Part shown: positions 1-34,899 of the stretch, piece after piece
Position numbering within the stretch: the stretch's first letter is position 1
Layout: the number at the start of each line of letters is the position of its first letter
Virus record (IMG/VR): IMGVR_UViG_3300037882_000454
Coordinates: 1 to 34,899 of that record
Length of the DNA: 34,899 nucleotides
Origin: a virus
Direction: 5' to 3' (one strand)
Translations under genes and position numbers: made by a program
The notes under the pieces: model-generated
Seen by the model: only the letters and a program-made list of their open reading frames with translations
The model's database searches: none
What the model was told of the DNA's origin: nothing

Positions 1-1
1 A

Positions 2-229
2 GGAGCATGGGTGTACGAACACTTTGATGAGGTAACTGGTGTATCATTCCTACCGATGGATGGTGGAACATACAAGCAAGCACCTTATGAAGAGTGTACG
101 GAAGAGCAATACAATCAGTTACGTTTGTTAGTGCCTGATTCTGTTGATTGGGAAAACTTCAAGGAGTATGACGATAACGTAGAAGGTGCTCAGACGTTAA
201 GCTGTACTGCAGGAGGTTGTGAGATTTAA
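2..229 (+). CDS. Ribonucleotide reductase, C-terminal end (5' truncated by the window)
   Basis: This is the last 75 codons of a ribonucleotide reductase large chain, which makes deoxynucleotides for phage replication. The reading frame is open from base 2 to the TAA at 227-229 with no start of its own. It contains FLPMDGGTYKQAPYEE, a conserved stretch near the end of adenosylcobalamin-dependent (class II) reductases, followed by a DW-containing linker and the tail CTAGGCEI. The two cysteines of that tail (C-X4-C) match the mobile redox-active pair that re-reduces the active site in class I and II enzymes. Class II is favoured by the FLPMDGG and CEI pattern, but the catalytic part lies outside the window, so the class is inferred. 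The gene reads into the left edge, in the same direction as the replication genes at the right edge. Confidence 0.85.
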   Translation, partial: GAWVYEHFDEVTGVSFLPMDGGTYKQAPYEECTEEQYNQLRLLVPDSVDWENFKEYDDNVEGAQTLSCTAGGCEI

Positions 230-251
230 GAGTTACGAGGGGAAAGCGGAT

Positions 252-306
252 GGTGGGTAGGTGGATTGAGACTACTCGGTTGACCACTGCAGCGAGTACC
301 CTCACC
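252..306 (+). other. Structured spacer RNA between reductase and next gene
   Basis: The 91-base gap after the reductase stop can fold into two nested stems. The outer stem is GGTGGG (252-257) with CTCACC (301-306), with one G-U pair. The inner stem is TACTCG (273-278) with CGAGTA (293-298) around a 14-base loop. It is more G+C rich than its surroundings. No T run follows, so it is not a typical intrinsic terminator, and it lacks tRNA signature positions. It could be a processing site, an mRNA stabiliser or a small RNA; the function is unknown. Confidence 0.35.
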
Positions 307-320
307 TAATAAGGATTGAT

Positions 321-512
321 ATGGAATACTTTTTTATTGGATTAGTTTTAGGTGTTCTAGGATACTTCAGTATTCAGTGGATCTATAACTGGATTAATAA
401 GCTGAGTAGTAGAGTAGAAAGTCTAAGATGGGAAGCACATAGATATACTATGATGCAAGAAGAGTGGGCTGAGTTCCAGTTTTGGAAACGAGAACAAAAG
501 GAAAAGAAATGA
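321..512 (+). CDS. Small membrane protein with N-terminal anchor
   Basis: This encodes 63 residues. Residues 3-25 are strongly hydrophobic (FFIGLVLGVLGYFSIQWIY) and form one membrane segment. The rest is charged, rich in Glu, Lys and Trp, and probably helical on the cytoplasmic side. The ATG follows TAAGGATTGAT, a reasonable ribosome binding site. Its stop overlaps the next start as ATGA. I recognise no family. A small anchored protein next to the lysis end of the genome could act in lysis or superinfection control, but nothing in the sequence shows this. Confidence 0.6.
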   Translation: MEYFFIGLVLGVLGYFSIQWIYNWINKLSSRVESLRWEAHRYTMMQEEWAEFQFWKREQKEKK

Positions 513-664
513 ATGTAGAACTAAGTGTGATTAAAGGGTTTGGTGTTGGTGTAGAGTACGTCAACGGAGATGATGTTGGCGAGGATGAAGTTTCAGTCTA
601 TGTAGTAATTGACTTAGGTTTCATCCGTCTCTTGTTTACAACGTATAAGCCAAATGTTGTTTAA
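509..664 (+). CDS. Hypothetical 51-residue protein
   Basis: The start chosen is the ATG at 509, which overlaps the previous stop as ATGA and has GGAAAAG just upstream. A longer reading from 482 would run far into the preceding gene. The product has an acidic middle (residues 20-29) and a hydrophobic beta-type C-terminal half. No family is recognised. Its TAA (662-664) overlaps the TAA of the convergent gene on the other strand (661-663), so the two transcription units meet with no space for a separate terminator. Confidence 0.5.
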   Translation: MNVELSVIKGFGVGVEYVNGDDVGEDEVSVYVVIDLGFIRLLFTTYKPNVV

Positions 665-1089
665 CTGATTTGAATTGAGACAGGACTAGTAGAGTTCTCT
701 ATGAGAGGCATCAAAGAACTCATAGCGACTTTACTAGATCCTATCCAGTCACTCTTACCGTCCCATGTCATTCCAACGAGCAAGCATCCTTCAGTATTCT
801 TGGAAGAGTTACCGCTGTGTATTCGTATGCCTGTAAACCCATCGACATCATGGAGTAAAGGTAGCTTGGATTGAAATCTGTTGGAGAAGGTAATAGAAAC
901 TTTATAAGATCCTGTTGGGATTGCTGTTTCATTCTGTACTTTCCACGAACTAACCGGTTGACCGTCTACTTGTCTTACCTTATCTTCTAGTACATAACAG
1001 ATAGGCGATAATCCATACTTAGTTTCTTCAAACAATTGACCTACTGTGAACGTATCACCGAAGTGAATACGCTTTAGCAATAGTTTCAT
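661..1089 (-). CDS. DUF5675 family protein, probable lysis-related
   Basis: This encodes 142 residues, close to full family length. It shows the conserved DUF5675 pattern: a basic start (LLLKRIHFGDTFTVGQL), CYVLEDKVRQ, TAIPTGSYKV, then GFTGIRIHSGNSSKNTEGCLLVG. The His-Ser-Gly-Asn and Glu-Gly-Cys segments recall the His and Cys of L,D-transpeptidase-like folds, which would suit action on peptidoglycan, but the family's activity is not established to my knowledge. It is the last gene of the late block and follows the holin as ATGA, so a role in lysis is a reasonable inference. A cytoplasmic or periplasmic site cannot be decided because no signal peptide is visible. Confidence 0.75.
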   Translation of the reverse strand: MKLLLKRIHFGDTFTVGQLFEETKYGLSPICYVLEDKVRQVDGQPVSSWKVQNETAIPTGSYKVSITFSNRFQSKLPLLHDVDGFTGIRIHSGNSSKNTEGCLLVGMTWDGKSDWIGSSKVAMSSLMPLIENSTSPVSIQIS

Positions 1090-1481
1090 TTAAGTCCCTT
1101 GACTTTCTCGTATGTTCTTAAGCCACCGATACCTAGTAAGCCACCAAGTACAGTCATAAGTGTAGTCATATCAAAAGGAATTGCTAAGGCTTGATGCCCT
1201 AAAGCAACCATAATCTTATCGACAATAGGAAAGACAACAAAGTGTAACATGAATGAAACACTACAAGTCCATCCAATAGACGGTCTCCATCCTGATTTAA
1301 AGATGTTCTCAGACTTAGCTTCTTCTTCGTTAACCTTGATCTGTGCTAACGCTAGTTGAAAGTCTTGGTCTTGTGCAGCTTTAATTAATTCTGCTTGTGC
1401 CTTCTCTCTAGCATCCTTATCAGGGATAACCTTGTCTAATAACTTAGCACCTATTTCAAGGATAGATAATACTGGTATCAT
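1086..1481 (-). CDS. Holin of the GTA_holin_3TM type
   Basis: This encodes 131 residues. The N-terminal part has KLLDKVIPDKDAREKAQAEL, then a Gln/Glu/Lys-rich helix, then SGWRPSIGWTCSVSFML, all typical of the 3TM holin family first described in gene transfer agents. Hydrophobic segments lie at about residues 70-95 and 103-122, and the C-terminus is basic (YEKVKGLK). Holins of this type sit in the inner membrane and open it at the end of infection so that the endolysin reaches the wall. Its place between the ejection protein genes and the DUF5675 gene, at the end of the late transcript, fits. It overlaps both neighbours as ATGA. Confidence 0.8.
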   Translation of the reverse strand: MIPVLSILEIGAKLLDKVIPDKDAREKAQAELIKAAQDQDFQLALAQIKVNEEEAKSENIFKSGWRPSIGWTCSVSFMLHFVVFPIVDKIMVALGHQALAIPFDMTTLMTVLGGLLGIGGLRTYEKVKGLK

Positions 1482-3553
1482 TCTTCCTCCTCTTGAGCAC
1501 CTTTAGCACGAAGCTTACCTTCAATAAACTTATCTAATACTTCCGGATCTTCTAGCATGTCTGCTAAGTACATGTTACGTCCACCGGTACGAGCTCTGTT
1601 AACTACTCGCTTAATAGCTGCACCTTGTAGAGGTCTAGACAATGCTCTAAAATCAGCATCCTTACTTAGATCAGTAATGATATCGTTCACTAGTTCACCG
1701 GCTTGCTTAGTCATCTCTGAGTACTGCTTAGGAGTTAACTCAATACCTTGTACCTTCTTACCTAACTTACCAATACTTACGTATGGATTGTTTAGCAGTG
1801 CTTGCTGATCTGACTGAGCTACAGGTGCTGTCTTAATACCTGCGAAGATATCGGCAGCTTTAGCTAGTTCAGAATCTGTAGTGGCTGCTGTAGCTGGTTG
1901 TCCTAGTGCGTTATAAACCTGTGGGAGATCTTCACGCATACCCGGGATACGAGCACGTAGAGGGTTAGTAATACTCTCAACAATGTTCTCACCGCTAACG
2001 TCACGCTTCATAGGATCACGATACTTAGCACCTTGAGCCACGATAGCAGGTACTAAAGGATTCAACAATTGACTAAACGCATTACCGTATCTCTCAGGTT
2101 GCTGTAGAGCCATCATCATGTTACCTAGTTGCTCAGTGAAAGTCTTATTAAAGATGTTCTGACCTACTGTTTGGAATACAGTATTAGCCATATCTTTTAA
2201 TTCTATTTCTTTACCTTCACGCTTGAACTTATTCCAAGACTCAAAGCCGTCAGCAACAACACCTAAGACAGTAGACAAAGGTTCTACTTTATCGTAGCTC
2301 ACCCATCTGTCACCAATCTTAATAGACATTGGAGGGATGCCTTGTGCTTCTCGTGTAGCTCTAACTGTAGGATCTACGAAGTGACCAGTGATTTGATCTC
2401 CATCATACAAGCTATATGCGTACGTCATAAGACCGGCACCAATAAGTTGCTGTGCTCTGTACCTAGCAGGTAACTCCTGCAGCATCATCAACTCACCTTC
2501 TTTAGTTGCTTTAGAGTCTTGCAACCTCTTACGATATGCATCTAGAGCAGCTTGCTGGAAAGGATCTCCACCAGCTTCATTGATCTTCATCTGTCTCTCA
2601 TCAGCTTTCTTAAAGCCTTCTTTGATGCCTTCTATTTCATTCTTGATCTTAGTAATATCTGCTTTAGCTTGACGCTCACGAATATAACCTAAGCCGGGAA
2701 TATAACCAGCACCTTCTTTAGCTACGTTAACCGGTGTCTTAATAAACGGAAACACAAATGTTAATAGAGGATGCTTCTCTCGCCATCCCTCAAGAGCCTT
2801 AGCACCTTGGTCAAGGATTGAGTCACCTAGTTGACGGTTGAATGTAGCATAGTCTGATACGTTACTTACGTATGAACGATATCTAGCTACGTTAGGTACA
2901 GACTTTTCTAAGAACTCAATAACCTTAGAGTCTTTAGTTTCGTTACCTAGTAAGTAATCATTGATGCCTTTACGTAACTGCTCAGGACTGATATCACGCT
3001 TCTTTAGATATGATTCAGGGATCTGTGACTTGATACGATGATACAAAGCTTGATGTGACATTGTTTCTATGATTGCTTTAGAAGCATTATCAATAGCACG
3101 AGTCAATGTCAACGGAGAAGTAAGCACACGATTGAGTGTCTCATCATCAGCAATACGACCAGTAAAGTCAATACGTGATGGATCCATAACTTCGTTCTTA
3201 AACGTACTCATGAACCTAGAGCCAGCTAAAGAGAATCCTTCACCAAAGGCTTTAAGGTTAAGCATCGCAGCAGCTTCCCTAGGTCTACCTGATAGAGCAG
3301 TTAGAACAGGCTGTAAAGCGATCTGAAGACCGTTAGTGGCACCGTTGACTACGTGGGCACCAAGAGATGTTAAGTAGCTTGCACGAACGAATAAGCCCAG
3401 TCTATGACCAAAGCTAGGACTCTGTGCTAGTTTAAGCATACCTTCAGCAGCAGCTTTAGTAGCAGCTCGAGTGTCTACACCAGCTGTATTATGAATACTT
3501 TCAAAGCCGTTAGCAACACTGCGTAACAGCTCTTTACATCTTTCTTTTAACAT
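1478..3553 (-). CDS. Large internal virion (ejection) protein
   Basis: This encodes 691 residues, mostly alpha-helical, with no enzymatic motif that I can see. The first 110 residues are Ala-rich with hydrophobic helices (for example residues 50-80). The middle has a Lys/Glu-rich coiled-coil stretch near residues 300-350. The C-terminus is acidic (AQEEEE). Very long helical proteins downstream of the tail tube genes are typical podovirus ejection proteins, comparable in place and size to T7 gp15/gp16, which leave the head and build a channel through the envelope. Homology to T7 cannot be claimed from the sequence. Its start overlaps the previous stop as TAATG. Confidence 0.65.
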   Translation of the reverse strand: MLKERCKELLRSVANGFESIHNTAGVDTRAATKAAAEGMLKLAQSPSFGHRLGLFVRASYLTSLGAHVVNGATNGLQIALQPVLTALSGRPREAAAMLNLKAFGEGFSLAGSRFMSTFKNEVMDPSRIDFTGRIADDETLNRVLTSPLTLTRAIDNASKAIIETMSHQALYHRIKSQIPESYLKKRDISPEQLRKGINDYLLGNETKDSKVIEFLEKSVPNVARYRSYVSNVSDYATFNRQLGDSILDQGAKALEGWREKHPLLTFVFPFIKTPVNVAKEGAGYIPGLGYIRERQAKADITKIKNEIEGIKEGFKKADERQMKINEAGGDPFQQAALDAYRKRLQDSKATKEGELMMLQELPARYRAQQLIGAGLMTYAYSLYDGDQITGHFVDPTVRATREAQGIPPMSIKIGDRWVSYDKVEPLSTVLGVVADGFESWNKFKREGKEIELKDMANTVFQTVGQNIFNKTFTEQLGNMMMALQQPERYGNAFSQLLNPLVPAIVAQGAKYRDPMKRDVSGENIVESITNPLRARIPGMREDLPQVYNALGQPATAATTDSELAKAADIFAGIKTAPVAQSDQQALLNNPYVSIGKLGKKVQGIELTPKQYSEMTKQAGELVNDIITDLSKDADFRALSRPLQGAAIKRVVNRARTGGRNMYLADMLEDPEVLDKFIEGKLRAKGAQEEEE

Positions 3554-4188
3554 TAACAGCCTCCGTTAGCAAAGATAGAAGAGATATCTCTACCCATCTT
3601 GATATCAGCGTTGATCTTTTTGTAGTGGTTCAGAGCATTAGAGGTTGCGTTCATGTCACCAAAGAAGGCAGCTACCTTAGCCATGCTACGGTTTAACTCT
3701 ACAGTTAACAGAGCAGCAGCTGCATCGTTACCTTCATCTAAAGCCATATTAATCTGTCGACTAAGTAAAGGTAGATTGTTCATTGTATTAATAAATACAG
3801 GAGTAATAAGTTCCTTCTCAGCCATGCTAAAGACTTGACCTTTAGAACGGTTCATAAGAAGCTGCTCACCTGCTTTATAGATATCATTAGCATCTTCAGG
3901 GAACATAGTCTTAGCAACTACGTTAGCTTGATCCTTAGCGTATTGCTGGATATCATCAAGCTTCTGTCCCTTCTGAGACTGTCTAGCAAACTGCTGATTC
4001 TTAACACCAGCTAGTTTACTTAACAGAGTGTTCTCATCCTTATCAAGGAAAGAACGTACTCCAATGTACTTTGATAGTTGTTGGTTATCTAACTCTTTTA
4101 ACTTATCTAACTGAGCAGGTGTAAAAGGTTGTCCTCTATCACCCTTCTTTACGAAGTACTTGTAGTACTCCATGTTGCATTTTTTCAT
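3553..4188 (-). CDS. Putative internal virion protein
   Basis: This encodes 211 residues from the ATG at 4188, which overlaps the preceding stop as ATGA. An upstream ATG at 4197 would add three residues and lies deeper in the previous gene. The product is hydrophilic and helical, rich in Gln, Asn and Lys, with no membrane segment and no known motif. It lies between two large virion proteins and is probably part of the ejected protein set. It is the first whole gene downstream of the internal promoter at 4482-4510, so it may be made at a higher level than the genes upstream. Confidence 0.55.
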   Translation of the reverse strand: MKKCNMEYYKYFVKKGDRGQPFTPAQLDKLKELDNQQLSKYIGVRSFLDKDENTLLSKLAGVKNQQFARQSQKGQKLDDIQQYAKDQANVVAKTMFPEDANDIYKAGEQLLMNRSKGQVFSMAEKELITPVFINTMNNLPLLSRQINMALDEGNDAAAALLTVELNRSMAKVAAFFGDMNATSNALNHYKKINADIKMGRDISSIFANGGC

Positions 4189-5801
4189 AGTTTGCATCCA
4201 TCAAAGAATCCAGCTTTAGCTAAATCAATCTCATCACCTTTAGAGATACCACCTTCACGAAGGAAAGTATCAAACTTAGAAGGAGACCACTCCTTACCAC
4301 GTACTACAGATAAGTCTTCGACTGTTCTAGCATAAGCTTTAATAATCTTACCCATTTCATCAGCAGGGAGATCAGGAATAGCTTTCTTAATCTCTTCAAT
4401 AACTAACTTTACGTTAGGATCTGCTAAACTAATCTTAGGCTTCGTGCCAGTTGCTTCAGCTTCAAGTAACTGTCTACCCATATTATACACTATTCTTGAA
4501 GGACTGTCAAGTGTTTTCCATGCTGCTGAGTCAACTTCTAATGCTTTAGGGATGTTAGGGGATGTTGATAGAGGAACTACAGGAACTGCAGCTGATTCAT
4601 TACCAAAGTTATCAACAGCTTTAGTAATAGGATTGATACCTGCTAGTTTAGAAGCAGGAATAAAACCTTTATCAGGAGTAGCTTTAACATGCTTCTTAAC
4701 TTCTTTACCTAGTTGACGAATCGTAGACTCATCAGAGATACCTGTAGCTGTTTTAATCCAGTCCATGTAGCGTTGATCACCGGCAGATAACTCTTTATCA
4801 TTACCGACAATGTACAATGCTCTATCTAAATCAGAGTCAAAGCGTACTACATCACGTCCATATCTAGGAGCAGCTTTCTCAAGCCCTACAGGCAGCTTAG
4901 AAGAGTACGGATCAAAGTTAGCTACAGCTACGTTAGGGTTTATTGGAGCACCTGCCATAGCGTTATCTACTTGATCTAAAGGCACTGTATCAGCTACACC
5001 TGCTTTAGGTGCTGTGATATCTAAATCAGTTAACTTCTGGTCAACCTCTTCAGCTACCTTCTTCTCTACAGTATTAGCAACATCTGCAACTTCATCAGAT
5101 ACATTGTCTACTGTACGAAGAGCACCAAACTTCTGGAGTAGCTTACCTAGTGCACCACCAATAACACCACCACCTGCAGCAGACCAAGCAGCATTAGTCG
5201 TTCTACCTGCTACAGAGTTACCTTCATCAGTGTAAGTAGGATCTAAGAAGCCAGTGACACCACCGATAACAAGACCTTCTTTAACGAATCCTGCTACGTT
5301 CTTAGCAGCACCGCCAATCAAGTTATAAGGATCTGAGACAGTACCGGCAGCGTAACCACCCATAGCTGACTTACTATAACCTTGATCTTTGTATAACTCG
5401 TATTCGTATTCTCTCTTGATGTCTTCAGCTTTATCTTCTGCAGATCTTTTCTCAATCAGTTTAGATCCACCGGGTAACGCAAGAGTAGCAATGGTAGATA
5501 AGTTCTTAAGGTACTCAGGAACAACACCTTCTGTCTTCTTCTCTACTTGTTCTTCAATCTGAGAGATACCTCTATCAGTACTTGTATGTCCTCGCTCAGC
5601 ACCACGAGCAGCTGCTTTAGCTGAAGTAGTAGCGTTAGGATCAATACCGTATGCTAGTTTACCAATGATCTCTCTTTCAGAAAAGCCCTGTTCAAGAGCC
5701 TTCTGATAGTTAAAACCTTCTTCCTTTTCTGCTAAGTGTGCAATAATCTCTTCATCAGAGAAGCCTTGTTCTTTTGCTTTGAAGTAGTTAAAGGTAGCCA
5801 T
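4185..5801 (-). CDS. Putative internal virion protein with N-terminal tandem motif
   Basis: This encodes 538 residues. The N-terminus carries two copies of a motif of about 27 residues: FNYFKAKEQGFSDEEIIAHL (from residue 4) and FNYQKALEQGFSEREIIGKL (from about residue 30). This type of motif is seen at the start of phage virion proteins. A Gly/Ala-rich hydrophobic part follows at about residues 145-220, which could insert in a membrane. The C-terminal half is hydrophilic with several helical segments. No lysozyme or protease motif is evident. It overlaps the preceding gene as TAATG and the following gene as ATGA. A role in DNA ejection is inferred from position. Confidence 0.6.
   Translation of the reverse strand: MATFNYFKAKEQGFSDEEIIAHLAEKEEGFNYQKALEQGFSEREIIGKLAYGIDPNATTSAKAAARGAERGHTSTDRGISQIEEQVEKKTEGVVPEYLKNLSTIATLALPGGSKLIEKRSAEDKAEDIKREYEYELYKDQGYSKSAMGGYAAGTVSDPYNLIGGAAKNVAGFVKEGLVIGGVTGFLDPTYTDEGNSVAGRTTNAAWSAAGGGVIGGALGKLLQKFGALRTVDNVSDEVADVANTVEKKVAEEVDQKLTDLDITAPKAGVADTVPLDQVDNAMAGAPINPNVAVANFDPYSSKLPVGLEKAAPRYGRDVVRFDSDLDRALYIVGNDKELSAGDQRYMDWIKTATGISDESTIRQLGKEVKKHVKATPDKGFIPASKLAGINPITKAVDNFGNESAAVPVVPLSTSPNIPKALEVDSAAWKTLDSPSRIVYNMGRQLLEAEATGTKPKISLADPNVKLVIEEIKKAIPDLPADEMGKIIKAYARTVEDLSVVRGKEWSPSKFDTFLREGGISKGDEIDLAKAGFFDGCKL
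4482..4510 (-). promoter_or_regulatory. Sigma70-type promoter inside a coding sequence
   Basis: On the minus strand, TTGACA (4505-4510) and TATAAT (4482-4487) are separated by exactly 17 bases, a perfect consensus. It lies within the gene at 4185-5801, about 290 bases upstream of the next start. It would drive the two ejection protein genes, the holin and the DUF5675 gene. Matching both hexamers with this spacing by chance at one given place is very unlikely, and three similar promoters occur in the same block. Confidence 0.7.
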
Positions 5802-6616
5802 TAGTTATCGTATACCTGATTCCAGTCACGCTTACCGCTTCTTGGTCTTCCACCTGAAGTATCAGGAGTAGTTTTCTCAGCAGGAGCAGCAGACTGCCCA
5901 GCAGGTTTAAACTTACCACCTACGATAGTACCCTTAAGTACACCATTCTCGTATACTTCTGTACCAATACGCATACCAGCAGCATTCATGAGAGGCTGTA
6001 AGTCTACTTTTTCTTGATTTGCTTTAACACCAAGAGCCTTCTTGTAATCAATATCTGAACGCTTAGATTCTTCTTCAAGATTCTGTTTAGCAGTTGCACG
6101 AACCAAGAGGTTAGACAATTCAGTGTAACGCTGTAGAGCCTGTTGATCACCTGCTTCAATCTTAGGAGCAAGACTTTGTAGTTCGCTAGTAAGAATCTCA
6201 GGGTTCTTTTCATACAAAGCAAGTTCAGTAGCTCTAGTAGTGATGTTTTCTTTCTTAGCTTTCTGTGCTTCTTGCATAGATAACAAAGCTTGTTGACCCA
6301 TACCAGCATCTTTATACGCTGCACTCAGTGCTGTATAGAACTGTTCAGGATTAGCAGCAGGATCTATTTGTTGAGCTACTTGATTATAGACACCTTGAAT
6401 CTGAGTTACTTTAGTGAGTAACGGATCAGATACTTCGAAGAAGCCTCTATCATTAACTACGTTAGCAATACCACCGCCAAGTAAAGAACCTAGACGAGCA
6501 CCTGCTTGCTGAAAAGGATTCTGAATCTGTTGAAAGCCTTGCTCTCTTTGTCTCATGATCTGACTACGAATGTAATCTGGATCCATGCCTAATTGTTGAT
6601 TAACTGATTGACCCAT
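5801..6616 (-). CDS. Putative virion protein
   Basis: This encodes 271 residues from the ATG at 6616, which follows AGAGGATATC, a good ribosome binding site. An in-frame TTG at 6646 would overlap the preceding gene and has no such site. The protein is Gln/Ala/Leu-rich and helical through residue 200. The C-terminus is low-complexity (Pro, Gly, Ser, Arg). No family is recognised. It lies in the ejection protein cluster and is likely a structural or ejected protein. Confidence 0.6.
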   Translation of the reverse strand: MGQSVNQQLGMDPDYIRSQIMRQREQGFQQIQNPFQQAGARLGSLLGGGIANVVNDRGFFEVSDPLLTKVTQIQGVYNQVAQQIDPAANPEQFYTALSAAYKDAGMGQQALLSMQEAQKAKKENITTRATELALYEKNPEILTSELQSLAPKIEAGDQQALQRYTELSNLLVRATAKQNLEEESKRSDIDYKKALGVKANQEKVDLQPLMNAAGMRIGTEVYENGVLKGTIVGGKFKPAGQSAAPAEKTTPDTSGGRPRSGKRDWNQVYDN

Positions 6617-6627
6617 GATATCCTCTA

Positions 6628-7680
6628 TTAAAACATTGATTCCCAAGAATTCGCACCAACACCACCACCTTGGAACGATCCTAAATTACGGGTATACTGT
6701 CCAAGGTTTTGAGTTCCTCCTCCAAACATACCGCCTCCACCACCACCCATACCACCTGCAGCAGCACCAATCAATGAAGACATGAACTGACCCTGAGCAG
6801 CAGCTTTCTGCATAGCACCTTGTAGTTGTGTCTGAGCAGCTTGACCAAATCCTTGATTATAGATTTGAGCACCTGCTGTTTGACCCGGCATAGAAGCTGT
6901 GCCTAATTGCAATCCTAATTGATAAGGTTGTTGAGCATATTGTTCAATGTTACCTGACATACCTAACAAGTTCTGTAACGGAGCATAAGCACCTACTTCA
7001 CCTTGAGTTTGTGTACCTAGTAAACCAGCACCAGTACCAAACAAACCAGCACCAAACAGAGCACGTTGTTGTCCTGCTTGTTCACCTTGAGCAGCGATCT
7101 GAGCATCTTGTTGAGCAAGTGCGTTATAGTAAGCAGCCATCTCAGGATTAGTTGCTTGCATACCAGTAGATGTGCCACCGGTAGCTAAACCACCACGACC
7201 TGTCTGGAATAACTTATTACGAATACCTGCGAGCTGTTGTTCACGCCCACCAGCTAACAAGCCTTGTTGAGATTGTACATACTTCTGAGCAGCTTGTTCA
7301 GGAGACTCAGCTAAATATTGTTGACCTAAGCCAAATAGATTCTGAGCAGCACCTCCGAGTGGAGCATATTGTTGACCCATCTGTTCAGCTTGAGTCAGAC
7401 TCTGACCGAACTGACCAAACAATCTATTCTGAAGATCAGCTAACTCAGGAGCAGCTGTATAGCCAGCACTAGAGATATATGGCATACCAGTCTTTGGATC
7501 GATCTCACGAGTAAACTGAGATGTACCAAACCTAGTAGTCATACCTACTGGTCTGAACTGAGCAGCAATAGATGCTTTCTCAGCAGCTTCTCTTTGTTGA
7601 GCAGCAGATGCATTAGCAGCTTTCTCTGCAGCTGAACCTCCAGTGATTGCTCCTACAATACTTCCAACAGCCTTACCCAT
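6628..7680 (-). CDS. Ala/Gln/Gly-rich internal virion protein
   Basis: This encodes 350 residues and begins after a clear AAGGAG. The first 45 residues are Ala-rich (SIVGAITGGSAAEKAANASAA), the next section holds FTREIDPKTGMPYISSAGYTA, and the remainder is Gln/Ala/Gly-rich with a glycine run near residue 320. Proteins of this make-up are common in podoviruses as the smallest ejection protein, similar in position to T7 gp14. It has no enzymatic motif. Secondary repeats of GQQ and AGxxGAG suggest a helical, membrane-associating protein, which fits an outer-envelope pore, but that is inference. Confidence 0.6.
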   Translation of the reverse strand: MGKAVGSIVGAITGGSAAEKAANASAAQQREAAEKASIAAQFRPVGMTTRFGTSQFTREIDPKTGMPYISSAGYTAAPELADLQNRLFGQFGQSLTQAEQMGQQYAPLGGAAQNLFGLGQQYLAESPEQAAQKYVQSQQGLLAGGREQQLAGIRNKLFQTGRGGLATGGTSTGMQATNPEMAAYYNALAQQDAQIAAQGEQAGQQRALFGAGLFGTGAGLLGTQTQGEVGAYAPLQNLLGMSGNIEQYAQQPYQLGLQLGTASMPGQTAGAQIYNQGFGQAAQTQLQGAMQKAAAQGQFMSSLIGAAAGGMGGGGGGMFGGGTQNLGQYTRNLGSFQGGGVGANSWESMF

Positions 7681-7982
7681 TATAAACTCCTTGTGTAGAC
7701 ATAGCCTACTTTTCCATTGTTTAAATTCATTTTATCAATTACCTTCCATCCAGTTACTTCACCAAACTTAGCAAGCTTCTTGTTATCCTCTTCAACTAAT
7801 GCTACTAAGGGCATATTAACTAAGTGTTGTAATAAGTTTAAATCTTCTAAGTATTTAGTTTTAACTTCATTAGACCATTTACGTACATCTGTATGAAACC
7901 ACAACATACCTGCAAAGTTCTCTAAGTACATTGTGTAGTCTTGTCTGTTAACTACTGGTACTTTTAAGCTGTTCGTTTCCAC
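7680..7982 (-). CDS. Small protein between fibre and ejection genes
   Basis: This encodes 100 residues. It overlaps the preceding gene by 19 bases. The sequence has FAGMLWFHTDVRKW, a helix NEVKTKYLEDLNLLQHL, and a C-terminal KFGEVTGWKVID...VGYVYTRSL. The last part looks like the end of a GNAT-type fold (a residue-rich helix, then a strand with a Tyr-Thr-Arg ending), and T7 gp13 at a comparable place is also GNAT-like. Without a visible acetyl-CoA loop this is only a suggestion. A virion assembly role is possible. Confidence 0.5.
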   Translation of the reverse strand: METNSLKVPVVNRQDYTMYLENFAGMLWFHTDVRKWSNEVKTKYLEDLNLLQHLVNMPLVALVEEDNKKLAKFGEVTGWKVIDKMNLNNGKVGYVYTRSL

Positions 7983-8659
7983 ATCTTAACCGTAATGTAT
8001 GGAGGTAAGTTAGCGTTAGTACCGCTAGAGCCTGTAGAGCCTGTAGTTCCTGTCACCGATAAACTATGTTGATGGTCAGCGACTGTAGAAGTTGTAACAG
8101 TTGTTACTTGACCACCTGCTGCACTATCAACAGAGTTACCAATTCCTACAGTATCGTCTCTTGCACTAATTGTATGATTATGTGAACCAGATGCTCCAGA
8201 AGTTCCTGTCAAAGTAGCTGAGTGTGTATGAGATACAACAATAGAATCTTTAGAACCGCCAGTTTCTTCTAGTGTATCAAACAATGCATCACTAGCATTT
8301 AAACCAACTAAGACACGACCTGCACCAAACTCTACCCAAGTACCAAAGCCCATCAAAGATGAAGGATTAGTAGTACTAGAAGCGTTAATATAAATAGAAC
8401 CTACTGGGTATACAGCTTGTAGTGCAGCTGTTACGAATGCTGTAGTAGCTAACTGTGTTGTGTTAGTACCGAATACAGCTGTAGGAGCTGCTGGAGTTCC
8501 TGTAAATGATGGTGATGCAATGTCAGCTTTAGAACTGATTGCACCAGCGATAGCATTAAATTCGTTATCTAACTCTGTACCCTTAACAATCTTGTTAGAG
8601 TCACCTTGAGGTAACGTATCTTTAGTTGCAAAGTTGGTGGCTTTTACGTATGAACTCAT
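7964..8659 (-). CDS. Tail collar / short fibre protein with gp10-C-like domain
   Basis: This encodes 231 residues. Residues 1-45 include DTLPQGDSNKIVKGTELDNEFNAI, a typical attachment region that binds the virion. Residues 50-80 are an SFTGTPAAPTA-type linker. From residue 86 comes YPVGSIYINASSTTNPSSLMGFGTW, then GRVLVG, repeated THS and NHT histidines, and a C-terminal NLPPYITVKMWKRT. This is the phage collar/gp10 C-terminal type domain, in which paired His residues often bind iron along the trimer axis. It probably forms a receptor-contacting tip. It overlaps the tail tube B gene as ATGA. Confidence 0.8.
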   Translation of the reverse strand: MSSYVKATNFATKDTLPQGDSNKIVKGTELDNEFNAIAGAISSKADIASPSFTGTPAAPTAVFGTNTTQLATTAFVTAALQAVYPVGSIYINASSTTNPSSLMGFGTWVEFGAGRVLVGLNASDALFDTLEETGGSKDSIVVSHTHSATLTGTSGASGSHNHTISARDDTVGIGNSVDSAAGGQVTTVTTSTVADHQHSLSVTGTTGSTGSSGTNANLPPYITVKMWKRTA

Positions 8660-10260
8660 AGTAGTGTTTTTCCTTGCTTAAGTGCGAAGTCAATCTTTTG
8701 TATTGATAAAGGTGTTCCGTCGATGTCAGATTCAAATCCTAACTGTAGAACTGTACCTGATCCTGATGCTGGTATACGTGCAATGTCTAGAGCAATACCG
8801 TTTGTATATGTAGCTAATCCGTACTCTGCTACACCATACTCAAATACTTCAACTCTATCTAGTGTAATACCACGAGAGAAGTAGTTACGAGTATAATCAT
8901 AACCCCATTTAACAGCGATAGGCTGAGCAGATCCACCGATAGCAGTTACGTTAATCTTCTTTAGAATCTTTAACTGTGCATCAGAATCAAAGTTAAAGTA
9001 GTTAGTATAATAAGTCATACGGTATGTTGCACCGTTGTCTTCATATCCGTTGTACTTACCAATGTATCCGGGCTTACCAATATATAACTGTCTATCTTGA
9101 GTCACACAGAAAGCAGTAGGTCTAATCTGTTTCCAGATAGTTGTTCTAGCTGCTCCATTCTCTAATGCACCTCTTGTATCAAAACAATAAGTAAAACCAG
9201 TAGAAGGTAGTGATAATAAATAGAAAGCATCTGTAGGATAGTATACTGCTTTGATGTACTTTAATACTTCAGAATTAACGTTAGACAATAACTCATCACG
9301 TACGTTCTTAGAGATATCTCTGAAAGGTAATGACTTTTCTTGTACGACACGCTGTAAAGACTGCACACCAGTAGAAGATAAGAACATTAAGTCTGTACCA
9401 ATAGAAGCTACAGAGTCTCTAGCAATACAACCAATACCAGTGATAGTATCTTTTAATGTTAATAGTGACGGATCTACTGGATTCTCATAGATTACAATGT
9501 GCTTCTCACAGAAGATAATCAAGAAACCGTTATGATCTGCAAGAGCTACAATAGGATCGTTGTTTGGTACAACTTCACTGATATTAAGATAACCAGCAGT
9601 TCCTGTCTTCCATTGGGTAGGATCTAGTAAGTCACTGAAGTATACAGTTTGTCTATCGTTAGCAATATCCGCAACCCATACACGACCATAAGCAGTCATG
9701 ACTACGTTAGGAGTGAAGTCACTTACAGTATAATTACCGGGTAAGTTAGTAGCAATATCACCTAATCGTTGTAAGCCATAAGCACCTGTATGAGCATGAG
9801 CTGTAGCACCTAGTTTATGATATACTAATATAGGATGCCCTGCCTGAGCTAGGATAGCGTGACCTGAAGGAGTTGCTCCAGTATCGTAAGGCATGCCACT
9901 AATCTGCCAGCTGTCATCACTAATAGTATATGATAAATTACCTGTATCAGTGCTATTACGTACGGCTAATTGAGTTAATGTTGTAGTACCTGCATATAGT
10001 TTGTTATCAGCTGCAGATAAGACAACGTTACCATCATCTTTAAACACTTCATAGATAGCTCTAAAGTTAGCTTGTGATGCTAACTGAGTAGTGTTGACAG
10101 GAGTCCATCCTTGTCTTGCACCAATACGTCCGTACTTATCAATAATGCAGTTGTTCGCTTCTAGAGCAAAGCCACTAGATAACTGAACAGACGAGTCTTG
10201 TACGTTTAGTCCAAAGAAACCCGGAGCTGCGATTGATCCTGTTAATAGTTGTTCAGCCAT
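8656..10260 (-). CDS. Tail tube nozzle protein (tail tubular protein B-like)
   Basis: This encodes 534 residues from the ATG at 10260, which forms TAATG with the previous stop; a GTG at 10275 would add five residues and is less likely. The start (LLTGSIAAPGFFGLNVQDSS, then LSSGFALEANNCIIDKYGRIGARQGW) is characteristic of podovirus nozzle proteins, where a virion anchoring peptide leads into repeated beta-sheet blades. The rest is rich in aromatic and small residues and beta-type, with VWVADIANDRQTVYFSD and FLIIFCEKHIVIYE blades. It would sit under the adaptor ring and carry the fibres. The tail tube A gene lies directly upstream. Confidence 0.8.
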   Translation of the reverse strand: MAEQLLTGSIAAPGFFGLNVQDSSVQLSSGFALEANNCIIDKYGRIGARQGWTPVNTTQLASQANFRAIYEVFKDDGNVVLSAADNKLYAGTTTLTQLAVRNSTDTGNLSYTISDDSWQISGMPYDTGATPSGHAILAQAGHPILVYHKLGATAHAHTGAYGLQRLGDIATNLPGNYTVSDFTPNVVMTAYGRVWVADIANDRQTVYFSDLLDPTQWKTGTAGYLNISEVVPNNDPIVALADHNGFLIIFCEKHIVIYENPVDPSLLTLKDTITGIGCIARDSVASIGTDLMFLSSTGVQSLQRVVQEKSLPFRDISKNVRDELLSNVNSEVLKYIKAVYYPTDAFYLLSLPSTGFTYCFDTRGALENGAARTTIWKQIRPTAFCVTQDRQLYIGKPGYIGKYNGYEDNGATYRMTYYTNYFNFDSDAQLKILKKINVTAIGGSAQPIAVKWGYDYTRNYFSRGITLDRVEVFEYGVAEYGLATYTNGIALDIARIPASGSGTVLQLGFESDIDGTPLSIQKIDFALKQGKTLL

Positions 10261-10907
10261 TAAGAAGCCATCCACTCAGATTCTTCTAAATAACGACTAC
10301 TTTCAATAGCTATAGCGTCTGCTAATGATTGGTTATACAATGCATACATTTCACCTGATGCAATGCCACCATCTTCACCCCGCTCAGCAAATGCTCTTGC
10401 ACATGCGTTAAAGATTACAGGTTCGTGTGGTACTAATAATCTATCAGCATCAATTGATAAAGGGACTTGTGGTTTAATAATGTTAAAGCGTACGTTATAA
10501 ACACCGTTAGGAATAGGATAAAGATCTACCTGAGTATCTCCGTTAGCGTCTACACCGTTAAAGTTATAGTATGCTGGTGAACCTTTGTCAGAACTAGTCA
10601 TCAAGAACAATCTGTTCATCTCAGATGTAGTCTGATACTTTAGGAAGAAGTCATCAGTATCATTAATAACGTCAATGATTCTAAATCTCTGTCCTGATCC
10701 TACTAATACATAGTTAAAGATATCTGTAGCTGTTACTGCAGATAATGTATCTGATAAAGCATTCCATGCATAAGCGTCTTCAACCTGACGTTTAGCATCG
10801 TTAACGAATTCACCGATCATCTTAGAATAAGCATTGTCAGCTACGGAAGAAACTTCAGTCTCTCGTAGTCTACGTAATACCGAATTAACTAGTTGAATAT
10901 ATTGCAT
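10260..10907 (-). CDS. Head-tail adaptor (tail tubular protein A-like)
   Basis: This encodes 215 residues. It begins QLVNSVLRRLRETEVSS and continues KMIGEFVNDAKRQVEDAYAW, the paired helices of gp11/TTPA-type adaptors. A beta-rich centre follows (YNFNGVDANGDTQVDLYPIP), and a C-terminal helix with many Ala and Glu. Twelve copies would form the ring that joins the portal to the nozzle. The start codon lies about 20 bases downstream of the -10 box of the promoter at 10928-10956, with AAGGAT as ribosome binding site, so it is the first gene of its transcript. Confidence 0.8.
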   Translation of the reverse strand: MQYIQLVNSVLRRLRETEVSSVADNAYSKMIGEFVNDAKRQVEDAYAWNALSDTLSAVTATDIFNYVLVGSGQRFRIIDVINDTDDFFLKYQTTSEMNRLFLMTSSDKGSPAYYNFNGVDANGDTQVDLYPIPNGVYNVRFNIIKPQVPLSIDADRLLVPHEPVIFNACARAFAERGEDGGIASGEMYALYNQSLADAIAIESSRYLEESEWMAS

Positions 10908-10927
10908 TATAATCCTTATGTCCGTAT

Positions 10928-10956
10928 ATTATAACATACTTTATCTAAAATGTCAA
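10928..10956 (-). promoter_or_regulatory. Sigma70-type promoter for tail genes
   Basis: On the minus strand, TTGACA (10951-10956) and TATAAT (10928-10933) are separated by 17 bases. The A+T-rich stretch just upstream of TTGACA reads AAATAAAGC, the same as at the 22873 promoter. The region around TATAAT shares the 14 bases cgtatattataaca (plus strand) with the 18161 promoter. The first gene starts at 10907. The -35 box contains the stop codon of the HNH gene. Confidence 0.85.
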
Positions 10957-11417
10957 GCTTTATTTTCAGAAACAGCTTTACATAAATTAATAAAGTATTC
11001 TTGATCGTACTGCTGTTTCATGAAATTAATATCTTTGTGTACTAACTGTACATTCTCACGCAGATATCCTTCGCTACTATCTATTCTATCTATAGAAGCA
11101 GTAGCTGTTAAACCTTTTTCAGCCCATCCAATAGGTATACCCGATAACGCACAAACACCTTGTTGTTGTTCATATATATTCCAAATGTCTTCAATGGTTA
11201 ACTCCCACTGATACCCACGGCTTATACCACTCTTTTGTTTAATGTTAAACCATGTATTAGGGATGGAATGATACTTACCTTTAAAAGTATTAGAACTATT
11301 ACTACATGACTTACATTTCCAGTTACCTCTGACTGCATCATCTAAATGACCCTTACGACCATAAGATTGTAATGCACCGCAAGAAGGACAGTTTTTTGTG
11401 TAAGTCTTTAATTCCAT
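10953..11417 (-). CDS. HNH endonuclease with zinc ribbon, probable homing type
   Basis: This encodes 154 residues from the ATG at 11417, which makes TAATG with the previous stop; an ATG at 11423 would add two residues. Four cysteines (C10, C13, C35, C38) form a zinc ribbon. The second half has CALSGIPIGW, ASIDRIDSSEGY and ENVQLVHKDINFMK, the phage HNH core (catalytic Asp/His region, then Asn residues). Such free-standing nucleases cut a target in genomes that lack them and spread by repair. It interrupts virion genes and its last codons lie in the promoter of the next gene, both signs of insertion. The His at the usual first HNH position is not obvious, so activity is uncertain. Confidence 0.75.
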   Translation of the reverse strand: MELKTYTKNCPSCGALQSYGRKGHLDDAVRGNWKCKSCSNSSNTFKGKYHSIPNTWFNIKQKSGISRGYQWELTIEDIWNIYEQQQGVCALSGIPIGWAEKGLTATASIDRIDSSEGYLRENVQLVHKDINFMKQQYDQEYFINLCKAVSENKA

Positions 11418-11677
11418 TACCATTTCACCCGGTCGCTCCAATAAGCAGCACTCAATTTACCTTTAGCAATATTCTTAGCATGACGGTCTTTAAAAGCTTT
11501 GTTTCTTGCTGATCCGTCCGGACTACCCTTAACACCTTGCTGTCCAAACCTAATAGTCTTAACTTCATCACCTGATTTAGCCACTACTACATGTGACTTA
11601 GTAGGGTGGCTTGGTGTAGCTTTAGGTTTATTGTAACCTGACACACCTGCTTTAGCTAGTCTAGAGTCTTTCTTCAT
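11417..11677 (-). CDS. DUF6321 family protein
   Basis: This encodes 86 residues, highly basic. The pattern KKDSRLAKAGVSGYNKPKATP, then HPTKSHVVVAK, VKTIRFGQQGVKG and a Lys/Arg-rich KDRHAKNIAKGKLSAAYW is that of DUF6321, a small family frequent in phages of aquatic bacteria. The function is unknown to me. The basic, Gly/Ser-rich make-up would suit nucleic acid or virion interior binding. It lies in the head/tail gene block, two bases from the preceding gene. Confidence 0.75.
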   Translation of the reverse strand: MKKDSRLAKAGVSGYNKPKATPSHPTKSHVVVAKSGDEVKTIRFGQQGVKGSPDGSARNKAFKDRHAKNIAKGKLSAAYWSDRVKW

Positions 11678-11679
11678 AA

Positions 11680-12024
11680 TTAAGATCCATTCTGATAAGC
11701 TGTGTTTTGTAGAATCTCCATAGTCAGAATAACTGAAAATGTAGAACCCGCTGCTGGAGTTACTGTAATGTAATCATATTCATCCATGACCATGCGACCG
11801 TCAGAGAATCTAAGATACTCACCAGCTCCTACTGACTTAGCACCGGAGATAACAATGGTTGAACCATAACTTACATCGTGCCATCCTGCGGAGACAGAGT
11901 TAGTAGAACCTCCTCCGTTAGCTATGAACAACAAAGTAGCAATAGCCTTACAGCCTTTAGGGACTGTATAGACTGTATTAGCTACACCTGCTGTGAGGTT
12001 CTTACCTACTGTTAGTTCTCTCAT
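11680..12024 (-). CDS. Small beta-rich protein, possible virion decoration
   Basis: This encodes 114 residues with alternating polar and hydrophobic residues and many Gly, Thr and Val, which indicates a beta-sandwich. Stretches such as NTVYTVPKGCKAIATLLFIAN and YLRFSDGRMVMDEYDYITVTPAAG resemble small capsid-decoration or tail-associated proteins in phages. No family name can be given with confidence. It overlaps the preceding gene as ATGA. Confidence 0.55.
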   Translation of the reverse strand: MRELTVGKNLTAGVANTVYTVPKGCKAIATLLFIANGGGSTNSVSAGWHDVSYGSTIVISGAKSVGAGEYLRFSDGRMVMDEYDYITVTPAAGSTFSVILTMEILQNTAYQNGS

Positions 12025-12236
12025 TTAAATGTCCAGTGTGATCCGATGAATGTAACGATACCACCAACAATAGAAGCCACTGTCATACCCATCCAGAAGC
12101 CACCTTTAGATTTGTTAGCTAACTCTAGTAACTGTTCCATACCAGTCTCTAGCTTATCTATCTTCTTTTCCATTGCCTCTACCTGAGCAACTAACTTACC
12201 GTACTTGTAGAGGTCTATTCCGTTCTCTTCGCTCAT
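12021..12236 (-). CDS. XhlA-like membrane protein (second holin candidate)
   Basis: This encodes 71 residues. Residues 10-43 form an amphipathic coiled coil (VAQVEAMEKKIDKLETGMEQLLEL), followed by KSKGG and one membrane segment at about 46-65 (FWMGMTVASIVGGIVTFIG). This layout, coiled coil plus C-terminal membrane helix, is that of haemolysin XhlA-like phage proteins, which act with a holin or endolysin. It lies far from the 3TM holin gene, so the phage may use two membrane proteins in lysis. It could instead be a virion or signal-sensing protein. Confidence 0.6.
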   Translation of the reverse strand: MSEENGIDLYKYGKLVAQVEAMEKKIDKLETGMEQLLELANKSKGGFWMGMTVASIVGGIVTFIGSHWTFK

Positions 12237-12238
12237 GT

Positions 12239-12400
12239 TTATTCATCCGCAGGTAGTGGAGTATTGCCTTCAGCTACCCACTTTAGGTACTCTTGGTAGT
12301 CTGTGTTGGCTTCATCGAATGGGATAATAGCACCATCTGAAATTCGTTTAATACAAGATGCTGGCTGATTTGTAATTACATCTAAACATATTTTATACAT
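12239..12400 (-). CDS. Small fibre-associated protein
   Basis: This encodes 53 residues, too short for usual gene finders. It fits exactly between the neighbours (one base from the fibre gene, two from the next). It ends [28 protein letters not shown], a motif that recurs in small phage proteins encoded next to tail fibres and at the ends of fibre assembly proteins. I infer a fibre chaperone or fibre accessory role. No membrane segment is present. The start ATG is at 12400, in an A+T-rich stretch with no strong ribosome binding site, so it may depend on translation of the upstream gene. Confidence 0.6.
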
Positions 12401-12401
12401 T

Positions 12402-13457
12402 TTATAACTCCGCTGATGCTACTAATGAGCCTGTATTAGAACCATTATATAAAACACAAGGTCTGCCTAGTGCTGTTGTTCCTGTAGCTGCAAGAGCATC
12501 AAATTCAATAGCATTTGTGGTTGTATATGTTGCATTTAAAGCAGTAATAGTCCCAACCCCACTAGCATCAAACCAATCAATAGTTCCGCTTATATTCATA
12601 GTAGGGGAAGCTCTCATTTGAACTTGTAGCGGTAGCCCAATACGACCTAGATTTGTCGTACCATTCATTACACCTCTGCCTACAGGCTTTTGATAAATTT
12701 GATAATATCTCTGACACAAAGCTAATTCAGTACCATAAGGTCTGTAATCAAAGCTAGTAGCAGTAGAGCCTTTTTCTAGTTGAACACCTGTGATGTAGAA
12801 GGTTGCTCCGCTAGTTCCGACTACTGATGTTGCTCCTGTGGCTGAAAACAAAACACTTGAGCTCCACGAACCCGCAGTTCCACTATAAGTAGAGCCCACA
12901 CCCAAACCAAAGTTCACTTGAACGCCTAATCCGTTGTTTGTTAGCCAAGTTCCATTTGTTTCACCAGCAATAGTAATTGATTTCTGCTCCCAAGTGTTGG
13001 CTGAGTTTATTGTGTAGCTAAATGGATAATACCTATTAAACGAACCATTACCAAAAGACCCACCAAAAGTGCCAGTCAAACTAGAGCGAACCCAAAAAGA
13101 CAAAGTTACAGGCTGAGCGTTAGCCGTTCCCCATCCTAAATCTGCAATATTGAAACCTTCAATTTTATGTGCAAGTAATGAAAATTGCGTAGCTCCTAAA
13201 GAAGCATCAGCAGAAGTTGTTGTTATCAATAATGAATTGGTAAATCCAGTCGGAGCTACAGAGCTTTGCTGTGCTGTCATAGAACCATCAGTATCTTCAA
13301 AACCTTGCCATCTATCAACTGTGTAAGCACCAGCAGCTGTTAATGTAACACTAGCACCAGCATTACGCTGGTCGATTCTCATGTCCGAATTAATCAGCCT
13401 ATTCTTGAAGCCTAACGAAGCATTAGGTACTTGCGATAGGTCTCTTGCTTTAGTCAT
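12402..13457 (-). CDS. Tail fibre / receptor-binding protein
   Basis: This encodes 351 residues. The N-terminus holds [20 protein letters not shown], a common opening of phage fibre and glycan-binding modules, followed by [21 protein letters not shown]. Residues 115-230 form a jelly-roll-like carbohydrate-binding domain ([19 protein letters not shown], then [34 protein letters not shown]). A C-terminal beta domain is rich in Thr, Asn and Gly. It probably contacts host surface polysaccharide. Its start overlaps the stop of the long fibre gene as TAATG, so the two fibres are likely co-translated. Confidence 0.75.
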
Positions 13458-15574
13458 TATTGCTTCCCTTCTAATGCTGTTAGTCTAAGTTCCATAGCTG
13501 TGATAGTGTCTGCTTGTGATTGAATGATGGCTTGTTGTTCTTGAATAGCAGCAGTTAGCGTAGCTACTAAGAATGAAGTATCAATGCTTTGTGGTTTGAT
13601 TGAACCATCTTCGTTTACTGCATCTTTTTCGCCAGTTACCGCTTGTGGACATACTTCAGCCAATTCGTGAGCAATAAAGCCTTCCCCAATTTCGTCAGGT
13701 GCAGACTTCCAAGTATATGTGCAAGGTTTTAAAGAAGCAACTCTAGCCAAAGCTCCTGTAATTGGTGCAATGTTCTCTTTTAAACGATGGTCAGATGTAG
13801 TATTGTAAGCAACCGCAGTTGTTCCGCTTTGTGTAATAGAGCCAATGGTAGAACCATTATATTTAAACCCAACATAACCTTCTCCGCTTGAAGAACCGTT
13901 AATATGACCTATTTCAACAGCACTTGAACCAGCTCTACTATATGATGGAAAAAATTTAAAACCACCATTAGTAACATCGCTCGTAGTCCCCACTAGCAAG
14001 TTACCAGAGGTATCTATTCTCATGCGTTCTGCAGAGTTAGTTACAAAGTTAATAAAATCAGTAGAAGAATCACCAGCAATATAAGTAGTAAGGTCACCCC
14101 ATCCATAGGCATTATTATTACTAAGACCTAAATTTCCAGCTACAGTTAATTTTTGGGTAGGATTACTTGTTCCAATACCTACATTACCTGAGGCATCCTT
14201 ATACAACTGCCCAGAACCAATGTTTACAACACCAGTTCCACCTGTGAGAGTGCCTGTGTAGCTTGGGTTAGACTTGGTTAGGAAGGTAGCATCAGACTGT
14301 GTTTGTGTATAGACATTAGCAATATCAAAAGTACTGAAAGCATAGATGTTTACTTCGTCACCAACAATAGATGCGGATGTCAATACTACTGAAGTACCGT
14401 TAGTAGCGGTATAATCAGCAACACTTTCTAACAGTGCTCCGTTAACTGTTACTAAAATAGAGCCTGGTGTGTATGCTAATGCAACAGCGTTATCATCGTT
14501 ACCAGAGAATGTTGTTTGACCTGAAGTGGCTGTGTATTTGTAAACAACTAAGATAGCTGTAGACGCAGCTGAAGCAGCAATCCACTGAGAGCCATCATAA
14601 ACATACATACCTTTGTCAGCAGGAGTAACAGCACCAGTATTATAATACAAAGCACCTGCAATCAAAGCATTGCCGTCATTGTCTACTGTAGGAGCAGAAT
14701 TCTTAGCACCTAAGTATCTGTCATCAAAACTATCATAAGAGGCAGCTGCAGCGGCAGCAGAGGCAGCAGCAGCAATCTCTGACGCACTGGCATTACTTGC
14801 TGATGTAGAAGCATTAGAAGCTGAAGTAGACGCTGCAGAAGCAGAGTTACTAGCGTTAGTAGCACTTGTTGCAGCAGCACTTGCAGAGTTACTAGCGTTA
14901 GTCGCTGAAGTACTAGCAGCAGATGCTGAAGCAGATGCATTAGAAGCTTGAGTAGTTGCTATACCAGCTTGTGTTGTAGCTGTTGTTGCTGACGATGCAG
15001 CACTTGTAGCTGAGTTGGCAGCATTAGTAGCGGAAGTAGCTGCCGCAGTTGCACTGTTAGCTGCATTAGTAGCCTGAGTAGTTGCTGTAGACGCTGAACT
15101 AGCGGCTGCAGTAGCACTATTAGCAGCATTGGTAGCTGATGTACTTGCAGCGTTTGCTGAATTGTTTGCGTTAGTAGCTGACGTAGCAGCAGCTGAAGCT
15201 GAACTAGCAGCGTTGGTAGCAGAAGTAGAAGCACTGCTTGCAGAAGAAGCAGCAGCTGTAGCACTATTACTAGCATTGGTAGCTTGAGTAGTAGCGATCC
15301 CTGCTTGAGTTGTTGCTGTTGAAGCACTAGAAGAAGCACTAGAAGCACTGGCTGCAGCAGAAGCTTGAGCAGTCTCTGCATTGGTCTCTGCAGTTTCTGC
15401 GTTAGTCTCAGCTAATTCTGCAGCAGCTTGAGCAGCTTGAGCAGCTAATTTAGCAGCCTCTGCAGCATCCGCATCTGCCTGTACTTCAATTGATAACTCA
15501 CGAACTAAGAGAGCTTCACTGGCTGAGTCACCAGTTGCATCACCTGCTCCACCCGCTCCACGATAGATCGCCAT
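13457..15574 (-). CDS. Long tail fibre with repeat shaft and S74 chaperone domain
   Basis: This encodes 705 residues. Residues 1-28 have [17 protein letters not shown], a conserved virion-attachment start. Residues about 30-275 are an Ala/Ser/Thr/Asn repeat shaft. Residues 285-310 have [18 protein letters not shown], then a beta-rich head with [20 protein letters not shown]. The last 112 residues are a peptidase S74 intramolecular chaperone: SDHRLKENI (Ser594, Lys599 as the likely Ser/Lys pair), [27 protein letters not shown], and a coiled-coil end. S74 domains trimerise the fibre and cut themselves off at the Ser. The mature fibre would then end near residue 593. The fibre head decides host range. 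Confidence 0.85.
14740..15474 (-). repeat. Degenerate repeat coding the fibre shaft
   Basis: About 735 bases encode near-continuous Ala, Ser, Thr and Asn in units such as [18 protein letters not shown] and [17 protein letters not shown]. The units are about 11 or 14 residues long and diverge in DNA sequence. The composition forces long open frames in other frames, which are not genes. Such tracts form a trimeric coiled or fibrous shaft and can change length by recombination between units. Confidence 0.8.
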
Positions 15575-15742
15575 TTAAACTTCCTTTAATTGTTTTTTCG
15601 TTGTTAAAGGTTTCTTTAATACTGGTTGTTCTTGTACTTCTATTACTTCTGTATACTCAGGGTGCTTACGCATTGTTTGAATGTCATGCTCTGAAGTAAA
15701 CTCAAATATATTACCAGTTGCTGTATCTTTAAACCTAGCCAT
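15575..15742 (-). CDS. Small protein between capsid and tail fibre genes
   Basis: This encodes 55 residues, too short for usual gene finders. The ATG at 15742 follows AAGGAG at a good distance, and the stop is directly adjacent to the fibre gene start. The sequence MARFKDTATGNIFEFTSEHD, then IQTMRKHPEYTEV and a basic tail (KKPLTTKK) resembles small head proteins encoded after phage capsid genes (a FxFxSEHDixxMrxHPeY pattern). I infer a minor head or head-completion role. It is the first gene after the capsid terminator hairpins. Confidence 0.65.
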   Translation of the reverse strand: MARFKDTATGNIFEFTSEHDIQTMRKHPEYTEVIEVQEQPVLKKPLTTKKQLKEV

Positions 15743-15753
15743 TGAAACTCCTT

Positions 15754-15779
15754 GTCTTTGTTAAAGACTCCGTAGAGCC
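15754..15779 (-). terminator. Second hairpin after capsid gene (UACG loop) and alternative hairpin
   Basis: On the minus strand GGCTC-TACG-GAGTC forms a 5-bp stem (one G-U pair) with a UACG loop, followed by TTTAAC. The last bases of that stem also fit a second hairpin, GTCTTT-AAC-AAAGAC (15754-15768), which ends directly before the AAGGAG of the next gene. The two hairpins share GAC (15766-15768), so they exclude each other. This could be a weak terminator or a leader structure. Confidence 0.5.
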
Positions 15780-15788
15780 CTTAAGAAA

Positions 15789-15808
15789 GACCCCTCCGAA
15801 GAGGGATC
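15789..15808 (-). terminator. Intrinsic terminator after major capsid gene (UUCG loop)
   Basis: On the minus strand CCCTC-TTCG-GAGGG forms a strong stem with a UUCG tetraloop closed by C-G, with two further outer pairs across one mismatch, followed by TCTTTCTT. It lies 14 bases past the capsid stop codon. It probably cuts transcript levels after the most needed gene and leaves partial read-through into the fibre genes. Confidence 0.8.
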
Positions 15809-15821
15809 AATCATTCAGCTA

Positions 15822-16727
15822 TTAAGCTGGTACAGCCAATGCTACTGCAGCACCGTCACGAAGTTCTTTAACACCGAACAATGTGTCAGCTGTGAACAAT
15901 GTACCTAAGTACTCTTGTTTGTACTGAGTCTGAGTACGTACACCCATTTGCTCAGCAAGAACTGCGAAGTCCTTGTGACCTAACAAGCAGATACGATCGC
16001 CATCAGTTGCAGCGTCAGCGTTGCTAGTTACGAATACTGGAATACCGTAAACGTTACCAACTTCACCGTTGCGGATTGTGTTGCTTGAACCAGCGTCACC
16101 AACGAAAGCTTGCTCAGTGAAACGTGCAATACCCATCAAAGTGTTACGTGTTGATGGAGGAACGATCAAGAAGCGACCGTCCATTGGTACGTCAGCGTCA
16201 TCCAAACGTTGGATAGAACGGCGGATAGCTGCGTCAGTCAAAGCACCTGCAGTACCTGTGTAAGCAGTTGTACCGTCAGCACCTGAATAAGCACCAGTGT
16301 AAGCAGCAGTACCGTCACCACCGTTAACACCACGACCTAATTGCAATAGCAATGAGTCTACTTTACGAGCCAAAGCGTAGCCAGCGTCATCAGTGTAGAA
16401 CTGACGCATAGAAGCAAGAGCTTGTGCTTCAACGATGTCTTCGATAAGGATAGAGTATTCCCAATGTTGATCGATGTTAACGATAACTTCAGTTGCTGTA
16501 TCTGTATTCAAAGTAACTTCTGTTGAAGCTGCTTTAGCGTTTGCTGATCCACGACCCGGTTTAGGGATGTGTAGTGAATCACCTTTCTTACCTTTGAAAG
16601 ACAACTTCTTGATAAGGTTTGCAGCGATCAAGTTTGATTTATAGGTTGCAACTACCTCGTCACTCCAGATTTCTGGAATAAACTTAGCACCGGTTGTAAT
16701 TGTTTGATGATTTGTTCCTAAAGCCAT
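15822..16727 (-). CDS. Major capsid protein
   Basis: This encodes 301 residues. It starts after AGGAGAATTAAAAA. The N-terminal half has FIPEIWSDEVVATYKSNLIAANLIKKLSFKGKKGDSLHIPKPGRG, then VIVNIDQHWEYSILIEDIVEAQALASMRQFYTDDAGYALARKVDS, the pattern of HK97-fold capsid proteins in short-tailed phages. The C-terminal half has GRFLIVPPSTRNTLMGIARF and NVYGIPVFVTSNADA. It assembles on the scaffold into the icosahedral shell. Residues 138-161 are a partial tandem repeat (DGTAAYTGAYSGA then DGTTAYTGTAG), probably an exposed loop. No cleavable prodomain is visible. Confidence 0.9.
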   Translation of the reverse strand: MALGTNHQTITTGAKFIPEIWSDEVVATYKSNLIAANLIKKLSFKGKKGDSLHIPKPGRGSANAKAASTEVTLNTDTATEVIVNIDQHWEYSILIEDIVEAQALASMRQFYTDDAGYALARKVDSLLLQLGRGVNGGDGTAAYTGAYSGADGTTAYTGTAGALTDAAIRRSIQRLDDADVPMDGRFLIVPPSTRNTLMGIARFTEQAFVGDAGSSNTIRNGEVGNVYGIPVFVTSNADAATDGDRICLLGHKDFAVLAEQMGVRTQTQYKQEYLGTLFTADTLFGVKELRDGAAVALAVPA

Positions 16728-16757
16728 TTTTTAATTCTCCTAATTATTAATAAAGTA

Positions 16758-17558
16758 CTAACCTCGCACTCTACCTTCAGCATAAGCCTGACGAATCTCA
16801 GGTTCTAAATCTAGGTATCTTGCTCGATCAGTTTGCATTAAACGTAAAATATCTGATCTACGGAATATCTTTTGAGACGTTTCACCCGAACCACCGGATT
16901 GCACCGATGCAGCTTTGATTGTTTGTTTACGTTGCTTAGTCTCTGCGTTGACTAGCTCTTCAGCAGCAGCTTGTGACTTTTGCTGTGATACACCTCTAAG
17001 AGCTTTGTAAGTACTTAAAAGTTCATCAGCTGAATCAACATCATAGTTCTGTGCAGCAGCAAACAAATTCAATCGAACCTTAGAAGCTTTAACCCACTCA
17101 CCGAAGTCAGCTGAGTTTGCTACGTCTAGGTAATCAGGATGCTTTTGTGAGAGAGCTTGCAAAGACTGTGCTACTCGGTTTTGCTCTGCTTGTTCTCTTA
17201 ACTGTTTAAGAATAGGGTTATTCTCTACAGCCTGATTGATTGCTTTATTCGGATCTTCAAAGAAATCCACTTCTTCAACACTTGTCTCTGGCTCAACTTT
17301 CTTAGTGCCGATTTGCTGTTTGATTAAGTCATCTGCAAGTTTACGAACTTCACCTACTTCTTGTGCCTGTCTGCCAATTAACTTTTCAGCCTCTTGGTGC
17401 ATCTTAACAATCTCTTCTAGAGACTTGCCTCGATACTTATCAGGAATGGTAGATTCCGGTTCTTTCTCTTCTTCAAGGTTGTCTTGTGTGTCAAGGTCTT
17501 GTTCGTTGTCTAAATCTTGCGGTTGATTGTCATCTTCCAGATCGTATAGTTCAGCCAT
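16758..17558 (-). CDS. Capsid scaffold protein
   Basis: This encodes 266 residues. The first 40 residues are extremely acidic (many Asp, Glu, Gln). Then come PDKYRGKSLEEIVKMHQEAEKLIGRQAQEVGEVRKLADDL, a helical section typical of phage scaffolds, a long Gln-rich helical middle, and a C-terminal basic part (TKQRKQTIK, FRRSDILRLMQTDRARYLDLEPEIRQAYAEGRV). Scaffolds fill the procapsid and leave before DNA entry; the basic C-terminus usually contacts the coat. It lies directly upstream of the capsid gene, with AGGAGATACAAT before its ATG. Confidence 0.85.
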   Translation of the reverse strand: MAELYDLEDDNQPQDLDNEQDLDTQDNLEEEKEPESTIPDKYRGKSLEEIVKMHQEAEKLIGRQAQEVGEVRKLADDLIKQQIGTKKVEPETSVEEVDFFEDPNKAINQAVENNPILKQLREQAEQNRVAQSLQALSQKHPDYLDVANSADFGEWVKASKVRLNLFAAAQNYDVDSADELLSTYKALRGVSQQKSQAAAEELVNAETKQRKQTIKAASVQSGGSGETSQKIFRRSDILRLMQTDRARYLDLEPEIRQAYAEGRVRG

Positions 17559-17641
17559 ATTGTATCTCCTGTCGCTCAGCGATTTTAGGACTAATTAAAA
17601 AATAGCTCGGCAGTCAAGTGCGTCTGCTTGTGAGCCTCTTA

Positions 17642-17875
17642 CTAACCGTTTTGCTTCCTCTCCAGTGCCAGCTTCTCAGCTCTCACTCTATTCCACCGGT
17701 CATAACTCGATGGATGGTCTCCACTAAACGGCTCCAAGTAGACACCGCATGCAGAGAGTATCTTCTGTGCATCGGCTCCACATTCACCACACTCAACAAC
17801 TTTTACCGTTTCATCAACGAATCGTTCAGTGACGTGTGAATCTTTACATTTGAACTCAAATAAGCGTCTACTCAC
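17642..17875 (-). CDS. FmdB-like zinc ribbon protein
   Basis: This encodes 77 residues from a GTG at 17875, with GAGGAG eight bases upstream. The product has FEFKCKDSHVTERFVDETVKVVECGECGADAQKILSACGVYLEP and then SYDRWNRVRAEKLALERKQ. The pattern, a CXXC knuckle followed by an ISA-like helix and a Tyr-Asp-Lys/Arg-Trp helix, is that of FmdB-type zinc ribbons found next to phage capsid genes. The first knuckle has only one Cys (CKDS instead of CXXC), so zinc binding may need His or may be lost. The function is unknown. Confidence 0.65.
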   Translation of the reverse strand: MSRRLFEFKCKDSHVTERFVDETVKVVECGECGADAQKILSACGVYLEPFSGDHPSSYDRWNRVRAEKLALERKQNG

Positions 17876-18113
17876 TCTCAGACTCCTCTTGGAGTTGGTC
17901 GTATACTTCTCTGCTTGAGTCCTCTAGGCTCAGTAACCAATCCATGATTGATACTTCACCCTTCTTAAAGAACAAGGATTCTATTGTGTCCGCACCCTTG
18001 AGTGTGTCCGTAGATTCCTTCATTTCTTTAACATCTTCTATTAGCTGTTTCCAGCCTTTTGAAGAACACATTGAAAAGCGTTCCTCGTAATATTCTTGTA
18101 ATTCTCGATCCAT
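17868..18113 (-). CDS. Conserved hypothetical phage head-region protein
   Basis: This encodes 81 residues. The pattern ELQEYYEERFSMCSSKGWKQLIEDVKEM, then KGADTIESLFFKKGEVSIMDWLLSLEDSSREVYDQL is found in small proteins encoded next to scaffold genes in other short-tailed phages. It is acidic and helical with no known motif. The ATG at 18113 follows AAGGAAAAAG, and the gene is the first on the transcript from the promoter at 18161-18189. Confidence 0.65.
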   Translation of the reverse strand: MDRELQEYYEERFSMCSSKGWKQLIEDVKEMKESTDTLKGADTIESLFFKKGEVSIMDWLLSLEDSSREVYDQLQEESESE

Positions 18114-18160
18114 GTAACTTTTTCCTTGACAGGGAGTTAAAACTATGGTAGTATACGTAT

Positions 18161-18189
18161 ATTATAACACAACTTTTACAAAAAGTCAA
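18161..18189 (-). promoter_or_regulatory. Sigma70-type promoter for head genes
   Basis: On the minus strand, TTGACT (18184-18189) and TATAAT (18161-18166) are separated by 17 bases. It lies in the 79-base gap after the portal gene. The neighbourhood of TATAAT is identical over 14 bases to that of the promoter at 10928. A 10-base palindrome, TATACGTATA, overlaps the transcription start region (18152-18161) and could be a protein binding site. It would drive the two small genes, scaffold, capsid and fibres. Confidence 0.85.
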
Positions 18190-18192
18190 GCA

Positions 18193-20166
18193 TTATTTTA
18201 ATTTATTTGCCATTTGTACCATTGCAATACGCTCATTTGAGGCAGAATCCTGCTCTTTTAGGGCTAAAGTTGCAATATCTTTACGCATCTGGAACTCAGC
18301 TGGTACCTGATTGCTAGGTTTCATAGCTGACATTGCCTTAATCTGTAGATTAGGTACCACAGCTTGTGCCTCTTCAATCGCTTTAGCAGCGTTTGCTTGA
18401 GCTTGTTGAGCTTCGGCTTGGGCACGGGCTGCCTCTGCCTCTGTTCGTGCCACCAAGGCTGCTTGTTGGGCTAATTCAAGCTGCATTTTCTGTTGTTGTA
18501 ACTGCTGTTGTTGTGGATCAGGTTCTGACATCTGTTTTAAAGCTGCTACAATGTCTTCTCTGTTAGATAAACTAGATGATTTAACGATACCTTGGAGCAA
18601 TACAGGAGTAATAGGACTATTTCCTAGTGTCTGCATCAAACCAACCATCTGTTGTTGTTCATATTCACGAGCAACCATACCTAAAGTAGACAAACAGATA
18701 AACTTAAAGTCTTGAACTGGGTATCTTTCAGGATCAAACTGCATGAATCTCCAAGCTGACTTTTGAATCAAAGGCATTAAGAAGTCTTCTTGGAAGTTGA
18801 TTAAAGTACGTTTGTTCTTCTTCATCAAACCTGACAAAGCCATCGACAAACCAGCACCTGATGCTTCACCACCTGCTACTTGACCCGGCATAGCAGCTGA
18901 ATCCATAGTACCGGTAGCTTGTAAAAGCATGGATTGGAATGTAGAAGCAGTCTGCATGTTAGCAGGATCTGTATTACCAAACTTAAACGGCATCATAATC
19001 TCGTTAGGATTACCGTTAACTAATAGGTTCTTACCTGCTTTAACTTCATACTTAGCACCACGAGGAAGACGTGTCGCATCCATAGCCATCATAGGTGCTG
19101 TAGTCAATGCTAGAGAATCTAGGTGAGAACGGATCTGAGCATCAATAGCTTTCTGCATATTGTAGCCCTTCTCAGCTGTACCACGACCCCAGAAGCGTCC
19201 CGGCATAGTATCTGCTTGGTAAGCTACTACAGGACGATCCTTCATCATGTATGGTGATTCTTCCGCCTTTAACAAGTACTGGTCATCAGCAATAACAATG
19301 ATAGCTTCTACTAGGTCTTGATAGTCATCAGCTTCACCAGTGAAGATGTCTGTAATCTCTTCTACACCATTTAGATATTCACGAGGAACTTTACCGTAGT
19401 AACGAACCACACGTACTTTACCATCACGATACACTACATCTTCTTGTGTACGTTCGATGTCCATTGTGTCGTAAGAAGCTTGGATGTCTACCTTACGATA
19501 GATACCCTTCATCATACCTTCAACGATTGTATGTAAAGACATGTACTCTTCGATAGCTACACCAAGAGAATCTTCTACAGTAGTTGCATTAGGTTCGATA
19601 AGGAAGTTACGAGGATTGATAGGGTTTAAGCCAACCATGAACTGTGACTTCTCCATCACACCAATCATTGCAGCTTGTTCACCTTCCATTGATTGAGTAG
19701 CTGGAGCATAGATGTTCTTCTCAGATACAGTGATCTCACCGATACCAGTACCATAGAGCTCAGCTAACAAGATAACGCTGTCAACAGCTTTCTTAATCTT
19801 ACTGTACTTGAAGTCTTCATGCATTTGATTACGTACAAGTGCAATATCTTCAGGTTGTTGATCCATGTTATCATCTTGGATATCAAACCACTCACCACGT
19901 CCAAAGACTGCTTCAGAGATCTCTGCTTGCTTACCTTCGATAGCTTGTTGCAAAGCAGGAGTAACGATACGAGATCTTTCTGATTCACGCATCTTATCTT
20001 CAGCTGCCCATTCACCACGGAATAGACGCTCATACTCATCCCACTTTTGTAAATAGTTTACATCTCTATGATCTCGCCACTTGTCACAGTGCTCGACAAC
20101 AAAGGAAACTAATTCTCTTTCAGCTTCCTCTTTAGGTTCAATCATATCGTCATTAAATTCAGCCAT
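18193..20166 (-). CDS. Portal protein
   Basis: This encodes 657 residues, of P22-like portal length. Recognisable stretches are YLQKWDEYERLFRGEWAAED, SRIVTPALQQAIEGKQAEISEAVFGRGEWFDI, VILLAELYGTGIGEI, and AMPGQVAGGEASGAGLSMALSGLMKKNKRTLINFQEDFLMPLIQKSAW. Residues about 535-620 are a Gln/Ala-rich helix (QQQQLQQQKMQLELAQQAAL), which is the coiled-coil barrel seen in long portals. Twelve copies form the DNA entry ring and dock with terminase. It follows the terminase genes, with AAGGA before the ATG, and is the last gene before the next promoter. Confidence 0.88.
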   Translation of the reverse strand: MAEFNDDMIEPKEEAERELVSFVVEHCDKWRDHRDVNYLQKWDEYERLFRGEWAAEDKMRESERSRIVTPALQQAIEGKQAEISEAVFGRGEWFDIQDDNMDQQPEDIALVRNQMHEDFKYSKIKKAVDSVILLAELYGTGIGEITVSEKNIYAPATQSMEGEQAAMIGVMEKSQFMVGLNPINPRNFLIEPNATTVEDSLGVAIEEYMSLHTIVEGMMKGIYRKVDIQASYDTMDIERTQEDVVYRDGKVRVVRYYGKVPREYLNGVEEITDIFTGEADDYQDLVEAIIVIADDQYLLKAEESPYMMKDRPVVAYQADTMPGRFWGRGTAEKGYNMQKAIDAQIRSHLDSLALTTAPMMAMDATRLPRGAKYEVKAGKNLLVNGNPNEIMMPFKFGNTDPANMQTASTFQSMLLQATGTMDSAAMPGQVAGGEASGAGLSMALSGLMKKNKRTLINFQEDFLMPLIQKSAWRFMQFDPERYPVQDFKFICLSTLGMVAREYEQQQMVGLMQTLGNSPITPVLLQGIVKSSSLSNREDIVAALKQMSEPDPQQQQLQQQKMQLELAQQAALVARTEAEAARAQAEAQQAQANAAKAIEEAQAVVPNLQIKAMSAMKPSNQVPAEFQMRKDIATLALKEQDSASNERIAMVQMANKLK

Positions 20167-20168
20167 GC

Positions 20169-20594
20169 TTACATTCCTTCAAAAGGTTGTGGAATTGTTG
20201 ATTGGGATACGTCAGAGAACTGCGGTTGAGCCTCTGGTGGGTTAAGAATAGAATCAAAGAATGTAGCAAGTTCTGCTTCTTTAGCAGTCTTAGGCTTGGC
20301 ATACTTCTTAGCTAGTACTTGAATCTCTGCAAGAGCATCTGGATTAGCTGTGACAGCATCTATAATCTCTGCTTTGATAGCTTCCATCTTTTCAGGAGAT
20401 CTAGAAGCACTAAGCTTTTTACCTAAGTCAAGAACCACTGTAGGTTTCTTAGCCGGCTCTTGAGCAGCCATGTTTGAGTTCTTTAATGCAAGATTAATTA
20501 ATTGCTGATCCTGTGCAGGAGGCATCTCAAACATCTTAGGAGTTTCTTTTAAGTTTGGCATCATATCGCCAAATAGTTTGCTTACAATACTCAT
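20169..20594 (-). CDS. Hypothetical protein between terminase and portal
   Basis: This encodes 141 residues. The N-terminal 40 residues are rich in Met and Pro (MPNLKETPKMFEMPPAQDQQ), the middle is helical and basic (LDLGKKLSASRSPEKMEAIK), and the C-terminus is rich in Pro and Gln. No motif is recognised. It lies one base from the large terminase gene and two from the portal gene, so it is part of the packaging unit. A head-assembly or portal accessory role is possible. Confidence 0.55.
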   Translation of the reverse strand: MSIVSKLFGDMMPNLKETPKMFEMPPAQDQQLINLALKNSNMAAQEPAKKPTVVLDLGKKLSASRSPEKMEAIKAEIIDAVTANPDALAEIQVLAKKYAKPKTAKEAELATFFDSILNPPEAQPQFSDVSQSTIPQPFEGM

Positions 20595-20595
20595 A

Positions 20596-21849
20596 TTAGT
20601 ATCCTGATATAAAATCTAAGGGTTCTACACCGTCTTCTTCATCGTCTGAGAAGTATGTAGTTACAGATAATTGATCGATATAAGCTAGAGCATCAATCAA
20701 GTCATCATGCACGTTAGGGGTTGGGAACATCATGTATTGGTCTCTAAATTCATCCCAATCCTCTTCTTTGTTAAGAACAATCCGACCATGCTCAAACCTA
20801 CCTTGAAGAGCCCATACAACACGATCAGTCTTTTTCTTATTACCGTGCGTAAGATCTTCAATGTGAGCGAATACGTTATTCTTTCTCATCAAGTCGCTTA
20901 GGTATGGCAACACAGCGTTCTTAAGTGATCCTCGTTCGATACCGATAGCCATTGGCTGGTACTCTCTGATATGTCCTAGGATCTTAGCAGCTGTCTCTTT
21001 GATATCCCATCTACCATGGTCAATCTTCTTAACAAACCACTTACCTTCATCTGTTACTTTAACAATCGCTATTGCTGATTCGTCTAGTCTCTTCTTGTTA
21101 CCGCCCTTGGAGACTTCTTCGAAACCAGCTAAGTCAACTGCAATGTAGTATGAACCATACTCAGGTTCAACACCCATCTTAAACCATTCTTCTTTAAATA
21201 TACCTGCACCAGCGTTATCGAAAGAAGCTTCGTATTCCTGCTTGAAAGCAAAAGTACTTAATGTTTTCTTAGCACCCTCAATCTCTTTAGGATCGATCAG
21301 TGGATTATCTTTAGTAGTGAAGTGCCAGCTTTTCCATTCTTCATCTTCATGAGACTCACCGAGGTTATACATGTCGTAGAACCAGTTACGTCCCTTAGGA
21401 GTACCAATGAATAAAGCTTTACCCTTCTTGTCAGATAGAGCAGCACGTAGTACCTTTTCCCAAGTGTCAGGCTTAATGTCAGCTACTTCGTCCAATACTA
21501 GGTATGTTAACGACACACCACGAAGTGTATCAGGACGATCTGAACCACGTACATAAATCTTAGCACCGTTAATCAATGTGATATCTAAGTTGTTCACATG
21601 AGTAGATGCTATTACTTCTCTACCAAGATCTAATAATAGATCCCAAATAATCTGTCTTGCTTGTCCTTGAGTAGGAGCAACATACATTACAGCTGAACCC
21701 TTAGGACACTTCAAACCTTCAATGAGTAACGATACAGCTGATAATCTAGACTTACCACAACGTCTACCAGCGACAATAACCTTAAATCTAGTATCATCTC
21801 CAAAGACTGTTTGCTGCCAAGGTAGTAGTTCTACGTTAAGGTTTGCCAA
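20596..21849 (-). CDS. Terminase large subunit
   Basis: This encodes 417 residues. The ATPase domain shows Walker A GRRCGKS (28-34), Walker B YLVLDE (116-121, catalytic Glu121) and the coupling stretch IGTPKGRNWFYD (148-158). The nuclease domain shows IAVDLAG (Asp239), IGIERG and HDDLIDALAY with the acidic residues expected of an RNase H-like fold. It drives DNA into the procapsid and cuts the concatemer. The only usable start before Walker A is TTG at 21849, inside the last codons of the lysozyme gene; an in-frame stop lies five codons upstream and the next ATG falls after Walker A. An AGGAT lies about 12 bases upstream. Confidence 0.92.
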   Translation of the reverse strand: MANLNVELLPWQQTVFGDDTRFKVIVAGRRCGKSRLSAVSLLIEGLKCPKGSAVMYVAPTQGQARQIIWDLLLDLGREVIASTHVNNLDITLINGAKIYVRGSDRPDTLRGVSLTYLVLDEVADIKPDTWEKVLRAALSDKKGKALFIGTPKGRNWFYDMYNLGESHEDEEWKSWHFTTKDNPLIDPKEIEGAKKTLSTFAFKQEYEASFDNAGAGIFKEEWFKMGVEPEYGSYYIAVDLAGFEEVSKGGNKKRLDESAIAIVKVTDEGKWFVKKIDHGRWDIKETAAKILGHIREYQPMAIGIERGSLKNAVLPYLSDLMRKNNVFAHIEDLTHGNKKKTDRVVWALQGRFEHGRIVLNKEEDWDEFRDQYMMFPTPNVHDDLIDALAYIDQLSVTTYFSDDEEDGVEPLDFISGY

Positions 21850-22351
21850 AGTTAAACATATCCTTTAGATAACCAAACCCACCCAACAACTCATTTAAAC
21901 CAGTGTTAACTTGTTTTTCTTCTTGTGCTGGTACGTACATCTTAGTAGCTTCTAATCTCTTCTCTAAGTGAGGCTTACCCGGTCTAAACCACTTGTTAGC
22001 CAACATCTCAGTCAATGCATAAGGATCTTGTTCAGATTCCATAGCAGATCTTAATTCCTTAGCTACACCTCTACCAATGATATCTTGTTTATCACCGTAC
22101 ACAGTGTCCATAAAGTACTTCATCTGAGCATCAGGACTATCCTTCATCTTCTCAGACTTCAACATAGCTTTGTAAGGCTTGTTATGAGAATCAAACTGGA
22201 ATAGACCATAACCTCTACCACCTCTTTGCTTAGTGGCATGATCGTATGTTCCACCAGTCTCTACGTGGATATTACCAAGTATAGCTGCTTGAGCAGTCTG
22301 AGGAATACCGTAAGATTCCATCAACTGAGAGAGATACTCAACTTTCTCCAT
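21836..22351 (-). CDS. Phage tail lysozyme-type muramidase
   Basis: This encodes 171 residues from the ATG at 22351 (GAGG four bases upstream); the longer open frame to 22546 has no such support and overlaps the small terminase gene. It contains AAILGNIHVETGGTYDHATKQRGGRGYGLFQFD, the signature of Phage_lysozyme2 (PF18013), with Glu31 as the likely catalytic acid. WFRPGKPHLEKRLEATKMY closes the fold. It cleaves peptidoglycan, either as the lysis endolysin or as a virion-carried wall opener. No signal peptide or membrane anchor is present, so a holin would be needed for lysis. It overlaps the small terminase gene by 14 bases. Confidence 0.8.
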   Translation of the reverse strand: MEKVEYLSQLMESYGIPQTAQAAILGNIHVETGGTYDHATKQRGGRGYGLFQFDSHNKPYKAMLKSEKMKDSPDAQMKYFMDTVYGDKQDIIGRGVAKELRSAMESEQDPYALTEMLANKWFRPGKPHLEKRLEATKMYVPAQEEKQVNTGLNELLGGFGYLKDMFNFGKP

Positions 22352-22736
22352 TTTCCTCGTACTCCACGTCTGTAATATCAGTAACGTTATCAGACCCACT
22401 AATAACAGTTTGCTCACCACCAACACCGGTGATAGTAATGTTAACCGAAGGTCTTGCTCCACTGTTCTTGTCCTTTTCAAAGTAACTGATAGGTAAGACT
22501 CTATCAATACACATCTTGAGGGCAGCTGATTGAACAGGGTGTCCATCAGTCATAGCAATCGACACAATCTTATCAATTACTTTATCGCCTGTTGTGGCTA
22601 ACAATCTAGCCTTTAACTCTTGAATCCTGTAAGTGTCACCTGCAGGTCTTCCTACTTTGCCGGGCTTACGCTTAGACTCTATAAGTTCCTTCTTAGGTCT
22701 TCCGGGCTTACCTTTAGGTTTGTCGACAATATCCAT
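22338..22736 (-). CDS. Putative terminase small subunit
   Basis: This encodes 132 residues. The start is very basic and Pro/Gly/Arg-rich with AT-hook-like triplets (GKPGRPKKE, GKVGRPAGD). A helical central section follows (ELKARLLATTGDKVIDKIVSIAMTDGHPVQSAALKMCIDRVLP). The end is beta-type and acidic (NITITGVGG, DVEYEENGES). The pattern of a DNA-binding start and an AALKMxxDRVLP helix is common in genes just before large terminases, so it likely recognises the packaging site. It is the first gene of the leftward block. AAAGGATAT precedes its ATG. Confidence 0.7.
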   Translation of the reverse strand: MDIVDKPKGKPGRPKKELIESKRKPGKVGRPAGDTYRIQELKARLLATTGDKVIDKIVSIAMTDGHPVQSAALKMCIDRVLPISYFEKDKNSGARPSVNITITGVGGEQTVISGSDNVTDITDVEYEENGES

Positions 22737-22747
22737 ATATCCTTTAC

Positions 22748-22762
22748 CTTGATGAAATCAAG
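22748..22762 (-). promoter_or_regulatory. Hairpin in the terminase leader
   Basis: CTTGAT-GAA-ATCAAG is a perfect 6-bp inverted repeat 12 bases upstream of the small terminase start. On the transcript it ends next to the AAGG ribosome binding site. A pair of identical AAGTTACTT repeats (22777-22785 and 22788-22796) lies just upstream in the same leader. It may modulate translation or act as an operator. Confidence 0.35.
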
Positions 22763-22816
22763 AAGACTCTACTTATAAGTTACTTTAAAGTTACTTAATT
22801 ATTATTAACTATAATC

Positions 22817-22971
22817 AGTAGCTCTAAGTGTTTTCTTTATAGTACAACTATTATATCATACTTTTTTTGATTTGTCAAGCTTTATTTATACTTTTGTTAC
22901 TTATTGTATACTTTTTTATCTTTTTGTGTACTATACGATACATTTTAGTTGCTTCTAAGTAGCTCTAAGTG
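22817..22971. repeat. Short direct repeats around the leftward promoter
   Basis: The 14-base sequence agtagctctaagtg occurs exactly at 22817-22830 and 22958-22971. A near copy, agttgcttctaagt, lies at 22947-22960 directly before the second one. One copy lies just after the promoter and the pair lies upstream of it, so they flank the promoter. They could be binding sites of a phage regulator or origin iterons. Confidence 0.5.
22850..22878 (-). promoter_or_regulatory. Sigma70-type promoter for packaging genes
   Basis: On the minus strand, TTGACA (22873-22878) and TATAAT (22850-22855) are separated by 17 bases, a perfect consensus. AAATAAAGC just upstream of -35 matches the 10951 promoter and resembles an UP element. 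Transcription would start near 22843 and give a leader of about 105 bases before the small terminase gene. Confidence 0.88.
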
Positions 22972-23310
22972 CACACTTTCTGCACTGTCTTTGATCTCTA
23001 TTTCGTCTAAATGATAAAGATTCTCATCTAATATATCTTTTCTTTTAAAATCAGAGACTTAGCTACTACTAGATCTAGTTAGTTTACTCCATAATATACT
23101 AGGTTTAGTACAGGGTTTTTCTTAGTTTTACTTTCTTGTGAACTTGGGTGGTACCCCGGGGAAAAACTGAGTAAAGTTACCCCCTCCCCCGTTGCTTAAA
23201 AACAACACTTTAGAGGATACTTTGAAGTTTCGACAAAGAATCTGTGCTCAGACTTGGCAGAGGACTTGACAGTAGGCGGGTGAGTGTGGCAGGGAAGTAC
23301 CCTACAGAGC

Positions 23311-23352
23311 ATAGTAGAATACTATCAAGAATGACTAATCGATAGTTATAAT
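23311..23352 (+). promoter_or_regulatory. Candidate rightward early promoter with inverted repeat
   Basis: A perfect TATAAT lies at 23347-23352, 78 bases before the first early gene, but no good -35 lies 16-18 bases upstream. Instead there is a perfect inverted repeat ATAGTA-GAA-TACTAT at 23311-23325, at the place where an activator could bind. The leftward promoters are much stronger by sequence. The rightward start may thus need an activator, or may lie elsewhere. Confidence 0.35.
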
Positions 23353-23430
23353 TGTGTTGCATCACGTCTCAATATCTGGATAATAGGAACTGTAGCAAGT
23401 AACTCAACAACTAACTAAGGAACTACTAAA

Positions 23431-23652
23431 ATGAACTTTACTTATGAGCAACGCATGGCATTACTTGAGATTGTAAAACAACAAGCGAATGAGCAATTTA
23501 GTATTTGTCACGAGATTGACATGAAATTCAAGGGAGATGATAACACGATGCGAAACGATAAGCGTGACTACTGGATGCATGAGCAGGACAGAGCCTATAA
23601 AAAGTGGGACATGCTTATCACTATTAGAGACGCTTTAAAAGAATCAGTTTAA
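23431..23652 (+). CDS. Early hypothetical protein
   Basis: This encodes 73 residues, helical and charged (EQRMALLEIVKQQANEQFSI, then YWMHEQDRAYKKWDMLITIRDAL). AAGGA lies upstream of the ATG. It is the first rightward gene, so it is likely made at once after infection. No family is recognised; no membrane segment or metal motif is present. An 8-bp stem with two G-U pairs (AGGGCATT-CTTAG-AGTGCTCT, near 23665-23685) follows the stop and may limit read-through. Confidence 0.6.
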   Translation: MNFTYEQRMALLEIVKQQANEQFSICHEIDMKFKGDDNTMRNDKRDYWMHEQDRAYKKWDMLITIRDALKESV

Positions 23653-23729
23653 AGCTTATACATAGGGCATTCTTAGAGTGCTCTACAATATAGGTTTTCA
23701 TTTGTCGCTAATTACAAAGGGGTTTTAAT

Positions 23730-24377
23730 ATGATTAAACTAAGCAAAACAAGCAAATTGGACGGGATACAATCTTGGAGCCTTAACGCTCTCGAGACATG
23801 CCAAGGCTCAAAAGATTTAGTCACTGGTGAGCTCGTACCGGCATGCCAAGGTTGCTATGCAACAACGGGTAATTACAGGTTCCCCAATGTAAGAGCTCCT
23901 CGAGATTTCAACAAAGAGGACTGGAAAAGAGACGCATGGGTAAGTGACATGGTACAGGCATTGGATAGCTCTAGATATTTCCGCTGGTTCGATAGCGGTG
24001 ACATGTACGATTTAAGACTAGCAGAGAAGATTCTCGAGGTAATGCAAAAAACTCCATGGGTTAAACATTGGCTCCCTACTCGCATGCATAAATTCAATAA
24101 GTACGATACAGTTATCAATGCAATGATGAAGCTTGAGAATGTTGTTGTTCGCTTGAGTAGCGATAGCGTAACCGGTGAAATCATTAACGGCTTAACAACG
24201 TCTACAATTTTCAGCGATACAGTACCGGCGGGAGCTTTTGAATGCAGAGCTTACGAAAATGCCGGTAAGTGCAACGGTTGCAGAGCATGTTACAATAAGG
24301 ACGTTAGCGTTATCGCTTACAAGGCACATGGTGTTAAAATGGCTAAAGTTATCAAAATTCTAAGTGTTAAAGGGTAA
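23730..24377 (+). CDS. Gp88-like cysteine-rich phage protein
   Basis: This encodes 215 residues. It begins LDGIQSWSLNALETCQGS, then VPACQGCYATTGNYRF, RAPRDFNKEDWKRDAWVSDM, FRWFDSGDMYDLRLAEKILEVM and HWLPTRMHKFNK, and closes with four cysteines in KCNGCRACYNKD. This matches the family I know as GP88 (PF17338), first described in mycobacteriophages. Cys24, Cys39 and Cys42 and the later Cys cluster look like an iron-sulfur or zinc site, and the fold has been likened to radical SAM enzymes, but the activity is not established to my knowledge. It is the largest protein of the early cluster and has AAAGGGG before its ATG. Confidence 0.7.
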   Translation: MIKLSKTSKLDGIQSWSLNALETCQGSKDLVTGELVPACQGCYATTGNYRFPNVRAPRDFNKEDWKRDAWVSDMVQALDSSRYFRWFDSGDMYDLRLAEKILEVMQKTPWVKHWLPTRMHKFNKYDTVINAMMKLENVVVRLSSDSVTGEIINGLTTSTIFSDTVPAGAFECRAYENAGKCNGCRACYNKDVSVIAYKAHGVKMAKVIKILSVKG

Positions 24378-24381
24378 TGGT

Positions 24382-24552
24382 ATGAAAAAATTCAAAGTGA
24401 TAGTAGCGAGTACGATTATTTATGAGGCAGAGATTGAGGCAGAGCACTGGTCACAAATTCATGCTGATTTTGATAATGGAAAGTTTGACTTTACAGAGTG
24501 GGAGCAGGTAGAATTAGAATCTGAAATTGAAACGATTAAAGAGGTTAAGTAA
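24382..24552 (+). CDS. Early hypothetical protein
   Basis: This encodes 56 residues from the ATG at 24382; a GTG at 24364 would extend it into the Gp88-like gene. AAAGGG lies about 8 bases upstream. The sequence KKFKVIVASTIIYEAEIEAEHWSQIHADF, then EWEQVELESEIETIKEV looks like a small beta-alpha domain with a strongly acidic second half. A KFKVxVxSxxxYEAExEAExxxxA pattern is common in small phage proteins of unknown role. Confidence 0.6.
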   Translation: MKKFKVIVASTIIYEAEIEAEHWSQIHADFDNGKFDFTEWEQVELESEIETIKEVK

Positions 24553-24725
24553 TGGAAAATTTTAGTAACCGTGACAGAGTTGTTATATTATTGTCGCTAT
24601 TCTCTCGGGAGAGAGATTTAAACAATAGTATCAGTGATGCTAGAAAATACGGGTTAACTCACCTCGAAAAACTCGAGGATGAATTGACAGAGGTTTTAAA
24701 CTTACAAAAAAGGGTGATGCAATGA
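24552..24725 (+). CDS. Early hypothetical protein
   Basis: This encodes 57 residues, too short for usual cut-offs. It shares bases with both neighbours (TAATG at its start, ATGA at its end), which supports it. The product is helical and charged (SREDRVVILLSLFSRE-type start, then HLEKLEDELTEVLNLQKRV). No family is recognised. Confidence 0.5.
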   Translation: MENFSNRDRVVILLSLFSRERDLNNSISDARKYGLTHLEKLEDELTEVLNLQKRVMQ

Positions 24726-24931
24726 GAACATTATTTGAGTACAGTGCACTGGATCGATTAGAGGATAAAGTACGGGATAAGTACGCGGTTGAAATGCTTG
24801 GTACTATCTTAGATGATAAGGACAAGTATCATTATGATATTGAAGAGATGATAGATTATTTCATCACTGAACTAGGTAATGCAGATTTCATTAGAATGTA
24901 TGAAAAGATTATGGAAAAGAGGATAAAATGA
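24722..24931 (+). CDS. Early hypothetical acidic protein
   Basis: This encodes 69 residues, acidic and helical with many Asp, Glu and Tyr (LDDKDKYHYDIEEMIDYFITEL). It starts as ATGA with the previous gene and ends as ATGA with the next. No motif is recognised. Small acidic early proteins of phages often act as inhibitors or DNA mimics, but nothing here shows this. Confidence 0.55.
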   Translation: MRTLFEYSALDRLEDKVRDKYAVEMLGTILDDKDKYHYDIEEMIDYFITELGNADFIRMYEKIMEKRIK

Positions 24932-25314
24932 ACTTTATTAAAGCTAACCCAAGAGAGTACTCAGATGAACGCAACGATTGTACGGTACGTGCAACAAGCT
25001 TAGCACTCAACAAGCCATACAAAGAGATCCATAAGGTCTATAGTGATAATGGTAGAAGATGGGGTAAGGGATGCGATGGTTTCACGATAGAGCGTGTTAT
25101 CAAGCATTATGTAGGTGACAGCTATAGCAAAAGATCCGCTACAATTCACGGTAGAATAACGTTAGCGAGATTCTTAAAAGATTATCCCCAAGGGCATTGG
25201 GTAGTTGTTAGACGTGGGCATGCTTTTGCGGTTATAGACGGTGTAGCACACGATGCAGATATTAGTTGTTGTGGAGCTCGTTGCGTGGTATTATTAGCAT
25301 ACAAAGTTAAATAA
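24928..25314 (+). CDS. Putative C39-like cysteine peptidase
   Basis: This encodes 128 residues. It has ERNDCTVRATSLALNKPYKEIHKVY, the typical nucleophile segment (Cys18 at the start of a helix), then GHWVVVRRGHAFAVIDGVAHD, which provides His98 and Asp104. The order Cys, His, Asp with a helix and beta strands is that of papain-fold C39-like peptidases, which also occur in small phage proteins. A substrate cannot be inferred. It could process host or phage proteins early in infection or act as an amidase. Conservation of all three residues suggests it is active. It overlaps its upstream neighbour as ATGA. Confidence 0.6.
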   Translation: MNFIKANPREYSDERNDCTVRATSLALNKPYKEIHKVYSDNGRRWGKGCDGFTIERVIKHYVGDSYSKRSATIHGRITLARFLKDYPQGHWVVVRRGHAFAVIDGVAHDADISCCGARCVVLLAYKVK

Positions 25315-25326
25315 AGGGTAATGATT

Positions 25327-25557
25327 ATGAATAAAGTAGAGAGAATTCTAAACAGTAACGGTAAGATTTTTACGGTAACATTCGTTAAAAAGGATGGATC
25401 TATCAGGGTTTTAAACGGTAGATTAGGGGTCGAGAAGCATCTTAAAGGAGGTCAGTGTACACTTGATAAGGATAAGTTCATTATCGTGTATGACCTCAAG
25501 GCAGAGGGTTATAGAGCAGTTGATAAGGACGCTATCCTAGATGTTGTCGGGGTATAG
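25327..25557 (+). CDS. SH3 beta-barrel fold phage protein
   Basis: This encodes 76 residues from the ATG at 25327 (AAAGGG eight bases upstream); the ATG at 25321 is only two bases from that site. The sequence ILNSNGKIFTVTFVKKDGSIRVLNGRLGVEKHLKGG, then FIIVYDLKAEGYRAVDKDAIL matches small phage and bacterial proteins annotated as SH3 beta-barrel fold. Such domains bind nucleic acids or protein partners. The specific role is unknown. Confidence 0.7.
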   Translation: MNKVERILNSNGKIFTVTFVKKDGSIRVLNGRLGVEKHLKGGQCTLDKDKFIIVYDLKAEGYRAVDKDAILDVVGV

Positions 25558-25594
25558 GGAAGCTGAGTTTTATTAATTAAATCAAGGAGTTATT

Positions 25595-25747
25595 ATGTAT
25601 GATTTTGGCAGAGCACACAGACAAGCATTCTTAGAAGAGGAAAAGATTAACCGTAAGCATGAGCGTCAGGCATATTGGTTATTGCTTATCACGAGCACTT
25701 ATGTTATTATTCACATGAGTATTTATTTATATAGGACTTACTTATGA
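25595..25747 (+). CDS. Small single-pass membrane protein
   Basis: This encodes 50 residues, too short for usual cut-offs. The ATG at 25595 has AAGGAG at good distance. The first 25 residues are charged (EEEKINRKHERQ), and residues 27-47 (YWLLLITSTYVIIHMSIYLY) form one membrane segment. It ends as ATGA with the next gene. An early membrane protein could take part in superinfection exclusion, but this is only a possibility. Confidence 0.55.
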   Translation: MYDFGRAHRQAFLEEEKINRKHERQAYWLLLITSTYVIIHMSIYLYRTYL

Positions 25748-25890
25748 AAATCAAAGCCATTGAAGTTAAGTTTATTTGGGAGGATGATAGCGACAATGAA
25801 GTAGCTAGATTCTTACCTGACAGGACGATGCGAGAGATTGAAATCTTTGCAGATTATTGGGAGCAAGAATATGGTAACGTGGAGGAGTGA
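25744..25890 (+). CDS. Early hypothetical acidic protein
   Basis: This encodes 48 residues, too short for usual cut-offs. The frame is supported by the ATGA overlap with the previous gene and the close start of the next. It has an IKAIEVKFIWEDDSDNEV strand-type start and an acidic helix (REIEIFADYWEQEYGNVEE). No family is recognised. Confidence 0.5.
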   Translation: MKIKAIEVKFIWEDDSDNEVARFLPDRTMREIEIFADYWEQEYGNVEE

Positions 25891-25892
25891 TT

Positions 25893-26051
25893 ATGTATTA
25901 TGAAGAAGAGATTACTAGAAAAGAATACGATAGACTGTATGATAATTACTTTGATCTGTTACGTGATTATGCAGAGCTGATTACATACCTACAAAGCAAT
26001 TCAAGCTTAACTTATCAAGCATTCTTAGCACAAAAGGAAATAAAGTTATGA
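25893..26051 (+). CDS. Early hypothetical protein
   Basis: This encodes 52 residues, too short for usual cut-offs. GGAGGAGTG, the end of the preceding gene, serves as a strong ribosome binding site, and the stop overlaps the next start as ATGA. The product is helical and Tyr-rich (ITRKEYDRLYDNYFDLLRDY). No family is recognised. Confidence 0.5.
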   Translation: MYYEEEITRKEYDRLYDNYFDLLRDYAELITYLQSNSSLTYQAFLAQKEIKL

Positions 26052-26239
26052 AGATTTACCGTATATTAGACGAAGATAACCACTTATACCGTGTAGTAAA
26101 GGATGAATGGGAGCGTGACAGACTACTCGCTATTGATTCTCGGTTTAAATGTGATACAATAGTTATGCATAAAGTTTTTAACAAGAAGGACGATGCCTAC
26201 ACTTGGGCATACAACAAAGTAGGAGAGTGTTTATTATGA
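26048..26239 (+). CDS. Early hypothetical protein
   Basis: This encodes 63 residues, mixed alpha/beta in appearance (MKIYRILDEDNHLYRVVKDE, then KVFNKKDDAYTWAYNKV). It starts as ATGA with the previous gene, which carries GGAAAT close before, and ends as ATGA with the next. No family is recognised. Confidence 0.55.
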   Translation: MKIYRILDEDNHLYRVVKDEWERDRLLAIDSRFKCDTIVMHKVFNKKDDAYTWAYNKVGECLL

Positions 26240-26433
26240 AAGTTATTATAGGTGAGATTTATTTCACTAATGATCCTGATGATCAAAAAAATAGTAAAGC
26301 AGAAGTTATAGGTGATTATAAAATAGTTGATATGACTGATGAAGAGTTGAATAAGTATGATGATGAAGGCGGTGACTGGGTTAGTGAAGAATTTAGAGGT
26401 AAGATTTACCACATAGAGGAAATTAAATTATGA
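26236..26433 (+). CDS. Early hypothetical acidic protein
   Basis: This encodes 65 residues from the ATG at 26236, which overlaps the previous stop as ATGA and has GTAGGAG upstream. The product is acidic, with MKVIIGEIYFTNDPDD and MTDEELNKYDDEGGDWVSEE, and a YHIEEIKL ending. It looks like a small beta domain. No family is recognised. A reading from 26203 would start inside the preceding gene and is not supported. Confidence 0.55.
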   Translation: MKVIIGEIYFTNDPDDQKNSKAEVIGDYKIVDMTDEELNKYDDEGGDWVSEEFRGKIYHIEEIKL

Positions 26434-26639
26434 GATGCAGATGCTGTGATAAAAACCTTAGTGATTTTGAGAGTACCCGTAAGCATGTGACTACCGGTGA
26501 GTACATCGACATGTGCAACCAGTGCTACGGAACCATTGATAAACAAGTACTTAGCTATGAAAGATATGATTTGTATGATGAAGAACAAGACGATTTGGGA
26601 TCTGAGTTGGATGATTTGGATTTTAGTGTTGACAAGTAG
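26430..26639 (+). CDS. Small zinc-finger protein
   Basis: This encodes 69 residues. Two CXXC knuckles (CRCC with Cys3-Cys6 and CNQC, about 23 residues apart) form a treble-clef or ribbon-type zinc site: MRCRCCDKNLSDFESTRKH, then TTGEYIDMCNQCYG. The rest is very acidic. The same CKCC..LSDFESTRK..TGEYxDMCNxC pattern occurs in other phages. It may contact nucleic acid or host proteins. The -35 box of the next promoter lies in its last codons. Confidence 0.7.
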   Translation: MRCRCCDKNLSDFESTRKHVTTGEYIDMCNQCYGTIDKQVLSYERYDLYDEEQDDLGSELDDLDFSVDK

Positions 26640-26657
26640 TATTATTTATGGTATTTT
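26629..26657 (+). promoter_or_regulatory. Rightward promoter with extended -10 before the primase region
   Basis: TTGACA (26629-26634), 17 bases, then TATTTT (26652-26657) preceded by TGG, the extended -10 element. The -10 matches consensus at four of six bases; the extended element compensates. It lies at the end of the zinc-finger gene and precedes a 95-base gap. That gap also holds GAGTAGATACTTTAAAGATACTC-like symmetry, split here as GAGTA ... TACTC around CTTTAAAG, near 26680-26702. Confidence 0.55.
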
Positions 26658-26734
26658 TTAACTCTATAGTATACTGATGAGTAGATACTTTAAAGATACT
26701 CTAATATTAATAACTAATAAAGATAGGAATAATT

Positions 26735-26902
26735 ATGTTAGTCTTTGAGAATGACTGGGATGCAGAACAGTGTATGTATCACCACACTTTGTCGGATCTA
26801 GTGTCGTTTGTTGAGATGTACGGATGGGATAGAGTGATACAGGATATCGCAGACTATCATCATAAGAAGATGTTACATGAACAATCTAAAGAGATGGCAT
26901 AG
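26735..26902 (+). CDS. Hypothetical protein upstream of primase
   Basis: This encodes 55 residues, too short for usual cut-offs. ATAGGAAT lies upstream of the ATG at 26735. The product is acidic at the start (LVFENDWDAEQCMYHHTLSD), then helical (LVSFVEMYGWDRVIQDIADYHHKKM). It is rich in His and Met. I recognise no family. It is the first gene after the promoter at 26629-26657. Confidence 0.5.
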   Translation: MLVFENDWDAEQCMYHHTLSDLVSFVEMYGWDRVIQDIADYHHKKMLHEQSKEMA

Positions 26903-26922
26903 TATATTATGTGGGCACGTTT

Positions 26923-27087
26923 ATGTTAGAAGAAGACTTAACTACATGGCTTAACTTTTTAGAGATCTTCTCAGAGATCTATCCGGATACGTACAACACA
27001 CCGGAGAAGGCACTGGAAGGTTACAATGAAACAATGGAACACTACAACAATATATTAATACTGTTAAGGAAAGGAAAGGGTACTTAA
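26923..27087 (+). CDS. Hypothetical protein directly before primase
   Basis: This encodes 54 residues, too short for usual cut-offs. The ATG at 26923 is chosen; an in-frame GTG at 26911 is an alternative. It is acidic and helical (EEDLTTWLNFLEIFSEIY, then GYNETMEHYNNILILLRKGKGT). Its stop is immediately followed by the GTG of the primase gene, and its last codons supply the AAGGAAAGG used as ribosome binding site there, so the two genes are coupled. Confidence 0.5.
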   Translation: MLEEDLTTWLNFLEIFSEIYPDTYNTPEKALEGYNETMEHYNNILILLRKGKGT

Positions 27088-28728
27088 GTGATTGATTTAG
27101 AAGAGAAATCTAGAGCAATTCGAACGCACGTTTCATGCAAAGACTGTGGATCTAGTGATGCGTTGACTATTTATGATGATGGTCACACCCATTGCTTCAG
27201 CTGTAACAAGACTACACAGCCTCCTAGAGACGCATTAGGTATACAGGTAGGATCACCTATTAAGAAAGAATTTAAATTGAATACAGAGAGTTTTAAGGGC
27301 ATTCCTGAGGATGCTAAGGCACAACATCATACCGATAGAGGTATCTCTAAGACTACTGCTGAAGTATTCGGTGTTGTTAGTACTGCTGATACAGTGTACT
27401 TTCCTTACTATAACCTTACGAATAGCTTGGTAGCTGTTAAGAAGCGTGGTGTTACAGAGAAGACATTCAAGTCAGACGGTGCGTGGAGTGATGCTACTCT
27501 GTTCGGACAGCAGTTGTTCAACGCAGGGGGTAAAGCTATCACATTGGTAGAGGGTGAGTTCGATGCACTAGCATGCTATCAGATGACTGGCTCACGGTTC
27601 CCAGTGGTGTCGATCCGTAACGGTGCAGGTAATGCAGTGAAAGATTGTCGTGCTCAGTACGAGTACCTCGATAGCTTCGAGAAGATTGTTATTTGCTTTG
27701 ATGCTGATGAGCAAGGTAGGACTGCAGCCACTCAGGTAGCTGAGCTGTTCGGTGCTAAGGCTCACGTGTTCAACCACAATGGTACTAAGTTTAAGGACGC
27801 ATGCGATTACTTAGCTAACAATGAGATGAAGTTATTCGTTGATAAGTGGTGGAGTGCAGACAAGTACGTACCGGACGGTATCGTTGCAGGTTCTACTCTA
27901 TGGGAGCAGGTCAACGCACCAGTTGCCAAGGCAGATGTGATGTACCCGTACAACGGCATTAACGATTTAACCTATGGCATCCGTAAAGGTGAGCTAGTAA
28001 CAGTGACTGCAGGATCAGGCTTAGGTAAGTCTCAGTTCTTATGTGAGATTGTATGGCAGATTTTGTGCACCAGTAAAGAAAACATTGGCTTAATGTTCTT
28101 AGAAGAATCAGTTAAGAAGACTGCACAATCTCTAATGAGCTTAGCTGTAAACAAACCATTGCATCTACCTGACAGTGATGCTACAGAAGAAGAAAGAAAG
28201 TATGCGTTTAACGAAACTCTTGGTACTGATAGACTATATCTTTTTGACCATTTTGGTAGTACCAGTATTGATAATATCATTAACAGGGTTCGGTTCATGG
28301 CAAAAGGACTTGATTGTCAGTACGTGTTTTTGGATCACGTTTCGATTGTTATATCTGCACAAGAATCAGGTGACGAAAGAAAAGCCTTAGACGAGATTAT
28401 GACTAAGCTTCGCATGTTAGTACAAGAGACCGGTATCTGTTTGTTCGTGGTGTCACACCTCAAGAGACCTAGTGATAAGGGTCACGAAGAGGGAGCTGCA
28501 ACATCACTGGCACAGCTACGTGGATCAGGATCTATTGCACAGCTAAGCGATATCGTTATCGGACTTGAGCGTAACGGACAGCATACTGATGTAACTGAAC
28601 GTAACACTACACATGTACGTGTACTTAAGAATAGATTCAGTGGACTGACTGGTAAAGCTTGTCGCTTGTTGTACAGTCGTAACACAGGACGTATGATGGA
28701 GATGCCAAGTGAAGAAGCTGGACTATAA
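27088..28728 (+). CDS. Primase-helicase (T7 gp4-like)
   Basis: This encodes 546 residues from a GTG at 27088. A zinc-binding domain comes first (Cys17, Cys20, Cys36, Cys39), then a TOPRIM primase domain (EGEFDAL with Glu155; CFDADEQGR with Asp205 and Asp207), then a DnaB-family helicase domain with Walker A GSGLGKS (309-315), Walker B YVFLDHVS, and VVSHLKRP followed by LRGSGSIAQLSDIVIGLERN. It unwinds DNA at the fork and lays primers. The single polypeptide with zinc finger is like the full-length T7 form. It is the first large replication gene, downstream of the promoter at 26629. Confidence 0.92.
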   Translation: MIDLEEKSRAIRTHVSCKDCGSSDALTIYDDGHTHCFSCNKTTQPPRDALGIQVGSPIKKEFKLNTESFKGIPEDAKAQHHTDRGISKTTAEVFGVVSTADTVYFPYYNLTNSLVAVKKRGVTEKTFKSDGAWSDATLFGQQLFNAGGKAITLVEGEFDALACYQMTGSRFPVVSIRNGAGNAVKDCRAQYEYLDSFEKIVICFDADEQGRTAATQVAELFGAKAHVFNHNGTKFKDACDYLANNEMKLFVDKWWSADKYVPDGIVAGSTLWEQVNAPVAKADVMYPYNGINDLTYGIRKGELVTVTAGSGLGKSQFLCEIVWQILCTSKENIGLMFLEESVKKTAQSLMSLAVNKPLHLPDSDATEEERKYAFNETLGTDRLYLFDHFGSTSIDNIINRVRFMAKGLDCQYVFLDHVSIVISAQESGDERKALDEIMTKLRMLVQETGICLFVVSHLKRPSDKGHEEGAATSLAQLRGSGSIAQLSDIVIGLERNGQHTDVTERNTTHVRVLKNRFSGLTGKACRLLYSRNTGRMMEMPSEEAGL

Positions 28729-28756
28729 AGTTAATAACGAGGACTATAAAGTTAAT
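28720..28756 (+). repeat. Tandem duplication at the primase gene end
   Basis: The sequence ggactataaagttaat occurs at 28720-28735 and again at 28741-28756, with a period of 21 bases. The first copy holds the last two codons and stop of the primase gene; the second copy is intergenic and leads into the next ATG. It looks like a slippage duplication of the gene junction. Confidence 0.75.
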
Positions 28757-28967
28757 GGAAAATTTTATTAAAGGTATAACTGCACGACAACTCATCGAGA
28801 TGATTGCCAATGAATACATTGAGCTATCACATGATAAGGTTAGACTGCAACGTGATGATCACATCAAATGGTGTAAGCAGTGGTTAGATGAGAACAAGCC
28901 GGTTAGAACACCACTAGAACAGGTGTGGGATTATTGGGAAAGACATACTAAGGATAATGAGAAATGA
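28755..28967 (+). CDS. Hypothetical protein
   Basis: This encodes 70 residues, helical, with ITARQLIEMIANEYIELSHDKVRLQRDDHIKWCKQWLDENKP and an acidic/basic mixed tail. It starts within the second copy of the 21-base duplication, where AGGA sits about 12 bases upstream, which is further than usual. The stop overlaps the next start as ATGA. No family is recognised; a role in replication is only implied by location. Confidence 0.55.
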   Translation: MENFIKGITARQLIEMIANEYIELSHDKVRLQRDDHIKWCKQWLDENKPVRTPLEQVWDYWERHTKDNEK

Positions 28968-29167
28968 AACTATATGATTTAAAGAAGGGTGATAAGTTTA
29001 GAATCATCGATGAAGAACCTAGAGTACCAGTCGGTGCACCTGAAGCAGATCCTGATAAGGTGTATTGGTTTGGTAGTATCGATGGGATGTATAGCTACTG
29101 CAAAGATGGTGATGATGTTGTTCACTTCGCAGCTTGGACTGAGGTGGAGCTAGTTAATGAAGGTTAA
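28964..29167 (+). CDS. Small beta-barrel-like hypothetical protein
   Basis: This encodes 67 residues. The sequence LYDLKKGDKFRIIDEE, VYWFGSIDGMYSYCKD and VVHFAAWTEVELV indicates a small beta-barrel, with a DLKKGDxFRI opening found in many small phage proteins that control modifier or binding domains. I cannot name a family. It starts as ATGA with the previous gene. Confidence 0.6.
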   Translation: MKLYDLKKGDKFRIIDEEPRVPVGAPEADPDKVYWFGSIDGMYSYCKDGDDVVHFAAWTEVELVNEG

Positions 29168-29276
29168 GTTTGTTAAGCTACCTTGGTTCAAGGGAACACC
29201 AGTGTACTGGAATTTAGTTAGGTTAGGATATACAAGTTATAGATTCTTTTGTTTAGGAATCAGAGTATACAAATAA
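29157..29276 (+). CDS. Very small basic hypothetical protein
   Basis: This encodes 39 residues, basic and aromatic (VKFVKLPWFKGTPVYW, then YTSYRFFCLGIRVYK). The ATG at 29157 overlaps the last codons of the previous gene, with GGTGGAG upstream. The frame fills the space before the next gene, which supports it, but the length leaves doubt. Confidence 0.4.
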   Translation: MKVKFVKLPWFKGTPVYWNLVRLGYTSYRFFCLGIRVYK

Positions 29277-29318
29277 CATGTACTCAAAACAGCAAAACAG
29301 CGACACGTAGGAGGAAGA

Positions 29319-29489
29319 ATGAAACATAGACCATGTGGTAACGGCAAGGGTGACACACCTAGACCAATACAAGACAGAGAGAAGTTTGATAGTAACTGGG
29401 ATGCAATCTTTAAGAAGAAGGATAAGCAATATGATGAAGTGGACAGGGACAATCCTATGCCTGATCGGGATAGCACTAACAAGTCTTAA
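29319..29489 (+). CDS. Hydrophilic hypothetical protein overlapping a membrane protein gene
   Basis: This encodes 56 residues, strongly hydrophilic and rich in Lys and Asp (PCGNGKGDTPRPIQDREKFD, then AIFKKKDKQYDE). The ATG at 29319 has a near-perfect GGAGGAAGA directly upstream, the best ribosome binding site in this stretch. Its last 59 bases overlap the next gene in another frame. No family is recognised. Confidence 0.6.
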   Translation: MKHRPCGNGKGDTPRPIQDREKFDSNWDAIFKKKDKQYDEVDRDNPMPDRDSTNKS

Positions 29490-29640
29490 CATCTATCCTC
29501 TTAATCTGTGGTTTGGATTCATTGGATCAGCACTGTGGACTTATGCGGGGTTACGACAGCGAGACTATGCATTATTCATAGTAGAATTTGTAGCTGTTGT
29601 GATGTATTTAGGTGGATTAATTAAACATAGCATGGTATAA
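29431..29640 (+). CDS. Small membrane protein (DUF6552-like)
   Basis: This encodes 69 residues, with MMK; the ATG at 29434 is an equal choice. GGAT lies upstream. Two or three hydrophobic segments are present (TILCLIGIALTSLNIYPLN, WFGFIGSALWTYAGL, and FIVEFVAVVMYLGGLI), with the pattern of a small membrane family annotated DUF6552 in phages (LTSLNIYPLNxWxxxxGSxLW). A transport or membrane-protection role is possible. A longer reading from 29335 is unlikely because the hydrophilic gene already occupies that stretch. Confidence 0.65.
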   Translation: MMKWTGTILCLIGIALTSLNIYPLNLWFGFIGSALWTYAGLRQRDYALFIVEFVAVVMYLGGLIKHSMV

Positions 29641-29641
29641 T
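29613..29641 (+). promoter_or_regulatory. Candidate promoter with extended -10 immediately before DNA polymerase
   Basis: TGGTATAAT (29633-29641) is a perfect extended -10. A weak -35 (TGGATT, three of six) lies 17 bases upstream. The transcription start would fall at or within a base or two of the DNA polymerase ATG at 29648, so a transcript from it would be leaderless. Confidence 0.4.
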
Positions 29642-29647
29642 AATAGT

Positions 29648-31297
29648 ATGAAAATTATACTTGATATCGAAACGAATAGTACTCATGATGTTATATGGGT
29701 GTGTGTTACAAGAGACTTAGAAACAAACGAGGTTAAGGTATGGAAGGAAGCAAACGGATTACAAAAGTATTTGGATCATTGCGATTTGATTATAATGCAA
29801 AACGGAATAGCATTCGATGCGAAGGTACTACAGAAAGTATGGAAGATATCTGTGAACCTGAGCCACGTGTCCGATACGCTCGTGTTAAGCAGGTTGCTAA
29901 GTCCAAGCTTAGAGGGAGGTCATAGTTTAGAAGCATGGGGTCAACGCTTAGGGTTTCCTAAGGGCGACTTCAAAGACTGGGATGGTGGGTTAACTGAAGA
30001 GATGTTGACCTACTGTATTCAGGATACGTTAGTTACTAGTAAACTTTACAAACATCTAGTAGCTGAATTAGATAACCAAGGATTTGATAAAAGGAGTATT
30101 GAACTTGAACACGAGGTACAAAAAATCATCTGCAAGCAAGAAGAAAACGGTTTCAGATTTAATGAAAGAGAAGCTATCTATCTTCTTGCACAACTTAAGG
30201 GTAAGCTTAGCTATATTGAAGCTAAACTACAGAGTGTATTCCCAACAAAAACAGCTGAGAGATACTCAGAAAAAACGGGAAAGCGTCTCAAAGATTATGT
30301 CGAAGTATTCAACCCCGGAAGTCGACAACAAATCGGAGAGCGTCTCATCGAAAAAGGGTGGAAGCCAACAGTCTTTACAGAAACAGGACAGCCAAAAGTT
30401 GACGAAACAACCCTCAAAGAGAGCACGATCCCCGAAGCAAAACTAATCGGTGAGTACCTAATGCTACAGAAGCGTATCAGTCAGATTGATTCATGGCTAG
30501 AAGCTGTAGGAAAAGATGGCAGGGTACACGGTAGGGTAATAACAAACGGAGCTGTGACAGGACGCATGACACACATGAGCCCTAACATGGCACAGGTACC
30601 TAACTCAGGTAGTGAGTATGGTGAAGAATGTAGAGCACTGTGGACAGTAGAGAAAGGATATAAGTTAGTAGGTATCGATGCTTCAGGTTTAGAACTTCGA
30701 ATGCTTGCTCACTATATGAATGATGATGCGTATACGAATGAAGTTGTCTCGGGTGATGTGCATACAGCGAATCAAAACGCTGCAGGGCTTGAGAACCGTA
30801 ACCAAGCAAAGACATTTATATATGCTTTCTTATACGGAGCAGGAGCGTCCAAGATTGGGAAGATTACTGGTGGTGGAGCACAGGAAGGGCAAAAACTTAT
30901 CGATAGATTTTTATCGAACACCCCGAAACTTAGGGAGCTTAGAGAGAAAGTTTCAAAGATCTATCAGAGCAAGGGGTCACTGCCGAGCCTTGATGGTCGC
31001 AGACTACAAGTTAGATCGGAACACTCATCGCTCAACACGTTATTGCAGGGTGCAGGTGCAGTAGTTATGAAGCAAGCATTAGTGTTGTTAGATAAGAAAC
31101 TTAAGTCAGCGGAGATTGATTACAAGTTCGTAGCTAATGTGCATGATGAGTGGCAGATAGAAGTAGAAGAAGCAAGAGCAGAAGAGGTCGGTAAGTTAGG
31201 TGTCGAATCAATTGCTGAAGCCGGACAAGTGCTTAGCATGCGATGCCCTCTTAGCGGTGAGTATAAGGTAGGTAACAATTGGAAGGAAACACACTGA
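29648..31297 (+). CDS. DNA polymerase, family A (T7-like)
   Basis: This encodes 549 residues. The 3'-5' exonuclease domain shows LDIETN (Asp6, Glu8), NGIAFDAKVL (Asp57) and YCIQDTLVT (Asp126). The polymerase domain shows motif A GIDASGLELR (Asp344), motif B RNQAKTFIYAFLYGAG (Lys388, Tyr392) and motif C VHDEW (His499, Asp500). These match T7 polymerase motifs, and Tyr392 corresponds to T7 Tyr526. The protein is about 150 residues shorter than T7 polymerase and has no room for the thioredoxin-binding loop, so it likely has another processivity mechanism. No ribosome binding site precedes the ATG. It overlaps the next gene as TGATG. Confidence 0.95.
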   Translation: MKIILDIETNSTHDVIWVCVTRDLETNEVKVWKEANGLQKYLDHCDLIIMQNGIAFDAKVLQKVWKISVNLSHVSDTLVLSRLLSPSLEGGHSLEAWGQRLGFPKGDFKDWDGGLTEEMLTYCIQDTLVTSKLYKHLVAELDNQGFDKRSIELEHEVQKIICKQEENGFRFNEREAIYLLAQLKGKLSYIEAKLQSVFPTKTAERYSEKTGKRLKDYVEVFNPGSRQQIGERLIEKGWKPTVFTETGQPKVDETTLKESTIPEAKLIGEYLMLQKRISQIDSWLEAVGKDGRVHGRVITNGAVTGRMTHMSPNMAQVPNSGSEYGEECRALWTVEKGYKLVGIDASGLELRMLAHYMNDDAYTNEVVSGDVHTANQNAAGLENRNQAKTFIYAFLYGAGASKIGKITGGGAQEGQKLIDRFLSNTPKLRELREKVSKIYQSKGSLPSLDGRRLQVRSEHSSLNTLLQGAGAVVMKQALVLLDKKLKSAEIDYKFVANVHDEWQIEVEEARAEEVGKLGVESIAEAGQVLSMRCPLSGEYKVGNNWKETH

Positions 31298-31476
31298 TGG
31301 ATGCACGTATTAAGCAAGTAGTGATGGAGATGTTACGCATGGGTGAAGACCCTGAAGAGATTACTAAGTCGTTAGGTGAAGCTTACAAACTAATGTTTGA
31401 AGTTAAAGACTATAAACCTAGTCATGACTTAGCAGACTTCTATCGTGCGTATAAAGATGCGGACTTCAGACCATGA
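31297..31476 (+). CDS. Hypothetical protein downstream of DNA polymerase
   Basis: This encodes 59 residues from the ATG at 31297, which forms TGATG with the polymerase stop; GGAAGG lies upstream. The product is helical (ARIKQVVMEMLRMGEDPEEITKSLGEAYKLMFE, then SHDLADFYRAYKDADFRP). A GEDPEEITKSLGEA stretch resembles a short helix-turn-helix or LuxR-like tail but is too short to assign. Confidence 0.55.
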   Translation: MDARIKQVVMEMLRMGEDPEEITKSLGEAYKLMFEVKDYKPSHDLADFYRAYKDADFRP

Positions 31477-31640
31477 CGTTTCCTGCTGGAGTTGTAGAAG
31501 TACTTAGCATAGGTATTGACGAAGAAGGTATGCTTTACATTGCTACTAAGATGGAAGACCAAGACACCTTAGACTTGTTAGAAGATGCCTTTGAAGTGAT
31601 GAGTGAGAAATTACCTGCAGATCCCTTTACACTGCAGTGA
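31473..31640 (+). CDS. Hypothetical acidic protein
   Basis: This encodes 55 residues, too short for usual cut-offs. The ATG at 31473 overlaps the previous stop as ATGA. The product is acidic (IDEEGMLYIATKMEDQDTLDLLEDAFEVM). Its last codons contain the -35 box of the ssDNA-binding protein promoter. No family is recognised. Confidence 0.5.
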   Translation: MTFPAGVVEVLSIGIDEEGMLYIATKMEDQDTLDLLEDAFEVMSEKLPADPFTLQ

Positions 31641-31654
31641 TTTCATGATATAAT
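31626..31654 (+). promoter_or_regulatory. Sigma70-type promoter for ssDNA-binding protein gene
   Basis: TTTACA (31626-31631), 17 bases, then TATAAT (31649-31654) lie on the plus strand. Five of six and six of six match consensus. The start would fall near 31661, 44 bases before the ATG of the ssDNA-binding protein gene at 31705. Confidence 0.8.
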
Positions 31655-31660
31655 ATATGT

Positions 31661-31679
31661 ACTCGTTAAGCGAGTTTTG
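31661..31679 (+). terminator. Hairpin with T tract at the promoter start site
   Basis: ACTCG-TTAAG-CGAGT forms a 5-bp stem followed by TTTGTTTAAA. It lies exactly at the expected start of the transcript from the promoter at 31626. It could end transcripts from upstream, or protect the 5' end of the new mRNA. The stem is short, so termination would be weak. Confidence 0.45.
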
Positions 31680-31704
31680 TTTAAACTAATTAGGAGAAGT
31701 AAAG

Positions 31705-32187
31705 ATGGCTAAAGAAGAGATTTTAATTAAAGGTGATGTGTACTGGTGTAACAACTATGAGCGTAATGCTAAGAGCCGTAAGTATCAGATCGACTTGTGC
31801 AACTTGTCAGCTGATGCAGTACAGGCACTAGCACGTATCGGTATCGAAGCTAAGCGTGATGATGCTAAGAAGCCGGCTCAAGGATTCTACATCACATGTA
31901 AGAGTGCGGGTTACGTGATCAACACTTACGATAAGACTGGTAAAGAGTTAGGTGAGTGGGTTAAGATTGATAAGGGTACTGAAGTTAAGCGTGACGAACA
32001 AGGTAAAGCTTTGTACACACGAGTATCGAATGGCTCTAAAGCATTGGCAACAATCTCACCGTATGAGACTACAGTAAACGGTCAGCGTTATACGCAAGGT
32101 AGCATCAAGAAGATTGTTATCACTGACTTGATTGAGTACAACCCACAAGGTATGGATGTCTCTAAGATGGAAGAAGAGGCTCTGTGA
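31705..32187 (+). CDS. Single-stranded DNA-binding protein
   Basis: This encodes 160 residues. The pattern LIKGDVYWCNNYERNAKSRKYQIDLCNLSADAVQAL, then GFYITCKSAGYVINTYDKTGKEL, NGSKALATISPYE and IVITDLIEYNP is that of small OB-fold ssDNA-binding proteins of T7-like podoviruses. The acidic end (MEEEAL) is the usual tail that contacts polymerase and helicase. It coats exposed strands during replication and recombination. AGGAGAAGTAAAG precedes the ATG. It has its own promoter, which fits a need for large amounts. Confidence 0.8.
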   Translation: MAKEEILIKGDVYWCNNYERNAKSRKYQIDLCNLSADAVQALARIGIEAKRDDAKKPAQGFYITCKSAGYVINTYDKTGKELGEWVKIDKGTEVKRDEQGKALYTRVSNGSKALATISPYETTVNGQRYTQGSIKKIVITDLIEYNPQGMDVSKMEEEAL

Positions 32188-32921
32188 GAAAGGCACTGAT
32201 AGACGCTGATATTCTAGTCTATCGTGTTGGCTTCGCTTCTGAGGATACTTCGGAAGCGTTAGCCGTCTCTCGGATGAGGGAGTTTGTTGAGGACTTAATT
32301 TTGTTTAATGGGTTTGATAGCTTCATCGGATACTTAACCGGTAAGCAGAACTACAGAACAGAGATAGCTAAGACAGCTCCCTACAAAGGGAACCGTAAAG
32401 CACCGAAACCGAAACACTATCATGCTTTACGAGAATACTTGTTAACAAAGTGGGACTTTACTTTAGTAGAAGGGCAGGAAGCGGATGACGCAATAGGAAT
32501 CAAAGCATACGAGCTAGATCCTGAAGAGTTCTCTATCTGTTCTATCGATAAAGATTTAGATATGATTCGTGGTAATCACTATAACTTTGTAAAGGATTTC
32601 TTTTACGATGTTACTGAAGAGGAAGCGATCAGACACTTTTACAAACAGTTACTAACAGGAGATAGAGTTGACAATATCATCGGTCTCAAAGGAATTGGAG
32701 ACGTTAAAGCGAAGAGGATTCTTGAAGAATGCAAAACAGAAAACGAAATGTATCTTGCTGTACTCGAAGCGTACGAAGGAAACTTGGAGCGAGTACTGGA
32801 GAACGGGCAGTTGTTGTGGATAAGAAGACAAGCAAACGAACTCTGGCAACCGCCCAGCTCGTGTATATCGAGTGGGTCGATGCAGTGTCAGACGGAGGAT
32901 GGGAAGACGATATCAAAGTAG
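32184..32921 (+). CDS. 5'-3' exonuclease (T7 gp6-like)
   Basis: This encodes 245 residues from a GTG at 32184 that overlaps the previous stop as GTGA. It shows LIDADI (Asp7, Asp9), YKGNRKAPKP, EGQEADDAIG, CSIDKDLDMI, and GDRVDNIIGLKGIGDVKAKRIL, the helix-three-turn-helix of the FEN family. It removes primers, degrades host DNA or makes recombination ends. The conserved fold ends near LLWIRRQANELWQPP; the last 21 residues are not typical of the family and overlap the next gene. Confidence 0.88.
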   Translation: MRKALIDADILVYRVGFASEDTSEALAVSRMREFVEDLILFNGFDSFIGYLTGKQNYRTEIAKTAPYKGNRKAPKPKHYHALREYLLTKWDFTLVEGQEADDAIGIKAYELDPEEFSICSIDKDLDMIRGNHYNFVKDFFYDVTEEEAIRHFYKQLLTGDRVDNIIGLKGIGDVKAKRILEECKTENEMYLAVLEAYEGNLERVLENGQLLWIRRQANELWQPPSSCISSGSMQCQTEDGKTISK

Positions 32922-33199
32922 ATATTCATCCAGTGCGTACAGTAGGCTTTTTAGTCAGTGAATCTAAAGACGGTATCTGTCTAGCTTCTACTGTATCAGG
33001 TGAGATGACTAATGCTAGGATGCATATTCCTAAAGCTTGGATCACTAAACGAAAGGTAATTAAACTTGAAACAAAGAAAGTGCAGAAGGTGCAAAGAAAT
33101 GTTTCAGCTAGTGTCGGACAACCGGATATGCGAGGAGTGCAAGAAAAAGTGCAGCTCATGCGATCAACCACTAGTGAAAACAAATCAACACTCTTCTAG
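32861..33199 (+). CDS. Small phage protein of unknown function, extended into the next gene
   Basis: The frame codes YIEWVDAVSDGGWEDD, then RTVGFLVSESKDGICLASTVS and MHIPKAWITKRKVIKL, a compact domain found in other podoviruses where a protein starts near that WVDA motif. The GTG at 32861 is taken as start; an ATG at 32729 would extend 44 residues into the exonuclease gene. No good ribosome binding site is present for either. After KVIKL about 45 more residues follow, fully inside the endonuclease VII gene in another frame and of biased composition (many Lys, Gln, Ser). This tail is probably a by-product of insertion. The function is unknown. Confidence 0.55.
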   Translation: MYIEWVDAVSDGGWEDDIKVDIHPVRTVGFLVSESKDGICLASTVSGEMTNARMHIPKAWITKRKVIKLETKKVQKVQRNVSASVGQPDMRGVQEKVQLMRSTTSENKSTLF

Positions 33200-33629
33200 T
33201 ACATATAAAAGAAGTGGGTATATATGTAAGGAATGCGTGTCTCTAAGTGTTCGTAATACAACTTGTAAAGATAAACGAAAAGAATATGATTTATTTAGAA
33301 ACTATCGTTTAACTTCTCAAGAGTATTTACAAATGCTTGCTGATCAAGACTTTTCTTGTGCTGTTTGTGAGTGTAATATTACAGGTACTGATAAAGTATT
33401 ATGTGTAGATCACGACCATAAAACAGGACAAATAAGAGGATTGTTATGCGGTTCTTGTAATAGAGCATTAGGTATGTTTAAGGATAGTATTAATAATCTA
33501 TCTAATGCTATTAAGTATTTAAAAAGGAGTTTAAATGAAAACAGCGTCAGCGAAGAACAAGGGGAGGCTACTACAGCAGTGGGTAAGAGATCTACTCCTG
33601 AAGCTACACCCGGCACTGAGTTTAGATGA
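33066..33629 (+). CDS. Recombination endonuclease VII-like with zinc ribbon
   Basis: This encodes 187 residues from a TTG at 33066. Before the nuclease core are several cysteine pairs (Cys6, Cys9, Cys22, Cys25, then CSSC and CKEC), supporting the TTG start because an ATG at 33099 would lose the first pair. The core is YRLTSQEYLQMLADQDFSCAVCE, LCVDHDHKTGQIRGLLCGSCNRALGMF, the PF02945 His-Me-finger with zinc Cys98, Cys101, Cys128, Cys131 and catalytic Asp/His 115-118. These enzymes cut branched DNA, but stand-alone copies also behave as homing nucleases. AAAGG lies about 9 bases upstream. It overlaps the gene before by 134 bases and the gene after by 95 bases. Confidence 0.75.
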   Translation: MKQRKCRRCKEMFQLVSDNRICEECKKKCSSCDQPLVKTNQHSSSTYKRSGYICKECVSLSVRNTTCKDKRKEYDLFRNYRLTSQEYLQMLADQDFSCAVCECNITGTDKVLCVDHDHKTGQIRGLLCGSCNRALGMFKDSINNLSNAIKYLKRSLNENSVSEEQGEATTAVGKRSTPEATPGTEFR

Positions 33630-33867
33630 CGTACGTAGTACAAGTATGGGAGCAGGTGGAGAAGATATTCAGCTGAGCCCTGCTGCAAGAGAGATGATAC
33701 CGTTCACTATAGAATGTAAGAACAACGCTCGTATCGCTGTATATAAGTTTTACGAACAAGCTTGTGCACATGGTAAAGGTGAGCCGATTGTCGTTATTAA
33801 ACAGAATAGATCTAAGCCACTCGTAATCGTGGACGCAGATTATTTCTTTAGGGAGATTAGTAAATGA
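33535..33867 (+). CDS. PDDEXK-type nuclease, resolvase-like
   Basis: This encodes 110 residues, starting after AAAGGAG. It has NKGRLLQQWVRDLLLK, GAGGEDIQLSPAARE, and PFTIECKNNARIAVYKFYEQA, then GEPIVVIKQNRSKPLVIVDA. The order Glu, Asp, Glu-X-Lys is the catalytic core of the PD-(D/E)XK fold found in small phage nucleases and Holliday-junction resolvases. It likely resolves branched replication products or acts in recombination with the exonuclease and ssDNA-binding protein encoded upstream. Overlaps: 95 bases with the previous gene, ATGA with the next. Confidence 0.75.
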   Translation: MKTASAKNKGRLLQQWVRDLLLKLHPALSLDDVRSTSMGAGGEDIQLSPAAREMIPFTIECKNNARIAVYKFYEQACAHGKGEPIVVIKQNRSKPLVIVDADYFFREISK

Positions 33868-33995
33868 GTATGGCATTAGTAGCAAACATTGCAGACTGGA
33901 AAGTTATTGGTGATGCTAGTAACTTCACAGTTATCGGCTTAACTACTGACGGTAAGATTGTTTACTGGAAAGAAGGTAAGTGGAATGAGTTGTGA
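33864..33995 (+). CDS. Very small hypothetical protein
   Basis: This encodes 43 residues, too short for usual cut-offs. It starts as ATGA with the nuclease gene, with AGGGAG upstream. The product ends DGKIVYWKEGKWNEL and looks like a single beta-hairpin repeat. The frame is supported by the overlaps. No family is recognised. Confidence 0.5.
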   Translation: MSMALVANIADWKVIGDASNFTVIGLTTDGKIVYWKEGKWNEL

Positions 33996-34197
33996 TAGGC
34001 ATTGTTATGAATCAGACATTGCTACGTTAGAGCAAGAGAATCGACAGATGAGAGCACGTATGGATCGCTTACAAGAAGAGAATACGTTGCTGATTAAACA
34101 AGTTGATGCTCTTCTTCTGATGGTTAAAAGCAACGAAGCAGATCGACTTAAAGTAATTCAGGAGGTATGGCAGAATACTATGGAGAAAAACGGATGA
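33985..34197 (+). CDS. Coiled-coil protein
   Basis: This encodes 70 residues from the ATG at 33985, with GAAGGTAAGTGG upstream. It has a short Cys/His start (MSCDRHC), then a long coiled coil (IATLEQENRQMRARMDRLQEEN, LLIKQVDALLLMV) with heptad spacing. It could dimerise. The role is unknown. It overlaps the preceding gene by 11 bases and the next as ATGA. Confidence 0.55.
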   Translation: MSCDRHCYESDIATLEQENRQMRARMDRLQEENTLLIKQVDALLLMVKSNEADRLKVIQEVWQNTMEKNG

Positions 34198-34370
34198 GCA
34201 ATTATAATTTCAGTCATAACTACGAAGAGAAGAATCTTTCTTATTCTTTTTCAATGCCTGATGAAGCAACACCGACAGATATTTATGAGCAGTTCTGTCA
34301 TTTCTTAACAGCAGTATATGGATGGGATGTGAGGAAACATATTTATGAAGATATTACTACTGGATATTGA
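34194..34370 (+). CDS. Hypothetical protein
   Basis: This encodes 58 residues from the ATG at 34194, in ATGA overlap. The sequence NYNFSHNYEEKNLSYSFSMPDEATPTDIYEQFCHFLTAVYGWD resembles small phage proteins with a beta strand followed by a helix. It overlaps the next gene by 26 bases. No family is recognised; a longer reading from 34167 is not needed. Confidence 0.5.
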   Translation: MSNYNFSHNYEEKNLSYSFSMPDEATPTDIYEQFCHFLTAVYGWDVRKHIYEDITTGY

Positions 34371-34899
34371 GAGCAGTCCTAACGTAGCACACGTGTGGGG
34401 AATTTGGCAGCAGAACGTAGGTATTAATCAGCTGATGGAATCTTCTTACGTGTTGTGTTGGGCAGCTAAGTGGCTAGGTGAAGATGAGATTATGTTTGAT
34501 TCTGTTCATGTGTCTAAACCTAAGAAGATGCTAAAGAGAATACATGATCTAATCTCCGAAGCTGATGCGGTTATTCACTACAACGGTACTAAGTTTGATA
34601 TGCCTACGCTGAATAAAGAGTTCTTGTTACATGAGATGAATCCTCCTGCACCTTACAAGCAGATTGATCTACTCAAGCAAGTACGCAGTCAGTTTAGATT
34701 TCCTAGCAACAAGCTAGATTATGTGGCTCAGAGACTAGGTTTGGGTAGCAAGACATCCCACGAAGGACATGAGCTTTGGGTTAAATGTATGAACAAAGAT
34801 AAAGATGCTTGGTTCAGAATGGAGGAGTATAATAAACAAGATGTCATACTATTGGAAAAACTTTATCATCGATTGTTACCTTGGATTAAGAACCATCCG
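34345..34899 (+). CDS. DnaQ-like 3'-5' exonuclease (3' end beyond the window)
   Basis: The frame is open from the ATG at 34345 to the right edge (185 codons) and has no stop. It shows LLLDIESSP (Asp7, Glu9), IHYNGTKFDMPTL (motif II with Asp), and EEYNKQDVILLEKLYHRL (motif III with Tyr, Asp), the DEDD pattern of RNase H-like proofreading exonucleases and the YprB/RNase_H_2 group. SKTSHEGHELW is a loop typical of these phage enzymes. It would trim 3' ends in replication, repair or degradation of host DNA. It is separate from the exonuclease domain of the polymerase, so the phage has two. Confidence 0.82.
   Translation, partial: MKILLLDIESSPNVAHVWGIWQQNVGINQLMESSYVLCWAAKWLGEDEIMFDSVHVSKPKKMLKRIHDLISEADAVIHYNGTKFDMPTLNKEFLLHEMNPPAPYKQIDLLKQVRSQFRFPSNKLDYVAQRLGLGSKTSHEGHELWVKCMNKDKDAWFRMEEYNKQDVILLEKLYHRLLPWIKNHP

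Follow-up and report, generated by a model that had tools for sequence, protein, structure and literature searches.

Gene neighbourhood and identity of the nuclease

The DNA analysed here is a 34.9-kb virus record (the whole stretch, hereafter the window) whose minus strand encodes terminase, portal and tail genes and whose plus strand carries a replication module. At the locus of interest, a 5'-3' exonuclease gene is followed by a small gene (A), an Endonuclease VII-type nuclease gene (E) and a gene of the PD-(D/E)XK / RusA-like resolvase family (B), each overlapping the next (Table 1). The overlaps of E with A (134 nt, A ending at 33199) and with B (95 nt, B spanning 33535-33867) have the coordinates and sizes given in an earlier note on this DNA. 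That note had placed overlaps elsewhere at only 1-26 bases, which describes the remaining junctions (about 1-25 nt) but not the exonuclease/A junction, where the overlap is 61 nt, or 106 nt with A starting at GTG 32816. Most relatives have a conserved start codon at this position, which suggests that A starts at GTG 32816. A further possible A start codon, at 32843, differs between the window, where the A frame reads CTG GCA ACC, and near-identical contigs lacking E, which read TTG GCA ACC.

Table 1. Coordinates of the features discussed, in the window unless a contig is named.
Feature	Position	Strand	Basis or remark
5'-3' exonuclease gene	32184..32921	+	phrog_107; upstream neighbour of gene A, which it overlaps
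Gene A, small beta-barrel protein, function unassigned	32816..33199	+	start GTG 32816 likely, 32861 possible
AAAGG, now preceding E; likely the ribosome site of B in empty alleles	33052..33056	+	sequence and empty alleles; putative function
Nuclease E, Endonuclease VII-type, TTG start, 187 aa	33066..33629	+	PF02945 and PHROG endonuclease VII matches
Inserted segment, 469 bp	33067..33535	+	alignment to empty alleles L002/L125 and L003/L126, both without the segment
N-terminal part of E, four CxxC pairs	33081..33236	+	alignment; most aligned relatives have two fewer
Catalytic core of E (CxxC, DHDH, R, CxxC-N), all DHHRN residues present	33294..33524	+	PF02945; columns invariant among 37 relatives
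AAGGAG, carried in by the insert, likely the new ribosome site of B	33524..33529	+	sequence; putative function
Gene B, PD-(D/E)XK / RusA-like resolvase family	33535..33867	+	phrog_244; restarted at new ATG
Last 31 residues of E, A's out-of-frame tail and stop in empty alleles	33537..33629	+	same reading ends A in L002
Recoded tract of 24 bp, differing from both empty contigs at 7 positions	33546..33569	+	alignment to empty alleles
HNH-like ORF by eye, without Pfam match	L107 3273-3722; L109 2922-3371		exonuclease/A junction
HNH_3 endonuclease, weak AP2 match	L065 3267-3791		exonuclease/A junction
Unclassified ORF, PD-(D/E)XK-like by eye only	L067 2982-3458		exonuclease/A junction

The product of A (window 32861-33065) matched no Pfam or PHROG entry at 0.001. 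It is modelled as a small barrel of five strands, and its best matches in the PDB, to Sm/LSm proteins, are weak (Foldseek E 0.003). The conserved domain of about 70 residues ends near 33070 and is followed by about 42 residues that are unlike the tails of A relatives and predicted to be disordered in the window (pLDDT < 50). The fold of E likewise ends near residue 156, with 31 extra residues of low confidence (pLDDT ~60) behind it. Both extensions had been pointed out in the earlier note and are borne out here.

E matches Pfam PF02945 over residues 77-153 as well as PHROG endonuclease VII, and its motif residues (CAVC, DHDH, R and CGSCN) are invariant or nearly so among 37 relatives. The N-terminal CxxC pairs may possibly form zinc ribbons for DNA recognition. 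In fold and profile comparisons the best match is Hpy99I, with T4 EndoVII next. The closest functional counterpart is F-CphI of cyanophage S-PM2, a demonstrated free-standing DHHRN homing endonuclease (PMC6083498), with which E shares 46.6% identity over 101 residues and a C-terminal motif, the DHDH of E lying at 0.74 of its length. In a tree whose sampling is uneven, most non-resolvase rows having been gathered by similarity to E, the T4-type and podoviral resolvases split at 100/100 from E, F-CphI and an intron-encoded EndoVII, a division into resolvases and endonucleases in keeping with the scheme of Fang et al. (PMC6083498). E lacks both the N-terminal motif of a T4-type resolvase and a place among the resolvases, and it has what was looked for in a DHHRN homing endonuclease: the residues, the position of the motif and in the tree, and an optional presence with an uninterrupted allele. 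The residues, tree position and optional presence would thus assign E to the F-CphI type.

Filled and empty alleles

Two contigs (L002/L125 and L003/L126), which align to the window upstream of the site with 95% and 97% identity, are without a segment of exactly 469 bp; it carries a single ORF, that of the nuclease, which fills nearly all of it. The ends of this insert are uncertain by 5 bp, with TGAAA present at both junctions (33067-33071 and 33536-33540), and its GC content is 33% compared with 41-44% in the flanks. Among 86 distinct contigs carrying both A and B, the two genes are directly adjacent in 82 and one gave a partial match, while only three, the window and L033/L034, have a nuclease gene in between, which is absent from 83 of the 86. 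Outgroups with B about 80% identical are also empty. The locus thus carries an insertion, with gain in the window lineage as the simplest reading. The earlier note had proposed that a mobile nuclease gene landed between two genes, and the near-identical empty genomes uphold this; E and its overlaps are far from conserved in all relatives. Its expectation of a shorter upstream gene in relatives without E held only in part: such relatives exist, but their A, counted from 32861, is only slightly shorter (99 vs 112 residues) and has a different tail.

The window allele is carried by one contig only among those examined, and searches for its source returned little. The exact junction sequence gave one match, which lacked the exonuclease, A, E and B genes and was taken as chance. 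A profile search for further copies of E recovered L033/L034 again (as L242/L243) and two distant relatives, and a search of genome contigs two distant relatives. No donor phage was found. The structural gene at 4185-5801, searched for cultured relatives, gave no match. Elsewhere in the window, about 90 substitutions relative to both empty contigs are concentrated at 30724-31063, within the DNA polymerase gene and amid surroundings of low divergence; this block is likely a recombination tract.

Comparison of the alleles accounts for the unusual overlaps. The start codon of B in empty relatives is mostly a TTG located four bases inside the conserved domain of A, and the A frame continues into B, mostly for 59-95 nt. 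The A/B overlap is 131-179 nt in a few empty lineages where B starts with ATG, with extremes of 50 nt in one truncated case and a larger value in one contig with a small deletion. Judged by these alleles, the 95-nt overlap in the window is the older A/B overlap and was not created by the insertion. The earlier note had attributed the overlaps to lost stop codons, a cause that we reject as the A/B overlap predates the insertion and A's former stop has become that of E. Read from the old start, the E ORF begins at the former TTG start codon of B and ends at this former stop. The insert length of 469 is 1 mod 3, and the resulting frame shift is how E inherited A's tail and stop while A gained a new tail from E DNA. 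Accordingly, gene A of L002 ends in TTAVGKRSTPEATPGTEFR and identical letters end E in the window, and the residues of A past about 33070 are nuclease DNA read in another frame. B, which starts with TTG in empty alleles, restarts at ATG 33535, downstream of AAGGAG. Synonymous variation of B is only slightly lower inside the A/B overlap (0.46) than in the rest of the gene (0.51), so the old tail of A does not look strongly constrained, which fits its loss in the window.

Directly beside the insert, the 5' end of B is recoded. The 24-bp tract holds seven differences from both empty contigs, whereas 222 bp on the left side of the insert and the 165 bp that follow the tract on the right are free of differences. 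In B, five of the seven are silent changes at third codon positions and the remaining two alter one residue. This clustering has p ~1e-7 under even spacing, and other differences in the alignment are clustered as well. Over a 27-nt tract, each of 63 empty alleles is within 4 differences of another, while the two filled alleles stand 5 and 6 from the nearest empty one. At three of the seven sites the window has the outgroup state and it is L002/L003 that deviate. Copying of a short stretch from a donor would fit this pattern and might also have eliminated a cleavage site.

Insertions in related phages

A parallel case is found in a second lineage. The nuclease of L033/L034 is 47% identical to E, is its sister in the tree (97/83) and is inserted after codon 7 of B, and the empty relatives L045/L049/L053 match on both sides. 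Two versions of the first codons of B flank this nuclease, the right-hand copy of the first nine being recoded, with AGC AGC changed to TCC TCA for two serines. GC is lowered in both EndoVII-type inserts, and the L033/L034 insertion is present in two metagenomes.

In related phages the exonuclease/A junction has taken up three unrelated ORFs (Table 1), and A restarts at a new ATG; the junction is a hot spot for optional genes resembling nucleases. Each of the five inserted ORFs shares the reading frame of the old start of the gene it invaded, and that gene has a new ATG; the old starts of A were placed by comparison with relatives, and five in-frame cases would have a chance of about (1/3)^5 = 0.004 if independent. 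In three of the five (the window, L033 and L107) a second 5' end has clearly come in with the insert.

Probable mobility of the nuclease gene and competing explanations

The whole is very probably explained by a free-standing EndoVII (DHHRN) homing-endonuclease-like gene that was recently inserted at the start of B within an older A/B overlap. According to this model, a 469-bp segment with the nuclease gene entered the start codon of B inside the pre-existing overlap. Translation of E would begin at the ribosome site and TTG that formerly served B; E has no stop of its own and ends at A's former stop, thereby inheriting the tail of A and the 95-nt overlap with B. A has lost its old tail and reads 134 nt into the nuclease in another frame, while B stays whole through its new ribosome site, its new ATG and a 5' end of donor type in which the recoding is almost silent. 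The sequence comparisons establish the insertion, its likely direction, the frames, the recoded tract and the parallel case in the second lineage. Beyond this, the 5' end of B is most likely the target of E as a mobile gene of homing-endonuclease-like type. E may cut uninterrupted B near codons 3-12 in co-infecting phages, whereupon repair from the insert-bearing genome would copy the nuclease gene into the cut phage, and the recoding may shield the insert-bearing genome from self-cutting.

Several lines of evidence argue for this explanation: the exact 469-bp gap in near-identical empty alleles, with few filled contigs and empty outgroups; the A/B overlap and TTG start of B that are widespread in empty relatives; the identity to F-CphI, the tree split and the C-terminal motif; the filled and empty pair of L033/L034 and L045/L049/L053, where the 5' end of B is recoded too; and the recoded tract beside the insert, the lower GC of both inserts and the five in-frame insertions. 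Against it weigh the want of a donor phage, the single contig with the allele and the clustering of differences elsewhere. A cut site right beside the insert would also be unusual, as the free-standing homing endonucleases known from T4 have their cut sites hundreds or thousands of bases away from the gene (PMC2988022).

The main competing view concerns the recoded tract alone and accepts the insertion: the changes would reflect selection on the new tail of E, exchanging basic for acidic or neutral residues in the tail it inherited yet remaining silent in B, and neither donor copying nor protection from self-cutting would be involved. The nuclease-frame tail does read NSVSEEQGEA compared with NSISKKQRKG in the empty frame, and in L033 the recoding terminates the nuclease 8 residues into B. 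The outgroup states at three of the seven sites, however, point to a different ancestry of the tract, and the box-switched serine codons of L033 are hard to reach through single selected changes, which together make this view unlikely. We consider it improbable to a further degree that E is the phage's own Holliday-junction resolvase, resident beside the PD-(D/E)XK gene and lost from the empty relatives. The EndoVII family name favours such a role, as does podovirus MR5, in which an EndoVII of the resolvase half lies between two exonuclease genes, and the earlier note had allowed for a normal part in junction resolution. Yet E groups with F-CphI, apart from T4-type resolvases, in both the tree and the order of domains, E is missing from most contigs including near-identical phages, B itself belongs to a resolvase-like family, and exact loss would have to recreate the same overlapping frames every time.

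Two further explanations have still less in their favour. The contig is metagenomic and its allele was seen once, as might be expected if the assembly had joined the nuclease gene of another phage to it; but the alleles share only about 10 bases at the left junction (AAACTTGAAA), probably too short for the usual assembly overlap, the ORF frames and new ribosome site fit a working arrangement, and the L033/L034 insertion recurs in two metagenomes, so that an artefact seems very unlikely. Least plausible of all, and barely credible, is a group I intron or other spliced element in B with the nuclease as its ORF. EndoVII-type nucleases do occur in phage group I introns (PMC6083498; Bas93), but a search for a group I intron core around the ORF found nothing in Rfam at E values up to 1, either in the window or in L033, the ORF occupies nearly all of the 469 bp, and behind the insert B starts anew from a start codon and ribosome site of its own.

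E can be compared with several known systems. F-CphI, like E, is encoded by a free-standing gene and has a C-terminal EndoVII motif preceded by a CxxC pair. It lies beside the intron-bearing psbA gene, however, and the intron protects its target (PMC6083498), whereas E has no intron, its gene sits inside an overlap at the likely target and the first codons of that target are recoded. By eye, the gene after F-CphI in S-PM2 is not a relative of B. The seg and mob genes of T4, which belong to a different nuclease family, are likewise optional nuclease genes between conserved genes and overlap the upstream ORF, but they overlap by about 1-24 bp and cut at a distance (PMC2988022), in contrast to the 134 and 95 nt of E and its putative adjacent cut site. 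T4 endonuclease VII (gp49) shares the catalytic motif and fold with E but has an N-terminal motif, falls in the resolvase half of the tree and is a resident gene. Hpy99I, the best solved-structure match, is unlike E a bacterial restriction enzyme, and no methylase is present among the genes read around E.

Engineered home-and-rescue gene drives (PMC7968924) resemble the window in placing a nuclease at its target together with a recoded piece that restores the target gene; they are insect systems unrelated to E, and the likeness is an analogy only. A natural counterpart, in which nuclease genes capture the invaded start codon in frame and supply both a new start and a recoded 5' end that can no longer be cut, keeping the invaded gene intact, is conceivable, but we regard it as doubtful. 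Dense gene overlaps in phages leave little space for insertion, and the paired empty and filled sites provide one route by which an optional nuclease gene can enter an overlap with the downstream gene unbroken. Their comparison also indicates a short candidate cleavage site, and the pattern may help to separate mobile endonuclease VII-type genes from resolvases, which are often annotated alike.

Nuclease genes also occur at other positions near relatives of B. In the cyanophage Synechococcus phage MA01 (L238 1917-2845), an annotated homing endonuclease ends 4 nt inside a B relative; by eye it is a different protein from E, without the DHDH motif. EndoVII-type ORFs are found elsewhere downstream of B in relatives, beside other replication genes (L085 4064-4489 and L139 3303-3713).
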